Below, piece by piece: positions 1 to 64,000 of a stretch of DNA of 64,000 nucleotides (positions are counted from its first letter, which is position 1; each line of letters starts with the position of its first letter). The notes under the pieces were generated by a model. The model saw only the letters and a list, made by a program, of their open reading frames with translations. It was not told the origin of the DNA and made no database searches. Source of the stretch: Evansella sp. LMS18 (lineage in GTDB: Bacteria; Bacillota; Bacilli; Bacillales; Salisediminibacteriaceae); the NCBI RefSeq assembly GCF_024362785.1, contig NZ_CP093301.1:1736001-1800000 (forward strand), written 5' to 3'. A program made the position numbers and the translations under genes.

Positions 1-785
1 CCATAGTGTTTCTCCTGGTAAAAATTCTCGTAATCCTCGTCTGTTAACTCGCTTTTATTTTTTCTCCAGATAGGAACCATGCTGTTGACAGTCTGTTCCT
101 CTGTAACTTCTTCAAATTCCTTCTCATCATCTTCTTTCGGTTTGCTCACTTTCACATCCATCTTGATCGGATAGCGGATGAAATCGGAATACTTTTTGAT
201 GATGCTTCTGAGCCTGTGCTCTTCCAGATAGTCATCAAAGTTGTCATCTTCCGTGTTTCCCTTAATATAAAGCGTGATTTCTGTACCGATCTCGGCTTTA
301 TCCGCAGTATCAATCGTGAAGCCGTCCGCCCCTTCTGATTCCCATTTATACGCTGTATCGCTGCCCAGCGCTTTTGTCACTACTGTAACTTTGTCAGCGA
401 CCATGAACGAGGAATAGAAACCTACCCCAAACTGGCCGATAATATCGTGCCCGTCCTTAATTTCTGTTTCCTTTTTGAAAGCAAGGGACCCGCTTTTGGC
501 GATAACGCCAAGGTTATTTTCCAGTTCCTCCTTCGTCATCCCGATCCCTGTGTCGGTAATCTTAAGCGTGCGTGCATCTTTATCGGCGGAAACCTTTATG
601 TAGTAGCTGTCCTGGTCAAAATTCAGTGAGTCATCTGTTAATGCTTTATAATAAATCTTGTCAATTGCGTCACTTGCGTTAGAGATTAACTCCCTTAAAA
701 AAATTTCTCTGTGGGTGTAAATAGAATTAATCATCATTTCAAGCAGCCGCTTTGATTCTGCTTTATATTCCATTTTCACAGCCAT
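1..785 (-). CDS. htpG: Chaperone HtpG (Hsp90), 5' part only
   Basis: This is the N-terminal part of the ATP-dependent cytosolic chaperone Hsp90; the gene runs off the left edge. The visible protein carries the GHKL ATP-binding fold: the helix with [15 protein letters not shown] (about residues 28-42), the DTGIGM loop and the GQFGVGFYS lid motif, all expected for HtpG. The start ATG at 783-785 has the ribosome binding site AAAGGAGAGG a few bases upstream. A sigma-A-like promoter and a CIRCE operator lie directly upstream. The assignment is secure; only the middle and client-binding domains are missing. Confidence 0.97.
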
Positions 786-821
786 AAAAACCTCTCCTTT
801 CAAATCCTTCATGCCAAAATT

Positions 822-848
822 TTAGCACTCTGAGTGCCCGAGTGCTAA
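822..848 (-). promoter_or_regulatory. CIRCE operator (HrcA site) upstream of htpG
   Basis: The sequence is a perfect inverted repeat TTAGCACTC-N9-GAGTGCTAA, the exact CIRCE consensus bound by the repressor HrcA. It lies 37 bp upstream of the htpG start codon and just downstream of the -10 box, where HrcA would block transcription. HrcA regulation is inferred from the family consensus. Confidence 0.93.
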
Positions 849-858
849 TTCTATTTTT

Positions 859-888
859 TATATATCATAATTTATTTTTCCCTGTCAA
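859..888 (-). promoter_or_regulatory. Sigma-A-type promoter of htpG
   Basis: On the minus strand, TTGACA (883-888) is followed after 18 bp by TATATA (859-864), with the CIRCE operator about 10 bp further downstream. The spacing is 1 bp longer than ideal, but the -35 box is perfect and its position relative to CIRCE is typical of class I heat-shock genes. Confidence 0.65.
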
Positions 889-1012
889 CCGGGTGTTCCC
901 CAAACTGCCGGAAAAAAAAGGAGCAGCCAGTGCAATGGGGGCTATATTAATTCGTGGTTTTAAAGGGAGGATTCGTAAATTACACTCCTTAATTTGTCGA
1001 AATTAATGATAT

Positions 1013-1140
1013 AACGGAATGAGGAACCGATATGTCAGAGGCAGAGGTTCCTCATTCCGCTAAATTACAAAAGGCCGTGCTTTATGGAGGGCTTACGGGT
1101 CCTCATTCCGCTAAACGATATAATCGATTGAGGACCGTAA
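1013..1140. repeat. Intergenic repeat cluster with core CCTCATTCCGCTAAA
   Basis: The core CCTCATTCCGCTAAA occurs at 1050-1064 and again at 1101-1115, 51 bp apart. An inverted copy (AACGGAATGAGGAACC) lies at 1013-1028, and a degenerate GAGGACCG occurs near 1130. The first inverted pair can form a long hairpin. No coding potential is seen between htpG and the doxX terminator. Confidence 0.7.
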
Positions 1141-1159
1141 AAAAGCAATTCGCTGTAAA

Positions 1160-1191
1160 TCAAACAACGCCTGGATACTAAAATCCAGGCG
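1160..1191 (-). terminator. Intrinsic terminator after doxX
   Basis: The 9-bp arms CGCCTGGAT / ATCCAGGCG (1183-1191 and 1168-1176) enclose a 6-nt loop. On the minus strand they are followed by TTGTTTGATTT. It lies about 30 bp after the doxX stop. Confidence 0.85.
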
Positions 1192-1222
1192 CTGTTATTT
1201 ACTATTTAACGAATGCGTTTTG

Positions 1223-1738
1223 TTATACCGCCTGGCCCTGGAGCCCTGCACCTTTCAGTTTCCCTCTGAAGAGGACTGTGCGGATATAAGGGATTACCCA
1301 GCGGTCTCCGCCGATTCTGCCAGAGTTATAGCCTGCAGCCAGGATGAAGATGGTAAGCAGTATCATAAATGGGTTAGAAGAAATCGTGCCTGCGAACATG
1401 AACGCGAAGTTCATCATGATTCCGAAGAAAGCAGCAGCTGTAGTCAGAATTCCAAGGAGAAGGCCCAGTCCTACGGCGAACTCTCCCCAGGCAACCATGA
1501 AACTGAATATTCCAGCGTTCGGAAGCGCGAAGCTCTCAATGAAAGCATGATATGTCGGATACTGCTCCATTACCATCTCGTTAGCGACAACTCCGTTTAA
1601 ATAACCTGCAGCGTTAAATCCCTCTTCCCCTGTAATTTTCCCCCAGCCTGCAGTCATCCAGCTCCATCCAAGATATAACCGTACGAAAGTCAGAATACCA
1701 GCAGCAATTTTGTTATTTCTGATAAAATCCATAAACAT
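1223..1738 (-). CDS. DoxX family membrane protein
   Basis: A 171-residue integral membrane protein with about four hydrophobic helices. The DoxX family pattern is visible: an N-terminal helix with LYLGWSWMTAGWGKI, then GEFAVGLGLLLGILTTAAAFFG. Family members are implicated in redox or oxidative-stress physiology, but no specific reaction can be assigned. The start ATG at 1738 is preceded by GGGGG at proper spacing. It is a single gene with its own terminator. Two TGTGA-N6-TCACA palindromes and a TATAAT box lie upstream, so redox- or oxygen-responsive control is plausible. Confidence 0.85.
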   Translation of the reverse strand: MFMDFIRNNKIAAGILTFVRLYLGWSWMTAGWGKITGEEGFNAAGYLNGVVANEMVMEQYPTYHAFIESFALPNAGIFSFMVAWGEFAVGLGLLLGILTTAAAFFGIMMNFAFMFAGTISSNPFMILLTIFILAAGYNSGRIGGDRWVIPYIRTVLFRGKLKGAGLQGQAV

Positions 1739-1842
1739 GATAATTCCCCCTAAAATTAGTTTAGTTATAATGGCTTACCGCCTGATAAATACAATTTTGT
1801 TTTTGCTGTAGTTGAGTGATCACTTATCTTTTCTACATGTTC

Positions 1843-1848
1843 ATTATA
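1843..1848 (-). promoter_or_regulatory. -10 box of the doxX promoter
   Basis: A perfect TATAAT on the minus strand lies about 105 bp upstream of the doxX start. No good -35 is visible; the expected -35 region abuts the proximal TTGTGA palindrome (1861-1878), which suggests control by a DNA-binding protein at this place. Confidence 0.55.
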
Positions 1849-1859
1849 TAACGAGTTTG

Positions 1860-1929
1860 CTTGTGAAAATCATCACAAGTGTGGCTGTTTTGTTGCAAAC
1901 TGGTGACTGAATTGTGACACAGCTCACAC
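1860..1929. promoter_or_regulatory. Two Rex/Fnr-type palindromes upstream of doxX
   Basis: TTGTGAAAATCATCACAA lies at 1861-1878 and TTGTGACACAGCTCACAC at 1912-1929. Both contain TGTGA-N6-TCACA, with centres 51 bp apart. The pattern fits both the Fnr/CRP half-site (TGTGA/TCACA) and, with mismatches, the Rex NADH-sensor box. Which protein binds cannot be told from sequence. Another palindrome, AGTGATCACT, lies at 1815-1824 between the -10 and the gene. Confidence 0.6.
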
Positions 1930-1983
1930 CAATACTGTGATTAACTGCACATGCTTCTTTCCATGGATCGTGGCGGAAAAAAT

Positions 1984-2030
1984 GAAAAAAGCACATAGGT
2001 TTAAGCGTATGCCGCTTCACCTATGTGCTT
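1984..2030 (-). terminator. Intrinsic terminator after the YhcN-like gene
   Basis: The 12-bp arms AAGCACATAGGT / ACCTATGTGCTT (1989-2000 and 2019-2030) are followed on the minus strand by TTTTTTCATT. An inner AAGCG/CGCTT pair extends the hairpin. Confidence 0.88.
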
Positions 2031-2053
2031 CCCTTAGAATATACAGCCAATAC

Positions 2054-2527
2054 TCACCGCATAAAATCGTTTACGATAACCCTGTATTCATAACGAGGAT
2101 TATCGTCTATCAGCTTTTGTTCAAGTTCCCGGATTTTATCTTCTTCTTCCTGGCCGGTAAGTGGTTCATCAAACATTATATTTACCCATGCACGCCTCCC
2201 CATGATAATGACCATTCCTGGGGTTACACCGGGGTATTGATAAACGAGCGTTTCCATTCTGTCCTGGTCGTCTCCAAGATCCTGCCTCGGCGTTGCCGGG
2301 GAACGGTAGCTGGTGCCGGTGTTATTCGCCTCGTTAACAGGATCGAAAGGCTCGTTCATCCGCTCAACAATCCCGTAGTTCGCCGGCCCGGGGCCAAACA
2401 GGCTCCTGTTCCAATCCTTCTGTTTATTTGTATCTGTTGTGAACCCTCCAACATCAGGAGTATCTATATTGTTACATGCCGGAATAAACAGGAGAAGCAA
2501 ACAAAATCCAAGTAAGGTATACTTCAT
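2054..2527 (-). CDS. YhcN/YlaJ-like sporulation lipoprotein
   Basis: A 157-residue secreted lipoprotein. The N-terminus is a lipoprotein signal peptide, a hydrophobic run ending in the lipobox FIPAC, so Cys18 would be lipidated. The C-terminal half (RAWVNIMFDEPLTG onward, with a Glu/Lys-rich helix) has the pattern of the YhcN/YlaJ family of spore or germination lipoproteins. The start ATG at 2527 follows AGGAGG. It is monocistronic, with its own terminator. The family call rests on overall pattern, with no catalytic residues known; the function is probably structural in the spore. Confidence 0.7.
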   Translation of the reverse strand: MKYTLLGFCLLLLFIPACNNIDTPDVGGFTTDTNKQKDWNRSLFGPGPANYGIVERMNEPFDPVNEANNTGTSYRSPATPRQDLGDDQDRMETLVYQYPGVTPGMVIIMGRRAWVNIMFDEPLTGQEEEDKIRELEQKLIDDNPRYEYRVIVNDFMR

Positions 2528-2610
2528 ACAAACACCTCCTACGGATAGCTTCTCCTGATTAGGGCGGTTAAATACAATCGTTTTGCACTGGAAATGACTT
2601 TAAGGGCATT

Positions 2611-2652
2611 AAAAAACACACAGCCATATTTTTCGAAAAATAAGCTGTGTGT
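2611..2652 (-). terminator. Intrinsic terminator after tdk
   Basis: The arms ACACACAGC / GCTGTGTGT (2616-2624 and 2644-2652) contain a nested ATTTTTCGAAAAAT palindrome. On the minus strand a T tract follows (TTTTTTAATG). Confidence 0.85.
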
Positions 2653-2737
2653 CCGGCCTTGCGGCGATTTTCCAGCTCTGTTAAAGGTAAATATTGATTT
2701 TCTGAAAAATCAACATTTGTCTTCAACAAAGATATCC

Positions 2738-3358
2738 TTAAAGGGTCGTTTCAATCGTTTTTTTTACATGAGTGAAAGAAGGCTTTTCCGGCACTTCATG
2801 GCAGTGCCTGCAGCGAGGCTCGTATGATTCAGAAGCCCCTACAAGAATAATCGGGTCGTTGTAAGAAGCCGGACGTCCATCGATCAGGCGCTGCGTTCTG
2901 CTTGCAGGTGAACCGCATGACAGGCAGATTGCCTGAAGCTTCGTGACTGTCTCAGCGAGGGACATCAGTACAGGCATATACCCGAAAGGCTCTCCTCTGA
3001 AATCCTGGTCAAGTCCTGCAACGATGACACGGATGCCCTCATCAGCCATCTGCTGGACCGCATCCACAATGTCCGCTTCAAAGAACTGAGCTTCATCTAT
3101 TGCTACTACCTGTGTATCCTTTTCAAGCACCTCGAGAATTTCCGCTGCTCCTTTCACAGGCATAGCATAAACTTTTGTGCCGTTATGGGATACAACTTCT
3201 TTTTCACTGTACCGGTTATCCATTTCAGGCTTAAAGACCTGTACTTTCTGGCGGCCGAAACTGGCTCTTCGGACACGGCGGATCAGCTCCTCGGATTTTC
3301 CTGAAAACATACTTCCGCAAACCACTTCAAGCCAGCCTTCTCTCCTCGTTAAATTCAT
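2738..3358 (-). CDS. tdk: Thymidine kinase
   Basis: A 206-residue cytosolic enzyme that phosphorylates thymidine to dTMP in pyrimidine salvage. The P-loop GSMFSGKS is at residues 15-22, the Walker B-like [10 protein letters not shown] near 90, and the lasso segment with CLSC and CRHC supplies the four zinc cysteines. Length and motifs match type II (human TK1-like) bacterial kinases. It follows rho and rpmE as in B. subtilis, although the TTCG repeat array separates it from rpmE2. The start ATG at 3358 is preceded by GGGAGAGAC. Confidence 0.96.
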
Positions 3359-3700
3359 AACTTAGTCTCTCCCTTTATTTATAAAAATCTAATCTTGTCG
3401 ATTATCCGGTTATTATGTAAGTATTAACCTGATACCCTTTTTTTACATAGATGCAACGTATACTTTATCTATTATAGTCATGTTAGCTGCTTGTAACAAT
3501 CCGGAATTTCGATTTTGTTTACATATTTTGACGCATATTGACATGGGCCGGGGATTTTGCAATTACTATTTCATTTCGCAATTATGACCTTTAGTTTCGC
3601 AACAAGAACCTTCCATTTCGCAACAAGACGGGCGAAGTCGCAACAAGAGGTCCACTCCGCAATAAGCCCTCCCGTTCCCCGCAACAAAACTACTTATCAA
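3359..3700. repeat. tdk leader region holding a ~21-bp periodic CGCAA array (array 1)
   Basis: Between tdk and the rpmE2 terminator the core TTTCGCAA(C)AA recurs. GCAA starts at 3559, 3578, 3599, 3620, 3640, 3659 and 3681, so spacings are 19, 21, 21, 20, 19 and 22 bp. The bases between cores are largely unrelated. It does not look coding: the spacings break any reading frame. Confidence 0.75.
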
Positions 3701-3734
3701 GAAAAAAAACAGGCAAGGATTAAACCTTGCCTGT
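3701..3734 (-). terminator. Intrinsic terminator after rpmE2
   Basis: The perfect 10-bp arms ACAGGCAAGG / CCTTGCCTGT (3709-3718 and 3725-3734) are followed on the minus strand by a run of eight T. It ends the rho-rpmE2 unit. Confidence 0.92.
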
Positions 3735-3749
3735 CGTTTTTTAATTCAA

Positions 3750-3995
3750 TTACTTCATGTTGTACTTTCGCTTGAAACGGTCTACACGTCCGCCAGCATC
3801 GGCGAACTTCTGACGTCCAGTATAGAATGGGTGAGAGTCGGAGCTTACCTCGACGTTGATTAATGGATAAGTGTTTCCATCTTCCCACTCGATTGTTTCA
3901 CTGGAGTATTTAGTTGAACCGCTTAAGAAAGTAAAACCTGTACTTGTATCCTTAAATACAACCTTACGATATTCAGGATGAGTTTCTGGTTTCAT
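3750..3995 (-). CDS. rpmE2: 50S ribosomal protein L31 type B (zinc-independent)
   Basis: An 81-residue ribosomal protein L31. It begins [14 protein letters not shown] and contains [11 protein letters not shown] and [20 protein letters not shown], typical of L31. It has no cysteine, so it lacks the CxxC zinc site of the standard L31 and belongs to the C-minus type B (YtiA-like) group. The start is placed at the second ATG (3993-3995), 9 nt after GGAG, because the upstream ATG directly abuts the ribosome binding site. It sits directly behind rho, where B. subtilis has the zinc-containing rpmE. Confidence 0.93.
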
Positions 3996-4172
3996 TCTTT
4001 TCATCTCCTTCCGCCCTGAATCTTTCGAAACAGAGTATATATGGATGCGTTAAACATCTATTCACACATTAAAGAATTATATCAACTGTAAGCCGAATTT
4101 GCAACAGCTGCCGGATTCTTTTCAGCTAAAAATATTTCCAGCTGCCGCAGCTTTCCAAAAGCAGGCCCTGAA

Positions 4173-5447
4173 TCAGCTTCTTACCTGGTTCCTGCCTGAT
4201 TTTTCCTGTTCAAAAGCTTTGAAGAATTCTTCGTTAGTCTTTGTTTCCTTCACTTTCTTCAGGAAGCGCTCCAGAAATTCAGGCTGATCGTTCATAGTTT
4301 TTCTCATAGCCCACAGGTTTTCGATTTGCTCCTTCGGAAGCAGAAGCTCTTCACGGCGTGTACCGGAACGGCGGATGTCGATTGCCGGGAAGATTCGTTT
4401 CTCGGAAAGACGGCGGTCAAGATGCAGTTCCATGTTACCTGTCCCTTTAAACTCTTCGTAGATAACATCGTCCATTCTGGAACCAGTTTCCACAAGAGCC
4501 GTGGCGATAATCGTCAGGCTTCCTCCCTCTTCAATGTTACGGGCCGCACCGAAGAAACGTTTCGGGCGGTGGAAGCTTGCAGGGTCGATACCACCGGAAA
4601 GCGTTCTTCCGCTCGGAGGAATCACAAGGTTATAGGCGCGGGCAAGACGAGTAATACTATCCATTAAAATAACAACGTCTTTTTTCGCTTCCACAAGACG
4701 CATGGCCCTTTCCAGGACAAGCTCAGCGGTTTTAATATGGTTTTCCGGCAGTTCGTCAAAGGTGGAACTGACGACCTCCCCTTTTACGGAACGCTCCATA
4801 TCTGTTACTTCTTCCGGGCGCTCATCAATCAGCAGGACGATGAGTTCACTTTCCGGATGGTTCTCGGCTATACTGTTAGCTACTTCTTTAAGAAGAAGCG
4901 TCTTACCAGCCTTTGGTGGAGCAACAATCAGTCCCCGCTGCCCATAACCGACAGGGGAAATCATATCAATAACACGGGAAGCAACCTTATTCGGCTGATG
5001 TTCCAGTGTCATTTTCTTTTCAGGGTATAAAGGAGTCAGCTGCGGAAAATGCGGACGCTGTCTCGCGGACTCAGGATCTTCCCCGTTAACGGCTGCCACC
5101 TGCAGCAGTCCGTAATACCGTTCATTCTCTTTTGGTTTTCGCACTTTACCGGAAACGCGGTCTCCGTTTCTTAGTTCGAAACGGCGGATCTGAGAAGCGG
5201 AAATATATATATCCTGGGAGCTTGGTTTGTATGTTGTTGAGCGGAGAAAACCGAAGCCTTCGTTAGGGACAATGTCGAGGACACCTTCCATGAACATTAA
5301 CTCTTCCTGTTCAGCCTGTTTCTTAAGTATGGCAAAAATGAGTTCCTTTTTAGTTAACTGGCTGTAGTAAGAAACCTTAACTTCCTTTGCAAGCTGATAT
5401 AATTCCTTCAGCTTCATTTTTTCTAAATCATTAAGCATTACGCCCAT
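4173..5447 (-). CDS. rho: Transcription termination factor Rho
   Basis: A 424-residue hexameric RNA-dependent ATPase that releases transcripts. Order: an N-terminal helix domain ([18 protein letters not shown]), a cold-shock-like RNA-binding domain around residues 50-115 ([15 protein letters not shown]), Walker A APPKAGKT at about 176-183, then Walker B ([15 protein letters not shown]) and the R/Q-loop region. The start is set at MGVMLNDL (ATG 5445-5447, preceded by AGGTGT), giving a length close to B. subtilis Rho; longer in-frame upstream reading is dispersed-repeat DNA. The leader is more than 800 bp. The gene is followed by rpmE2. Confidence 0.95.
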
Positions 5448-6240
5448 CTGGATCACACCTTTATTTTTTTCATTAATTTTGGCTGTGTTAATACTTTGAT
5501 GTTGATTTTCACTAGACGCTCGCTTGCACCACAGGCCTAAGCGCAACATCTGCTTAATCTTCACTCCGTTTGATTTCGCAGTGTTTTCTTTACCTCGGGC
5601 ATTATGGGGGCATGTCTCTTCCTCTACTAGTATCGCTCTGAGGCAGTGTCCGTCGAGACAACTCGCAGTTTTTCAGGATGTTATGCTCGTCGCTACAATC
5701 AACTTTTATTTTAATAATCAGTATTCGCCATTAACATAGCCTAATATTAAATACAGCTTGCCTTCTATGCCGGAGTTCTCCATGTAAAAACTCTGTTCTG
5801 TTTTGCAGGATAACTGTGAATATATACCGGAAAAAGCGGCTTTTCTACCGCATCTCTATTAATCTTCGGGGGAAACTTACGCTTAAAAGCCAGCTTGCTG
5901 CTATCAGCAGACAGGCTTCGGCATGTGTTTTTACTCAGCAATAAACTACCTGTCCATAAAATGGCGCAGACATGCACATATAATTTAATTTCCCGTATTA
6001 AGACGTAATATTTTACAGAAATTAATTTGGCACCTGAAAATGTAAAGGATGTCCATGTATATGTTCCTTTAAAGTTTGGGATAGATTAGGAAAGCTGTGA
6101 GAAGTTACTTGAGGCTTGAAAAAGCATGGCAAAAACATGTTATAAACAGCTTATCTGCTAGGATAGACATAAATCATCTATATTATAATAAAAGCATACT
6201 ATTTATATTAGTTCAAGCATTAATAACGAATCAATTTAAA
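5448..6240. other. Long intergenic region between rho and glpX, with a degenerate R2-type repeat
   Basis: No supported gene is seen. From about 5497 to 5710 there is a degenerate relative of the R2 dispersed repeat: TTGATTTTCACTA followed by GACGCTCGCTTGC, as at about 34,009-34,036, and the module TGTCTCTTCCTCT...CGTCGAGACAACTCG that also occurs in R1 and in the R2 copy near 21.1 kb. A weak GCGG/CCGC hairpin with five T lies at about 5831-5851 on the minus strand. The rest is AT-rich and probably holds the rho promoter and leader, but no convincing promoter was picked. Confidence 0.55.
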
Positions 6241-6273
6241 AAGGGAACTGAGACAGGGGCAGCCCTGTCTCAG
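6241..6273 (-). terminator. Intrinsic terminator overlapping the glpX stop codon
   Basis: The perfect 11-bp arms CTGAGACAGGG / CCCTGTCTCAG (6248-6258 and 6263-6273) are followed on the minus strand by TTCCCTTTTT. The upstream arm includes the TGA stop of glpX. Confidence 0.9.
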
Positions 6274-7235
6274 CGGATTACCAAATCCGGTTTTTTTGTT
6301 AAAACATGTTTTCCGTCGATAAAACGGACAGTCCCTGATTTAGCCCGCATTACTAAGGACTGGGTGGATCCTGCAGAGCCTTTGTAGCGCACACCTTTCA
6401 GAAGTTCGCCGTCCGTTACACCTGTTGCCGCGAAAATCGCGTCATCTCCACTCACGAGGTCTTCCATTTTAAGGACACGGTTTATATCTCCAATACCCAT
6501 TTTCTCGCATCGTTTCACTTGTTCCTCGTTCTCCGGGAGCAGCCTGCCTTGCAGTTCCCCTCCGAGGCATTTTAAACCTACTGCAGCAATGACACCTTCA
6601 GGAGCACCGCCGGAACCGAGAAGAATATCCACTCCAGTATCCTCAAAGGCTGTATTGATAGCTGCTGCTACATCTCCATCCTGCATGAGCTTTATTCTTG
6701 CACCGGCATCGCGGATATCGTCAATAAGCTTCTGATGCCGCTCTCTCTTCAAGATGGCTACTACTATATCTGAAATGTCTTTGTTTTTTGCCTCTGCCAC
6801 CGCTTTAAGATTATCGATCACAGGAGCGTCAAGGCTGACCTTGCCTACTGATTCCGGGCCTACAGCAATTTTATCCATATACATATCCGGAGCGTGAAGC
6901 AGGTTTCCATTGTCGGCTACAGCCAGGACAGCAAGGGCATTCCAGTCCCCATTAGCAACAATATTTGTTCCTTCAAGAGGATCTACCGCCACGTCAACCC
7001 GCGGGCCGTACCCGTTGCCCAGTTTCTCGCCAATATAAAGCATTGGAGCCTCATCCATTTCACCTTCGCCAATTACGACTGTACCTTTCATAGGCACAGT
7101 ATCGAATACGTCTCTCATTGCTTCTGTCGCTGCCTTGTCTGCAGCTTCTTTATTTCCTCTTCCCATCCACCGGGCAGAAGCCAGGGCGGCTGCTTCGGTG
7201 ACTCTCACTAACTCCATGGACAAACTTCTTTCCAT
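6270..7235 (-). CDS. glpX: Fructose-1,6-bisphosphatase class II (GlpX)
   Basis: A 321-residue gluconeogenic enzyme hydrolysing fructose-1,6-bisphosphate to fructose-6-phosphate. Metal and phosphate site motifs are intact: [10 protein letters not shown] (residues 56-65), DPLEGTN (85-91) and GSGGAPEG in the C-terminal half. The start ATG at 7235 follows GGGGGAAACG. It lies 50 bp downstream of murA2, the same order as B. subtilis, and its stop codon is inside the terminator hairpin. Confidence 0.96.
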
Positions 7236-7284
7236 AATCGTTTCCCCCGCTTTATTAGTTATTTTGGTTTTCCCTCTCCGTCGC

Positions 7285-8571
7285 TCAGGAATTCTTCAGT
7301 TCAGCAAGCTCTTTTTCGTCAAGCTTTTCCCGCCAAATTTTGGCCCCCAGCCCTTTCAGCTTACTTTCAAGGCTGGAATAGCCACGGTCAATGTGCTCTA
7401 CACCAGTAATCTCTGTTACACCTTTGGCCATCAGCCCGGCAACCACAAGGGAAGCGCCCGCCCGGAGGTCACTCGCGCGCACTTTGGCACCCTGAAGCTT
7501 TTCGCCCCCGTTAATTAGTGCTGACCGGCCTTCTACTTTAATATTTGCGCCCATTCTTCTCAGTTCGTCAATATGTTTAAAGCGGGCATTGTAGATTGTG
7601 TCAGTGACCATTGATGAACCATGAGCCTGGGTCAGCAGACTTGTAAAGGGCTGCTGCAGGTCCGTTGGGAAACCTGGGTATACAAGTGTCTTAACATCTA
7701 CCGGCCGCAGATTTTCACTTGTTCTCAGAAAAATCTGGTCATCCGCCTCTTCCACCATAATACCCATTTCTCTTAATTTTGCCGTGAGGGACTCCAGATG
7801 ATCAGGGATAACATTATCAATCAATACTGATTGCCCCATGGCTGCACCGAGAATCATAAAAGTGCCTGCCTCGATTCTGTCCGGAATGATCGAATGCCTG
7901 CATCCGTGGAGATGCTCCGTGCCTTCGATTCTGATAACATTTGTTCCGGCACCTTTTATTTTAGCTCCCATGCTGGATAAGAGCGTTGCAACATCGATTA
8001 TTTCCGGTTCTTTCGCTGCATTCTCAATAATCGTTCTTCCTTTTGCCCTGACAGCTGCAAGCATGATATTGATCGTGGCGCCTACACTCACTACGTCCAG
8101 ATAAATCCTTGCACCGATGAGCTCATCAGCCTGGAGATAAATCGCCCCCTGCTCATTTGTAACTTTCGCTCCCAGTGCTTCAAAACCTTTTATATGCTGA
8201 TCAATCGGGCGGGGACCAAGGTTACATCCTCCCGGAAGCCCGATAACTGCTTTTTTAAACTTACCGAGCATCGCACCCATCATGTAGTATGAAGCTCTCA
8301 ATTTTTTCACCCTGCCGTTCGGAAGTGGCATGGCAAACATTTCCTCAGGGTGGATTACAAGTGTATCGTTATCAAGCTCTGTCCGTCCGCCGATTTCTTC
8401 CAGTAGTTCGGCGAGAGTCGCAACGTCAGAAATGTCCGGGAGATTGTCTATTGTCACAGGTGAATCCGCCAGAATTGCAGCGGGAATCAGTGCTACTGCA
8501 CTGTTTTTTGCTCCACTGATTTGAACGGTCCCTTCCAGAGGATGGCCGCCTTCTATCAATAGTTTTTCCAT
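7285..8571 (-). CDS. murAB: UDP-N-acetylglucosamine 1-carboxyvinyltransferase (second MurA paralogue)
   Basis: A 428-residue cytosolic enzyme that transfers enolpyruvate from PEP to UDP-GlcNAc, the first committed step of peptidoglycan synthesis. The active-site loop [13 protein letters not shown] carries the catalytic cysteine at Cys116, so the protein should be fosfomycin sensitive. The N-terminal KNSAVALI motif is present. Its place between tal and glpX identifies it as the MurAB/MurZ paralogue of low-GC Gram-positives. The start ATG at 8571 was taken by family length. Confidence 0.95.
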
Positions 8572-8910
8572 AACCAGCTTCCCTTCTGTTATTCATAGAT
8601 TGAACTTTTTATTATCAGGCTCAGGCTGTTAATTCCTGATGCCAGGTCAGTCAGACCAGCTCTTGTCCAGTAAAAATCCTTCAATGTAAATGTTACCATA
8701 AAATTCGTATCATCTACCATTGTATACGGAGAAAAATGATTTTAATCTTGGATTATGTAAGAAATCCGGACCTTCCCCGGGCTGGGCCATGGCCTGAACA
8801 CCAATCAACGGAGTCAGCTAACAGATGAAGGCACCTCGTTATGGAAGGTGCCTTCAAGTTTCTCGTGCAAAACTGTGGAAGGCCAGCAGTTTTGGATACA
8901 GGAAATCAGT
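8572..8910. other. murAB leader and tal 3' region
   Basis: This 339-bp spacer holds a hairpin (8827-8855, annotated separately). Its remaining AT-rich part probably carries the murAB promoter, but no unambiguous -35/-10 pair was found and no ORF is credible. Confidence 0.4.
8827..8855 (-). terminator. Probable terminator after tal
   Basis: The 9-bp arms GAAGGCACC / GGTGCCTTC (8827-8835 and 8847-8855) enclose 11 nt. The T tract on the minus strand is poor (ATCTGTT), so it may be a weak terminator or pause hairpin. Confidence 0.55.
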
Positions 8911-9558
8911 TTATTTATTTGCATTGTTCCAGTCATTCAAGAATTTTTCAATCCCCGCGTCAGTTAACGGGTGTTCTACAAGCTGGCGGATTACCTTCAT
9001 TGGGATAGTGGCAATATGCGCTCCTCTTGCTGCAGCTTCTGTAACATGTACAGGGTGGCGTACGGAAGCGGCGATCAGCTCCGTAGAAATGTCGTGGGTA
9101 TAGAATATTTCGGATATTTTAGATATAAGTTCAAGGCCGTCCTGTCCGATATCATCAAGTCTTCCAAGGAAAGGTGATACATAAGTAGCCCCTGCCCTTG
9201 CCGCCAGAAGTGCCTGGTTAGCTGAAAAAACAAGAGTTACGTTCGTCTTAATGTTAAGCTCGCTGAATGCCTTTACAGCTTTTAGCCCTTCAAGTGTCAT
9301 TGGAACTTTAACGGTAATGTTAGGCGCGATAGCAGCAAGTTCTTTCCCCTCTTCAATCATTCCTTCAGCATCCTCAGCCACTACCTCGGCACTGACAGAG
9401 CCTTCTTTCACAATGCTTGTAATCTCTTTAAGACGGTCGTGGAAGTCAACGCCTTCCTTAGCAACTAATGAAGGGTTTGTTGTTACCCCTGAAAGAATGC
9501 CTAATTCATGCGCCTCTTTAATTTCATCAATGTTCGCAGTATCAATAAAGAATTTCAT
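8911..9558 (-). CDS. tal: Transaldolase (fructose-6-phosphate aldolase-like, short form)
   Basis: A 215-residue class I aldolase-fold enzyme of the non-oxidative pentose phosphate pathway. The N-terminal [13 protein letters not shown] and GVTTNPSL are signatures of the short MipB/TalC group. The Schiff-base lysine is Lys84 in TVKVPMT. The start ATG at 9558 follows GGAGAGGTGG. It lies between fbaA and murAB, as ywjH does in B. subtilis. Transaldolase rather than fructose-6-phosphate aldolase activity is inferred from the genomic context. Confidence 0.92.
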
Positions 9559-9636
9559 AAGAAGTCCACCTCTCCAGTATGTGTGTTAACGCTTTCTATT
9601 TTCGTAACATTCGGTCGAATATGTTTAAAAATGAAA

Positions 9637-9672
9637 GCTGGCAGGCGCCATATAATATGGAGCCGCCAACTG
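9637..9672 (-). terminator. Probable terminator after fbaA
   Basis: An imperfect hairpin (minus-strand arms around TTGGCGGCTCCATAT and ATATGGCGCCTGCCA) lies about 65 bp after fbaA and precedes a short ATTTTTAAA stretch. Confidence 0.5.
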
Positions 9673-9737
9673 TCATTTTCGAAGATTTTTGCCGTATAAT
9701 CGGCTAGCCTCTTCCTTAAGCCGCAGATATCCGGCTG

Positions 9738-10601
9738 TTATGCTTTATTAGAAGATCCGAATTCTCTCATTTTACCTTTAACGGTTTCTTTGATTGCATC
9801 GCGTGCAGGTCCTAAATATTTACGTGGGTCGTACATATCAGGGTTTGCATCTAATGTTTCGCGAACTGCTTTCGCAGATGAAATTTGGCTTTCAGTGTTT
9901 ACGTTAATTTTAGCAGTTCCAAGAGAGATCGCTTTTTGAATATCTTTAGTTGGAATGCCTGTACCACCGTGAAGCACTAAAGGAACACCTGTAAGTTTCC
10001 CTACTTCCTCCATACGGTCGAAACCTAAGTTAGGCTCGCCTTTATAAGGTCCGTGTACAGAACCCAATGCTGGTGCAAAGCAGTCAACATTTGTTTCACG
10101 TACAAGCTGATCGCACTCAGAAGGGATAGCGTAAGCTGCTTCTGCATCGTCTACGATTAAGTCGTCTTCCTGTCCGCCGATACGGCCTAATTCCGCTTCT
10201 ACAGAAATACCAAGTGTATGGGCTACGTCCACCACTTTTTGCGTTAAAGCAATGTTCTCTTCCAGCGGGAAGTGTGAGCCGTCGATCATTACAGAAGTAA
10301 ACCCTGCATACATTGCCTCTACACACTTTTCGAAGCTTGAACCGTGGTCCAGGTGAATGGCAACAGGTACTGTTGTCTCGTATTCAGCCATAAGCGCCTC
10401 AACAAGTGTAACAACTGTGTGGAAACCACCCATGTAACGTGCAGCACCTTCTGAAACTCCCAGAATTACCGGTGACTGTTCTTCTTCAGCAGCCTGAAGA
10501 ATTGCCTGGGTAAACTCCATGTTGTTCAGGTTGAACTGACCAACCGCATATCCTTCTGCTTTAGCTGTTTCCAGCATTTCTTTCATTGATACTAAAGGCA
10601 T
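9738..10601 (-). CDS. fbaA: Fructose-bisphosphate aldolase class II
   Basis: A 287-residue zinc-dependent aldolase of glycolysis and gluconeogenesis, interconverting fructose-1,6-bisphosphate with DHAP and glyceraldehyde-3-phosphate. Visible motifs include [13 protein letters not shown] (zinc and catalytic residues), [12 protein letters not shown] and VLHGGTGIP. The start ATG at 10601 follows GGAGG. The length equals the B. subtilis enzyme. It lies between spo0F and tal. Confidence 0.96.
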
Positions 10602-11001
10602 TCTAAAATCCTCCTTTGACTTTTGGAACGGTATTTGTCTACCTTAAAGATGATTTTCTACCTGACTGCATACAAACGACAATGATAATATTTCCATTCT
10701 TTTGCATTTCTATCCTTACCGTTTGTACGGACCGAACGTATTACGAATATTTTTTTCCAGGACGCAGACCGAGGCCGCCCAGCTCTATGCCGGGTGCCAA
10801 TGTTTACGTGAAAAAAGCCATGAACCTCGTACTGGTCACAGCTAAACCATCCATCAGGCCGACTAACAAAACTATTATAGCATACACCCCAGGATTTTCA
10901 CGTAATTGTCCCTAAATCTTACTATTCACTCATTTTCCTTTTTCCTGAGAATCTAATCCTGTTATTTTTAAATTATAAAATTGCGGCCAGCCTGGCCATT
11001 T
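10602..11001. other. Intergenic region between fbaA and spo0F
   Basis: About 400 bp without a credible gene. It should contain the fbaA promoter, but nothing clear stands out: no strong hairpin with a T tract after spo0F and no repeat shared with the rest of the window. Confidence 0.35.
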
Positions 11002-11364
11002 TCAGTCATTAAGATATTTACGAACCTCGGCCCGTACCTCGTCAATATCAAACGGCTTGGCAAAATGGGTCAGGGCCCCTAAGCGCATTGCTTCGTTGAT
11101 CATTTCCAGTTCCCCATAGGCGGTCATCATTATTACGTGGGATTTCACATCCATTTTTTTTATTTCCTTCAGGATTTCCAGACCATCCATGCCTGGAATC
11201 TTCATATCGAGGAGAATAATGTCTGGCTCCTTCTCTTCTATTATTTTCAGTGCCTGTTTGCCGTTAGATGCCTGCATTGTTTCATAGCCATCTTTCTCAA
11301 AAACCTCGTTAAGCAATACCCGTATTCCAAACTGGTCATCTACAATGAGTAATTTTTTCCCCAT
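11002..11364 (-). CDS. spo0F: Sporulation phosphorelay response regulator Spo0F
   Basis: A 120-residue single-domain receiver that passes phosphate from sensor kinases to Spo0B on the way to Spo0A. The acidic pocket is D9-D10, the phosphorylated residue is Asp53 (LLDMKIPG), and the conserved Thr81 (MMTAYG) and Lys103 (FAKPF) are present. There is no output domain. The start ATG at 11364 follows AGAGG. A Spo0A box lies about 100 bp upstream. The neighbours fbaA and ywjG match the B. subtilis locus. Confidence 0.95.
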
Positions 11365-11465
11365 CTTAAACCTCTTTTCTCAGCATGTTAATATATTCTC
11401 AACATATTCATTTCTCGATTCTACCGGAAAAATCCTGCACAATTTCACCGCGAGTATTGAGAGCT

Positions 11466-11475
11466 TTTGTCGAAA
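11466..11475. promoter_or_regulatory. Spo0A box upstream of spo0F
   Basis: TTTGTCGAAA on the plus strand contains the core 0A box TGTCGAA. It lies about 100 bp from the spo0F start. Spo0F is a direct Spo0A target in B. subtilis. No good sigma-H -10/-35 pair could be fitted. Confidence 0.55.
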
Positions 11476-11734
11476 AATAGGTAGGGGAGGATGTTTTGGC
11501 AGGGAGAGTGCAGGTGACCTTAGTTTAGAAGTTGGCCAGCTGGGCGAACGGTATGATCCAATCGAGATACCATCTTAGCCAAAAGCAAAAACTAGCACGT
11601 GAAAGCTTAGTATTGTAACATTATCACTAAATTCCATGCACCATATTATGAGAACAGCCTTAAAGTTTTATTAAGAAGCCCATATTAAGGGTATGAAATT
11701 AATAACTCTGCTTGATAGAAAGGATGGGGAACAA

Positions 11735-12271
11735 ATGAAAGTTTTCCAAACACAGCTCCAGGGGCTGCTGAATAAATACGAAGAATATGAAGATAAGACG
11801 GAAGATTTTGCCCGGATCATCTCCCAGACGATTATTAGTGACGGGCAGTTGTGGATATACGGCGAAAAAGAAATGCATGGGATTACGGATCAGGCACTGT
11901 CAGGTACCGATGCTTTGCCAACAATCATGGAAGCAGTTCCCGATTCCGCTTTCTCTTCTCTGGATACTATACTCATCTGGTCACCTGACCCTCTGAGTGA
12001 AGACGCCCATAAAATCGCTTCAGCTGCAAAAAAGGCGGGAGCGCAGGTTCTCGGGTTCACTTCAGATCTGAATAAAAATAAAGAGGAAGAGGTTCAGGGT
12101 GATCTCTGGCAGGAAGAATGCAGCATGTTTTTATCAACCGGGGTGAAAGGAGGCCTCGTTCCTACTGAAGAAGGGAATCGAATCGGCGCCCCCCATCTTC
12201 TGACAGCTCTGCACCTTTATTACCTTGTCTTCTTTAATGTAATGGAATTCCTGGAAGAGCATGAGATGTAA
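11735..12271 (+). CDS. ywjG: YwjG family protein (DUF2529)
   Basis: A 178-residue cytosolic protein with a SIS-like alpha/beta pattern: FARIISQTIISDGQLWIYG near residue 35, then TILIWSPDPLSEDAHKIASAAKKAGAQ cut in the usual place of sugar-isomerase folds. It belongs to the conserved Bacillus family found between spo0F and pyrG; function unknown. The start is placed at ATG 11735 behind GGATGGGG; an upstream in-frame ATG at 11693 is possible but less likely. It is divergent from spo0F and convergent with pyrG. Confidence 0.82.
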   Translation: MKVFQTQLQGLLNKYEEYEDKTEDFARIISQTIISDGQLWIYGEKEMHGITDQALSGTDALPTIMEAVPDSAFSSLDTILIWSPDPLSEDAHKIASAAKKAGAQVLGFTSDLNKNKEEEVQGDLWQEECSMFLSTGVKGGLVPTEEGNRIGAPHLLTALHLYYLVFFNVMEFLEEHEM

Positions 12272-12321
12272 AAATAAAATTTATATTTGATTAAGTACTG
12301 ATTATGTTGACTGAATTTGAT

Positions 12322-12540
12322 TTCGTTAATTGGATTGGGGTTCGTTGATTGAACAACTGTTTTCGTTTATTAAACACTCGATTTCGTTGATTGAATTGAA
12401 GTTCGTTGATTAAACAGGGAATTTCGTTGATTGAACAACTGTTTTCGTTTATTGAACACTCGATTTCGTCGATTGAATTGAAGTTCGTTTATTGAACACC
12501 AGATTTCGTTGATTGACTATCCTGTTTCGCCGACTTTGCT
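12322..12540. repeat. 19/21-bp periodic TTCGTTGATTGAA array with 82-bp higher-order repeat (array 2)
   Basis: The core TTCGTT(G/T)ATTGAA recurs eleven times. TTCG starts at 12322, 12341, 12362, 12383, 12402, 12423, 12444, 12465, 12484, 12505 and 12526, so every spacing is 19 or 21 bp. The block beginning at 12341 is repeated from 12423, a higher-order period of 82 bp. It lies between the convergent genes ywjG and pyrG, just before their shared terminator. Confidence 0.85.
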
Positions 12541-12565
12541 TATTTATTCGAAAATTCCCACGAAA

Positions 12566-12600
12566 AAACCACCCCGCTGCCTTAAGCTGCGGGGTGGTTT
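12566..12600. terminator. Bidirectional terminator between ywjG and pyrG
   Basis: The arms AAACCACCCCGC / GCGGGGTGGTTT enclose a short loop, with A-rich and T-rich flanks on the two sides. It can end both ywjG on the plus strand and pyrG on the minus strand. Confidence 0.88.
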
Positions 12601-12616
12601 GCCTTTTTCACCTTAA

Positions 12617-14254
<1,638 letters not shown>

Positions 14255-14290
14255 TTATGGGGTAGAAATGATTTCCTTAAAGCAAGCAGT

Positions 14291-14374
14291 TATAAAGTGA
14301 AACTTCAATCAATGGGGGTTATCCCCCACTTATTGTTAGTTGAATTGATCGGGATGTTAGCGCCCGTCATCTCC
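14291..14374 (+). repeat. R3 dispersed repeat, copy 1 (pyrG upstream)
   Basis: This element begins TATAAAGTGAAACTTCAATC, has a TGGGGG...CCCCCA hairpin, and ends TTGATCGGGATGTTAGCGCC. It matches a second copy at 61,696-61,787. Its 5' end also matches, in reverse, the segment after the terminator at about 49,891-49,930. Confidence 0.7.
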
Positions 14375-14524
14375 AGCCTGAACATCAGCAGAGATCTGTT
14401 TCCTATTATCCTTAAACTTTTAGGACTGTTTCATGCATTTGCCCTTCTTTATATTGAAAGAAGCAGCTCCTGGCATGCCGTCCTTATTTTTCAGAAAATC
14501 ATTTTCGTGATTTTTACTGCTGAA

Positions 14525-14561
14525 AAAAAGAAAAAGTGCCACCTCAAAATGAGGGGCACTT
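14525..14561 (-). terminator. Intrinsic terminator after rpoE
   Basis: The arms AAGTGCC-A-CCTC and GAGG-GGCACTT (14534-14561) form a stem. On the minus strand it is followed by TTTTTCTTTTTTT. It lies 80 bp after the rpoE stop. Confidence 0.88.
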
Positions 14562-14640
14562 GAAAAGTGTTTTCATAAATGTGCTTATGTGAAGCCCAAA
14601 AATGATTGTAGCGATTTCTAATTGAAAAGTCAAGCACTGT

Positions 14641-15165
14641 TTAAACCAGTTCGTCGTCATCCTCTTTAGGAGATTCTTCATCTTCCAGGTCAGAGTCAAA
14701 ACTGTCATCCAGCTCCTCATCATCAGGTATCTTTTCATCATCTGAGGATTCAAAATCTTCATCTTCCTCATTAGCCAGCTCGTCCAGCTCGTCTTCCAGA
14801 TCCTCGAACTCGTCGAAATCATCTTCCGCATCGAAGAAATCATCATCTTCTTCATCTTTACGTTTCTTTTTACGAGCCTTTGTTTCCAGGGAGAGCTCCT
14901 CCTCTGTCTGGTCAAACGGGTACCATGCACGAAGGCCCCAGCGATTGTCCCCTACATTTACAAAACGGCCATCTATGGACATCTCTGTATATAAATGGGC
15001 AATACGCTCCTTCGTCTTTTCTTCGGAAAGACCCTTCGCGTCCGCTACCTGCTTCAGCAGAGTGTAATAATCGACCGGACTATTGGACTCCCTTAAAAGC
15101 TCGTAAGCTACCTCAAGCATCGCCATTTCTTTAAGTTCAGCCTCACTGAATTGTTTAATGCTCAC
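14641..15165 (-). CDS. rpoE: DNA-directed RNA polymerase subunit delta
   Basis: A 174-residue RNA polymerase accessory subunit of Gram-positives that promotes transcript release and recycling. The N-terminal folded HARE-HTH domain (SIKQFSEAELKEMAML ... GRFVNVGDNRWGLRAWYP, residues 1-90) is followed by a short basic patch (KARKKKRK) and a long Asp/Glu-rich disordered tail, as in B. subtilis. The start is the GTG at 15163-15165, about 10 nt after AAAGGA; the upstream in-frame GTG is too close to that site. It lies upstream of pyrG as usual. Confidence 0.93.
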   Translation of the reverse strand: MSIKQFSEAELKEMAMLEVAYELLRESNSPVDYYTLLKQVADAKGLSEEKTKERIAHLYTEMSIDGRFVNVGDNRWGLRAWYPFDQTEEELSLETKARKKKRKDEEDDDFFDAEDDFDEFEDLEDELDELANEEDEDFESSDDEKIPDDEELDDSFDSDLEDEESPKEDDDELV

Positions 15166-15404
15166 AACCGGCACTTCCTTTCACAAAAGTTTTCTATAAT
15201 TTAAACTCCAAAAAGGATTTATAACATAATAAGCCAACAGGAAGATAAGCTGGAAAAGTCTCCAGATTATCCTTACAAATTCATACCTTTCATTATAAAC
15301 ACATCTGCAGAAAATATGCCAGCCTATTCCAATAAAACATACGAAAAGTTAGCGGTTGCATTGCAAATCCTTAAAGACGGGTTAATAATAGACATCCATA
15401 ATTG

Positions 15405-15437
15405 AAAGGGAAAGGGCTTATAATACCCTTTCCCTTT
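15405..15437. repeat. Perfect polypurine inverted repeat with TATAAT in the loop
   Basis: The arms AAAGGGAAAGGG / CCCTTTCCCTTT (15405-15416 and 15426-15437) enclose CTTATAATA. It has no T tract on either side, so it is not an ordinary terminator. It lies about 240 bp upstream of rpoE. Confidence 0.7.
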
Positions 15438-15559
15438 CCTCATAGTTTCATTTTATAAACGCCGTCCCGACAGTAAATCACTATCAGCTGCAAAGACGTT
15501 GAGACATTACATAGTCGTAGATGGGGTCTCCGTCTTCAGGTAAGAGTAATGGGAACTCT

Positions 15560-15755
15560 TTCAGGAATTGAACATCGCAGACTGTCTTCTCAATTCCCGA
15601 ATCCACTTCTTTCAGGAATTCAGCACGTGCATACTACATTCTCAATTCCTGAATCCACTTCTTTCAGGAATTCAGTACGCACATACTTCATTCTCAATTC
15701 CCGAATACGCCCTTTTCAGGAATTCAGCACGTGCATACTCTTCTCTCAATGCATG
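15560..15755. repeat. Four-unit 52-bp tandem repeat (array 3)
   Basis: TTCAGG recurs at 15560, 15611, 15663 and 15715, and its inverted partner AATTCC(C/T)GAA at 15592, 15644 and 15696, with a decayed copy at 15748. Units therefore repeat every 51-52 bp, and each contains TTCAGGAATT...AATTCCYGAA around a CACGTGCATACT centre. It fills the spacer between rpoE and icmF together with R1 copy A. Confidence 0.85.
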
Positions 15756-15872
15756 AATAGTGCCCGCCTTCGAAACCTGGCACCTTTGTTATAAAACGGC
15801 TTCCTTCTTACCTACTGAATCTATTTCATAATCAGAGATTTTCAACTTTAACGAGGACATTATCTTAAAAAG

Positions 15873-16034
15873 TTGCTTGGTTGTTCGATTTACGCTTCAG
15901 ACGGACGCATTCTGCGGGCACGGCTTCAACTAATTTTTGCCGACTGAACGCCGTCAAAAATGGATTTTCAGCTCGCGCTGTTCCCGCAAGAGTCGCCGTC
16001 TTACGCTACAATCGAAAGTAATGTTCATCTTTTT
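15873..16034 (+). repeat. R1 dispersed structured repeat, copy A (internally deleted)
   Basis: It shares with copies B and C the segments TTACGCTTCAGACGGACGC, CTGCGGGCACGGCTTCAA, AAAAATGGATTTTCAGCTCGC and the 3' end CGTCTTACGCT...AATCGAAAGTAA. Compared with them it lacks about 85 bp between GCAAGA and GTC(A)CCGCCGTC. It ends about 45 bp from the icmF stop. Confidence 0.8.
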
Positions 16035-16078
16035 TATTCAATGCCTATATAAATTCATTCACTTTAAAAATTAATTCT

Positions 16079-19000
16079 TTATAGGTTTCGACGGTACTGG
16101 CCGCCCACTTCATAGAGTGCTTCGGTAATCTGGCCGAGACTTGCGTACTTTACTGTTTCCATAAGCTCTTCAAATAAGTTGCCTCCGCTGAGAGCTGTCT
16201 TTTTCAGCCTCTGTAAAGCTTCAGGTGCTTTAACGCTGTTTTTCTCCTGGAATTCCTTCAGGCTTGAAATTTGTCCTTCTTTTTCTTCCTTAGTCGCCCG
16301 TGCAAGTTCCATTTCAAAATCATCTTCCGAAGGAGCATTAGGGTTTAAATATGTGTTAACTCCGATGATCGGCAGCTCTCCGTTATGCTTCTTCGTTTCA
16401 TAGAGAAGAGACTCTTCCTGGATTTTGCCACGCTGATACTGGGTTTCCATCGCTCCTAGAACGCCGCCTCTGTCGCTCATTCGTTCCAGCTCAAGAAGTA
16501 CCGCTTCTTCCACCAGGTCTGTCAGCTCTTCCACAATGAAAGATCCCTGGAATGGGTTTTCACTTTTCGCAAGGCCCATCTCCTTCGTGATAATCATCTG
16601 GATTGCCATTGCCCGGCGCACACTTTCCTCCGTCGGTGTCGTCACCGCTTCATCATAAGCATTCGTATGAAGGGAGTTACAGTTATCATAAATGGCGAGC
16701 AATGCCTGCAGTGTCGTCCTGATATCATTGAAATCCACTTCCTGCGCATGAAGGGACCTTCCGGAAGTCTGGATATGGTACTTCAGCTTCTGGCTTCGTT
16801 CGTTTGCACCGTATTTTTCTCGCATCGCCACAGCCCAGATTCTTCTCGCAACACGGCCGATAACCGTATATTCCGGATCCAGCCCGTTACTGAAGAAGAA
16901 GCTAAGGTTAGGGGCGAAATCATTTACATTCATTCCCCGGCTCAGGTAATACTCCACATACGTAAAACCATTCGCGAGAGTAAAGGCGAGCTGGCTGATC
17001 GGGTTCGCACCTGCCTCAGCGATGTGATAGCCGCTGATAGAAACGGAGTAATAGTTTCTCACTTTATGATCGATAAAGTACTGCTGGATATCTCCCATCA
17101 TTCTGAGAGCGAATTCCGTGGAAAAAATACAAGTATTCTGCCCCTGGTCCTCTTTCAAAATATCCGCCTGTACCGTACCTCTCACAGTTGCCAGAGTGTA
17201 AGCCTTGATTTGCTCAAATTCCTGTTCACTTGGCTCCCTGCCGTTCTGGGAAGTGAATGCTTCAACCTGCTGTGCGATCGCCGTATTCATAAACATGGCG
17301 AGAATGATTGGCGCAGGGCCGTTGATTGTCATAGAAACAGACGTAGATGGGGCGCACAGATCAAAACCATCGTAAAGTATTTTCATATCATCAAGAGTAC
17401 AGATGCTTACGCCACTCTCGCCCACTTTTCCGTAAATATCCGGACGGTAGCCTGGATCTTCCCCGTACAAAGTTACAGAGTCAAAAGCTGTACTTAAACG
17501 TTTCGCTTCATCGTCTTTGGACAGATAATGGAAACGGCGGTTCGTCCTTGCCGGGCTTCCTTCCCCCGCAAACTGACGCTTCGGATCTTCTCCCTTGCGC
17601 TTAAACGGAAACACCCCGGCTGTATACGGGAATTCACCAGGTACGTTTTCCCCGCGGATCCAGCGGATGATTTCCCCGTAATCTTCAAATTTAGGAAGGG
17701 CCACTTTTGGTATATCAAGACCTGAAAGGCTTCGCGTTTTCAGCTCGGTAACAATCTCTTTATCACGGATTTTCGTGACAAACTGGTCCTGCTTATAAGC
17801 CTCTTTCTTCTTCTCCCAGTTCTCAAGCGCCCGTTTCGTTTCTTCCTGCATGCTGTCCGCATACTTGGTTTTCAGCTCTGTAAGGCTGTCTGTCGCACCG
17901 TCGGCTCCCTGCTCTTCCAGCGCTTCCAGAGCCCCTTCGATTTGAAAAACTCTCCGGGCTTTCTGTACTTCTTCAAGAGTCTCGTTATGGTATTTTTTCA
18001 GAGACTGGGAAATTTCCCTCAGGTAGTGGATTTGTTCAGAAGGGATAATTACTTTCTTTAAAGTGATTTCTTCCCCTTTACCAAGCTCTGTTTCCCATCC
18101 TGTCTCCAGTTTATTGTTCATGACCTGAATAAGCTCATAGAAAAGCCTGTTCGTGCCAGGGTCGTTAAACTGGCTGGCAATCGAGCCGTAAACCGGCATT
18201 TCATCAGGCTGTTTATCAAATAGCTCATGGCTTCTCTGGTAAGCTTTCCTGACTTCCCGGAGAGCATCCTCGGATCCTTTACGGTCAAATTTGTTGATTG
18301 CCACAATATCGGCGAAATCGATCATATCGATTTTTTCAAGCTGGGATGGCGCCCCGAATTCGCTCGTCATTACATACATAGAAACATCTGCTACATCTGT
18401 GATTGCCGCATCACCCTGTCCGATTCCGCTTGTTTCCACAATAATTAAATCGTAGCCTGCCCGCTTTACAACACGGATTGCCTCTTCAACTGCTTTGGAA
18501 AGCTCCTGGCGGCTGTCTCTTGTTGCCAGCGACCGCATATAAACTCTCGGGTTATGGATGGCGTTCATTCGGATACGGTCCCCGAGCAGCGCCCCGCCAG
18601 TCTTCTTTTTCGTCGGGTCAACGGAAAGAATGGCAAGTGACTTATCTTCAAAAGCTCTTAGGTAACGGCGGACAAGTTCATCAGTGAGAGAGCTCTTTCC
18701 CGCTCCTCCAGTACCGGTGATTCCGAGTACAGGGGTTTCAGGGAGCTGCTGGCTTGCCACTTCCTCTTCAAACAAGGCTGCTGCCGCTTCGGATACTTCG
18801 TCTTCAAAAGTGCGTCTTTCAGCAATGCTTATTAAGCGGGCTACAGTGCTGAATTCCCTGTTGCGAAGGCTTTCTCCATTGAGTCCTTCCACATTATCCA
18901 GAGGAAAATCACAAGCTTCCATCATTTCATCGATCATCCCCTGAAGCCCTTTCTGGCGGCCGTCCTCTGGTGAAAAAATTCGCCGGATTCCATACTCATG

Positions 19001-19330
19001 GAGCTCCTTTATTTCAGGGGGAACAATAACTCCGCCGCCCCCGCCGAAGATTTGAATATGAGAAGCGCCTTTTTCCTGCAGTAAATCGTATAAATACTTG
19101 AAGTATTCCACATGGCCGCCCTGGTACGAGGAAATCGCGATTCCCTGGACGTCTTCCTGGATGGCTGCCTGAACCACTTCATCCACGGAACGGTTATGGC
19201 CAAGGTGAATTACTTCAGCACCAGATGCCTGCAGCATACGCCTCATAATATTGATGGATGCATCATGCCCATCAAATAAACTGGAAGCTGTAACAAAACG
19301 GACTGAATTTTTCGGTTGGTAACGGTTCAT
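16079..19330 (-). CDS. icmF: Fused isobutyryl-CoA mutase IcmF (B12-dependent, with built-in G-protein chaperone)
   Basis: A 1083-residue adenosylcobalamin enzyme interconverting isobutyryl-CoA and n-butyryl-CoA (and possibly isovaleryl/pivalyl-CoA). Domain order: an N-terminal B12-binding Rossmann domain with D20-G-H22-D (His22 is the lower axial ligand), a MeaB-like GTPase with GTGGAGKSS near residue 205 and [19 protein letters not shown], a linker, and the C-terminal acyl-CoA mutase barrel ([45 protein letters not shown]). The start ATG at 19330 follows GGAGG. It lies 20 bp downstream of the tetR gene, probably in one operon with it and meaB, and links branched-chain acyl-CoA to beta-oxidation. 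Mutase substrate preference cannot be read reliably. Confidence 0.94.
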
Positions 19331-19349
19331 TTTCCTACCTCCGTATTCA

Positions 19350-19997
19350 TTAAGAATGCAGTTCAGAGGCCTTTTCCTTTATCCGGAAACCACTGAACAG
19401 CTGATTCATCTGCCATTTGCAGTATGAGTCAAAATCAAATTCCTTCTGAACGCTCCAGCGCCTGAATGTCCACATATGCCCTGCAACGAGGATATTATGG
19501 CAGGCAAGAGAAACTTCTTCTTCCTCAAGCTGGATGAGTCCTGCTTCCATGCAGGCCCTCAGTTCTTTTTCAAACATCGATTTCATGCTTAACTCTTTCT
19601 GAAGCACATAATTTAGCGCGTCTGCCGATAACGACTTCGTTTCCTGATACATAACGAGCACCTCATCCTGAAGAACATCCACCACCTGGAAATAGGAACT
19701 GATAACCTGCTGCAGGCGCTCAAGGCCTTTCAGTTTTGTATCCATCAGGCCTTCCCACTTTTCCACGACTTCATCATACACAGCGTCACAGACCAGGTAT
19801 AAAATGTCTTCCTTGGAACCGATATACTCATACAATGTCCCAATACTAAACCCGGAAGCCTGAGCGACCTCCCTCGTCGTAGTGCCGTGATAGCCTTTTT
19901 TATTGAAAAGCTTAACTGCGGCTTTTACAATCTGCTCCCGGCGCTTATTAACAAGCCTCTGGTCTTTCACCATCGATGGGACTTGTTTCTTTTTCAA
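19350..19997 (-). CDS. TetR/AcrR family transcriptional regulator
   Basis: A 215-residue repressor-type regulator. The N-terminal helix-turn-helix ([19 protein letters not shown] then [20 protein letters not shown], about residues 19-58) is followed by a ligand-binding helical domain. The best start is a TTG at 19995-19997, preceded within meaB by GGAGAGG; the later ATG has no ribosome binding site. It begins 1 nt after the meaB stop and is co-transcribed with meaB and icmF, so it probably controls acyl-CoA catabolism in response to an acyl-CoA. Whether it is a FadR orthologue is unclear. Confidence 0.85.
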
Positions 19998-19998
19998 C

Positions 19999-20967
19999 TC
20001 AGCCCTCTCCTCTCTGCCGGCTCTTCCCCTGCCTCCAAATCATGTAAATTTGTTCAGCAAGATCATAGGGATCTTCCTCAATCAGTTGCGTTTCTCCGCT
20101 CCCACCGGAAAATTGATCAAACGTTTGTTTAATTATTGGGTTAATATCCTGGAAAAACCGTTCGCTGAGCCTTCTCATCACTTCCTGTTCCTTCTGACTG
20201 AGCCGTCGCTCAGTCTTCATCCCAGTGGAAAACAGATAGTCGTGATGAGCTGCTGCTTTATCTGTTACCTGCTTCATCCCTTTTTTAGTGGTGGAAACAG
20301 TCTGGATTACTGGCGGTTCCCAGCTTTCCGTCCGTTCCGTTATATGAATCAGGTCCTCAAGCTCCCCTTTCAGCTGCTCTACTCCCGGCAAATCTGCTTT
20401 ATTAATGATAAATAAATCGGCTATTTCCATTATTCCTGCTTTAAATGCCTGGATGACGTCCCCGCCAGACGGGTACAGGACAAGGACTACCGTGTCAGCC
20501 GTTTTCATAATATCCAGTTCTGACTGCCCTACCCCCACTGTCTCTACAATCACCAGATCGAAACCTGCCGCATCCATTACCCTTACAACGTCCTGGCATG
20601 CTTCCGACAACCCTCCCAGGCTGCCTCTCGTTCCCATGCTCCGGATAAAAACATCGTCATCCTCTTCATGGTCCCTCATTCTGATCCGGTCTCCTAAAAG
20701 CGCGCCTCCTGAGAAAGGGCTTGTAGGATCAACAGCAATTACAGCAACTTTTTTCCCCTGCCGGCGCCACTCTCCGAGCAGCCCGTTAACAAGGGAACTC
20801 TTACCTGCTCCTGGAGAACCTGTAATTCCGATAATATGGGCTTTGCCCCCGTGGGGATAGAGACGGGACATTAACTCTCTGTGCTCAGGCTTTCTGTCTT
20901 CAATCAGGGAGACCGCTCTGGCGATTGCCCGGTAATCTCCGTTCAGTATTTTCTCAGCCAGTTCCAT
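19999..20967 (-). CDS. meaB: MeaB/ArgK-type GTPase, B12 mutase chaperone
   Basis: A 322-residue P-loop GTPase that protects and reloads adenosylcobalamin mutases. Motifs: GSPGAGKS at residues 50-57, [18 protein letters not shown], the switch III-like segment and the base-recognition NKAD. The start ATG at 20967 follows AAAGGAGG. The gene is immediately upstream of tetR and icmF. IcmF already carries its own G domain, so a free MeaB next to it is notable: its partner could be a methylmalonyl-CoA mutase elsewhere, or it may assist IcmF. Confidence 0.9.
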   Translation of the reverse strand: MELAEKILNGDYRAIARAVSLIEDRKPEHRELMSRLYPHGGKAHIIGITGSPGAGKSSLVNGLLGEWRRQGKKVAVIAVDPTSPFSGGALLGDRIRMRDHEEDDDVFIRSMGTRGSLGGLSEACQDVVRVMDAAGFDLVIVETVGVGQSELDIMKTADTVVLVLYPSGGDVIQAFKAGIMEIADLFIINKADLPGVEQLKGELEDLIHITERTESWEPPVIQTVSTTKKGMKQVTDKAAAHHDYLFSTGMKTERRLSQKEQEVMRRLSERFFQDINPIIKQTFDQFSGGSGETQLIEEDPYDLAEQIYMIWRQGKSRQRGEG

Positions 20968-21014
20968 GGGGAAGTCCCGCCTCCTTTCATATGATGATAG
21001 TTTGTAATAAATTT

Positions 21015-21352
21015 ATTGATATCCCTTTTGCTCATAATTTCCTTGTTACTATAAATAAGGATGTGTTGATGAGATCTCCACAAACTCGCTTTCCTCGGGC
21101 AACGCCTCAGCCTCCTCGAGAAAAAACGTGTCTCTTCCTCTGCTCCTGCGATTACTCGTCGCAAAAAGAATTTTGCTGGCACAGCTTCGAAGAGTATACG
21201 TCGAGACAACGCGCACTTCATGAGGTAAAGCTCATCTCTGCGGGGTCTTCGGCCGTTGCTTTTCCCGAAGGAGTCTCCTTTGCTCCGATCTCATCAACAT
21301 CTATTATTACATGAATAATAATATAGTCATTCTGAGCTAACGACATATTCAT
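21015..21352 (+). repeat. R2 dispersed repeat, long copy (MITE-like, terminal inverted repeats)
   Basis: The ends are ATTGATAT...TTTTGCTCAtAAT and its inverse TCATTCTGAGCTAAC...ATATTCAT. Inner sub-terminal repeats TGTTGATGAG and CTCATCAAC flank CGCTTTCCTCGGGCAA(C)GCC, CTGCGGGGTCTTC and TTTTCCCGAAGGAGTCTC. It is about 110 bp longer than the copy at 40.8 kb because it carries the module TGTCTCTTCCTCT...CGTCGAGACAAC shared with R1. It lies between meaB and an acyl-CoA dehydrogenase gene. Confidence 0.75.
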
Positions 21353-21367
21353 TATAATTTTTAAGAT

Positions 21368-21437
21368 GTGCGAATGCCCCTCGAAGTTGTGCGAACAACT
21401 TATTAAGTGGTGCGAACCCACCTCGTAGCCGTGCGAA
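21368..21437. repeat. Exact 21-bp periodic GTGCGAA array (array 4)
   Basis: GTGCGAA occurs at 21368, 21389, 21410 and 21431, exactly 21 bp apart. The 14-bp spacers are not conserved except for an occasional CCTCG. Read on the other strand the core is TTCGCAC, so it shares TTCG with arrays 1, 2 and 5. Confidence 0.85.
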
Positions 21438-21449
21438 TATATAAGTCTA

Positions 21450-22592
21450 TCAATCCTTCAACAGCATTTTTGAAATTACCAGTCTCTGAACCTCGTTCGT
21501 TCCTTCATAGATTTGAGTAATTTTCGCATCTCGCATATAGCGTTCCACCGGATATTCTTTCGTATATCCATAACCGCCGAATACCTGGACAGCTTCTATC
21601 GTCACTTCCATTGCGGAGTCTCCGGCAAACAGCTTAGACATCGCTGATTCCTTCCCGTAAGGAAGCCCTTCGCTTTCACGCCATGCTGCCTGGTAAGTTA
21701 ACAGTCTTGAAGCTTCCACCTTCGTCGCCATTTCTGCCAGCTTAAACGCAATCCCCTGGTTAGCGCCGATCGGCTTGCCAAACTGTTTACGCTCTTTCGC
21801 ATATCCAACAGATGCATCAAGGGCTCCCTGGGCAATACCTGTAGCCTGGGCGGAAATTCCGTTACGGCCTCCATCGAGAGTCATCATTGCAATTTTAAAT
21901 CCTTCACCTTCTTCACCTAAGCGGTTTTCAGCCGGTACCCGGCAGTTGTCAAAGATAATTTCCAGCGTCGGGGAGGAGCGAATCCCAAGTTTGCTTTCCT
22001 TCTTACCCATAGTAAAACCTGGTGTGCCTTTTTCCACAATGAATGCTGTACAGCCTTTATGTTTTTTCTCCGGATCTGTAAGCGCAAAAACAACGTATAT
22101 CTCGGCTTCACCGGCATTTGTGATAAATATCTTTGAACCATCAAGAATATAATCATCGCCGTCACGCTTTGCGGTAGTCCTCATATTTGCGGCATCGCTT
22201 CCTGAACCTGATTCAGTCAGGCCATATGCACCCATTTTCTTTCCTTCAGCCATTGGGCGGAGGAATTTTTGCTTCTGTTCTTCTGTCCCGAATGTGTAAA
22301 TCGGCCACCCTGCAAGGGAGATGTGCGCGGAAAGGGTTACTCCTGTAGAAGCACAGACACGGGACAATTCTTCCACCGCGATTACATAACTTAAATAATC
22401 TGCGCCGATTCCTCCGTATTCTTCCGGCCATGGAATTCCTGTCAGGCCGAGCTCTCCCATCTGGTCAAAGATGGCGCGGTCAAAGCGCTCTTCTTCATCT
22501 CGTTCTGCAGCTGTAGGAGCAACTTCGTTTTCGGCGAAGTCCCTCACCATTTTTCTGATCATTTCCTGTTCGTCTGTTAGTTTAAAAAACAC
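21450..22592 (-). CDS. Acyl-CoA dehydrogenase
   Basis: A 380-residue FAD flavoprotein catalysing alpha,beta-dehydrogenation of acyl-CoA and passing electrons to ETF. Visible: the FAD/substrate motif [15 protein letters not shown] and the C-terminal [19 protein letters not shown], whose Glu is the catalytic base. The start is set at GTG 22590-22592, 8 nt after AAGGAGG, giving a length equal to its paralogue next door; the upstream in-frame ATG has no such site. It is in line with the other beta-oxidation genes, but R1 copy B (before it) and R2 plus array 4 (after it) interrupt the string. Confidence 0.93.
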
Positions 22593-22680
22593 GTGGATTT
22601 CCTCCTTCAATTTACCTGTAGAATCAAAGTGCCATTCCAAATGAATCAATTTCAGAATTCAAGATTTCCATCATTAAAAT

Positions 22681-22928
22681 GTTACTTTATTGTTCAATTT
22701 ACGCTTCAGACGGACGCGTTCTGCGGGCACGGCTTCAACCAATTTTTTACGGCTGAACGCCGCCAAAAATGGATTTTCAGCTCGCGCTTTTCCCGCCAGA
22801 ACGAGCAACTTCTTCCCCGCAAATGCGTCGAGTTGTCTCGACGGATATTCTACGGAGTTAAGCTGTCAGAGGAAGAGACAGTCACCGCCGTCTTACGCTG
22901 CAATCGAAAAGTAATGTTCGTTTTTTTC
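22681..22928 (+). repeat. R1 dispersed structured repeat, copy B
   Basis: A full-length copy of about 248 bp lying between the two acyl-CoA dehydrogenase genes. It starts GTTACTTTATTGTTCAATTT and ends AATCGAAAAGTAATG plus a T run, so the two ends are inverted relative to each other. It contains the GTCGAG-TTGT-CTCGAC hairpin and the nested hairpins described for copy C. Confidence 0.8.
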
Positions 22929-22964
22929 ACAAGCGTATATATGAAACTCATTCAAATCTGAAAT

Positions 22965-24104
22965 CTATTTCAATAAATGCTTGCTGATTACTATTCTCTG
23001 AATCTCATTGGTGCCTTCATAGATTTGTGTTACTTTGGCGTCCCTGAAGAATCTTTCGGCGGGATATTCTGTCGTGTAGCCATAGCCTCCGAAAACCTGG
23101 ATGGCTTCAGTGGAAACTTCCATTGCAGCATTTGAAGCGAACATCTTTGCCATGGAAGCTTCTTTTCCGCAAGGGACTCCCCGCTGTTTCATATCGGCTG
23201 CCTGATATGTCAGGAGCCTGGCCGCCTCTGCTTTTGTAGCCATATCAGCCAGTTTGAAGCTGATTCCCTGATGGGTTCCGATCGGTTTGCCGAACTGCTT
23301 TCTTTCCTTCGCATACTCAACAGCTGCCTGAAGGGCTCCTTCCGCTATTCCTAAGGACTGGGCAGCGATACCGATTCGCCCTGCATTTAAGTTAGAGAGT
23401 GCGATTTTAAAGCCTTCCCCTTCTTTCCCAAGGAGGTTTTCCACCGGCACCTCGGCGTCGTCAAAGGAAATGGAGACAGTGTTCGATCCGTGAAGCCCCA
23501 TTTTTTTCTCCTTAGCTCCTACGGAAAAACCAGGAGTATCCTTTTCAACGATAAATGCGCTGACACCTTTTCCTCCAGCTTCTGGGTCTGTCTTCGCAAA
23601 AACGATGTATGTGTGTGCCGCTCCACCGTTTGTGATAAAGATTTTCGAGCCGTTTAAAATATAGTGGTCACCTTTTTTCACAGCAGTGGTTTTCATTCCT
23701 GCAGCATCGCTTCCTGCTCCTGGTTCCGTTAATGCAAATGCACCGATGTATTCCCCTGAAGCAAGCTTAGGAACATATTTCTGTTTTTGCTCTTCTGTCC
23801 CGAAATCGAGAATTGGAAAAGTTCCTACGGATGTATGGACAGAAAGGATTACTCCCAATGCAGGGCTTACTCTGGAAAGCTCGTTGATAGCCAATATATA
23901 CGAGGCGTAGTCCATTCCCGCTCCGCCGTATTCTTCCGAAACCGGAATGCCCATCAGGCCAAGCTCGCCCATTTCTTTGACTAGTTCATAAGGGAACTCG
24001 TTTTCTTCTTCCATGTCCTTAACTGCAGGAGCGACTTTTTCCTCCGCGAACTGTCTGACCATGCGCTGCATCATTTGCTGTTCATCTGAAAACAACATGT
24101 TCAT
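22965..24104 (-). CDS. Acyl-CoA dehydrogenase (short-chain/butyryl type)
   Basis: A 379-residue acyl-CoA dehydrogenase, a close paralogue of the previous gene. Motifs: [15 protein letters not shown] and the C-terminal [19 protein letters not shown] with the catalytic Glu. The start ATG at 24104 follows AAGAGGTGA. It lies 68 bp downstream of the hydroxyacyl-CoA dehydrogenase gene. The order thiolase, dehydrogenase, acyl-CoA dehydrogenase equals B. subtilis mmgA-mmgB-mmgC, so it may act on butyryl- or branched short acyl-CoA, including the product of IcmF. Confidence 0.93.
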
Positions 24105-24172
24105 TTATGTCACCTCTTAAGGAGTAGATCGTGCCATTTTCCGGTGCTTGCCGGAGGCTGATCCTGATTTTG

Positions 24173-25024
24173 TTACTCGTATGTGTAGAAGCCTCTTCCT
24201 GATTTTTTGCCGAGCCAGCCGGCGCTTACATATTTGCGAAGCAGCGGGCATGGACGGTATTTATCGTCTCCGAAGCCCTCGTGCAGCACTTCCATGATAT
24301 AGAGGCATGTATCCAGCCCGATAAAGTCCGCTAAAGTCAGCGGCCCCATCGGATGGTTCATCCCCAATTTCATGACTTCGTCCACATCTTCAGGAGATGC
24401 CACTCCTTCATACACCGTGTAAATCGCTTCATTGATCATTGGCATTAAAACTCGGTTGGAGACAAAACCAGGGAAATCCTGAACTTCTACGGAAGTTTTC
24501 TTTAAAGAAGCTGACATGGCTTTAACCGCCTCGAATACTTCCTGGCTTGTAGCCAGCCCCCGGATAACTTCCACAAGCTTCATGACCGGCACCGGGTTCA
24601 TAAAATGCATCCCGATTACTTTTTCAGGGCGGTTCGTTGCCGCTGCTATCTCCGTGATTGGAAGAGATGATGTGTTTGTTGCCAGAATGGCGTGGTCAGG
24701 TGCAATTTCGTCAAGCTGGGCAAAGAGATCCTTTTTCACTTCCATATTTTCCACGGCTGCTTCAATGACAATATCCACATTAGCCGCATTGCTCAGATCC
24801 ACAGAAACGGTCAGATTATTCACTGTATTATCCATGTCCTTTTGTTCAATTCGTTCTTTATCCACCTGGCGCTGAAGCTGTTTTTTGATACCGTTGAGAC
24901 CCCGTTCCACAGCTTCTTCATTGATGTCGTGCAAGACAACTTCATACCCGGCAGCTGCACATACTTGCGCAATCCCTGAGCCCATCTGCCCTGCTCCAAC
25001 TACCATGACTTTTTTAATATCCAT
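24173..25024 (-). CDS. 3-hydroxybutyryl-CoA dehydrogenase (MmgB/Hbd-like)
   Basis: A 283-residue NAD(P)-dependent dehydrogenase oxidising 3-hydroxyacyl-CoA to 3-ketoacyl-CoA. The Rossmann motif GAGQMG is at residues 10-15, MHFMNPVPVMKLVE includes the catalytic His, and the C-terminal helical domain (MGPLTLADFIGLDTC) is complete. The start is the ATG at 25022-25024, 6 nt behind AGGAGG. There is no hydratase domain, so it is the short monofunctional type. It lies between thiolase and acyl-CoA dehydrogenase genes. Confidence 0.94.
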   Translation of the reverse strand: MDIKKVMVVGAGQMGSGIAQVCAAAGYEVVLHDINEEAVERGLNGIKKQLQRQVDKERIEQKDMDNTVNNLTVSVDLSNAANVDIVIEAAVENMEVKKDLFAQLDEIAPDHAILATNTSSLPITEIAAATNRPEKVIGMHFMNPVPVMKLVEVIRGLATSQEVFEAVKAMSASLKKTSVEVQDFPGFVSNRVLMPMINEAIYTVYEGVASPEDVDEVMKLGMNHPMGPLTLADFIGLDTCLYIMEVLHEGFGDDKYRPCPLLRKYVSAGWLGKKSGRGFYTYE

Positions 25025-25101
25025 GTTCATCCTCCTGTCCGGAAATGCAGCCGCCGGAATCATTTTTATCATGCTTTTCCCCGGCGCCTGCTTACCGTTT
25101 A

Positions 25102-26283
25102 TTACTTTACTTCAATCATTACTGCGTCTCCCTGTCCGCCTCCGCTGCAAATAGCGGCAATACCGATCCCGCCTCCACGGCGCTTCAGTTCATAGGCCAG
25201 AGTCAGGATAATTCGCGTTCCGCTCGCTCCAATTGGGTGGCCGAGGGCTACCGCTCCACCGTTAACATTTATTTTCTCAGGATCCACATTCGCAATCTGC
25301 CCGCTTGCTAAAGCAACAGCTGCAAACGCTTCATTGATTTCAAACAAATCTACATCTTCGAGGGCCACACCTGTTTTTTCAAGCAGCCTGTTAATGACAA
25401 GCCCTGGTGTTTTCGGGAAGTTTTCCGGCTCCACAGCAAGCTGCGTGTGACCGAGAATCGCCGCCAAAGGTTCGATTCCTCTTTCCTGTGCTTTTTCTTC
25501 ACTCATCAGTACGAGTGCAGCCGCTCCATCATTCACCCCTGGGGCATTTCCTGCAGTAATACTTCCGTCTGCGCCAAAAACCGGCTTCAGTTTCGCTAGC
25601 TTTTCCACAGAAGTGTCCGCTCTTGGTGATTCATCATCCTTCACAACGAGAGGGTCACCTTTCCTCTGTGGAACTTCCACCTGGACAATTTCCTCTGCCA
25701 GCCTGCCTTCTTCTATCGCACGGGCCGTTTTCTGATGGCTTTGATAGGACCATTCATCCTGAGCCTCACGAGTTAACCCATGCTCTTTCGCCACGTTATT
25801 TCCGTAGTTGCCCATGTGCACTCCGGTAAAAGTACATGTAAGGCCGTCGTGAATCATCATGTCATGGAATTTCTGTTCTCCCATTTTAAAACCAAAGCGC
25901 GCTCCTTTAACGAAAAACGGTGCCTGGCTCATGGACTCCATACCGCCCGCTACAATCGTTTCCTGTTCTCCTGCGCGTATCAGAATATCTGCAAGGGTTA
26001 CACTTCTCATCCCGGAAGCACAAACTTTGTTAATCGTCTCCGTCTGCGTTTCCCACGGAATACCGGCTTCATGCTGCGCCTGCCGTGACGGGAGCTGCCC
26101 CTGTCCCCCCTGGAGAACGGAACCCATAATTACATGGTCAACATCTTTCCCGTCAATCCCGGAACGTTCCAGTGCGGCTTTGATCGCCTTTCCTCCCAGC
26201 TGTGATGCAGAAAACCCTGAAAGCTTACCACCCAGTTTGCCAATCGGTGTCCTTGCTCCTCCGGTAATAACTGTTTTACTCAT
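25102..26283 (-). CDS. Acetyl-CoA acetyltransferase (thiolase)
   Basis: A 393-residue thiolase that cleaves 3-ketoacyl-CoA, or condenses two acetyl-CoA. The nucleophile is Cys88 in KVCASGMRS; GHPIGASG carries the conserved His, and CSGGGQGDA near the C-terminus carries the second Cys. The start ATG at 26283 follows AAGGAGG. It is the first gene of the mmgABC-like string, and its upstream region carries a possible TetR operator and a cre-like site. Confidence 0.95.
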   Translation of the reverse strand: MSKTVITGGARTPIGKLGGKLSGFSASQLGGKAIKAALERSGIDGKDVDHVIMGSVLQGGQGQLPSRQAQHEAGIPWETQTETINKVCASGMRSVTLADILIRAGEQETIVAGGMESMSQAPFFVKGARFGFKMGEQKFHDMMIHDGLTCTFTGVHMGNYGNNVAKEHGLTREAQDEWSYQSHQKTARAIEEGRLAEEIVQVEVPQRKGDPLVVKDDESPRADTSVEKLAKLKPVFGADGSITAGNAPGVNDGAAALVLMSEEKAQERGIEPLAAILGHTQLAVEPENFPKTPGLVINRLLEKTGVALEDVDLFEINEAFAAVALASGQIANVDPEKINVNGGAVALGHPIGASGTRIILTLAYELKRRGGGIGIAAICSGGGQGDAVMIEVK

Positions 26284-26654
26284 AATTCATCATCCTCCTT
26301 GCTGGTTTGTTTATAAATTGCTTCCTCTGGCTCTTATGCTTGCTTGATGCACAGAACTGCCTGCTGCCACTTTTCTTCGTAATAGATGGGAATGGCAGCT
26401 GCTTCTGAAAAATCGATTGAACGCTCGCTCAGTCAGTAGGCACACTAAATAAAGCGCTTACAATAATACTTATTGGTCTGCCCTGTTTACTTCCTGAGAC
26501 TCTTATCCTCTCGGACTGCCGGATAGATACGGAAAGGAAGAGCAAATTTAATTTAGCTCCTCCCATTCCATGTATTCCGGTAAAACTTCCAGGCTGTCCG
26601 GCAGAAGCCTGGCTGAATAACTTTTCCACGTCTCTTACCACTTGTTATACTTCG
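26284..26654 (-). promoter_or_regulatory. Control region of the thiolase gene string
   Basis: This 371-bp spacer contains TGAACGCTCGCTCAGTCA at about 26,418-26,435, an imperfect palindrome of the type bound by TetR regulators. AATAAAGCGCTTACAA at 26,448-26,463 resembles a CcpA cre site with two mismatches at one end. A weak CCAGGC/GCCTGG hairpin near 26,590 may attenuate read-through from fadF. No credible gene is present. Confidence 0.4.
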
Positions 26655-28760
26655 TTATGCAGGTTCAGATTCCTTCTTAATATCGAGAGATTTTTCTAAA
26701 ATTTCTACAATATCCAGTGTTTTAACATTCTCTTCTACTTCTTTCGCCTTCGTTCCGTCGCTTAGCATTGTAAGACAGTACGGACACGCACTTCCGATGA
26801 CAGATGCTGATGTTTCGAGAGCCTGTTCTGTACGTGCTTCGTTAACACGTGTACCAGTATCTTCTTCCATCCACATCATCCCGCCGCCTGCGCCACAGCA
26901 CATGCCGTTTTCCCGGTTACGTTCCATCTCCACGAGATTAACGCCAGGAATGGACTTCAGGATTTCACGAGGTGCATCATAAACATCGTTATAGCGGCCG
27001 AGGTAGCAGGAGTCGTGGTAAACGATTGTTTCATCTACTTCCTTCGTCGGCTTGATCAGCCCTTGCTGCAGCCATTCAAAAATAAGTTCTGTATGGTGGT
27101 ACACTTCTGCTTCAAGTCCGAAATCCGGGTACTCGTTTTTGAATGCATTGTAAGTGTGTGGATCTGTTGTAATGATCTTCTTCACACCGTTTTTCTCAAA
27201 TTCCTGAATATTGGCCTGTGCCAGCTCCTGGAATAAGAATTCGTTTCCGATACGCCTTGGAGTATCGCCGGAATTCTTTTCTTTGTTTCCAAGGATAGCA
27301 AACTTGATCCCCGCTTCATTCATGATTTTTGCGAAGGACTGGGCCACTTTCTGGCTTCTGCTGTCATAAGAACCCATGGAGCCTACAAAGTACAGGTACT
27401 CAAATTCTTCTCCGCGCTTTTTCATTTCCTTCACAGTAGGAACGTCAATATCGTCCCGGCCATCGCGCCAGTTTTCACGCTCTTTACGGTTGATTCCCCA
27501 AGGGTTGCCTTGTTTTTCGATATTCTTCATTGTACGCTGTGCTTCTGTATCCATCTTACCTTCTGTTAAAACAAGGTAACGACGCATATCAACGATTTTG
27601 TCTACGTGCTCGTTAGCTACAGGGCACTGGTCCTCACAGTTACGGCAAGTAGTACAAGCCCAGAGCTCTTCCTCCGTAATAACGTCGCCAATGAGGCTTA
27701 CATCATAAGGGTCCACAGCAGCCGCTGCCTCTGCTCCCCCTGCTCCTGCCGCTGCAAGCTGGTTGCCTTTTGTATTATTGAATGCGAATTCAGGCATCCA
27801 CGGCTTCCGTGAAGTAACTGCTGCTCCCTTTTCAGTAAGGTGGTCACGCATTTTTACGATGATGTCCATTGGAGAAAGCATTTTTCCTGTTCCGGTTGCA
27901 GGACACATGTTTGTACAGCGCCCACATTCCACACAGGCATATAAATCAAGAAGCTGCTTCTGGTTAAAGTCTTCTATTTCGTTTTTCCCGAACTTCTCAG
28001 CTTCCTCGTCTTCAAAGTTAATCGGAGTCAGCTGCCCTCTCTTATGTGTCGGGCCTACATAGACGTTTGCAGGGCCAGCGATCAAGTGAGCGTGCTTGGA
28101 CTGCGGAATGTAAACAAGGAAAGTGAGCAGGAATAACAGGTGCAGCCACCAGAAAACGAAGAATGCTGCCCCGGCCGCTGTCGGACTGATACCGCTGAAA
28201 ACGGTTGCAATTCCGGCTGCAATCGGCTCCCACATTGTTACTGGCTTATCGAGCCAGAGCATTTCCATTCCTTTAGCAAAAAGCTTGGAAATCATCAGGC
28301 CTCCGATAAATATAAGTACAAGGCCGGCTTTGAAATTACGCTTCAGACGAACGAGTTTTTCCACATAACGGCGGTGGAAAGCCCAGACGACTGCTACAAG
28401 AATCAGTAATACGACAATTTCCTGGAAAAATGTGAAGAATGGATAAACTGGTCCAAGAGGCAGATGTGACCCTGGGTTAAGCCCTTTCCAGATCACGTCA
28501 ATAGCACTGAATTGCACAAGCAGGAATCCATAGAAAAACAATACGTGAATGATCCCGCTCTTCTTGTCCTTCAATAACTTTTTCTGCCCGAACACATTGA
28601 CCATCACAGCCTCCCAGCGCTGCTTTGTGTCCATGGTGAATTCTGCTTTTTTCCCAAGCTTTATATATTCATATCTCGTTTTAACAAGTGAGGCGAATAA
28701 ATAAACTGCATAACCTGTTACAAGGATAAAAAGAATCCAATTGATTATAATCGGTTCCAT
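26655..28760 (-). CDS. fadF: FadF: membrane Fe-S oxidoreductase taking electrons from acyl-CoA dehydrogenation
   Basis: A 701-residue membrane protein. About five or six N-terminal transmembrane helices form a NarI-like gamma domain (residues 1-230). Two 4Fe-4S clusters follow (CVECGRCTNMCPATG and CTTCRNCEDQCPV), then two CCG domains (DSCYLGRYN ... GMCCGAGGG). An Ala-rich linker AAAGAGGAEAAAAV separates the ferredoxin halves. The same layout occurs in B. subtilis FadF (YwjF) and mycobacterial EtfD, which link ETF to the quinone pool. The start ATG at 28760 follows GGAGAGG. A FadR box lies 180 bp upstream, shared with divergent clsB. Confidence 0.92.
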   Translation of the reverse strand: MEPIIINWILFILVTGYAVYLFASLVKTRYEYIKLGKKAEFTMDTKQRWEAVMVNVFGQKKLLKDKKSGIIHVLFFYGFLLVQFSAIDVIWKGLNPGSHLPLGPVYPFFTFFQEIVVLLILVAVVWAFHRRYVEKLVRLKRNFKAGLVLIFIGGLMISKLFAKGMEMLWLDKPVTMWEPIAAGIATVFSGISPTAAGAAFFVFWWLHLLFLLTFLVYIPQSKHAHLIAGPANVYVGPTHKRGQLTPINFEDEEAEKFGKNEIEDFNQKQLLDLYACVECGRCTNMCPATGTGKMLSPMDIIVKMRDHLTEKGAAVTSRKPWMPEFAFNNTKGNQLAAAGAGGAEAAAAVDPYDVSLIGDVITEEELWACTTCRNCEDQCPVANEHVDKIVDMRRYLVLTEGKMDTEAQRTMKNIEKQGNPWGINRKERENWRDGRDDIDVPTVKEMKKRGEEFEYLYFVGSMGSYDSRSQKVAQSFAKIMNEAGIKFAILGNKEKNSGDTPRRIGNEFLFQELAQANIQEFEKNGVKKIITTDPHTYNAFKNEYPDFGLEAEVYHHTELIFEWLQQGLIKPTKEVDETIVYHDSCYLGRYNDVYDAPREILKSIPGVNLVEMERNRENGMCCGAGGGMMWMEEDTGTRVNEARTEQALETSASVIGSACPYCLTMLSDGTKAKEVEENVKTLDIVEILEKSLDIKKESEPA

Positions 28761-29106
28761 TTAAACCTCTCCTTCCTGTCCGCATTAAGTAATAACATTC
28801 CTACCGACTCCTCCTTTGCAGTCCCCCTGGTGTTATATGAACAAGGCTCCTCCCCAATCATGACACAGTGCCGGGGTGAAAAATAACCCTATTCTGAAAA
28901 TAAGTGAAATTCAAAAACTATTATAACACATAAAAATATGAATGAGTATTCATTCATATGGTTTTTTCTAAATAAATCTTCCTGCTTTATTTCCGTTATA
29001 TTCCATAAGGTTGATTTGTTTGACTTAAGGGAATAAATATAACTGAATATTATACCTGTAATAACGCAATTTACAATAAACACTCTATTTTAGGAGGACA
29101 CACACT
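28761..29106. promoter_or_regulatory. Divergent control region fadF/clsB
   Basis: 346 bp of AT-rich DNA between the two divergent genes. Its clearest element is the FadR box at 28,939-28,956. No ORF is credible. Promoters for both genes must lie here, but none was singled out. Confidence 0.5.
28939..28956. promoter_or_regulatory. FadR operator
   Basis: TGAATGAGTATTCATTCA matches the B. subtilis FadR consensus (TGAATGAMTANTCATTCA) with one base off, and the palindrome continues outward as ATA...TAT. FadR is the acyl-CoA-responsive repressor of beta-oxidation, and fadF is a member of its regulon. Confidence 0.85.
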
Positions 29107-30309
29107 GTGGTTTTTATCATACTTTTCGCTATAATTCTAGCTTTCATTATATGGATAGTAATTGACCTGCAACTGGGACAGAAAAAACACCAGTCAGAAA
29201 TCCAGCCTTATAAAGAAGCTCCTGTCCGCAGCACTGATGCTGTTTTTATCGGCCACGGAGACGAATTATTTAAGCATATGTTTCAATTAATAGAGACTGC
29301 AGAAGACCACATCCATATAAACTTTTATATTTTCAGGGATGACAAAATAGGATATGAAATGCTTACAAGGCTGAAAAAGAAGGCCAGAGAAGGGGTTACA
29401 GTGCGCCTTATGGTCGACTGGGTTGGCCTGGCGATTACCAGGAAAGAAATAAAAAGGCTCAGAAGCGCCGGAGTAAAGTTCGCAAAAACCCAGTCCCCTT
29501 CTTTCCCTTATTTATTTTACAGCCTTAATGAAAGAAATCACAGAAAAATTACTGTTATTGATGGGAAAGCCGGCTACGTCGGCGGCTATAATGTTGGGGA
29601 CGAGTATTTGGGCAAGGACCCTGCAAAAGGACCTTGGAGAGATTACCACTTATACCTGACAGGCGAAGCGGTAGCCGACCTCCAGACACAATTCATCCGT
29701 GACTGGAGAAAATCTTCCGGGGAAGACCTGCATGAGGATCCACGTTACTTCCCTCCCCTGCCGGAAGGCAAATTAAAGGCCCAGATTGTAGCGACTGATG
29801 GGGCCCATGTGAAAGAATCGATGATGAAAATGCTGAGTAAGGCAAAACATTCGGTTCTGATAGGCACGCCATATTTTATTCCAGGGGTGGAGATGAGGGA
29901 TTACTTGATTCAGCTTGCGGAAAAAGGAATAAATGTGCAGATCCTGATCCCAAAGTATCCCGACCATCCCCTTGTAAAAGACGCTGCGTTTCCTTACTTT
30001 GAGCCGTTACTTAAAGCCGGGGTGGAGATCCGGCAGTTTTACGAAGGTTTTTACCATTCGAAAGCGATGATCATTGATGATACGATTGCGGATATCGGAA
30101 CTGCGAACTTTGATATGCGCAGCTTCCATCTTAACCTTGAAATCAATTGTATTATTTACGATGGCGACTGGGTCCGTGAGGTGAAAAGCAAGATTGAAAA
30201 AGACTTTTTCGGAAGCAGCGAGAAAATTACCATGGAACATGTGAACAACCGAACCTTTGGCGATAAAGCGAAAGAGGCGCTTGCCACCGCCATCTCCCCC
30301 TTTATGTGA
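29107..30309 (+). CDS. clsB: Cardiolipin synthase (minor, YwjE/ClsB type)
   Basis: A 400-residue phospholipase D family enzyme joining two phosphatidylglycerols to cardiolipin. It has a single N-terminal transmembrane helix and two HKD motifs: HRKITVIDGKAGYVGG (about residue 143) and HSKAMIIDDTIADIGT (about 319). The start is GTG at 29107 behind AGGAGG. The single N-terminal helix, rather than two, fits the YwjE type. It is next to fadF, as in B. subtilis. Confidence 0.92.
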   Translation: MVFIILFAIILAFIIWIVIDLQLGQKKHQSEIQPYKEAPVRSTDAVFIGHGDELFKHMFQLIETAEDHIHINFYIFRDDKIGYEMLTRLKKKAREGVTVRLMVDWVGLAITRKEIKRLRSAGVKFAKTQSPSFPYLFYSLNERNHRKITVIDGKAGYVGGYNVGDEYLGKDPAKGPWRDYHLYLTGEAVADLQTQFIRDWRKSSGEDLHEDPRYFPPLPEGKLKAQIVATDGAHVKESMMKMLSKAKHSVLIGTPYFIPGVEMRDYLIQLAEKGINVQILIPKYPDHPLVKDAAFPYFEPLLKAGVEIRQFYEGFYHSKAMIIDDTIADIGTANFDMRSFHLNLEINCIIYDGDWVREVKSKIEKDFFGSSEKITMEHVNNRTFGDKAKEALATAISPFM

Positions 30310-30322
30310 AGGGGGATTTTTT
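30295..30322 (+). terminator. Intrinsic terminator overlapping the clsB stop
   Basis: TCCCCC / GGGGGA arms (30295-30300 and 30311-30316) surround TTTATGTGAA, which holds the TGA stop, and are followed by ATTTTTTATTT. Confidence 0.85.
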
Positions 30323-30391
30323 ATTTAAAATAACTTGAATCAACTTCATAATTCAAGATTTTCATCATTAATACAAACATTATCTTAAAAT

Positions 30392-30638
30392 GTTACTTTG
30401 TTGTTCGATTTACGCTACAGACGGACGCGTTCTGCGGGCACGGCTTCAACTAATTTTTGACGGCTGGACGCCGTCAAAAATGGATTTTCAGCTCGCGCTG
30501 TTCCCGCAAGAACGAGCATCTTCTTCCCTGCAAATGCGTCGAGTTGTCTCGACGGATATTCTACGGAGCTAAGCTTGCAGAGGAAGAGACAGTCACCGCC
30601 GTCTTACGCTGCAATCGAAAAGTAATTCGTCTTTTTTT
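30392..30638 (+). repeat. R1 dispersed structured repeat, copy C
   Basis: A full-length copy of about 247 bp downstream of clsB. It has inverted ends (GTTACTTTGTTGTTCGATT and AATCGAAAAGTAAT). An outer inverted pair CGTTCTGCGGG / CCCGCAAGAACG encloses a perfect hairpin TTTTTGACGGC-TGGAC-GCCGTCAAAAA, and GTCGAG-TTGT-CTCGAC forms a third hairpin. Confidence 0.82.
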
Positions 30639-30741
30639 ATGCAAAGTCTATATATGAAATTCATTCACTTACGAAAGTATTCACAACTTTCTGCATAGTC
30701 TTATTGTATCTCTTTGTAATTATATATATGCTTAAGAAAAG

Positions 30742-30778
30742 AGCTGCTGCCTGTCACCCAGGCGGCAGCATTTCTGCT
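30742..30778 (+). terminator. Hairpin with weak T tract before the pfeT promoter
   Basis: GCTGCCTG / CAGGCGGCAGC arms around TCACC are followed by ATTTCTGCTTTTT on the plus strand. It may insulate pfeT from upstream transcription; the T tract is interrupted. Confidence 0.5.
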
Positions 30779-30791
30779 TTTTGGAGTGTAT

Positions 30792-30816
30792 TGATTTTGA
30801 TTCTGATTCTCAATTG
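30792..30816. promoter_or_regulatory. Fur/PerR-like box upstream of the P1B-4 ATPase
   Basis: Hexamers TTGATT TTGATT CTGATT CTCAAT follow each other at 6-bp steps. Two overlapping 15-mers, TGATTTTGATTCTGA (30792-30806) and TGATTCTGATTCTCA (30798-30812), resemble the 7-1-7 Fur box; the second matches 11 of 14 informative positions. It lies about 110 bp upstream of the gene. Confidence 0.5.
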
Positions 30817-30922
30817 TTCCCCGTTCAATATGTAATACTTCCTTCTGCCGTGCCCTGTTGGTTGTAAAGAAAACTCCTTCCGGACAGTCTCTTACTCCCG
30901 AAGGAAAAAAGAAGGGGGATTT

Positions 30923-32875
30923 ATGATGGAACAGCAAAGAGCGCTTGAAAAAAAGATGCAACGTCTATTAGCTGAAGCACCCGAATCCGGCAGTTACTTA
31001 TCAACCTTTCAGAAGCACCAGCAAATCATTTTCGCACTGCTTGGCGGATTGTTTTTACTTGCTGGATATTTAACTGATCTGTCGGGGTACTCCACAGCTG
31101 CTGTATTGTTCTACATCACCTCCTTTGCTGTAGGCGGCTATTATAAAGCGAAGGAAGGAATCCTCGACCTTCTCCAGGACCGCTCTCTGAACGTGGAGAT
31201 TCTCATGATTCTCGCTGCTGTTGGTGCTGCTTCAATCGGCTACTGGGGCGAGGGGGCCATACTCATCTTCATTTTTTCTTTAAGCGGAGCACTGGAAACT
31301 TACACATGGCAAAAAAGTGAGAAAGACATTTCTTCCTTAATCAGGCTTGCTCCAAATGAAGCTGCTGTTCTTGGGGCGAACGGGGAGACAAGGATTGTTC
31401 CTGTTGAGGAAGTAAGTGTCGGTGACAAGGTTTTGGTCCGCCCCGGGGAACGGGTTCCTGTTGACGGGATCGTCCTTGCCGGTGAAACTACGGTAGATGA
31501 AGCTGCTTTAACTGGCGAAGCTGTGCCGGTTTTCAAAAACTCAGGCGACAACGTTTTTAACGGAACAATCAATGGCAAGGGATCCATAACGGTAGAAGTA
31601 ACGAAGGAAAATTCCGACTCTCTTTTTCAGAAAATGATTCGTCTCGTCCAGCAGGCAAAGGAAGAACGCCCGCCTGCCCAGCAATGGATCGAAAAAGTGG
31701 AAGGACCTTATGTTATCGCTGTACTGGCAACGGTAGCCCTGATGATTGTTATTCCATACTTCTTTTTCGCCTGGGACTTTGAGACAACTTTTTACCGTGC
31801 GATGGTCCTCCTCGTTGTTGCATCTCCATGCGCTGTTGTGGCTTCAGTGATGCCCGCCCTGCTCTCCGCCATTTCTACCGGTGCAAGGAACGGGGTTCTC
31901 ATGAAAGGCGGGGTCTTCCTTGAGCAGCTTTCCAAAGCGGATGTTATTGCTCTTGATAAAACCGGTACGATAACTTCCGGACATCCGCAAGTAACGAATA
32001 TCCATATTGAAGACACCCTGTCGGAAGAGGAGTTTCATTCTGTTGTATACGCTGTGGAACGGCAATCCAACCACCCGCTGGCCAAAGCTCTGTGTGATTT
32101 TTCCCGGCAAGGAAGCATTTCACCGCTGCCACCGGTAGGCTCGATCCTTGATATTACAGGATATGGAGTTGAAGGAACAGTATTCGGGGACCGGTGGCTT
32201 ATTGGCAGTGTCGCTCTTATGGAACGGGAAGGGCTGAGGCCGGCTTCCGGCGGCTGGCTGGATCGTGAAAAAGAATGGCAGAAGGAAGGGAAAACAGTTA
32301 TTTATGTGTCAAAAGGCGGCATGCTTGCCGGAGCTTTTGCTGTAAAAGATACAATTCGCCCCGGGGTGAAGGAAACACTGGCCGAGCTTCATGAGCTGGG
32401 AATTAAGACTGTAATGATAACAGGAGATCATGAAGCAACAGCTGCTTCAATCGCCAAAGAGGCAGGAGTGGACAGCTGGATCTCGGAGAGCCTCCCACAG
32501 GACAAAGTCCAGGAGGTTGACAGGCTTAAGAAACAGTATAATTCCGTGATAATGGTCGGAGATGGTGTGAACGACGCCCCTGCCCTTGCCAAGGCGGACA
32601 TCGGGATAGCAATGGGCTCAGGCAGTGATGTTGCGATTGATACAGCCGACCTGGTGCTGATGAAAAACGAGCTGGACAAAATCCGCCTGACATTATCCCT
32701 TTCAAAAAGGCTCAACAGGATTGTGATGCAGAACCTTGTGTTTTCCGTACTGGTGATTCTGCTGCTGATTAGCGGCAACTTCGCACAGCAAGTCTCCCTG
32801 CCACTTGGTGTCATCGGCCATGAAGGAAGTACGATCCTTGTAATTTTAAACGGTCTGCGGCTGCTGAAGGTATAA
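30923..32875 (+). CDS. pfeT: P1B-4-type metal-exporting ATPase (PfeT/ZosA-like)
   Basis: A 650-residue heavy-metal P-type ATPase with no N-terminal metal-binding domain. Order: transmembrane helices, actuator domain (DEAALTGEAVPV), the SPC metal motif in the membrane (ASPCAVVA) typical of P1B-4 transporters, phosphorylation motif DKTGTITSG, nucleotide-binding domain, GDGVNDAPALAKADIGIAMG hinge, and the C-terminal HEGST signature. P1B-4 members export Fe2+, Co2+ or Zn2+; B. subtilis PfeT exports Fe2+ under PerR and Fur. The upstream Fur-like box supports iron. The start is ATG 30923 (or the next ATG) behind AAGGGGG. Confidence 0.9.
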   Translation: MMEQQRALEKKMQRLLAEAPESGSYLSTFQKHQQIIFALLGGLFLLAGYLTDLSGYSTAAVLFYITSFAVGGYYKAKEGILDLLQDRSLNVEILMILAAVGAASIGYWGEGAILIFIFSLSGALETYTWQKSEKDISSLIRLAPNEAAVLGANGETRIVPVEEVSVGDKVLVRPGERVPVDGIVLAGETTVDEAALTGEAVPVFKNSGDNVFNGTINGKGSITVEVTKENSDSLFQKMIRLVQQAKEERPPAQQWIEKVEGPYVIAVLATVALMIVIPYFFFAWDFETTFYRAMVLLVVASPCAVVASVMPALLSAISTGARNGVLMKGGVFLEQLSKADVIALDKTGTITSGHPQVTNIHIEDTLSEEEFHSVVYAVERQSNHPLAKALCDFSRQGSISPLPPVGSILDITGYGVEGTVFGDRWLIGSVALMEREGLRPASGGWLDREKEWQKEGKTVIYVSKGGMLAGAFAVKDTIRPGVKETLAELHELGIKTVMITGDHEATAASIAKEAGVDSWISESLPQDKVQEVDRLKKQYNSVIMVGDGVNDAPALAKADIGIAMGSGSDVAIDTADLVLMKNELDKIRLTLSLSKRLNRIVMQNLVFSVLVILLLISGNFAQQVSLPLGVIGHEGSTILVILNGLRLLKV

Positions 32876-32951
32876 CGGAGCTGGTTATATGGTGTACTGA
32901 GATTGGACCAAACAGTATTGCTCGAGGTCAAGTAGTGCAAAAGCATCGGCA

Positions 32952-33037
32952 TTCGTTCATCGATACCAGAGTTTCGTTCATTGATTCGTTGTTTTCGTTC
33001 ATTCAACCACTCATTTCGTGCATTGCACCTGCATTCG
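32952..33037. repeat. 19/21-bp periodic TTCGTTCATTGAT array (array 5)
   Basis: TTCG with the extended core TTCGTTCAT(T/C)GAT occurs at 32952, 32973, 32994, 33015 and 33034: spacings 21, 21, 21 and 19 bp. It lies between pfeT and the convergent hydrolase gene, in the position that array 2 has between ywjG and pyrG. Confidence 0.8.
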
Positions 33038-33090
33038 ATCATCGATACCCACCTTTTTACTTAATTACTCCTGAATAATCTTCCACAAGA

Positions 33091-33125
33091 CAAAACCCCC
33101 GCCTCCTCTCAATGGAGGGTGGGGG
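33091..33125 (-). terminator. Intrinsic terminator overlapping the end of the hydrolase gene
   Basis: CCCCCGCCTCC / GGAGGGTGGGGG arms (33096-33106 and 33114-33125) are followed on the minus strand by TTTTGTCTTG. The stop codon is in the hairpin. Confidence 0.85.
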
Positions 33126-33897
33126 CTGCCTCGTGCTTTACAATAAAATCTTTCACTATTTTATTAATTGCTGAACCCTTTCTCGTAGGGGTTTGATGAG
33201 CTACATTCCCAACGAGAATCATATCCAGCGGCGCCCTCAATTTCCTGGCGAATAATTTCCGGTAATGGTGCAGATAATCTGCCCGCTGGCCGTAGACAAG
33301 AAGCATAGGACACTGAATTTTTCCAAGCCGGTCTGTTGCTTTATACTCCAGGCCAATCCGGTAATACTCTTCCAGTACCTCCGGAGGGGTCCGTTTTACA
33401 TAGGAAGCAAGCTGCCACATATTTTTCAGGCTTTTCCACTCATGGGCACCTGCCAGTGCTCCTGCCAACAGCCCCATCCATTTATTTTCCGCCGCCCAGA
33501 TTCCAAGCTTAAACTCATTTCGCAGCAGGAAGCTGTTCACTTCGGGAAAACCCCCAAGGAGAATAACTCCTTTCACACGATCAGGATAATTGATGGCAGC
33601 CTCCAGCACCATTGAACCGCCGTTGGAGTAACCGCAAATATATGCCTGTTTTACCCTCGCATGATCAAGGACACTTATCATGTCTTCAGCTATTGTCTCC
33701 ATTGTCAGAGGTCTGCTGTTGTAAAGGCTGCTTCGGCCATTGCCTCTCAAATCCATAGCGATCACTTTAAAACTCCTGCTTAGTTCTTCTTTCTGCCGGC
33801 GGAAGGTTATATGCCCCATTCCTGGCGGGTGGATAAATAAAACTGCTGGTCCCTGCCCTGCTGTTTCATAGTAAATTCTTTTCCGGGTCACTGGCAT
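33109..33897 (-). CDS. Alpha/beta hydrolase
   Basis: A 262-residue alpha/beta-hydrolase fold protein. The oxyanion region is FIHPPGMGH, the nucleophile elbow GYSNGG holds the catalytic Ser, and a late NVAHQTP supplies His; the acid residue is probably in the MLLVYGQRADY strand. The start is the ATG at 33895-33897, 5 nt behind AGAGGTGATAACC. The substrate is unknown; proline iminopeptidase- or esterase-like enzymes have this shape. It is monocistronic. Confidence 0.8.
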   Translation of the reverse strand: MPVTRKRIYYETAGQGPAVLFIHPPGMGHITFRRQKEELSRSFKVIAMDLRGNGRSSLYNSRPLTMETIAEDMISVLDHARVKQAYICGYSNGGSMVLEAAINYPDRVKGVILLGGFPEVNSFLLRNEFKLGIWAAENKWMGLLAGALAGAHEWKSLKNMWQLASYVKRTPPEVLEEYYRIGLEYKATDRLGKIQCPMLLVYGQRADYLHHYRKLFARKLRAPLDMILVGNVAHQTPTRKGSAINKIVKDFIVKHEAAPTLH

Positions 33898-33950
33898 GGT
33901 TATCACCTCTGCCAGTTAGTGTTTGCCTGTTTTTATTGTTTATGAATGGG

Positions 33951-33983
33951 AAAAACCGGCTGAAGTTGCCTCAGCCGGTTTTT
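33951..33983. terminator. Strong bidirectional terminator downstream of argS
   Basis: Perfect 13-bp arms AAAAACCGGCTGA / TCAGCCGGTTTTT (33951-33963 and 33971-33983). It can end argS transcripts on the minus strand after the intervening repeat. Confidence 0.88.
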
Positions 33984-33988
33984 ATTTT

Positions 33989-34112
33989 AAGCTCTGTACT
34001 TTAATATTGATTTTCACTACAGGACGCTCGCTTGCCTCGGGCATTGCTTCAGCCACCTCGGTAGCCTTTTTGGCTTCAACATTGTATAAAAATTCAACAT
34101 CGGGCTTTCACT
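33989..34112. repeat. Degenerate R2-type repeat fragment
   Basis: TTGATTTTCACTACAGGACGCTCGC... joins CTCGGGCATTGCTTCAGCC and CTCGG, blocks shared with the region near 5.5 kb and with the R2 copy near 40.8 kb. It lies between the argS stop and its terminator. Confidence 0.55.
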
Positions 34113-34127
34113 AAGCCTATTTTAAAA

Positions 34128-35798
34128 TTACATTTTCTCCGGTGCTTCCACGCCTACAAGTTTGAGTGCGTTCTGCAATGTTCTCCGGACCGCTTCCATG
34201 AGGGCAAGACGTGCTTTTGTCAGCTCGTCATCATTCTCGTTAATAACCTTTTCCGCATTATAGAAGCTGTGAAGCGCCTGCGCAAGCTCATAAACATAAT
34301 TAGCAATGCGGTGCGGAGCCCGTTTTTTCGCAGCATCGTTTACCGCTTCCGGATACTCGCCTACTTTTTTCATCAGGTCGATTTCTTTTTCCGCAGTAAG
34401 CCTTTCAAGGTTCGCCCCTTTTTCAGGCTTAAATCCTGCTTCCTCCGCCTGGCGAAGCATACTGCAGATTCTCGCGTGAGCGTACTGAACGTAATAAACC
34501 GGGTTTTCATTGGACTGTGATTTTGCAAGACTCATGTCAAAATCAAGGTGTGTGTCAGCGGCACGCATAGCAAAGAAATAACGGGTCGCATCGATGCCCA
34601 CTTCTTCCATCAGGTCGCGCATCGTAACGGCTTTGCCTGTACGCTTGCTCATTTTCACTTTTTCGCCATTCTCATACAGGTTAACCATCTGGATAATCTG
34701 CACCTGTAGCTGTTCCGGATCGTACCCGAGTGCCTGGACCGCAGCTTTCATTCTTGGTATATATCCATGGTGGTCTGCACCCCAGATATTGATCAGCTCT
34801 TCAAAGCCTCTGGCGAACTTATCTTTGTGATAGGAGATGTCAGGTGTTAAGTACGTGTAGGAGCCGTCGCTTTTCACTAAAACTCTGTCCTTATCATCCC
34901 CGTACTTCGTGGACTGGAACCAGAGAGCTCCACCCTCTTCATACGTTTCTCCCCGCTGTTTTAATTCTTCGAGAGCAGTCTCCACTTTTTGCGAAGTATA
35001 AAGGGAGGTCTCTGAATACCATGTATCAAAGTTCACCCGGAAATCTGCAAGGTCTTCCTTCAGCTTATCGAGCTCCCGCTTCAGGCCATACTCCTTGAAA
35101 AACTCGAGCCGTCCTTCTTCTTCCGCTTCTTTGAATCTGTCTCCATATATATCGACGATCTCTTCCGCGAAGCCGACGATATCTTTCCCGTGGTAACCGT
35201 CTTCCGGCATTGGCTTATCTTCTCCAAGTGCCTGGAAGTAACGGGCATCGATGGAACGGGCGAGATTGTCGATCTGGTTGCCTGCATCGTTTATATAATA
35301 TTCCCGCGCTACTTCATAGCCTGCTTTTTCGAGAATGTTGCAGAGGGAATCCCCTACTGCAGCTCCCCTCGCATGGCCGAGATGCAATGTACCTGTAGGG
35401 TTGGCAGATACAAACTCCACCTGGATTTTCTTGTCCTGGCCGAAATCGCTGCTTCCGTAGTCGTCCCCTTTTTCAAGCACTGCGGCTACTACATCTGTTA
35501 AATAATCTTTCTTCACGAAAAAATTAATGAAGCCGGGACCTGCGATTTCTATTTTTGTAACATTCGCTGCCTCTGCATCAAAATGTTCCTTTATATCTTC
35601 GGCAATCTGCCGCGGTGCTTTTCTGGCGATCCGTGCAAGCTGCATTGCCATATTCGTGGCATAATCCCCATGTTCCTTTTCTTTCGGCGTTTCAATCACT
35701 GCTTCGGGCAGCTCTTCTCTTTCCGCCAGCCCAGCCTTTACAACTGCATTGACGATTTCCTGCTTCAACTGTTCTTTGAGCTTTTCCACCTGGTTCAT
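34128..35798 (-). CDS. argS: Arginyl-tRNA synthetase
   Basis: A 556-residue class I synthetase charging tRNA-Arg. The N-terminal ArgS additional domain is present, and the HIGH motif appears as HLGHARGA (about residue 137) in [24 protein letters not shown] (about 372) is the KMSKS loop, followed by the DALR anticodon-binding domain at the end. Length is as in B. subtilis. It overlaps the upstream ywiB gene by 4 bp (ATGA), so translation is coupled. Confidence 0.97.
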
Positions 35799-36241
35799 GA
35801 GTGCTCCGATACCTCCCTTATAGTTACGCGCATATCATAATCCCCTGCATTTCCTCCCTGCAGCCGGAGTTTATAGCGCAGCCTGAGCTTTCCTGTTTTA
35901 CTTGTGCTGTTCCAGTTATAATAAACTTCTTTCGTCTTTGTGATCATTTCCATCGGGCCATACGGACTGTGGTACATCCCTTCCGTTTCGGCACCCTGGA
36001 TAAAACGCTGGTTCATTGTAACCGCACCTTTACGGATAACGGACAATTCATCGTTTTTTATTTTAATGGTCTGGACCGTTTTTCCTGCTTCTTCGTCAGG
36101 TTCCTGAAAACGGAGAAATGTAGAAGCGCCTTTTTGAAAAAGCTGTCCTTCTGCTTTCATTTCGGTGGTCTCTTTTCTCCCGCTGTCCCTGATTGTAGTC
36201 TGCATCAATACTGTAACGGGCAATCCTTTTGCGGATTCCAT
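35795..36241 (-). CDS. ywiB: YwiB family protein (DUF1934)
   Basis: A 148-residue all-beta protein of the conserved Bacillus family found directly before argS, with a calycin/lipocalin-like pattern of alternating strands ([21 protein letters not shown] and [12 protein letters not shown] cut to their cores). Function is unknown. The start ATG at 36241 follows GGGGG. Its stop overlaps the argS start. Confidence 0.85.
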
Positions 36242-36409
36242 GTAATCCCCCGTTTCTTTTTAAAAAAACTGTTGTGCTTCTGGTTATGATCGGAGTTATC
36301 CCTCATTTTACCATGAGTTGTTAATGGATAACTTTAGTATTATATCTAATTTTGCCTGCTTCCATCAAGCTTTACCCAATTTTACAGCAAAGTTACTTTA
36401 TTTTTGAGA

Positions 36410-36540
36410 AAGTTGCATAAACCCAACTGTCACTATGACACGCGTCATAGTGACATCACGTTAATTCCTTTCCCAAAAACAAAAACCCCTTGCCAGACAA
36501 GGGGTTTTAAAAGTTGCCCTTAGGCAACTGTCACTATGAC
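36410..36540. repeat. R4 modules: GTCACTATGAC palindromes joined to AGTTGCC hairpins
   Basis: The perfect 12-bp arms TGTCACTATGAC / GTCATAGTGACA lie at about 36,428-36,455. A further GTCACTATGAC is at 36,530-36,540, each preceded by an AAGTTGC...CAACT segment; the second is a full AGTTGCC/GGCAACT hairpin at 36,512-36,529. The same modules recur, inverted, at 48,500-48,640. This is downstream of speB. Confidence 0.75.
36481..36508 (-). terminator. Terminator after speB
   Basis: Perfect 11-bp arms AAAACCCCTTG / CAAGGGGTTTT, 35-60 bp after the speB stop, followed on the minus strand by a further T-rich run. Confidence 0.85.
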
Positions 36541-36543
36541 GCT

Positions 36544-37413
36544 TTAAGGCCACCCGAGTAACATTTCCCGGATGAATTTGCTGGCGGCGATAGACGTTTG
36601 TTCTGTCGGATCATATGGAGGGGAAACTTCCACTAAGTCGCAGCCCACCACGTTAACCGCCGAATCTGCAATCAATTCTATTGCCTCAAGAAGCTCCTTC
36701 GACGAGATGCCTCCCGCTTCTGCTGTTCCTGTGCCAGGAGCATATGCAGGATCGAGCACATCAATATCAATTGTGACGTATACAGGCCTTCCTGCAAGAG
36801 AAGGCAAAACTTCCTTCAGTGGTTTTGCCACCTCAAATTTCGCCATATACATTCCTGATTCCTTGGCGTACTGAAATTCCTCCCGCATTCCTGAACGGAT
36901 GCCGAAAGAGTAGACATTTTCCGGGCCGATAAGCCCGCATGCCTTCCGGATCGGTGTTGAATGAGAAAGAGGCTCTCCTTCATACTCTTCCCTAAGATCC
37001 GCATGGGCATCGATATGGATGATTGCCAAGTCCTCATATTTTTTAGAAAAAGAACGGAAAACCGGCCAGGAAACTAAATGCTCCCCGCCGAGACCTAAAG
37101 GAAATTTCCCGTCATCAAGAAGCTTGTCCACGTATTCCTCAATCATATCCAGGCTTCTTGCCGCATTCCCGAACGGCAGGAGCATATCCCCTGCATCGTG
37201 GTATTTCACTTCCTCCAGGTGGCGGTCCCTGTAAGGGCTATATTCTTCCAGGCCGATGGAAGCTTCCCTGATTCTGTTAGGTCCAAAACGTGAGCCTGGC
37301 CGGAAACTCACCGTATAATCCATTGGCATCCCGTAGATGACGATGTCGCTCTCCTCATAGGAGCGGTTTCCCATAATAAAAACTTTACCTGAATATCCCT
37401 GATCAAAATACAC
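36544..37413 (-). CDS. speB: Agmatinase
   Basis: A 289-residue binuclear manganese ureohydrolase converting agmatine to putrescine and urea. Metal-binding motifs GGEH, DAHADLR and DIDVLDPAYAPGTGT are intact, which separates agmatinase/arginase proteins from inactive relatives. The start is GTG at 37411-37413 behind GGGAGG. It lies 55 bp downstream of speE; together they make spermidine from agmatine. No arginine decarboxylase gene is in this window. Confidence 0.95.
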   Translation of the reverse strand: MYFDQGYSGKVFIMGNRSYEESDIVIYGMPMDYTVSFRPGSRFGPNRIREASIGLEEYSPYRDRHLEEVKYHDAGDMLLPFGNAARSLDMIEEYVDKLLDDGKFPLGLGGEHLVSWPVFRSFSKKYEDLAIIHIDAHADLREEYEGEPLSHSTPIRKACGLIGPENVYSFGIRSGMREEFQYAKESGMYMAKFEVAKPLKEVLPSLAGRPVYVTIDIDVLDPAYAPGTGTAEAGGISSKELLEAIELIADSAVNVVGCDLVEVSPPYDPTEQTSIAASKFIREMLLGWP

Positions 37414-37468
37414 GGTCTTTACCTCCCTGTTTTTTACCTTTAAAGTCCTGACGCAGCAGCCTTTCCTT

Positions 37469-38296
37469 TTATTCCGTAAGATCTTTCACGAATTTAGGAA
37501 GCACGAATGCGGCACGGTGAATTTCGGGAGTAAAGTACTTCGTGTCCATCTCATGGAAACGATCTTCAGTTACTTCCAAAGGATCATGTTTTTTCGAACC
37601 CATAGTAAAGGTCCACAGACCGCTCGGATACGTAGGAATACTAGCTGTATAAAGACGAGTCACCGGAAACGTCTCCTTTACATCCCTGTATGCGTTCCTG
37701 ATCAGCTCCTGCTGGAACCACGGGTTATCTGTCTGGGCAACGAACAGTCCATCTTCTTTCAGCGCGTTAGAAATCCCTTCGTAAAACCCTTTTGTAAACA
37801 GATTTACAGCAGGTCCAACTGGCTCTGTGGAATCCACCATTATCACATCGTACTCGTTTTCGCTCTGAGCAATATGCATGAAGCCATCATCCACTTTTAC
37901 TTCCACACGAGGGTCGTCCAGCTTTCCTGCGATAGAAGGGAGGTATTTCTTTGAGTACTCAATGACTTTTCCATCGATATCGACGAGAGTCGCTTTTTTC
38001 ACTTCCGGATGTTTGAGAATTTCACGGATTACTCCACCGTCTCCTCCGCCCACAACGAGAACGTTCTCCGGGTTCGGGTGGGTAAACAGGGGAATGTGAG
38101 CAACCATTTCATGATAGACAAACTCATCTTTTTCTGTCGTCATTACCATGCCGTCTAAAAGCAGCATGTTGCCAAACTCGTCCGTTTCCACCATATCCAG
38201 CTGCTGAAACTCCGTTTTTTCACTATGGTGGATCTTCTTCACTCGCATCGTAATACCGAAATCTTTTGTTTGTTTTTCAGTAAACCAGAATTCCAT
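37469..38296 (-). CDS. speE: Spermidine synthase
   Basis: A 275-residue aminopropyltransferase joining putrescine and decarboxylated SAM. Visible: VVGGGDGG (SAM-binding), [16 protein letters not shown], and [10 protein letters not shown] with the catalytic Asp. The start is the ATG at 38294-38296 behind AGAGGTGAT, giving the B. subtilis length. It is the first gene of speE-speB and divergent from pbpG. Confidence 0.96.
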
Positions 38297-38644
38297 AATA
38301 ATCACCTCTTCTTTATACATTCACGGGGATGCAGGCGGAAAAACCATGTTTTCTATTAACTCTGCATCTGCTTTAAGTACAGGCCTTATCAGTACCGCCC
38401 CTTCAGGCTTCCTATCACTAAATCATCGTCGCTCTTTAGCTTCAGCCGAACTGTGCCTTTTTATCCTTTGTAACCTCGGTTTTGGTCTTTTCCCGTTTAA
38501 CAGAAAAATTATAATGCATTGAGGAAAAAATAGGAACTGTTTTCTTCCGGACAAGTATATTGCCATTCTCTTTGTGGAAAACTGTGGTAATAATGTCTGC
38601 CGGCTGAGGGTCAAGCGCCCTCCCGCATGGAGAGGTGGTTGCAA
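38297..38644. promoter_or_regulatory. Divergent control region speE/pbpG, with a possible sigma-F promoter
   Basis: 348 bp without a gene. GTATA (38555-38559), 16 bp, then GGAAAACTG (38576-38584) partly fits the sigma-F pattern GYATA-N16-GGNNANANTR and points at pbpG about 60 bp downstream. B. subtilis pbpG is made in the forespore under sigma-F. The -10 match is imperfect. Confidence 0.35.
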
Positions 38645-40732
38645 GTGGAAGTACTAACCAGGAGAGCATACAGAAAACGAAGAAAACGGGCTATTCAAAA
38701 GGTCATCCGAAGCGCTGTCATTTTAATGACGCTAACATTAGGAAGCCTTGCTGCAATAGTTGCTTACGCCTACCAGCTGGAACCTCCCGCTCTCTCGGTG
38801 CCGGAAACCACCGTCATGTTTTCTGGTGATGGAGCTGTGATCGGTGAGATACATCAGGGAGAGAACCGCCACTGGATTCCCCTTGACCATATGGGCAGGA
38901 ACATCCTTGAGGCGACGATAGCAGTGGAAGATAAACGCTTTTATAATCATTATGGTTTCGATCTTTTCAGAATCGGCGGGGCGGTGCTGGCAAACCTGAA
39001 GTCCGGCACGAAAGCCCAGGGTGCAAGCACAATTACCCAGCAGTATGCGCGGAACCTTTACTTAACCCATGAAAAAACATGGGCGCGAAAATGGAATGAA
39101 GCTTTTTACGCGCTGCGCCTTGAACTTCATTACCCAAAAAAGGATATTTTAGAAGGCTATTTAAATACGATCTATTATGGGAATGGCGCCTACGGTATTG
39201 AAGCTGCCGCCAATATATACTTCGAAAAAAACGCGGAGGACTTATCACTGGCAGAAGCTGCAATGCTGGCCGGTATTCCTAAAGGGCCTAATTTATATTC
39301 CCCTTTAATTAATGAACAACAGGCGGAGCATCGCCAGGAAATCGTCCTGTCGTCTATGAAGGAAGCAGGTTATATAACAGAAGAACAAAAAGAACAGGCG
39401 GCAAAAGAACGGCTTAAATATGCTTCTGACACAGATTTGCAGGCAAACAGGATTGCTCCGTACTTCCAGGATTCGGTCCTCGGCTGGCTGGAAGACGAAC
39501 TCGGTCTCGACCACGCCCTGCTCACATCTGGAGGACTTGAAATTCATACGACACTGGACGTGGGTATGCAGAAACAAGCAGAAAAGTGGCTGAATAATGA
39601 GCTTAAAGACAGCGGGGAGCTTCAGGCTGCATTTATCGCGATGGACCCAAGGACTGGTGAAGTGAAGTCGCTTATCGGGGGCAAAAATTATCAGGACAGT
39701 TCCTTCAATCGGGCTTTGCAGGCAAAGCGCCATCCTGGTTCCACGATAAAACCGTTTTTATATTACGCTGCCCTTGAACATGGGATGAGGCCTAATTCCA
39801 TGCTGAAAAGCGAAGAAACAACTTTTTTATATGACAACAGCCGCAAAGAATATACTCCGGGAAACTTCAACGGGAAGTACGCGGATGATTATATTACGAT
39901 GCTGCAGGCACTGGCTGTCTCGGACAATATCTATGCCATGAAAACTCATTTTCTCCTTGGGTTTGACGTATTAGCGGAAACAGCCCGCCGCTTCGGCATT
40001 GAAAGCCCGTTAAATCCTGTCCCGGCTCTCGCTTTGGGAGCCAGTGATGTAGGAATTCTGGAGATGACCAGCAGCTACACTCCATTTGCCAACGGCGGCT
40101 ATCTTGTAGAGCCTCAGTTCGTAACAAAGGTTCTGGACAGAGACGGCAACACAATTTTCGAAGCAGAGGAAGAAAAAGACCTGGCACTGGATCCCGCCCT
40201 TACCGCGATTATGACAAATATGATGGAGGGCATGTTTGAACCGTCCCTCGGAGCAAGTTTTGCGGGAGTTACAGGGGGAAGCGTCTCCCATTTCCTGGAC
40301 CGCCCCACTGCCGGGAAGAGCGGTTCAACATCCACTGACAGCTGGATGATCGGCTATACACCTCAGCTTCTTTCAGGAGTATGGGTAGGCTACGACCAAA
40401 ATGAAAGCCTCAGCGACAGAGACGCCGGCTATGCAAAAAAAGTCTGGGCCAAGTTTATGCAGGATGCTTTAAAAGATGAAATGAAGCTGGCATTCCCAGT
40501 CCCTGACACACTTGTGGAAGCGGAAATAAATCCTTTTAACGGCAAGCTGGCCACAGAAGCATGTCCCGTGCGAAGAAAAACTTACTTTTTCGCAGGAACA
40601 GAACCAGAAGTCTATTGTACCGAGCATCTTGAAGATAACACGGACCTTTCCGAACCTGATCAGGACCCTACAGATGAAGAAGATGGGGAAAAAGACAAGT
40701 GGATGGAACGGATTATTAAATGGTTTAACTGA
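38645..40732 (+). CDS. pbpG: Class A penicillin-binding protein (PbpG/PBP2d-like)
   Basis: A 695-residue bifunctional peptidoglycan polymerase. A basic cytoplasmic tail and one transmembrane helix are followed by the GT51 glycosyltransferase domain (EDKRFYNHYGFD with catalytic Glu; QGASTITQQ) and the transpeptidase domain with HPGSTIKP (Ser nucleophile), the SDN motif and KSGSTS. The C-terminal tail is acidic. The start is GTG 38645, 6 nt behind AGAGGTGG; an ATG at 38627 is less well placed. By position it corresponds to B. subtilis ywhE/pbpG, which helps build the spore cortex and germ cell wall. Confidence 0.93.
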   Translation: MEVLTRRAYRKRRKRAIQKVIRSAVILMTLTLGSLAAIVAYAYQLEPPALSVPETTVMFSGDGAVIGEIHQGENRHWIPLDHMGRNILEATIAVEDKRFYNHYGFDLFRIGGAVLANLKSGTKAQGASTITQQYARNLYLTHEKTWARKWNEAFYALRLELHYPKKDILEGYLNTIYYGNGAYGIEAAANIYFEKNAEDLSLAEAAMLAGIPKGPNLYSPLINEQQAEHRQEIVLSSMKEAGYITEEQKEQAAKERLKYASDTDLQANRIAPYFQDSVLGWLEDELGLDHALLTSGGLEIHTTLDVGMQKQAEKWLNNELKDSGELQAAFIAMDPRTGEVKSLIGGKNYQDSSFNRALQAKRHPGSTIKPFLYYAALEHGMRPNSMLKSEETTFLYDNSRKEYTPGNFNGKYADDYITMLQALAVSDNIYAMKTHFLLGFDVLAETARRFGIESPLNPVPALALGASDVGILEMTSSYTPFANGGYLVEPQFVTKVLDRDGNTIFEAEEEKDLALDPALTAIMTNMMEGMFEPSLGASFAGVTGGSVSHFLDRPTAGKSGSTSTDSWMIGYTPQLLSGVWVGYDQNESLSDRDAGYAKKVWAKFMQDALKDEMKLAFPVPDTLVEAEINPFNGKLATEACPVRRKTYFFAGTEPEVYCTEHLEDNTDLSEPDQDPTDEEDGEKDKWMERIIKWFN

Positions 40733-40758
40733 GTCATGAAAATCACATAAAAAATTAT

Positions 40759-40986
40759 ATGAGTATCCCTTTTGCTCAGTATTCTGGATGTTACTTTAAA
40801 TTAAGTGTGTTGATGAGTTCTGCACGAATTCGCTTTCCTCGGGCAATGCCTCAGCCTCCTCGGAAACCCCGTCCTGCGGGGTCTTCTGCTATTGCTTTTC
40901 CCGAAGGAGTCTCATTCGTTCCGCTCTCATCAACTTCTCTGGTATAACATGAATTTTTTATCATTCTGAGCTAACAACATACTCAT
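40759..40986 (+). repeat. R2 dispersed repeat, short copy (MITE-like)
   Basis: Terminal inverted repeats ATGAGTAT...TTTTGCTCAGTAT and TCATTCTGAGCTAA...ATACTCAT, with inner TGTTGATGAG / CTCATCAAC. The centre has CGCTTTCCTCGGGCAATGCC, CTCAGCCTCCTCGG, CTGCGGGGTCTTC and TTTTCCCGAAGGAGTCTC. It is 228 bp, directly downstream of pbpG. Confidence 0.8.
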
Positions 40987-41015
40987 TAAAGATTATATAT
41001 CTTCCGTTATAGTAC

Positions 41016-41057
41016 AAAAAAACAGGCGAAGGACAAAGTCCCTTCGCCTGCTTTTTT
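41016..41057. terminator. Bidirectional terminator between pbpG and ywhD
   Basis: Perfect 10-bp arms CAGGCGAAGG / CCTTCGCCTG (41023-41032 and 41041-41050) with an A run on the left and six T on the right. Confidence 0.9.
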
Positions 41058-41166
41058 GTCTTAGTGAAGCTTTTGTGTGTCGTACTTTAGTTTACTTTCT
41101 TACTGCCATTTTTGCAAGATGTAAAAGACTGTTCACATTTTGTTCACATTTTATATTAATATAACT

Positions 41167-41733
41167 TTATTCAGTTACTTCCAAGTCTTGTCTTAACTGT
41201 TCATCCGAGTTTTTCCACATATCTTCATTGAAATCTTTCAGGTAATCTGCAAGGACCTTTTTCGATTTATCATCCATGTGAGAGACAATAATACGTCCCT
41301 TCAGCGATTTGTCCATATTATTAACATGCTCCGGAAGGCTCTTATATCCTCGGCGGATTTCCCGGTCCACAGTAAGCTCGCATCCTGCTACACCTATATA
41401 GGCAGGGCTTCCGTTTCTCATATCTGTAGTAACCCAAACGAGCCAGTAAGGCTTTCCGTTAGGAACCTTATCTTTTTCCTTAAGGAATTTAATTCCCTTC
41501 TCCACCGCACTGCGGGCATGGAGGGCTCCCATGTCGATGAACGCTTCTCCCTCGTTAACATCAATGAAAACAGGGGATACATTATTCAGGTTTAAAACGC
41601 CTGTCCCGTAACCTCCGTGGCCGTCAGTAGAGTCAGAACTGAGGATATTAAACCCCTGGCCTTTCTTTACTGTTTTTTTCTCGTTGGATTCTTTCTCTCT
41701 ATGTTTATTCTTATAATTTTCAAATAAATCCAT
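41167..41733 (-). CDS. ywhD: YwhD family protein
   Basis: A 188-residue soluble protein of the conserved Bacillus YwhD family. A Lys-rich N-terminus (residues 1-25) is followed by a compact alpha/beta part with KPYWLVWVTTDMRNGSPAYIG. Function unknown. The start ATG at 41733 follows GCGAGGAATG. Its position next to ywhB and the PBP gene matches B. subtilis. Confidence 0.82.
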   Translation of the reverse strand: MDLFENYKNKHREKESNEKKTVKKGQGFNILSSDSTDGHGGYGTGVLNLNNVSPVFIDVNEGEAFIDMGALHARSAVEKGIKFLKEKDKVPNGKPYWLVWVTTDMRNGSPAYIGVAGCELTVDREIRRGYKSLPEHVNNMDKSLKGRIIVSHMDDKSKKVLADYLKDFNEDMWKNSDEQLRQDLEVTE

Positions 41734-42006
41734 GGCTCATTCCTCGCTTTCGAAAACAATATGTTGATGTTAGTTTATCATAGAAAGAAATTCAGATGCA
41801 CCTATGTGATACCTTCTGCGGCTGGCGGGCAACCAGAAATGAAATTAATGTAAAATTTTTACATAATCATTTTCCCGGGAGGGGAGGCGTCAGCGTCGAA
41901 ATCAGTATGGAAAAAGAGTATAGTAATGTATAAGCCGTTTGCTCGGAGGAGTCTTGAGCAAACTATATACACTTTCAACTTTAAATTATGCTAAGGAGCG
42001 ATCTAT
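41734..42006. other. Divergent spacer ywhD/ywhB
   Basis: 273 bp with promoters for both genes expected. No repeat, hairpin or clear operator stood out; AAGGAG before ywhB is its ribosome binding site. Confidence 0.4.
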
Positions 42007-42192
42007 ATGCCAATTGTGACAGTTAAACTTCTTGAAGGAAGATCGGATGACCAGAAACGCCAGCTCGTGGAAAAAGTAACTGATGCTGTAGTGGAAACGA
42101 CAAATGCTTCTCCAGAAAAGGTCTCCGTAATCATTGAGGAGATGTCCCCTGCCCACTTCGGGACTGGCGGGAAACGCGTCAGCGATTCATAA
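42007..42192 (+). CDS. ywhB: 4-oxalocrotonate tautomerase family protein (YwhB)
   Basis: A 61-residue tautomerase subunit. After removal of Met the N-terminal residue is Pro1, the general base of this superfamily (PIVTVKLLEGRS); an Arg at about position 11 (GRS) and the FGTGGK tail match YwhB. The family forms hexamers and B. subtilis YwhB shows phenylpyruvate tautomerase-like activity, but the natural substrate is unknown. The start ATG follows AAGGAG. It is monocistronic with two successive terminators. Confidence 0.9.
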   Translation: MPIVTVKLLEGRSDDQKRQLVEKVTDAVVETTNASPEKVSVIIEEMSPAHFGTGGKRVSDS

Positions 42193-42205
42193 AACTGCAT
42201 GTAAA

Positions 42206-42300
42206 AAGGTGCCGCGATATATATTAACGGCTCCATTATCCGGTACTTTTTTACTAAAAGAGACAAGAATTGACGTATGAATTGGCATACGTCTTTTTCT
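42206..42300 (+). terminator. Two successive intrinsic terminators after ywhB
   Basis: The first pairs AGGTGCCG with CGGTACT around 42,209-42,247 and has a T run. The second is GACGTATG / CATACGTC (42272-42279 and 42286-42293) with TTTTTCTTT. Two full terminators within 90 bp are more than ywhB would need. Confidence 0.75.
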
Positions 42301-42463
42301 TTATTATTTTTTCTAGGAAATTTCATTAACTATAATCGCATACAGGGTCAGGAAGGGTTGCACTTATTGGTTAGGGGGATTAGGTTAAGGAGCCGTTTTA
42401 ATTTTCTGAAGGAGGCCGATTCATCCCTTGAACACAGGGATTGACTCCTCTGGATTATATAGA

Positions 42464-42630
42464 CGGAAAAATTCCGGTTAATTCATAGTTTTTATTAGAA
42501 AGCGCTTAAATAAACGGAGAGATTCCGCCTATTAACTCGAAAAACTCGAAAATGGGTGATTCTGCTTTGCTAAACGGTCAAACCTCCCCCCCGAAACGAC
42601 CTCCTTCTGCATCTAACCGGAAAATCTCCG
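42464..42630. repeat. Degenerate ~51-bp repeats with CGGAAAAATTCCG cores (array 7)
   Basis: CGGAAAAATTCCG (42464-42476) and CGGAGAGATTCCG (42515-42527) are 51 bp apart, both followed by a TTA(A/T) run. An inverted CCGGAAAATCTCCG lies at 42,617-42,630, about two further periods away. It is more decayed than the other arrays. Confidence 0.5.
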
Positions 42631-42684
42631 TTTATTTTACTTTTGCTGATTACTCAATTAAGGTCATGACATCTCCTAATAAAG

Positions 42685-42708
42685 AAACTCGCCAAATATG
42701 GCGAGTTT
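42685..42708. terminator. Hairpin AAACTCGCC/GGCGAGTTT
   Basis: 9-bp arms with a short AAATAT loop and TTA flank on the plus strand; a possible terminator in the convergent ywhB/ywgA spacer. Confidence 0.5.
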
Positions 42709-42801
42709 TAACCAATAATGATGTAAATACAACTTTCATTTCCGCACTTTTTTAAGAGATGCCCCTCAAAACGGGCTTGATCACAAAGTGCGGCACCTTT
42801 T

Positions 42802-43314
42802 TCAGCTTACTATATTCGTTTTCTCTCTCAGCCCCGAGATAAACTCGTAAGCTTTGCCTATTTCTTCCGATGTATAATTCTGCTTTGCTTTCAAGGTGAA
42901 TACCTTGTCCTCTACTTCTTCCCTTGAAAGATATTCGAAATAAAGTACTGTAGAAACAAGTTCGAGAAACCGGGAACTTTGCTCGTTCAGCTCGTTTAAC
43001 AGCGCCTTTGTTTCCGGCAGCTCATAATCCGACAAGGATAAGAATTCCTCACCCTTAGAAGACAGGTTATAGCGGTACTGGTAATAGCCTGATTTCTTCT
43101 CCTTCACTTCTTCTACAAAAGACAGGGAACAAATTTCCTCCATCCGGAGATTCAGTTCCTCAGAATAAGGGCCGTAAATATGAAACTGGTATTTTTCGAA
43201 AAAAGGAAACTCCAGCTTTTTGGCTATATATATGAGTTTTTGCAGCTTTTTTCTCCCGATGATTTCGCCAGTTTGTTTAAAAACAGCAAGCAGCTTACAA
43301 TGCTCTTGTAACAC
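42802..43314 (-). CDS. ywgA: YwgA family protein
   Basis: A 170-residue conserved Bacillus protein with an N-terminal segment IGRKKLQKLIYIAKKLEFPF and FHIYGPYSEEL, resembling the winged-helix-like Panacea/SocA-type fold seen in some toxin-antitoxin and regulatory proteins; that resemblance is inference. The start is GTG 43312-43314 behind AGGAGGG, 2 nt after the stop of ywfO, so the pair is translationally linked. Confidence 0.8.
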   Translation of the reverse strand: MLQEHCKLLAVFKQTGEIIGRKKLQKLIYIAKKLEFPFFEKYQFHIYGPYSEELNLRMEEICSLSFVEEVKEKKSGYYQYRYNLSSKGEEFLSLSDYELPETKALLNELNEQSSRFLELVSTVLYFEYLSREEVEDKVFTLKAKQNYTSEEIGKAYEFISGLREKTNIVS

Positions 43315-43316
43315 GT

Positions 43317-44621
43317 TTATCCCTCCTGAGCCTTGAGAAGCAGCAAAATCCGCTTTTTCTCTTCAGCAAAAGTTCGTTCGTCTTCTAAAAAATCCAGTGG
43401 AAAATATAATTTATGGTCTGTTCGTTTTTTTCCTGAGATGGCTTCTACAATTTCTGATTCCCGTGAAAGCTCACGGAGTTCACCAGACTGCTTCAGCAGA
43501 TGAATTGGCAGCCTTTCCTCTTCTTCCCCCGGCCGGTAAAAGTCATAAGGCAAGTCTGAAGAGGAGTCAATGACAAGATAGTAATGAGGATCAAGCCCTA
43601 TTTTTGTGAACAGCTGAAGAAGCTCCGGCCAGACACGCATCTGGACGCTGGGATCCACTTCAACATATTTAAACAGCCTCCGGTCCATAAACCGCTGGCA
43701 TAAATCCCTCAGAATGTCATCTTTTTCTTCCTGCCATTCCTGAAAATAATAAAGAATCACTGATTCATCGAGCTTAAGATAATCCTTGAGGGTAATCTTC
43801 CCGGAAAACAGCGTGTAGAAATGCTTTGGCTTGTCGATAAATTCATACCCCTGCTCATAAAGATCCTTCGCCCGGTGGAGGATTTTGCTTAAGATCACTT
43901 CGGCACTGCGGGTTACCGGATGGAAGTATACCTGCCAGTACATCTGGTATCGGCTCATAATATAATCTTCCACCGCATGCATTCCGCTGTGCTTAAATAC
44001 TGCCTGATCCTCTGCAGGCCTCATTACCCGCAGAATCCGCTCCATGTCAAACTGTCCGTAGCTTACCCCTGTGTAAAAGGCATCCCGGAGCAAATAATCC
44101 ATTCTGTCCGCGTCAATCTGGCTTGAGATGAGGCTCACCACGAGCTTGTTTGAATATGTCTTGGAAATCACATCCGCTACTTTCTGGGGGAATGTTTTCC
44201 CCATATTCGAGAGAACCTGGTTAATTTCCGTATCGCCAAGGATAATCTCCCTTGTCCATTCTTCATGGTCCATATGGAAAACTTTTTCAAAGGAATGGGA
44301 AAAAGGTCCGTGCCCTATGTCGTGCAGAAGAGCGGCAGATAAGCATACGAGTCTTTCTTCCGGGTCCCATTTCTGTTTTTTCTCTATGTTTTCCACCATA
44401 CGCCGCATAATTTCATAGACGCCTAAAGAATGGTTCAATCTTGTGTGCTCTGCACCGTGGAAGGTCAGGTATGTAGTGCCAAGCTGCCTTATTCTTCGGA
44501 GGCGCTGGAATTCCCTTGTGCCTATCAGTTCCCAAATCAGTTCATCCCGAACATGAATGTACCGGTGAACAGGGTCTTTAAAAACCTTTTCTTCGTCTAA
44601 AACTCCATATCGCCCTGCCAT
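43317..44621 (-). CDS. ywfO: HD-domain phosphohydrolase (YwfO)
   Basis: A 434-residue HD superfamily protein. Metal-binding residues lie in HTRLNHSLG (about 58-66) and LLHDIGHGPFSHSFE (about 98-112), followed by a conserved SSQIDADRMDYLLRDAFY segment typical of dGTPase-like and SAMHD1-like enzymes. It probably hydrolyses (deoxy)nucleoside triphosphates; B. subtilis YwfO has been linked to dNTP/GTP hydrolysis. The start ATG at 44621 follows AAAGGAG. ywgA follows at once. Confidence 0.88.
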   Translation of the reverse strand: MAGRYGVLDEEKVFKDPVHRYIHVRDELIWELIGTREFQRLRRIRQLGTTYLTFHGAEHTRLNHSLGVYEIMRRMVENIEKKQKWDPEERLVCLSAALLHDIGHGPFSHSFEKVFHMDHEEWTREIILGDTEINQVLSNMGKTFPQKVADVISKTYSNKLVVSLISSQIDADRMDYLLRDAFYTGVSYGQFDMERILRVMRPAEDQAVFKHSGMHAVEDYIMSRYQMYWQVYFHPVTRSAEVILSKILHRAKDLYEQGYEFIDKPKHFYTLFSGKITLKDYLKLDESVILYYFQEWQEEKDDILRDLCQRFMDRRLFKYVEVDPSVQMRVWPELLQLFTKIGLDPHYYLVIDSSSDLPYDFYRPGEEEERLPIHLLKQSGELRELSRESEIVEAISGKKRTDHKLYFPLDFLEDERTFAEEKKRILLLLKAQEG

Positions 44622-44762
44622 ACTCGGCTCCTTTCTATCTTCACTTTCCTCTAGTATCTGTTTTTATAGTTAACGTTAATTATACTAAATTCCAGGTGAA
44701 AAAACAGAGCCAGTCTGCTTATTTTCGTCATGATGTGACATTTTTTGAACCGTCCTGCTCAG

Positions 44763-44796
44763 AAAAACCAGAGGCTATGGCTGCACTCTGGTTTTT
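44763..44796. terminator. Terminator downstream of katE
   Basis: Perfect 11-bp arms AAAAACCAGAG / CTCTGGTTTTT (44763-44773 and 44786-44796), working on both strands. Confidence 0.88.
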
Positions 44797-44816
44797 CCCT
44801 GAAGCATATCATTTTG

Positions 44817-46925
44817 TTATCCTTCCATTTGCCTGGACCAGTGGCGGTGCTCGGCTAAAGCCTGCAGAAACTCTACTGTAAACTCCTCCAGGTTTTCTGC
44901 TTCATTCACTGTCACTACTCCATTGACGTTAGAAATTTTGCCGCCGCTTTCTTCCTTTGCCGTTTCCTTAATGTCGGTTTCTATCAGGAATTCCAGGGCG
45001 TCATTGGCAGCGCCAATCGTTTTACAGTGCTTAAATGCCTCATTAATGAAGTCAATGGCATCTTTTTTATTTTTAAAGCCTTCCACACTATCTTTTCCTC
45101 CGGCAATATATACAGCGTCGAATATGACGGAAGCGGTAGTCAGGAAGGTCGTGTCCACTTCCATTTCCTCTCCGTCTACGCTCCTGACCATGCCGAGAGA
45201 ATCATTAATTATCTGGGCGATAACTTCTTTTTCCTCCAGCGCTTCTTTCACCTGTTTCAGCTCTTTACTGTCAAAACCGTCCCTCGCTAAAATTGCTACC
45301 TTCCTGGTCTTCACATGCTTTGATGTATTCATCTGGCTGAGTGCAGGGGAAGACTTTGTTACTCCGGTCCCCCCTGGTTCCGCTGGAGGCTCTGCTGCAA
45401 CCCCTTCGGCAATCTGCTTAGCGAGGTCTCCGCTTACATTGTTGAACACATCAACAACAGCCTGCTGTATTTCCTTGCTCTTTACTTTTCCTATCTCAAA
45501 ATGAAAAGCGCTCACCAAGTGCTTTTTCTCTACTTCTGACATACTGTTCCAGAAGAGTGTCGCCTGGCTGTAATGGTCTTTAAAACTCTCGCTCCGGGCA
45601 CGAACCTTTTTACCTTCCACTTTTTCTTCATAGTGGACATAGCCCCCTTCTTCTTCTTCAGAAGCAGTCTCCGGGCTGTTGCCTGCAAGAGAGTTTTTAT
45701 GGTAGGCGACCTGGCCTTTATCGATGGACATCCGGTTAAAGCCGTCCCGCTGATTGTTATGGAATGGGCAGACCGGACGGTTAATCGGGATCTCCTGGAA
45801 GTTCGGTCCCCCGAGTCTTGTAAGCTGTGTATCTGTATAGGAAAATAATCTTCCCTGAAGCAGTGGGTCGTTCGTGAAGTCAATTCCAGGTACTACATGG
45901 CCTGGATGAAATGCCACCTGCTCGGTCTCGGCAAAAAAGTTGTCCGGGTTCTTGTTTAAAGTCATCTTTCCCACAAGCCTGACCGGCACATCTTCCTCCG
46001 GCCATATTTTTGTTGGGTCAAGGACATCGAAATCAAATTTAAATTCATCCTCTTCTTCGATGACCTGAATGCCAAGCTCAAACTCCGGGTAGTGCCCGCT
46101 TTCAATGGCTTCATAAAGGTCTTTCCGGTGATAGTCCGCATCCCGGCCCCAGAGCATGTGCGCTTCATCCCATAAAAGGGAGTGTACGCCAAGCACCGGC
46201 TTCCAGTGGAATTTCACGAAACGGCCTTTTCCTTCTTCATTTACAAGCCGGAACGTATGCACACCGAAGCCTTCCATCATCCGGTAGCTCCTAGGGATTG
46301 CTCTGTCGGACAATAGCCACATAATCATATGTGCCGACTCTGTATTATTTACTACAAAGTCCCAGAACGTGTCATGGGCTGCCGTTGCCTGAGGAATTTC
46401 GTTATGTGGCTCCGGTTTAACCGCATGCACAACATCAGGGAATTTCATTGCGTCCTGGATAAAAAACACAGGCATATTATTAGCTACGAGGTCATAATTC
46501 CCTTCCTCTGTGTAAAACTTGGTTGCAAATCCTCGAGTATCACGAACCGTATCACTGGATCCCCTTTGCCCTGCCACGGTAGAAAATCTGACGAAAACAG
46601 GAGTTTTAACAGAAGGATCCTGGAGAAATTTCGCTTTTGTCAGGTCAGTCAATGGTTCATACACCTGAAAATGCCCATGAACTCCGTAACCACGGGCATG
46701 TACGACCCGCTCAGGGATCCTCTCATGGTCAAAGTGCGTCATCTTTTCCCGGAAGTGGAAGTCCTCCATTAATGTGGGTCCACGCACCCCCGCCTTCAGG
46801 GAATGTTCGTCTTCAGAAACACGGACTCCATGGTTCGTCGTCATTTTCTTTCCATCATGATCTTTCCTGAAATACTCCAGCTGCTCATCCTTGCTTAGCT
46901 TTTGTTCCTTTTCCTTATCGGACAT
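44817..46925 (-). CDS. katE: Large-subunit catalase (KatE type) with C-terminal DJ-1-like domain
   Basis: A 702-residue monofunctional haem catalase, clade 2. The catalytic His is in RVVHARGYGVHG, the Asn region is FFIQDAMKFPD, and the proximal haem-ligand Tyr is in RLFSYTDTQLTRLG. After about residue 560 a flavodoxin/DJ-1-like domain (RKVAILARDGFD ... AVYIAGGKDSVEG) follows, as in B. subtilis KatE and E. coli HPII. The start ATG at 46925 follows GGGAGGG. A possible sigma-B promoter lies about 165 bp upstream, fitting general stress control. Confidence 0.95.
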   Translation of the reverse strand: MSDKEKEQKLSKDEQLEYFRKDHDGKKMTTNHGVRVSEDEHSLKAGVRGPTLMEDFHFREKMTHFDHERIPERVVHARGYGVHGHFQVYEPLTDLTKAKFLQDPSVKTPVFVRFSTVAGQRGSSDTVRDTRGFATKFYTEEGNYDLVANNMPVFFIQDAMKFPDVVHAVKPEPHNEIPQATAAHDTFWDFVVNNTESAHMIMWLLSDRAIPRSYRMMEGFGVHTFRLVNEEGKGRFVKFHWKPVLGVHSLLWDEAHMLWGRDADYHRKDLYEAIESGHYPEFELGIQVIEEEDEFKFDFDVLDPTKIWPEEDVPVRLVGKMTLNKNPDNFFAETEQVAFHPGHVVPGIDFTNDPLLQGRLFSYTDTQLTRLGGPNFQEIPINRPVCPFHNNQRDGFNRMSIDKGQVAYHKNSLAGNSPETASEEEEGGYVHYEEKVEGKKVRARSESFKDHYSQATLFWNSMSEVEKKHLVSAFHFEIGKVKSKEIQQAVVDVFNNVSGDLAKQIAEGVAAEPPAEPGGTGVTKSSPALSQMNTSKHVKTRKVAILARDGFDSKELKQVKEALEEKEVIAQIINDSLGMVRSVDGEEMEVDTTFLTTASVIFDAVYIAGGKDSVEGFKNKKDAIDFINEAFKHCKTIGAANDALEFLIETDIKETAKEESGGKISNVNGVVTVNEAENLEEFTVEFLQALAEHRHWSRQMEG

Positions 46926-47087
46926 AAGTTAAGTCCCTCCCAGGCTGATATTTGTGCACACTAAGCCGAACAGACAGCACCCCAGAGGCAGTTTGTGGAA
47001 AATAATTATGTTTTATTTTTCGCATAAATCGGCCTTTCTTCCGCCTCTCGTATGTATCAGCCGTATACACATGAGTTATACAGCCCT

Positions 47088-47114
47088 CTACCCTATGCTA
47101 AGTAAAAACAAAAC
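47088..47114 (-). promoter_or_regulatory. Possible sigma-B promoter of katE
   Basis: On the minus strand GTTTTG (47109-47114), 15 bp, then GGGTAG (47088-47093), against the sigma-B consensus GTTTAA-N12-15-GGGTAT. B. subtilis katE is a classic sigma-B gene. The leader would be about 155 nt. Confidence 0.5.
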
Positions 47115-47144
47115 CACATTTTTACATTTACTCCAGGGCAAAAG

Positions 47145-47184
47145 AAAAACGGCATCTTAACTATTTGTTAAGAGCCGCTTTTTT
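47145..47184. terminator. Terminator after the DUF1450 gene
   Basis: Arms AAAACGGC-A-TCTTAAC and GTTAAGA-G-CCGCTTTT with poly-T on both sides; it lies about 25 bp after the stop. Confidence 0.85.
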
Positions 47185-47206
47185 AAAAATGTATAAGCCA
47201 CATCAT

Positions 47207-47428
47207 TTATTTCATTCGTTTCTGTACTTTTTCAAGAAGCTGTTCCTCTGTTAAAGCTGCTAAAGGACGGTCATTTACAAAAGTAAATACCTTTTTTCTT
47301 CCTGGACCGCAGTACGACTGGCAGCCGACCTTCACTTCCGCTTCCGGATCGAGCTTCTTCAATTTAGGAACTAACGTATCTATATTTGTGGCCTGGCAAT
47401 CATCACAAATGCGAAACTCATTTGCCAT
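47207..47428 (-). CDS. YuzB-family DUF1450 protein with four cysteines
   Basis: A 73-residue protein with Cys8-x2-Cys11 and Cys36-x3-Cys40 ([13 protein letters not shown]), resembling a thioredoxin-like [2Fe-2S] ferredoxin pattern; metal or Fe-S binding is likely but untested. The start is placed at ATG 47426-47428 (MANEFRI); a slightly longer form beginning 12 nt upstream is possible. It sits alone between katE and divergent lipL. Confidence 0.78.
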
Positions 47429-47667
47429 CCTCCACCACATCCTTCTGTATAATCAGTTATTTACTGCTTTTTACATCTTCCGAAAGCTATCATACAAAAT
47501 TTTTTTCCAAAAAGGAAGAGTTTCATACACCAAAGGATATTTTACACCGATTTGCATGCCGGAAGCAACGGTAACCTTGTCCAATTTTACTGCCGGATAT
47601 GATATAATCATGAAGCTTTCATTTAAAATTATCGTTTGTTTACTGTGAAAAATAAGGAGCAGCAGCT

Positions 47668-48498
47668 ATGAAGGACCAACCCTTATCTTTATATAGAAAA
47701 AACTGGTTTATTATTGACCAGGCAGTCACCGGTCTTGGAATGAATCCAATCCAGTCGTTCGCTTTTGACGACACACTTTGCAGACGGGCTGCCACTGAAC
47801 CTGACTGGGGAATTGCCCGCACATGGGTGCATAACAAGACAGTCGTGCTTGGTATACAGGATTACCGCCTCCCCCATATTGAAGACGGCATCTCTTTCCT
47901 GCAGGATCAAGGCTACCAGGTCATTGTCCGTAACTCCGGCGGCCTGGCAGTCGTACTGGATGAAGGGGTGCTGAATATATCACTCATTTTCCAGGACAGT
48001 AAATCCATGTCCATCGACCGTGGGTATGAACTCATGGTTGATCTTACAAGGCTTTTACTGAAGGACCTTGGCAAGGAGATAGTTGACGGGGAAATCAAAG
48101 AGTCCTACTGTCCCGGCAGATATGACCTGAGCATTGACGGCAAAAAATTCGCAGGTATTTCTCAGCGCCGCCTTCGCGGTGGAGTGGCAGTACAGATTTA
48201 CCTTGCCGTTACAGATAGCGGTTCGGAACGGGCTTCGCTGATTCAAAAATTTTACGAACACGCCGTCCAGGGGGCACCAGTTAAATATGAACACCCTAAA
48301 ATTATCCCTGAAAAAATGGCCTCCCTGTCCGAGCTAGCAGGCAGGGAACTAACCGTCCAGGGACTCATTAATAAGCTGCTCATTGTACTTCAGTCGCAAA
48401 GTGACCGTATCTCCAATTATGAGCTCACAGCTGACGACTGGAAAATATATGAAGAAAACCTGGGAAGAATGAAGAAGCGGAATGAGAAAATTATTTAG
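47668..48498 (+). CDS. lipL: Octanoyl-[GcvH]:protein N-octanoyltransferase
   Basis: A 276-residue amidotransferase of the LplA/LipM/LipL fold that moves octanoyl groups from GcvH to E2 subunits in lipoate synthesis. The acyl-thioester Cys is Cys148 in SYCPGRYDLSIDGKKFAG, close to Cys150 of B. subtilis LipL. RNSGGLAV near residue 88 is the ligand-binding motif of the fold. The start ATG at 47668 follows AAGGAG. Its position next to pta matches ywfL. Confidence 0.92.
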   Translation: MKDQPLSLYRKNWFIIDQAVTGLGMNPIQSFAFDDTLCRRAATEPDWGIARTWVHNKTVVLGIQDYRLPHIEDGISFLQDQGYQVIVRNSGGLAVVLDEGVLNISLIFQDSKSMSIDRGYELMVDLTRLLLKDLGKEIVDGEIKESYCPGRYDLSIDGKKFAGISQRRLRGGVAVQIYLAVTDSGSERASLIQKFYEHAVQGAPVKYEHPKIIPEKMASLSELAGRELTVQGLINKLLIVLQSQSDRISNYELTADDWKIYEENLGRMKKRNEKII

Positions 48499-48499
48499 T

Positions 48500-48640
48500 G
48501 TCATAGTGACAGTTGCGTAAGGGCAACTTTGCGAAAACGCTGATATATCAGCGTTTTCTTTTTTGATTTGGAGATTTCTGGTGCATGTCATAGTGACACT
48601 TGCCACTATGACAGTTGGGTTACGCCAACACACTTCCCTC
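48500..48640. repeat. R4 modules, inverted set between lipL and pta
   Basis: GTCATAGTGAC at 48,500-48,510 and 48,587-48,597, and its inverse CCACTATGAC at 48,603-48,612. Each is joined to a GTTG...CAAC segment (AGTTGCGTAAGGGCAACT at 48,511-48,528). These are the same modules as near 36.4-36.5 kb in opposite orientation. Confidence 0.75.
48533..48564 (+). terminator. Terminator after lipL
   Basis: Perfect arms GAAAACGCTGA / TCAGCGTTTTC around a TATA loop, followed by TTTTTT. Confidence 0.9.
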
Positions 48641-48680
48641 AAGGCAACTCCCTCAAAATCCCCCATAACTCCCCCTCCCC

Positions 48681-48716
48681 AAAAACAAAACCCGCACTGC
48701 TCCAGCAGTACGGGTT
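48681..48716 (-). terminator. Terminator after pta
   Basis: Arms AACCCG-C-ACTGCT / AGCAGT-A-CGGGTT; on the minus strand they are followed by TTGTTTTTGG. It begins 17 bp after the pta stop. Confidence 0.88.
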
Positions 48717-48732
48717 GATGACGCGCCACTTA

Positions 48733-49710
48733 TTATTCTGATAATCCCTGCATGGCTGTTATTAAACCGAGCTTGTACACGTCTTCTACGTTACAGCCGC
48801 GGGAGAGATCGTTCACAGGTTTATTCAGTCCCTGCAAAATCGGCCCGATTGCTTCAAATTCCCCGAGCCTCTGGGCAATTTTATAGCCAATGTTACCTGC
48901 TTCCAGGCTTGGGAAAACAAAGACATTCGCTTCCCCTTTCAGTGGAGAGTCAGGAGCTTTTTTCTGGGCTACAGATGGGACAAACGCCGCATCAAACTGG
49001 AATTCACCGTCCAGCACTAAGTCCGGCGCTTTTTCCTTTGCGATATTCACTGCTTCTGTTACTTTTTCCGTTTCAGGGCTTACTGCTGATCCTTTAGTGG
49101 AAAAGCTCAGCATTGCCACTTTCGGGTCTATATCGAATACACGGGCAGTTTTCGCAGCCTCAACTGCAGTTTCCGCAAGATCGTTGCTGTCAGGAGCGAT
49201 ATTAATCGCACAGTCGCCGAAGATGTAACGCTGGTCACCCTTTACCATGACGAATACACCGGAAGTTTTCTTTACGCCTTCCTTCGTCTTAATGATCTGC
49301 AGTGCAGGACGAACCGTATCCCCGGTAGAGTGTGCAGCACCGCTCACAAGCCCTGCCGCCTTTCCTGTATACACAAGCATAGTGCCGAAATAGTTTGGTG
49401 TCTGGAGAATCTTACGTGCCTCTTCTTCCGTTGCCTTCCCGCGGCGGCGCTCAATGAATGAAGCAACGAGCTCATCGAAGGCTTCATAAGTTACAGGATT
49501 ATAAATATCAAGGCCGGAAACATCCAGGCCAAGCTCATCGGCTTTAGATGTAATCTCTTCTTCTTTTCCTACAAGAATCGGGTTTAAAATACCTTCATTT
49601 TTCAACCGGACTGTCGCTTCCAGTATACGCTCATCCGTGCCTTCAGGAAAAACGATGGACGGGTAGCCCTGCTTCACTTTTTCGGCAATGGACGTAAACA
49701 TATCACTCAC
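48733..49710 (-). CDS. pta: Phosphate acetyltransferase
   Basis: A 325-residue enzyme interconverting acetyl-CoA and acetyl phosphate in overflow metabolism. Family motifs: VFPEGTDERIL, GLVSGAAHSTGDTVRPALQ, FSTKGSA and DLSRGCN. It is the short, single-domain Bacillus type. The start is GTG 49708-49710, 7 nt behind AAAGGAGG. A TTGACC-like -35 lies near 49,770, and a palindrome AAACTTTC-CTTC-GAAAGTTT at 49,793-49,812 lies just upstream of it. Confidence 0.95.
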   Translation of the reverse strand: MSDMFTSIAEKVKQGYPSIVFPEGTDERILEATVRLKNEGILNPILVGKEEEITSKADELGLDVSGLDIYNPVTYEAFDELVASFIERRRGKATEEEARKILQTPNYFGTMLVYTGKAAGLVSGAAHSTGDTVRPALQIIKTKEGVKKTSGVFVMVKGDQRYIFGDCAINIAPDSNDLAETAVEAAKTARVFDIDPKVAMLSFSTKGSAVSPETEKVTEAVNIAKEKAPDLVLDGEFQFDAAFVPSVAQKKAPDSPLKGEANVFVFPSLEAGNIGYKIAQRLGEFEAIGPILQGLNKPVNDLSRGCNVEDVYKLGLITAMQGLSE

Positions 49711-49792
49711 AAAAATTCCTCCTTTTATAGGCATCTGTAAAATGCTCTATTCATAAGGATACTCTTTCCCGGTCAAAAAATAAATTATTCAC

Positions 49793-49812
49793 AAACTTTC
49801 CTTCGAAAGTTT
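49793..49812. promoter_or_regulatory. Palindrome upstream of the pta promoter
   Basis: AAACTTTC-CTTC-GAAAGTTT, 8-bp arms, about 85 bp before the pta start and upstream of a TTGACC-N17-TGAATA promoter candidate. It is not a cre site; the binding protein is unknown. Confidence 0.4.
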
Positions 49813-49886
49813 AAATTTTCAGAAATGCCTAAGCATCTTTCGGCCCTTATTATTGTGAATTTTTTAAAAACCGCTTGCTGCGGACC

Positions 49887-49930
49887 AAAAAATCAGAGGG
49901 GGATGCCCCCTCTGATTGAAGTTTCACTTT
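49887..49930 (-). terminator. Terminator of the MEDS gene, joined to an R3 fragment
   Basis: Perfect 12-bp arms AATCAGAGGGGG / CCCCCTCTGATT (49891-49902 and 49906-49917), followed on the minus strand by TTTTTTGG. The flank GATTGAAGTTTCACTTT is the inverse of the start of repeat R3. Confidence 0.85.
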
Positions 49931-49941
49931 CTATTATTTTC

Positions 49942-50505
49942 TTATTCTGAGTGAGGTATGAAAAAATCACAGTCCGTTAAATAGTGGGTATGGCATTCCT
50001 GCAGCATGGTTTTTAAATCCCTGCTTAGCCTTTCTGAATTGTAGGCGTAGACGGAAGTGATACCTGGACCGGCTGTCATTTCATCCGAATTCGCCTCAAA
50101 CCTTTCTATTTGACTGATTAGTTCCTGCTCATGGCCCCATTCTACATGCATCCAAGTACGGAAATTAGTTTCCTCCCCCTTCAGGGACCCAGTCAGGCTC
50201 GCGAAGTAATTATAGATTGCTGATGGGTGAAAGCTCCCGTTCAGGAAAAAATAATCGTAATTATTTACATATTGTACTCTCGCTTGTTCCTCTTCGTTTA
50301 ATATGGACTCCAGCCTGCTCCGTAATTGAGGGATATTTCTCCTGCTTTCAACAATAAGCACGTACTCCCCCTGCTCAAGCCCTTCTGAAATAAAACCTAC
50401 TACGTTTTCAAGATAAGTATCTTCGTTATCAAAAGTATAAAGTATACGTTCTGAGCTTTCCTTACACATTTTTTTCACCGTACTCTGACTACTATTTTTT
50501 CTCAT
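49942..50505 (-). CDS. MEDS-domain protein
   Basis: A 187-residue protein with the pattern of the MEDS (DcmR-sensory) domain: HILY-like start (RILYTFDNEDTYLENVVGFI), GLEQGEYVLIVESRRN, and the late ITSVYAYNSERLS segment. Such domains are found in sensory and anti-anti-sigma contexts and are thought to bind small molecules. No DNA-binding or kinase domain is attached here. The start ATG follows AAAAGGAG. It stands alone with a strong terminator. Confidence 0.72.
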   Translation of the reverse strand: MRKNSSQSTVKKMCKESSERILYTFDNEDTYLENVVGFISEGLEQGEYVLIVESRRNIPQLRSRLESILNEEEQARVQYVNNYDYFFLNGSFHPSAIYNYFASLTGSLKGEETNFRTWMHVEWGHEQELISQIERFEANSDEMTAGPGITSVYAYNSERLSRDLKTMLQECHTHYLTDCDFFIPHSE

Positions 50506-50897
50506 CTAAAAAGCTCCTTTTAAAAATTCTTTGACATTCTCTCGTTAGCGAAGTGCCCTTCTGGATGAAAAAGCCCTCACTCCAACCTTTGTACAGCTTT
50601 CATAAAAAACAGGGAGGTTTAATATACAGAGATTTTTTAGATGCTGTCTTTATCATATCATTAACAGTTACCTTAAAAAGGACAGTGAAGAAGGTTTTAC
50701 ACTTTTCCACAATTATTCTGAATTTTAAATACAAAATTTGATAATGCCATCCAAACGACTCAAATTCATAATGTCCGGCAGTTTTCATTACTTATATTGC
50801 AACAGACCTCCATTCAGCTATATAATGAATGAATAATCAGTCATTTTCTGAGTATTTAGACGAAATTAATTTACAATCACAATTATGGGGGGATTAG
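50506..50897. promoter_or_regulatory. Control region upstream of the dienoyl-CoA reductase unit
   Basis: 392 bp without a credible gene. It holds TGAATGAATAATCAGTCA at 50,826-50,843 (one mismatch from the FadR consensus), about 55 bp before the start codon, and otherwise AT-rich DNA. Confidence 0.5.
50826..50843. promoter_or_regulatory. FadR-like operator upstream of fadH
   Basis: TGAATGAATAATCAGTCA differs from TGAATGAMTANTCATTCA at one position. It would place the fadH unit under the same acyl-CoA repressor as fadF. Confidence 0.7.
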
Positions 50898-52826
50898 ATG
50901 GGACTGGATGCATTGCTGCAGCCATTGGAAATCAGGAATCTGAAACTGAAAAACCGTGTAATTATGGGCTCTATGCATGTGGGGCTGGAAGGGCTTGATA
51001 ATGGGGTTGAAAAACTGACAGAGTTTTATAAATTACGTGCGAAGTACAACACAGGAATTATTGTTACAGGTGGTGCCGCTGTTAATGAGGCGGGAAGCGG
51101 AGGCACTGATTTCATGACGATATACCAGGAGGATGATATCGAACGCTGGAAACCACTCACGGACGGAGTGCATCAGGAAGGCGGGCGGATCGCACTGCAG
51201 CTGTTTCATGCAGGAAGATACGCATATAAAGCACTGACAGGAATTGACCCTGTCGCCCCTTCTCCGCTCAAATCACCGATTAACCCGGATGTGCCTGTGG
51301 CATTAAGCCACGAAGAAGTGGTCCAGACAATCGATGACTTTGCCCAGGGTGCCCGCCGTGCGAAGGAAGCTGGTTTTGACGCAGTAGAAATCATGGGGTC
51401 TGAAGGTTATTTAATTAACCAATTCGTCTCCCCTGTAACAAATCAGCGAACAGATGACTGGGGCGGCAGCTTTGAAAAGCGCATCGCTTTTTCCCTCAGA
51501 ATTTCAGAAGCTGTCCGGGAAGCTGTCGGGGACGACTACCCTGTTTTCTTCAGGATGTCAGGACTTGATCTGATTGAAGGCAGCACAACCGAAGAGGAAA
51601 CAATCCGCTGGGCCCGGGAACTTGAGAAAACAGGCGTGGATGTGCTGAACGTGGGAATTGGCTGGCATGAATCACGTGTTCCTACCATCTCCATGAAGGT
51701 TCCACGAATGAATTTCGTATCTGTTGCGGAAAAGATCTCCCAGTCTGTGAGCCTCCCGGTAGTAGCCAGCAACCGGATCAACGACCCCCGGGACGCTGAC
51801 GAGATATTGAAAAAAGGCAACGTGAAACTTATCTCCATGGCAAGGCCGTTTTTGGCAGATCCGCAAATTGTCCAAAAAGCGATCGATGGAAGATTTGATG
51901 AAATTAACACTTGTATCGCCTGCAACCAGGCATGCCTGGACCACATTTTCGACATGAAGCCTGCATCCTGCCTCGTAAATCCAGAGGCTGGAAGAGAAAC
52001 TGAACTGAAATTAGAAAAAGCCGCTGCTGCTAAGAAAGTTCTCGTGATTGGTGCTGGCCCTGCTGGTCTTGAGGCAAGCCGGGTCGCAGCAGAACGAGGG
52101 CACAGTGTCACATTAATAGATGAAAAAGCTGAAATTGGCGGCCAGCTGAACTACTCAAAGATAGTTCCTGGAAAAGAAGAATTCTATGAAACTTTACGTT
52201 ATTACCGAGTACAGCTGGAACTGCTAGGTGTGGATGTTAAGTTAAACAAACGACTGGAAGAGAATGATGCACTGATTGAGGATGCCGATGAAATTATCCT
52301 CGCTACAGGCATCGTTCCTAGAACACCTGAGATAGAAGGCGTAGACTCCCCTGCTGTAATTTCCTATCGTGATGTTTTTGAAGGAAAAAAAGAAACCGGT
52401 GATAATGTGGTAATTATCGGCGGCGGCGGTATTGCGTGCGATGCTGCGTTATTTTTGAAAAATAAAGGAGTAAAGTCCATTACCCTGCTGCAGAGGGGAA
52501 AATCTTTTGCCCGGGGCATCGGAAAGACGACACGCTGGGCAACCATTATGGAGCTGAAGCAGAAACAGGTGAAAATGATCGGCGGTATTGAGACCTATAA
52601 AAATATCGAGGGATCATCTGTCAGTTTCCATATCGAAGGCAAGGAGCAATCAATCCAGGCCGATACGATTGTTCTTGCAGCAGGCCAGCTGGTAAATAAC
52701 AGCCTGGCAGAGAAACTGGAACAAAAAGGAAGAAAAGTCACTGTAATTGGTGGAGCAAAGCATGCTCTCGGCCTCGATGCTAAAAAAGCCATTTACGAAG
52801 GTGCTGTTACCGCGAGAAAAATATAA
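50898..52826 (+). CDS. fadH: 2,4-dienoyl-CoA reductase-like NADH:flavin oxidoreductase
   Basis: A 642-residue three-domain Fe-S flavoenzyme: an N-terminal old-yellow-enzyme barrel (FMN; residues 1-330), the 4Fe-4S site CIACNQACLD...SCL, then an FAD/NAD(P) domain with VIGAGPAGLEA (about 382) and VIIGGGGIACDAALFL. Enzymes of this layout include 2,4-dienoyl-CoA reductase FadH and trimethylamine dehydrogenase relatives. The pairing with a crotonase and the FadR box favour unsaturated fatty acid oxidation. The start ATG at 50898 follows GGGGG. Confidence 0.85.
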   Translation: MGLDALLQPLEIRNLKLKNRVIMGSMHVGLEGLDNGVEKLTEFYKLRAKYNTGIIVTGGAAVNEAGSGGTDFMTIYQEDDIERWKPLTDGVHQEGGRIALQLFHAGRYAYKALTGIDPVAPSPLKSPINPDVPVALSHEEVVQTIDDFAQGARRAKEAGFDAVEIMGSEGYLINQFVSPVTNQRTDDWGGSFEKRIAFSLRISEAVREAVGDDYPVFFRMSGLDLIEGSTTEEETIRWARELEKTGVDVLNVGIGWHESRVPTISMKVPRMNFVSVAEKISQSVSLPVVASNRINDPRDADEILKKGNVKLISMARPFLADPQIVQKAIDGRFDEINTCIACNQACLDHIFDMKPASCLVNPEAGRETELKLEKAAAAKKVLVIGAGPAGLEASRVAAERGHSVTLIDEKAEIGGQLNYSKIVPGKEEFYETLRYYRVQLELLGVDVKLNKRLEENDALIEDADEIILATGIVPRTPEIEGVDSPAVISYRDVFEGKKETGDNVVIIGGGGIACDAALFLKNKGVKSITLLQRGKSFARGIGKTTRWATIMELKQKQVKMIGGIETYKNIEGSSVSFHIEGKEQSIQADTIVLAAGQLVNNSLAEKLEQKGRKVTVIGGAKHALGLDAKKAIYEGAVTARKI

Positions 52827-52847
52827 TCCATTTTGAGGAGGAATACT

Positions 52848-53594
52848 ATGAGCCTGAAAAACGAAACGGTTCTTTACGAAGTGAAAGATAATATTGCCAC
52901 GATAAAAATGAACAGGCCCCATGTTAAAAATGCTTTAAATTTAGCGATGCACGAAGAACTTTATGATGCGTTCCAGGAGGCCCGGCAGGACAACGAGGTA
53001 AAAGTCATTATTCTGACAGGGGCTGAAGGCGCCTTTTCCAGCGGTGCCGACCTGAAAAGCTTCCCTATTGAGGACATGGAAAAGTTTGACCATGGAGAGT
53101 ATCTGGAGAAAACCTACAACAGTCTTGTTCTTTTAATCGATGAAATTGAAAAGCCAGTCATTGCTTATATAAACGGTATTGCTGTAGGAGCAGGGCTAAG
53201 CCTGGCGCTCGCATGTGACTTCCGGTTTGCTGAGAGTGAGGCAAAGTTCGGCTTAAGTTTCCTTCAGATCGGTCTTACTCCGGACGCTGGCGCTTCCTAT
53301 TTTCTCCCCCGCCTTGTAGGCCTGGGCAAAGCTATGGAAATTGCTCTCGGAGAAACCTTTACCGCAGAGGAAGCTTATAAAACAGGGCTTATTACTAAAA
53401 TCGGGCATCCAGGCGAAGTAGCTGAAAAGTTGAAACGTGCTCCTTTCCCTGCCTATTCATGGATGAAACAAAATATGAAGACAGGGACACAAAGCGACCT
53501 TCGAGCAACTCTTGATGCGGAGGTCGAGGGGCAGCGGTCCGCAGGGAAATCCGAAGACCATCTGCAGGCAGTGAAAAGGTTTTTGAGCCGGTAA
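52848..53594 (+). CDS. Enoyl-CoA hydratase/isomerase family protein
   Basis: A 248-residue crotonase-fold protein. The oxyanion-hole segments SSGADLKSF and GIAVGAGLSLALACD are present. At the two positions of the hydratase glutamates it has Ser and Phe (GAGLSLA; FGLSFLQIG), but it carries GLTPDAGASYFLPR, with the Asp used by PaaG-type isomerases. An isomerase role is therefore more likely than hydration. The start is the ATG at 52848 behind GAGGAGG, 21 bp after fadH, so they form one operon. Confidence 0.9.
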   Translation: MSLKNETVLYEVKDNIATIKMNRPHVKNALNLAMHEELYDAFQEARQDNEVKVIILTGAEGAFSSGADLKSFPIEDMEKFDHGEYLEKTYNSLVLLIDEIEKPVIAYINGIAVGAGLSLALACDFRFAESEAKFGLSFLQIGLTPDAGASYFLPRLVGLGKAMEIALGETFTAEEAYKTGLITKIGHPGEVAEKLKRAPFPAYSWMKQNMKTGTQSDLRATLDAEVEGQRSAGKSEDHLQAVKRFLSR

Positions 53595-53626
53595 CTTTAT
53601 ATATCATCTGAAAAACTATACAGTCC

Positions 53627-53657
53627 AGAACTTCCGACGATTTCCCCCGGAAGTTCT
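53627..53657 (+). terminator. Terminator of the fadH operon
   Basis: Perfect 10-bp arms AGAACTTCCG / CGGAAGTTCT followed by TCATTTG; the T tract is weak. Confidence 0.65.
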
Positions 53658-53795
53658 TCATTTGTGAAAAGAGTGTGTCAGTTTCTTTCAGCGGGACCAC
53701 GGTGTTTGGTTTTTAAGATAGTAACTAGTATAATAAATGAGGGATAAATGTTTTTATACAGTGACTGATTTTTTACGAATGGAGTGAATGTATAA

Positions 53796-54539
53796 ATGAG
53801 TGAACCAGCTAAAACACTTGAAGGATGGTATGTCCTGCATGACTTCAGGACAATGGACTGGGCTGAGTGGAAGAAACTTGGCGCGGAAGAACGGGAACAG
53901 ATTATGGGTGAATTCCTGGATATCCTTGATAAATGGCAGGATACAGAAGACAAGCGTGAAGGAAGCCATGCTCTGTACACAATCGTTGGCCAGAAAGCGG
54001 ACTTCATGATCATGCTGCTCCGCCCTACTATGGACGAGCTGAATGAACTTGAAAATGCTTTTAATAAGACCCGGTTTGCAGAATTTACCGTGCCGGCTAA
54101 TTCCTATGTCTCGGTAGTAGAATTAAGTAACTATCTCCCTGCTGACAAGGACCCTAATGAAGATCCGGAAATCCAGGCCCGCCTGAAACCGATTCTCCCT
54201 AAATGGCAGTATGCATGTTTTTACCCGATGGACAAGCGCAGAGAAGGTAACGACAACTGGTACATGCTGTCTATGGAAGACCGCCGTACTATGATGCGCA
54301 GCCATGGTATGATCGGCCGCCAGTATGCTGGTAAAGTAAGACAAATTATCAGCGGATCTGTTGGTTTTGACGACTGGGAATGGGGTGTAACTCTGTTCGC
54401 CCATGATGTGCTTCAGTTCAAAAAGCTAGTTTATGAAATGCGTTTTGATGAAGTGAGCGCCCGATACGGGGAGTTCGGCTCATTCTTTGTGGGTACCCTT
54501 CTTAACAAAGAAAAAGTAAAAGATTTCTTACACGTATAA
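53796..54539 (+). CDS. hemQ: Coproheme decarboxylase HemQ
   Basis: A 247-residue chlorite-dismutase-fold enzyme performing the last step of the coproporphyrin-dependent haem pathway of Gram-positives. The catalytic Tyr is Tyr143 (CFYPMDKRR) and the proximal His is His170 ([10 protein letters not shown]), each four positions before the Listeria enzyme residues. The gene is monocistronic with a strong terminator. It corresponds to B. subtilis ywfI. The start ATG at 53796 follows GGAGTG. Confidence 0.95.
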
Positions 54540-54543
54540 AAAA

Positions 54544-54597
54544 AGAGGCTGTTCCGAAAGCTCGCTTTATAGCGGCCTTTCGGGAACAGCTTTTTTT
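54544..54597. terminator. Bidirectional terminator between hemQ and the CueP-like gene
   Basis: GCTGTTCC-G-AAAG / CTTT-CGGGAACAGC arms, with eight T on the plus side and a T run on the minus side. Confidence 0.88.
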
Positions 54598-54629
54598 GTA
54601 CCCTTTTGTTCATGCTGACAATCAGCCTT

Positions 54630-55166
54630 TTACATCAATTGCATCGTTGTTATGCAGGTGTCATCCCCTTCAAAGGTCGATAACTCAGACTCTGCTGATT
54701 TGTCACCATGGGTGATCGTTATTTGCAATGTTCTATCCCGCGGCAGCCATAAATCAATAAATCCGTTCGCTGGCGCAGTCAGTGTTTCATCTAATATAAC
54801 GCTGCCATCCTCTTCCTCTATATACACTTCGAACTCCTCATTTACCATTTCTCCCTGACAACCTGTCAGGCTATGAATGCTTCATGGATGAGTTTGTGTT
54901 TCATAAGGAGCAATGGAAACAAAAAATTCGTCCTCTGGCAGATTGTATATGGATTGATTTTTATCGTTATCCGTCACAATCAGTTCATGGGAAGTAATGG
55001 AGGCAGACGCATCACTGACATTTCCAGCACTGTATTCTGCAACTAACTCCTTAACTTCCTGAGCTGACGTTTCGTCTGTGGCAGTATTATCATTACTAGT
55101 CAGCAGCATAAACGCCGCCGTGGCAATTACAACAATCCCGGCAAGCAGCAAAACTTTTAATTTCAT
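54630..55166 (-). CDS. CueP-like copper protein with in-frame TGA at its first conserved cysteine (candidate selenoprotein)
   Basis: Reading through the TGA at 54,882-54,884 gives a 178-residue secreted or membrane-anchored protein: signal/anchor helix at residues 5-24, then an all-beta domain with LPEDEFFVSIAPY, HP-[TGA]-SIHSLTGCQGE, GFIDLWLPRD and TFEGDDTCITTMQL. It matches the CueP family of extracytoplasmic copper-binding proteins. TGA is codon 95 and the other cysteines are Cys103 and Cys171; I recall Cys96, Cys104 and Cys172 for Salmonella CueP, the same spacing. A GGU-loop hairpin follows 18 nt after the TGA. The start is ATG 55164-55166 behind GGGGGG. No frame change is needed across the stop. 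Either selenocysteine insertion or a nonsense mutation explains it. Confidence 0.75.
54854..54870 (-). promoter_or_regulatory. SECIS-like hairpin downstream of the in-frame TGA
   Basis: In the mRNA, CCUGACA pairs perfectly with UGUCAGG around a GGU loop. The GGU begins 18 nt after the UGA, the same distance as in E. coli fdhF. The hairpin lies inside codons for LTGCQG, which are conserved in the family for protein reasons, so chance formation must be excluded. No bulged U, usual in the fdhF element, is evident. Confidence 0.5.
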
Positions 55167-55218
55167 GCTGAATCCCCCCGCTTTAATATAAGTGTACAAC
55201 TGGTTTTCCCCGCCTTGT

Positions 55219-55265
55219 GAAGCCGAGGGACAAGTTATTTTCATAATAACTTGTCCCTCGGCTTC
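55219..55265. repeat. Perfect 21-bp inverted repeat upstream of the CueP-like gene
   Basis: Two perfect 21-nt arms (55219-55239 and 55245-55265), starting GAAGCCGAGGG and ending CCCTCGGCTTC, enclose TTCAT. There is no T tract on either side. It begins about 50 bp upstream of the start codon at 55,166. Confidence 0.85.
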
Positions 55266-55642
55266 CTAATCAATTATACAAGACGGCAGGAGGCTCTACA
55301 ATTCTCTCATTGATTAATATTTTAAGATTTTATGAAGAGGGCTTCAGTATGGCAGAGATCCTCCCTTTTCCGGATTTATTGTCCATATTCTCATTCGCAC
55401 GACATGTATAACTATGTCGTCCTCCCTCTCCCTTATTCGCCCACCTAACCTCGCTTAATGCCTTGCCACTTCATAATATTTTTCTTCCTCGCAGTCATAG
55501 CCTGATTCTATAAGACATAGATATAGGATAGTGATTGCATGATAGAAAGAATTCAACTCTAGCCACTGTTCAGATCTCCTATAGACAATCCGTCAGCTTT
55601 TGTTTTTTACAACACGTAAGGAATGTTAAAGGGGGTGTTTTG
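55266..55642. promoter_or_regulatory. cwlJ upstream region with a possible sigma-E promoter
   Basis: About 377 bp. TAATATT (55474-55480), 15 bp, then CATAGCCT (55496-55503) partly fits the sigma-E pattern (KMATATT and CATANNNT), and B. subtilis cwlJ is a sigma-E gene. Otherwise nothing was recognised. Confidence 0.35.
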
Positions 55643-56074
55643 TTGGCCGTTATTAAAGCACGTGAAGAGGATATAGCTCTTCTTGGCCGGTTAATGCGGG
55701 CAGAAGCAGAGGGGGAAGGGGAACTGGGCATGCTTAAAGCGGGAAACGTCATGGTTAACCGTGTCAGATCCACTTGCCTGGATTTCGAGGATATTACGAC
55801 GGTGGAAAAAATGGTCTTTCAGTCGCCAGGGGGGTTTGAAGCTACACAGAAAGGCTACTTTTATCAGCGGGCAAGGGAGAGGGATAAACGGCTTGCCCGG
55901 AAACTTATCCAGGGGGAAAGGCACCACCCTGCAGAGTTCGCTTTATGGTTTTTCAGGCCTGACGGGCCCTGCCCGGCACAATGGTGGGGGCAGTGGAATT
56001 CAGGGCGGTACAAACTTCACTGCTTTTATACCCCGCTTGCAAGTGAGTGTCCGTCTGTTTATTCCGTGTATTAA
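55643..56074 (+). CDS. cwlJ: Spore cortex-lytic enzyme CwlJ
   Basis: A 143-residue hydrolase of the SleB/CwlJ fold that degrades spore cortex during germination, acting from the spore coat/cortex boundary. The catalytic Glu lies in RLMRAEAEGEGELGMLKAG, and VMVNRV, FQSPGGFEA and WFF-P-G-CPAQW family positions are present. There is no signal peptide, as expected. The start is the TTG at 55643-55645 behind AAGGGGGTG, giving the B. subtilis length. It is followed by gerQ, needed for its assembly. Confidence 0.93.
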   Translation: MAVIKAREEDIALLGRLMRAEAEGEGELGMLKAGNVMVNRVRSTCLDFEDITTVEKMVFQSPGGFEATQKGYFYQRARERDKRLARKLIQGERHHPAEFALWFFRPDGPCPAQWWGQWNSGRYKLHCFYTPLASECPSVYSVY

Positions 56075-56124
56075 TTTTTTCATAAAAACATAGTCTTTCT
56101 ACAGCAAAAAAAAGGAGTGATCAT

Positions 56125-56589
56125 ATGTATCCACAATCAGGCTTCCCAGGTTCCCCATTTGGAGGTCATGGAATGCCGGGAGCAGGTCCCCAGCAATTCC
56201 CGGGACCGCAGATGCAGCCAGGAATGCAGCCGGGGATGGGCGGCCAGTTCCCTGTGCCAGGGTTCGCGCAGCAACAGCCAGTTGAACCAGGACAATTCGC
56301 CCCGGGGCAGCTTCCTTTAGAGCAATCGTTTATTGAAAACATCCTCCGTCTCAACAGAGGAAAAGTGGGCACCTTCTATATGACCTTTGAAAATAATGAA
56401 CGGTGGAACGCGAAAGTTTTTAAAGGGGTCCTTGAGGCAGCCGGCCGGGATCATATTATTATCAGCGACCCGCAGTCAGGTAAACGCTATTTGCTTCTGA
56501 TGGTAAACCTTGACTATGTCACCTTTGACGAAGAGCTGGAATATGATTACCCGTTTACCGAGGACATTGCTACTTATTCCCCAAGATAA
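56125..56589 (+). CDS. gerQ: Spore coat protein GerQ
   Basis: A 154-residue inner coat protein required to localise CwlJ. A Pro/Gly/Gln-rich disordered half (residues 1-65) precedes the conserved GerQ domain (PLEQSFIENILRLNRGK ... YLLLMVNLDYVTFDEELEY). The first lysine is Lys80; the N-terminal lysines through which B. subtilis GerQ is cross-linked by Tgl are missing. The start ATG at 56125 follows AAGGAGTG. It is in an operon with cwlJ. Confidence 0.93.
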   Translation: MYPQSGFPGSPFGGHGMPGAGPQQFPGPQMQPGMQPGMGGQFPVPGFAQQQPVEPGQFAPGQLPLEQSFIENILRLNRGKVGTFYMTFENNERWNAKVFKGVLEAAGRDHIIISDPQSGKRYLLLMVNLDYVTFDEELEYDYPFTEDIATYSPR

Positions 56590-56593
56590 TACG

Positions 56594-56627
56594 AAAAAAT
56601 GAGGAGGGACAGTCCCCTCCTCATTTT
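56594..56627. terminator. Bidirectional terminator between gerQ and ywdK
   Basis: AAAATGAGGAGGG(A)C / GTCCCCTCCTCATTTT arms with A and T runs on the two sides. Confidence 0.88.
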
Positions 56628-56630
56628 TGT

Positions 56631-57002
56631 TTACATATTGAGCGCTGCGATAAACAGCATGACCCAGCCTGCGAGGAATGCTACCCCCCCAATGGGTGTA
56701 ATCGCCCCAAGGACGGATATCCCTGTCAGACTCAGGGTATATAAACTTCCGGAAAAGATAATGATTCCGATAAAGAACGCCCATCCGGCACCAGTCAGCA
56801 GCCCGGAGGACCCCACCTGATTAATAAGAAGAGCTACAGCGATTATCGCCAGCGAGTGTATCATATGGTATTGCACGCCTGTGTTAAACGTATCTACATA
56901 GCCGCCTGCTTCAAGTCTCGGCTTAAGAGCATGGGCACCAAAAGCACCTATAGCAACAAATAAGAAAGCACAAATACTGCCGATTAATAAAAATAATTTC
57001 AT
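56631..57002 (-). CDS. ywdK: YwdK family membrane protein (DUF423)
   Basis: A 123-residue protein with four predicted transmembrane helices and the family signatures GAFGAHALKPRL and YHMIHSLAI. Small membrane protein of unknown function, very widespread. The start is ATG 57000-57002, 11 nt behind AAGGAG; longer in-frame reading upstream is not supported. It is divergent from the acetyltransferase gene. Confidence 0.9.
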   Translation of the reverse strand: MKLFLLIGSICAFLFVAIGAFGAHALKPRLEAGGYVDTFNTGVQYHMIHSLAIIAVALLINQVGSSGLLTGAGWAFFIGIIIFSGSLYTLSLTGISVLGAITPIGGVAFLAGWVMLFIAALNM

Positions 57003-57159
57003 TTTTTCATAAACTCCTTTGCGTGAAATCCTCTCTTTCCAAAGAATATCATACCATAATGAAAATACCAAAAAAGTGAATACAGGTAATCCTGTTTGCA
57101 TTAAAAAAACGGAATAATCTATAATCAACCTAAATACAAAATGAGAGGAGCCGTCTCTA

Positions 57160-57780
57160 TTGCCGAAAGTTAATGTACGTGAATATAAGCTGGATGATTT
57201 TGATAAGCTGCTACTGATCCAGAAAGAGGCTTTCCCTCCCCCGTTCCCGGAAGACCTCTGGTGGAACAGGGAGCAAATCGAGGCACACGTGACCACATTT
57301 CCTGAAGGAGCGATGCTGGCTGAAGTGGATGGAGAACCGGCTGGATCCGCCACCTCTTTAATCGTCAATTTTACCGGCGAGGCCCACACCTGGGAAGAAG
57401 CTGCAGATAACGGCTATATAAAAGGAAGCCATGATCCTGACGGAGATACTCTGTATGGAATTGATGTTTGTGTAAGGCCAAAATTCCGGGGCTCAGGAAT
57501 TGCAGGGGCTTTGTACGAAGCACGTAAGAACCTTGTAATGAAACTCGGTTTAAAGCGGTATATTGCCGGATGCAGAATCCCCAACTACCATGAATATGCG
57601 GAAACTATGTCCGTTGATAAGTATGTGGAAAAGGTAAGGGAAGGAGAAATAAAAGATCTCGTTCTGTCGTTCATGCTTAAACAGGGACTGGAGCCAATAC
57701 AGGTCATTCCTGGCTACCTTGATGATGAAGAATCCCTCGATTATGCTGTCATTGTGGAATGGAAAAACCCAAACCTGTAA
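57160..57780 (+). CDS. GNAT family N-acetyltransferase
   Basis: A 206-residue acetyl-CoA-dependent acetyltransferase. The acetyl-CoA loop is VCVRPKFRGSGIAGALYEA (R-x-x-G-x-G/A). The C-terminal segment with RIPNYHEYAETMSVDKY is of the type found in a Bacillus subgroup with long C-termini. The substrate is unknown. The start is TTG 57160 behind AGAGGAG. The stop codon lies in the terminator hairpin. Confidence 0.85.
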   Translation: MPKVNVREYKLDDFDKLLLIQKEAFPPPFPEDLWWNREQIEAHVTTFPEGAMLAEVDGEPAGSATSLIVNFTGEAHTWEEAADNGYIKGSHDPDGDTLYGIDVCVRPKFRGSGIAGALYEARKNLVMKLGLKRYIAGCRIPNYHEYAETMSVDKYVEKVREGEIKDLVLSFMLKQGLEPIQVIPGYLDDEESLDYAVIVEWKNPNL

Positions 57781-57793
57781 CGGTTTGGGTTTC
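57763..57793 (+). terminator. Terminator overlapping the GNAT stop codon
   Basis: Perfect 11-bp arms AAACCCAAACC / GGTTTGGGTTT around TGTAAC, with only a short C/T tail. It may also serve ywdI on the minus strand, where TTTTTCC follows. Confidence 0.8.
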
Positions 57794-57810
57794 AGCTGTT
57801 TCAGGGATGT

Positions 57811-58155
57811 TTAAAAATCAAACAGGCTGTCGCTTTCCGGATTATCTCCTTCGTCATAGATGGAATACTTCTTCTCCTGTGACGCACTTTCTTTCCTGCT
57901 GCTGCCTGTACTGGCTGCTGCATCAGCAGGCTGGGCAGCCGGACGCTGGTGGCTTTCCACATCTCGCACAGTGGCGTGCTGAACTGTCGGCACAGTCTGT
58001 CCCTTTGCGTTTGCTGACAGAAGCAAATCACAATAGGTTTTAATTACTGCCGCCTGTTCACGATAAGCAGAGGAACTGTCTTCTTCCACAGAAACCTTCA
58101 GCTTTTTCAGCTCTTCTTCCATTTTTTCCACAACGATCCTTGCTGGTATTTCCAT
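57811..58155 (-). CDS. ywdI: YwdI family protein (DUF5327)
   Basis: A 114-residue soluble protein: an N-terminal helical part (PARIVVEKMEEELKKLKVS then YREQAAVIKTYCDLLL) and a disordered polar C-terminus ending in YSIYDEGDNPESDSLFDF. Conserved near ung in Bacillus; function unknown. The start is the ATG at 58153-58155 behind AAAGGAGAT; the upstream in-frame GTG is too close to that site. Confidence 0.82.
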   Translation of the reverse strand: MEIPARIVVEKMEEELKKLKVSVEEDSSSAYREQAAVIKTYCDLLLSANAKGQTVPTVQHATVRDVESHQRPAAQPADAAASTGSSRKESASQEKKYSIYDEGDNPESDSLFDF

Positions 58156-58200
58156 AAACACTATCTCCTTTCAAAACAACAGTCACTGTCGTTTTTACAA

Positions 58201-59985
58201 CTATTTTGCAGTGAGTTCCATGAAAGTTTTAAGGTCTTCTTTAATTAAGTCGATTGCATCCTGCCAGAAGTCAGGCTTGGTGAGGTCGACATTTAAATGT
58301 TTTTTCGCAAGATCCTCTACCTTCATTCTTCCCGTATCTCTTAGAAGAGCAATATATTTTTCTTCGAACCCTGTTCCTTCTTTTGCCGCCTGGGCGTAAA
58401 TTCCCATACTGAACAGATAGCCGAACGTATACGGGAAGTTGTAGAACGGCACTCCGGTAATATGAAAATGGAGCTTCGATGCCCAGAAGTGAGGGGAGTA
58501 TGTTCCTAACGAGTCGCAATACGCCTCTTTTTGTGCCTCAAGCATTAACTCATTCAGCCGGTGGACACTCACAAGGCCTTTCTTCCGTTCCTCGTAGAAC
58601 CTCGTTTCAAAAAGGAAGCGGGCATGTATGTTCATGAAAAATGCTATGCTCCTGTTCAGTTTATCATCAAGGAGCTGGATTTTCGCCTCATCTGTCTGCG
58701 CACTTTTGACTGTGGCATCGGCAACGATCATTTCCGCAAAGGTGGAAGCAGTTTCCGCAACATTCATCGCATACCTCTGGGACATTGGCGGAAGATCATT
58801 CATGACATACTGATGATAAGCATGCCCAAGCTCATGGGCAAGAGTGGCAACGTTTGAAGCCGTACCATCATACGTCATAAAAATACGGGACTGCTCTTTC
58901 AGAGGGAAAGTTGTACAGAAGCCCCCCGGCCTCTTTCCGGCCCGGCTTTCCGCTTCAATCCACCGGTCTTCAAAGGCCATTTTTGTAAACTCAGCCATTT
59001 TCGGGCTGAAGGAATTAAACTGCTCAATAATCATATCCGCCGCTTCATCATAGCTTACTTCCTCCACATTTTCAGAAAGGGGCGCTCCGATATCCACCAT
59101 ATCCAGCCGCTCTTCCCCCAAAAGCTCCGCCTTGCGGTTCATGTAATCTACAAAATCAGGCTTGTTCTGTGTGATTGTCTCCCACATTACATTCAGTGTT
59201 TCCTTTTCCATCCGGTTTATTTCCAGAGGCTCTTTCAATACATCGTCCCAGCCTCTCGCCTCATATGTTTGCAGGCGGAAACCAGCAAGATGGTTTAAAG
59301 TGTTGGCGAAAAGTTCAGATTCCTGGGCCCATGCTTTTTCATACTGTTTAAAAGCATGTTTGCGCATTTCGCTGCTTTTCGAGTTCATTTTATTCGCCGC
59401 CTGGCCTGCGGAAAGTTGCTTTATCTCTCCATCTTCCTCAATCTCAACGGTCATCCGCCCGACGATTGTATTGTAGAAATCTCCCCAGGCGTGGTAACCA
59501 TCCACCGATAAAGCCTGGATAAGCTTTTCTTTGTCTCCGGAAAGCTTTTCTTCAGCCATGGAGCGCCTTTCGTTTAAATTATAGACAATCTCTTTCATTT
59601 CCTTCTGGCTTGTGAATTGCTCCCATTGCTCCTCATTAAATGACAGAAGCTGTTCGTCGATAGATGTCATCACCGAGGAATATGATGAAGAGAGCTGTTT
59701 TATGCGGCCTGTAAGCAGTTTTGCCCCTTCATCTTTCACATCCTGAGCGGACAGGCAGCTTACAAACGCACCTGCCTCCCGTACCTTTTTCCCCATTTCC
59801 TGAGCCTGCATTACTTTTTCAGCCCAAATCTGCAAATCTGAATTCTCTTGCAAAGCATCCAGTTCCTTTTGGCATTCCTTTAATTCGTTCTCGAGATTGC
59901 TGAGGAAATCCCTGAATTCCTCGGAACCGCTTCCACCTGGAAAAATAGCATCTAAGTCCCAAACATCTTCGTATTTATTTGTCAT
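58201..59985 (-). CDS. pepF: Oligoendopeptidase F
   Basis: A 594-residue M3-family zinc peptidase of the cytosol cutting short peptides. The zinc motif HELGHAYH is near residue 385, with the third ligand Glu about 25 residues further (MNVAETASTFAEM). The long helical N-terminus is complete. The start ATG at 59985 follows AGGGGG. It is the only gene of its unit. Confidence 0.94.
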   Translation of the reverse strand: MTNKYEDVWDLDAIFPGGSGSEEFRDFLSNLENELKECQKELDALQENSDLQIWAEKVMQAQEMGKKVREAGAFVSCLSAQDVKDEGAKLLTGRIKQLSSSYSSVMTSIDEQLLSFNEEQWEQFTSQKEMKEIVYNLNERRSMAEEKLSGDKEKLIQALSVDGYHAWGDFYNTIVGRMTVEIEEDGEIKQLSAGQAANKMNSKSSEMRKHAFKQYEKAWAQESELFANTLNHLAGFRLQTYEARGWDDVLKEPLEINRMEKETLNVMWETITQNKPDFVDYMNRKAELLGEERLDMVDIGAPLSENVEEVSYDEAADMIIEQFNSFSPKMAEFTKMAFEDRWIEAESRAGKRPGGFCTTFPLKEQSRIFMTYDGTASNVATLAHELGHAYHQYVMNDLPPMSQRYAMNVAETASTFAEMIVADATVKSAQTDEAKIQLLDDKLNRSIAFFMNIHARFLFETRFYEERKKGLVSVHRLNELMLEAQKEAYCDSLGTYSPHFWASKLHFHITGVPFYNFPYTFGYLFSMGIYAQAAKEGTGFEEKYIALLRDTGRMKVEDLAKKHLNVDLTKPDFWQDAIDLIKEDLKTFMELTAK

Positions 59986-60016
59986 ATGATAGCCCCCTGT
60001 ATTTTGTTATCTTCCT

Positions 60017-60694
60017 TCATGTTTTTTTCGAGTGCATGCCGAGATCGCTTATTTTATCTGATTCATACAAGTAAGTACCGCTGCTTTCCTCCTGGGCAAT
60101 AGCCTTCATGGCTGCTGCCACAAACTTTCCGTCCACCGGCTTATATCTTTCAAGCGGGCCTCTGAACAGTATGCTTAATTTCCGGCTGGCTGTTTCGGCT
60201 GCTTTTTCTCCTAATCTGAATTCATCTCTCTCACCCGTTAAGAGGGACGGCCTGAAAATATGCAGGGAAGGCAGCCCAAGAGAAAACAGTTCTTCCTCTA
60301 ACTGGCCTTTTACACGGCTGTAAAAAAACGGGGATTTTGGGTCTGATCCTGCTGCGGTAATAATCAAAAACCTTTTTGCCCCTGATCGTTTCGCCAGTTC
60401 CGCCAGCTGAACCGGATATGTATAATCCACCTTTATGAAGTTATCCTTTGTCTTTGCCTTTTTCATAGTGGTGCCCAGCGTAACGAACACATCGTCAATT
60501 CCTTCAAGAATGCTTCCATGTTTGGTCAGTTCATCAAAGTCTATAATATGTTCCTCAATCCCGCTTTTTCCGGAAAAACCTGTTTTTCTTCTGGCCAGAA
60601 CCCGGATTTCACTATATATCCCGCTCTCCAGAAGTTCGTAAATGAGGCTCCTTCCAACAAGACCAGTTGCTCCTGTCACAAGCGCTTTTTTCAT
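60017..60694 (-). CDS. NAD(P)-binding oxidoreductase/epimerase-like protein (TIP30-type SDR)
   Basis: A 225-residue atypical short-chain dehydrogenase. The nucleotide motif GATGLVGRSLI lies at residues 8-18, and the Tyr-x3-Lys-like FYSRVKGQLE is at about 123. The FRPSLLTGERDEFRLGE segment is characteristic of the YwnB/HTATIP2 group. The substrate is unknown. The start ATG at 60694 follows GGAAGGG. Confidence 0.82.
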   Translation of the reverse strand: MKKALVTGATGLVGRSLIYELLESGIYSEIRVLARRKTGFSGKSGIEEHIIDFDELTKHGSILEGIDDVFVTLGTTMKKAKTKDNFIKVDYTYPVQLAELAKRSGAKRFLIITAAGSDPKSPFFYSRVKGQLEEELFSLGLPSLHIFRPSLLTGERDEFRLGEKAAETASRKLSILFRGPLERYKPVDGKFVAAAMKAIAQEESSGTYLYESDKISDLGMHSKKT

Positions 60695-60788
60695 TTCGAC
60701 GCCATCCCTTCCGCTGAGTTAATAACACTTTATCACGGCTCGTAAATAAGATAAAACTTTGCCGCCATCAGCTGTACCCGCATTGTTA

Positions 60789-61658
60789 TTAAGCGTCGAT
60801 ATAATACTTATACAGTGCCTGGGTTCCTGAGTTATCTTCTCCTTGTTCAGCAAGCTGCTCATAGAGATCCTTAGCAAGCTTAAGGCCCGGAGTTTCCAGT
60901 CCCATTTCTTCGGCAGATTCAATGGCTATTTTCATATCTTTTATGAAGTGCTTAATATAAAAGCCTGGTTCAAAGTCACCGTTTATCATTCTTGGAGCAA
61001 GTTTGCTCAGCGAGAAGCTTCCGGCAGCACCTGTTTCTATACTTTTAAGCACCTTTTCCTGGTCGAGCCCTGCCTTTTTAGCATAAGCCATGGCTTCAGA
61101 TACACCCATCATCGCCCCAGCAATAGCAATCTGGTTTGTCATCTTCGTATACTGTCCGGCACCAGCAGGGCCCTGAAGCTGTATATTATTGCCCATTAAT
61201 GAAAAGACCGGTGCAACCATGTCGAATGCCTCCTGTTCCCCTCCGGCCATAATAGACAGTCTGGCGTCTCTTGCACCAATATCTCCTCCTGAAACAGGCG
61301 CATCAAGGGCGTAAATACCTCGTTTCCCTGCTTCTTCACTGATTTTTTTCGCCAGAAGAGGAGTTGAAGTAGTCATATCAACGACACATGCTCCCTCCCT
61401 GGCGTTATTAAGGATGCCATTGTCACCAAGGTAAACTTCCTCTACGTCCTTCGGATAACCGATAATGGTTATGATGATATCTGCTTTTTCCGCTACTTCA
61501 GCCACTGTGCCGCACCATACCGCTCCTTTTTCAAGAAGCTCTTCGGCCTTAGCCTTTGTGCGGTTATAAACAAAAACTTCGTAACCTCCATCAAGAATAT
61601 GGCCTGCCATGCTTTTCCCCATAACGCCAGTTCCTATAAAACCTACTTTATGTTTCAT
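60789..61658 (-). CDS. 3-hydroxyisobutyrate dehydrogenase family NAD(P)-dependent reductase
   Basis: A 289-residue beta-hydroxyacid dehydrogenase. The N-terminal Rossmann motif GFIGTGVMGKSMAGH is complete, DAPVSGGDIGARDA is the substrate-binding loop, and the catalytic Lys is in GQYTKMTNQ. Members act on 3-hydroxyisobutyrate, tartronate semialdehyde or succinic semialdehyde; which one cannot be read here. The start ATG follows GGGAGGAG. A valine-catabolism role would fit icmF, but the gene is 40 kb away. Confidence 0.88.
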   Translation of the reverse strand: MKHKVGFIGTGVMGKSMAGHILDGGYEVFVYNRTKAKAEELLEKGAVWCGTVAEVAEKADIIITIIGYPKDVEEVYLGDNGILNNAREGACVVDMTTSTPLLAKKISEEAGKRGIYALDAPVSGGDIGARDARLSIMAGGEQEAFDMVAPVFSLMGNNIQLQGPAGAGQYTKMTNQIAIAGAMMGVSEAMAYAKKAGLDQEKVLKSIETGAAGSFSLSKLAPRMINGDFEPGFYIKHFIKDMKIAIESAEEMGLETPGLKLAKDLYEQLAEQGEDNSGTQALYKYYIDA

Positions 61659-61695
61659 ACTGTCTCCTCCCGTTTTCGATATGTATTATTTTTTA

Positions 61696-61787
61696 TATAA
61701 AGTGAACCTTCAATCAGTGGAGGTTTTATTCATCCCTATTGATTGTTGTTGAACCAATCGGGATGTTAGCATCAGTTATCTCCCGAT
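61696..61787 (+). repeat. R3 dispersed repeat, copy 2
   Basis: TATAAAGTGAACCTTCAATCAGTGGAGG... then TTGTTGAACCAATCGGGATGTTAGC, the same order as the copy at 14,291-14,374 but with a less perfect hairpin. It lies between the reductase gene and the aldo/keto reductase. Confidence 0.65.
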
Positions 61788-61841
61788 TCCCGCACTGGGC
61801 AGAGGGTTTCCTCTGCCAACGCCGGCCCTATTAAGTATGAG

Positions 61842-62669
61842 TTACACAAACTCATCCGGATGAGGTCCGAACCGCTGATTTTGATTGCATTTGTCGAGCT
61901 TCTTTACATCCTCCTCAGATAAGGTGAAGTCGAAGATATCTTTATTTGACTGAATACGGGAAGGAGTGACTGATTTAGGAATCGTGACAACACCTTTTTG
62001 CAAATCCCATCGCAGAATAATCTGCGCAGGCGTTTTCCCGTATTTCTCGCTTAATTCTTCAAGAAGGGGATGATCAAACATTCTGCCTCTTGTCAAAGGG
62101 CTCCAGGCCTCCAGCTGAATGCCTTTTTCTGTACAGTATTTATGGAGCTGTTCCTGTACCAGAAGCGGGTGGTATTCCACCTGGTTTACAGCGGGTACTA
62201 TTTCAGCATCTTCAAGAAGTTCTTCCAGATGATGAATCAGAAAGTTACTTACACCTATGGCCCGTACCTTGCCATCCTTATAAAGTTTCTCAAGGGCCTG
62301 CCATGTTTCTTTAAATTTCCCAGTGACCGGCCAGTGGATGAGATACAAATCTAGTGTCTCGAGTCCAAGGCTTTGGCGGCTTTTTTCAAAAGCACGTAAT
62401 GTTTCCTCATACCCGTGGTCATCATTCCATACTTTTGTCGTGACAAAAATCTCTTCTCTCGGGATACCGGATTCTCTTATTGCTTCTCCCACTCCTTGTT
62501 CATTCATATAAAACGCCGCGGTATCAATACTTCGGTAGCCTGCTTTCAAAGCTTCTTTCACAGCCGTTTTGACTTCTTCCCCATCTTCCGCTTTGTATAC
62601 TCCCAGGCCAAGCCAGGGCATTTCAATTCCGTTATTTAATTTCACTTTCGAATCTATAGTCAGTTTCAC
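61842..62669 (-). CDS. Aldo/keto reductase
   Basis: A 275-residue NADPH-dependent (beta/alpha)8 reductase. The catalytic tetrad is visible: Asp in SIDTAAFY, Tyr in the same motif, Lys in FVTTKVW and His in YLIHWPV. The NADPH loop IPKSVTPSRIQSN is present. It resembles YvgN/2,5-diketo-gluconate reductase-like enzymes that reduce methylglyoxal and other aldehydes. The start is GTG 62667-62669 behind GGGAGG. Confidence 0.92.
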   Translation of the reverse strand: MKLTIDSKVKLNNGIEMPWLGLGVYKAEDGEEVKTAVKEALKAGYRSIDTAAFYMNEQGVGEAIRESGIPREEIFVTTKVWNDDHGYEETLRAFEKSRQSLGLETLDLYLIHWPVTGKFKETWQALEKLYKDGKVRAIGVSNFLIHHLEELLEDAEIVPAVNQVEYHPLLVQEQLHKYCTEKGIQLEAWSPLTRGRMFDHPLLEELSEKYGKTPAQIILRWDLQKGVVTIPKSVTPSRIQSNKDIFDFTLSEEDVKKLDKCNQNQRFGPHPDEFV

Positions 62670-62710
62670 TGGTTACATTCCTCCCACAGTTTTGCTGATA
62701 ATTATTTGTC

Positions 62711-63397
62711 TTAGAGACTGTCTGTTTTAACCGGAAGTTCCCAGTCAATCTCTTTTGAACCTGCCTCTTTCAAAAACTTATTTGTTTTTGAAAATGGCCT
62801 GCTGCCGAAGAAGCCTCTTCTTGCGGAAAAGGGACTCGGATGAGGAGAACGGATAATAAAATGATGGCTGTTAGTAATCAGCTCTTCTTTCTCCTGGGCG
62901 TGTTTCCCCCATAATATAAAGACTACGGGCTCCTCACGCCCATTAAGCTTTTCGATAACCTTATTTGTGAACCTCTCCCAGCCTCTTCCTTTATGGGAAG
63001 CGGCATGTCCCTTCTCCACTGTTAATACAGTGTTGAGAAGAAGCACCCCTTCTTCGGCCCACTTCTGGAGATATCCATGCTCAGGGATGGGGTGCCCAAG
63101 ATCTTCATTAAGCTCTTTGTATATGTTTTTCAGGGAAGGGGGGACTTTGACACCTGGCTGCACAGAAAAGCTTAATCCATGCGCCTGGCCTGGCCCGTGA
63201 TATGGATCCTGCCCGAGGATGACCACTTTTGTATTTTTGTAAGACGTTGTTTGCAATGCATTAAAAATATTATGCATGTCCGGATATACGGTTTTTTCAT
63301 TATACTCTATTTTCAAAAATTCCCGGAGTGCTTTGTAATAAGGCTTTTCGAATTCCTCACTCAAATGTTCCTCCCAGTCGTTCGATAACTTAGCCAT
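62711..63397 (-). CDS. ung: Uracil-DNA glycosylase
   Basis: A 228-residue family 1 UDG removing uracil from DNA. The catalytic water-activating motif [18 protein letters not shown] is at about residues 62-79 and the DNA-binding [17 protein letters not shown] near the end. Length is as in B. subtilis. The start ATG at 63397 follows GGAGGG. It corresponds to ywdG. Confidence 0.97.
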
Positions 63398-63770
63398 TTA
63401 CTTTGTCCCTCCAGTCAGCTTAATCTTCAGAATGGATATAGCTCTAAGACGTTTTCCCTTCTCAGAAGCAACCCAATCCCTCTTTCTTTCGCATGCTATT
63501 ATCATAACATACAGAATTTTTTAAATAAAAATAGACCCACTCCGGAGAATAGGGTCTTAATTATCTTTAGTTTTGTTTACTCTCTCTGAGGTTGAAATAA
63601 TTGTCTTTAGCGTGTCTTTAACCACTTAGTCTGCGGGTAATACCCTATCCTCAGGCCACGAATCACTCGCTTTCGTTACCTCAACCCCTGCCAACTCCTC
63701 GCTCAGGGAACGAAGCACTCTCCTGCGGTACATAGAATTCCTGATGTACTGGTGATTCAGCTTGATTCAC
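63398..63770. other. Spacer between ung and the chemoreceptor gene
   Basis: About 370 bp without a gene. It holds the chemoreceptor terminator (63,522-63,557). A stretch near 63,655-63,740 (ACGAATCACTCGCTTTCG ... CTCCTGCGG) loosely recalls R2 and may be an eroded copy. Confidence 0.35.
63522..63557 (-). terminator. Terminator downstream of the chemoreceptor gene
   Basis: AGACCC / GGGTCT arms (63533-63538 and 63552-63557), followed on the minus strand by ATTTTTATTTAAAA. The stem is short. Confidence 0.6.
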
Positions 63771-64000
63771 CTACACTTTAAATCTATTTGCCCGTTCTTC
63801 CAGTTCTGAACTTAACTCATTCAGGCTTTCCGCCGATTTCCCTACTAAATTAAGTGCGGTTACCTGTTCGGTTGCGGAAGCTGACACTTCTTCTATAGCA
63901 GCTGCAGACTCTTCTGCCACTGTTGAGATATTCTCCATGAAGTCCATCATTTGTTCCTTCTGCTCATTAACTTTTTTCAGGTCTCCGGTAATATCAGCAA
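63771..64000 (-). CDS. Methyl-accepting chemotaxis protein, C-terminal end
   Basis: Only the last 75 or so codons are in the window; the gene continues past the right edge. The residues (ISTVAEESAAAIEEVSASATE, cut before the stop helix ELSSELEERANRFKV) are the end of the MCP signalling coiled coil with its Ala/Glu heptads and a methylation-type Glu-Glu pair. The sensory part is not visible, so the ligand is unknown. Confidence 0.85.
   Translation of the reverse strand, partial: ADITGDLKKVNEQKEQMMDFMENISTVAEESAAAIEEVSASATEQVTALNLVGKSAESLNELSSELEERANRFKV

Follow-up and report, generated by a model that had tools for sequence, protein, structure and literature searches.

A putative selenocysteine form of the copper protein CueP in Evansella sp. 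LMS18 and other bacilli

A CueP gene with an in-frame UGA codon

In a 64,000-nucleotide stretch of the Evansella sp. LMS18 genome (the window), a gene for a CueP-family protein is interrupted by one UGA codon. We propose that this gene is very probably a selenoprotein gene, which encodes the selenocysteine (Sec) form of the CueP copper protein. Taken by itself, the decoding of UGA codon 95 as Sec appears close to certain from sequence comparison, because the UGA column is conserved, a hairpin downstream seems to be under selection and the UGA co-occurs with selA. These three observations support the sequence-only reading of this DNA, in which Sec had been placed at a conserved Cys column of CueP. 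Sec-CueP is thus apparently a conserved, widespread and undescribed selenoprotein family. The features of the gene are as follows.

54630 to 55166, minus strand: CueP-family coding sequence, from ATG at 55166 to TAA at 54630-54632; 178 residues, with UGA as codon 95
54882 to 54884, minus strand: in-frame TGA, codon 95, read as Sec; aligned with a conserved CueP Cys
54858 to 54860, minus strand: codon of Cys103, opposite a Cys of 4GQZ in the alignment
54654 to 54656, minus strand: codon of Cys171, likewise opposite a Cys of 4GQZ
54854 to 54870, minus strand: bacterial SECIS-like hairpin of 7 bp with a GGU loop (54861-54863), from folding and comparison
55085 to 55166, minus strand: N-terminal hydrophobic segment, by eye; putative signal peptide or membrane anchor
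55174 to 55179, minus strand: Shine-Dalgarno-like GGGGGG, by eye, 7 nt before the ATG
55219 to 55265, no strand assigned: perfect 21-bp inverted repeat, loop of 5 nt, ahead of the CueP gene

The reading frame from the ATG to the stop is single and the TGA is its sole interruption, and Cys103 and Cys171 follow the TGA in the translated frame, both as the sequence-only reading had described. The same reading had assigned the sequences on both sides of the TGA to the CueP family. This assignment was borne out by matches above curated cut-offs: with Cys at position 95, the window protein matched Pfam PF21172 (E 2.4e-45; 154.1 bits, cut-off 27), and it also matched NCBIfam NF038094 (CueP_fam; E 1.5e-57; 193.4 bits, cut-off 60). 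The score for the Salmonella-type metallochaperone model NF038095 was 135.6 bits and did not reach the cut-off of 195. On these profile scores, we place the protein in the broader CueP family and do not claim Salmonella-type membership.

By sequence, one solved relative was found, Salmonella CueP (4GQZ; E 2.5e-28), and in the HMMER alignment to it the TGA falls on the Cys of THPC..HSLSGCQGE. An AlphaFold2 model of the full-length protein was built from a 32-sequence alignment (mean pLDDT 81.4). The top three Foldseek matches of this model were chains of 4GQZ (E 1.7e-13; TM 0.69-0.71 on the query), and the protein is accordingly modelled with the fold of Salmonella CueP. Among the 32 aligned sequences, Cys103, Cys171, His93 and His98 are invariant and position 95 is Cys or TGA. 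The 83 residues beyond the TGA are conserved, and invariant residues flank the site on both sides. The closest named relative, an Evansella clarkii protein, is 90% identical and has TGA in the same place. Salmonella CueP (PF21172; NF038094/NF038095) shares the fold and family, two of the three site cysteines and the motif THPx..HSLxGCQGE with the window protein. However, in the window protein UGA/Sec replaces one conserved Cys, the host is Gram-positive and the N-terminus is lipoprotein-like or anchor-like. A lipobox-like motif was observed in 37 of 54 parsed Sec-CueP copies (55 were given).

Selenocysteine machinery of the genome

The genome is a single contig of 4.90 Mb. The sequence-only reading had proposed a search for sel genes, and selA (E 9.9e-163), selB, selD and tRNA-Sec were all found, together in one cluster. 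The tRNA-Sec was called by ARAGORN and matched Rfam RF01852 at 62.2 bits; selB and selD were recognised by reading the ORF sequences of the cluster. SelD of this genome has its own in-frame TGA. A gene for a SelW-like selenoprotein (CMQ-U) lies inside the sel cluster (L033:11302-11544, minus strand, ends by eye), with a CUGCGA-GUU-UCGCAG hairpin after the UGA. Both the SelD and the SelW-like TGA are followed by a hairpin with a 3-nt loop. Two FdhA genes (L177 and L178) carry an in-frame TGA in RI-U-HS; two more FdhA matches over the family cut-off, elsewhere in the genome, have no TGA.

TGA and Cys forms of CueP and their link to selA

CueP was found in 54 of 150 relatives, of which 34 have an in-frame TGA, and in 88 of 397 genomes of the order. 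For the class, 55 of 398 genomes gave a CueP match, which was over the cut-off in 54. In a phylum-wide sample, 10 of 398 genomes matched, and TGA was present in two of them: that of the window and another genome from the same order. By reading the sequences, we counted 58 copies with TGA at column 95 in 56 genomes (55 besides the window's own). These genomes are spread over 24 genus and 14 family codes, three of them come from a family outside the order (f206), and the named genera include Evansella, Salipaludibacillus, Halalkalibacter, Schinkia, Anaerobacillus, Mesobacillus and Cytobacillus. The possibility that the TGA is private to this isolate, which the sequence-only reading had raised, does not hold, because the same column carries TGA in 56 genomes and the hairpin is kept through compensatory changes. 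The genome G065 holds one Cys and one Sec copy, and G061 and G579 hold two Sec copies each. Among 22 plasmid CueP records, 21 are labelled as CueP family metal-binding protein and one (S. equorum) has no feature; this last one was the one read among the 22, and it has Cys.

Presence of selA was scored in 150 distinct CueP genomes pooled from the relatives, order and class sets, leaving out two distant CueP genomes of the phylum-wide sample (G338 and G517) and two with matches below the cut-off (G449 and G1098). It was present in 55 of the 56 TGA genomes and in 18 of the 94 other CueP genomes (Fisher 1.1e-23, kinship ignored). The sole TGA genome without selA (G005) is 76% complete and is also without tRNA-Sec, and its CueP copy is split over two frames in the incomplete assembly. 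Upstream of this TGA-bearing copy (L167) there is a thioredoxin-like ORF (WCPSC). Among the first 150 relatives, 32 of the 34 TGA genomes and 8 of the 20 other CueP genomes gave a tRNA-Sec match above the gathering score. In G065, a TGA genome, selA is present and tRNA-Sec is not over the gathering score.

If the UGA terminated translation, the gene would be a pseudogene or would encode a truncated protein of 94 residues. UGA is indeed an ordinary stop elsewhere in the window, where it ends one of 15 chosen ORFs, and truly decayed CueP copies, disrupted by stop codons or breaks of the frame, do exist in two genomes without selA. One of them (L154 in G583) has both TGA and TAG and the other (L189 in G1042) is in pieces. 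Because the TGAs of these two copies are at other positions, their genomes were counted on the non-TGA side; when they are left on the TGA side, the counts with and without selA are 55/3 against 18/74 (Fisher 2.1e-21). G583 has an additional, uninterrupted Cys-CueP copy. However, termination does not explain why TGA tracks selA, nor why the 83 residues past the TGA are conserved and two of them, Cys103 and Cys171, do not vary among 32 aligned sequences. It is also opposed by the codons at residue 95. From 80 named loci, 77 were parsed first, one (L053, Cys) was parsed later and two (L084 and L110) were left out. When the 77 loci were read without constraint at residue 95, the codon was TGA in 19, TGT in 48 and TGC in 10, and TAA or TAG was found in none of them.

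A SECIS-like hairpin downstream of the UGA

The sequence-only reading had described a hairpin with a GGU loop 18 nt after the UGA. This hairpin (CCUGACA-GGU-UGUCAGG) was found at 54854-54870, with the loop starting at that distance. The SECIS of E. coli fdhF likewise follows its UGA and consists of a short stem topped by a small loop, as do the SelD and SelW-like hairpins of this genome. Unlike these elements, the window hairpin has a CueP-specific stem sequence, which overlaps the LTGCQ codons. The bSECIS model, as described in the portion of PMC13188914 available to us, has a loop of 3-9 nt with G in the first two loop positions, a stem of 4-16 bp, a distance of 16-37 nt from the UGA and an MFE of -7.5 or lower. 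The window hairpin falls within these limits (3 nt, GGU, 7 bp, 18 nt and -9.7 kcal/mol). In the fold calculation that had been suggested with the sequence-only reading, the hairpin formed, and its energy as a single sequence was only mildly unusual. A 38-nt stretch of the window folded at -9.7 kcal/mol (z -1.92), and 9 of 200 shuffles folded equally well or better; two longer stretches were less unusual (z -0.86 and -1.55). Therefore, one sequence alone is no proof of a SECIS. An Rfam scan of 53000-57500 gave no SECIS family; the palindrome upstream of the gene gave microRNA matches only, far below the gathering score.

The agreement among homologues, in contrast, far exceeds what chance would give. 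The exact hairpin (YTGACAGGTTGTCAR) was present in 65 of 65 distinct Sec contexts with the strict motif and in 3 of 91 Cys contexts (kinship ignored). The Cys-CueP proteins of Bacillaceae and Paenibacillaceae are closely related to the window protein (48-67% identity), but they have a Cys codon where the window has TGA, and the exact hairpin is missing in 88 of the 91 contexts. The shared form is YUGACA-GGU-UGUCAR, 18 nt after the UGA and mostly in synonymous positions. Three further Sec copies, L190 (LAGC), L204 and L205, fail the strict motif and were left out of the count of 65; they keep the hairpin. In 51 Sec contexts, Thr101, Gly102 and Cys103 of LTGC are each encoded by a single codon (entropy 0), whereas every synonym of these codons is used among 86 Cys contexts. 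Outside the hairpin, codon variation is broadly similar in the two sets.

Base pairs of the stem were tallied with a script. One pair joins the first position of the Leu codon to the third position of the Gln codon; in the 65 Sec contexts it is T-A in 45, C-G in 19 and C-A in one. Thus, T-A or C-G is found in 64 of 65 Sec contexts as compared with 47 of 86 Cys contexts, and the tree requires no fewer than 5 switches of this pair among Sec rows. In L190, ACA is changed to GCA and TGT to TGC, by which an A-U pair becomes G-C and all 7 pairs are kept. The stem of one Sec copy, L188, contains a C-A mismatch. Full pairing is retained in 5 of 86 Cys contexts (an earlier set). This pattern of substitution indicates that the hairpin is kept under selection in the TGA copies. 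SelB and tRNA-Sec would then decode UGA codon 95 as Sec, aided by the hairpin just downstream. The occurrence of the exact hairpin in all TGA contexts and only 3 of 91 Cys contexts also speaks against termination at the UGA, which we consider very improbable.

A further possibility is that the UGA serves as a selenium-responsive switch, which gives the full Sec protein when selenium is available and a short functional N-terminal fragment when it is not. Two such outcomes are, in principle, a property of any Sec UGA. However, the fragment would miss the half of the protein that bears Cys103 and Cys171, and the invariant residues flank the site as in one domain; we therefore give this idea very little weight. 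Readthrough of the UGA as Trp or Cys, or its reassignment, without selenium would likewise account for the conservation past the stop, but it is the least credible of these readings, because an ordinary ORF in the genome ends with TGA, the Sec system is present, the non-TGA residue in the 77 loci is Cys in 58 of 58 cases and never Trp, and the hairpin lies at bSECIS spacing and shares its loop size with the SelD and SelW-like hairpins. The pseudogene and readthrough readings were rejected on the conservation, the hairpin and the selA linkage, and we retain the decoding of the UGA as Sec.

Apparent exchange of Sec and Cys

For the protein tree we used 49 Sec and 86 Cys rows and left out 2 short Sec fragments. 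The tree requires at least 13 changes of state, although many of its forks are unresolved. Of these Sec/Cys changes, only 2 are forced on branches with good support, where no more than 2 pairs of rows differ. Reversal, repeated gain and gene transfer may each have contributed. Three Cys-CueP copies (L032, L106 and L107) still have the exact hairpin. Because L032 is placed among Sec copies on the tree, a reversion from Sec to Cys is likely in that copy; recent reversions of this kind are possible for all three. The apparent exchange of Sec and Cys, together with these hairpin-bearing Cys copies, makes CueP a case for studying how Sec is gained and lost. In addition, the natural Sec/Cys pairs, which occur even inside one genome (G065), could be used to test what selenium adds.

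Possible role of Sec in copper handling

Salmonella CueP is a periplasmic copper protein, and the C104S substitution abolishes copper protection, according to the accessible part of PMC13201067. In the part of PMC7558416 at hand, the copper site of CueP is described as conserved Cys and His residues grouped on one face. We examined the gene neighbourhood of the window CueP: a chlorite-dismutase/HemQ-like gene lies on one side and cell-wall hydrolase and gerQ genes lie on the other, and no copper gene adjoins it.

Among the homologues, the Cys form of Bacillus kwashiorkori (L067) is preceded by genes for a copper P-type ATPase, a ResA-type thiol oxidoreductase and a DsbD-like membrane protein, and is followed by a gene for a Csp1/DUF326-like protein. 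By sequence clusters, the ResA/DsbD-like pair stands before CueP in seven further Cys loci. The ResA/DsbD-like/CueP block recurs in L064, L067, L069, L093, L101, L105 and L108; a P-type ATPase of one cluster precedes it in 6 of the 7 and a Csp1/DUF326-like gene follows in 4 of the 7. This block is likely a copper and thiol-redox operon. In the Sec locus of Schinkia azotoformans (L060), the end of a heavy-metal ATPase, a DsbD-like protein and a two-component system come before CueP, and another Sec locus (L075) has the same DsbD-like/two-component arrangement. Of the 20 Sec loci, the window among them, only 2 have a DsbD-like neighbour within 4 kb, and of the 59 Cys loci 10 do; thus, the copper context is drawn from a minority of loci.

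Because some homologues adjoin copper-efflux and thiol-reductase genes, Sec in CueP may be a copper ligand or a redox centre outside the cytoplasm; in the latter case, it might cycle with Cys103 or Cys171. We envisage that the full-length Sec protein would be made and exported by way of the export or anchor segment. Sec95, Cys103, Cys171 and the nearby His93 and His98 could then form a copper/redox site, at which a selenolate might handle Cu(I) more tightly, or be re-reduced more easily, than Cys. We judge it reasonably probable that residue 95 serves copper homeostasis by taking part directly in metal or redox chemistry. That Sec95 is itself a copper ligand, in a selenolate-Cu(I) site of an exported carrier, is a more tentative idea, which we consider rather doubtful. 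If it is true, many bacilli use a selenolate-Cu(I) site where ordinary CueP has a thiolate. We know of no Sec-copper bond. The Sec-metal bonds named in the part of PMC13188914 available to us are with Mo/W and Ni.

Relation to described selenoproteins

The sequence-only reading had remarked that CueP was unfamiliar as a selenoprotein. In agreement with this, CueP, NF038094 and PF21172 are missing from the prokaryotic selenoprotein catalogue of May 2026, which has 119 families and subfamilies, as far as the available portion of PMC13188914 extends. No report of a CueP selenoprotein was found in full-text literature when CueP was combined with selenoprotein or selenocysteine. The term CueP did not appear in the accessible portions of PMC12013277 (deep-Sep) or PMC5029168, and the NCBIfam 20.0 scan of the window protein showed no separate Sec-CueP model. 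In Table 1 of PMC13188914, within the portion available, CopZ-like 2Fe-2S proteins, the SO_0444 Cu/Zn efflux transporter, the mercuric transport protein and MbdU have a predicted Sec tied to metals, as proposed here, but none of them belongs to the CueP family. Sec-CueP would thus enlarge the selenoproteome with a family that is widespread among bacilli, and whose genes appear truncated when read by the standard code. It would also link selenium with a family of copper proteins that have a fold other than the thioredoxin-like one.

An inverted repeat upstream of the gene

No repeat as long as the 21-bp inverted repeat was found upstream of 19 named Sec-CueP relatives. In the Evansella sp. LMS18 genome the repeat at 55219-55265 occurs once, and it covers an alternative upstream ATG of the CueP gene.
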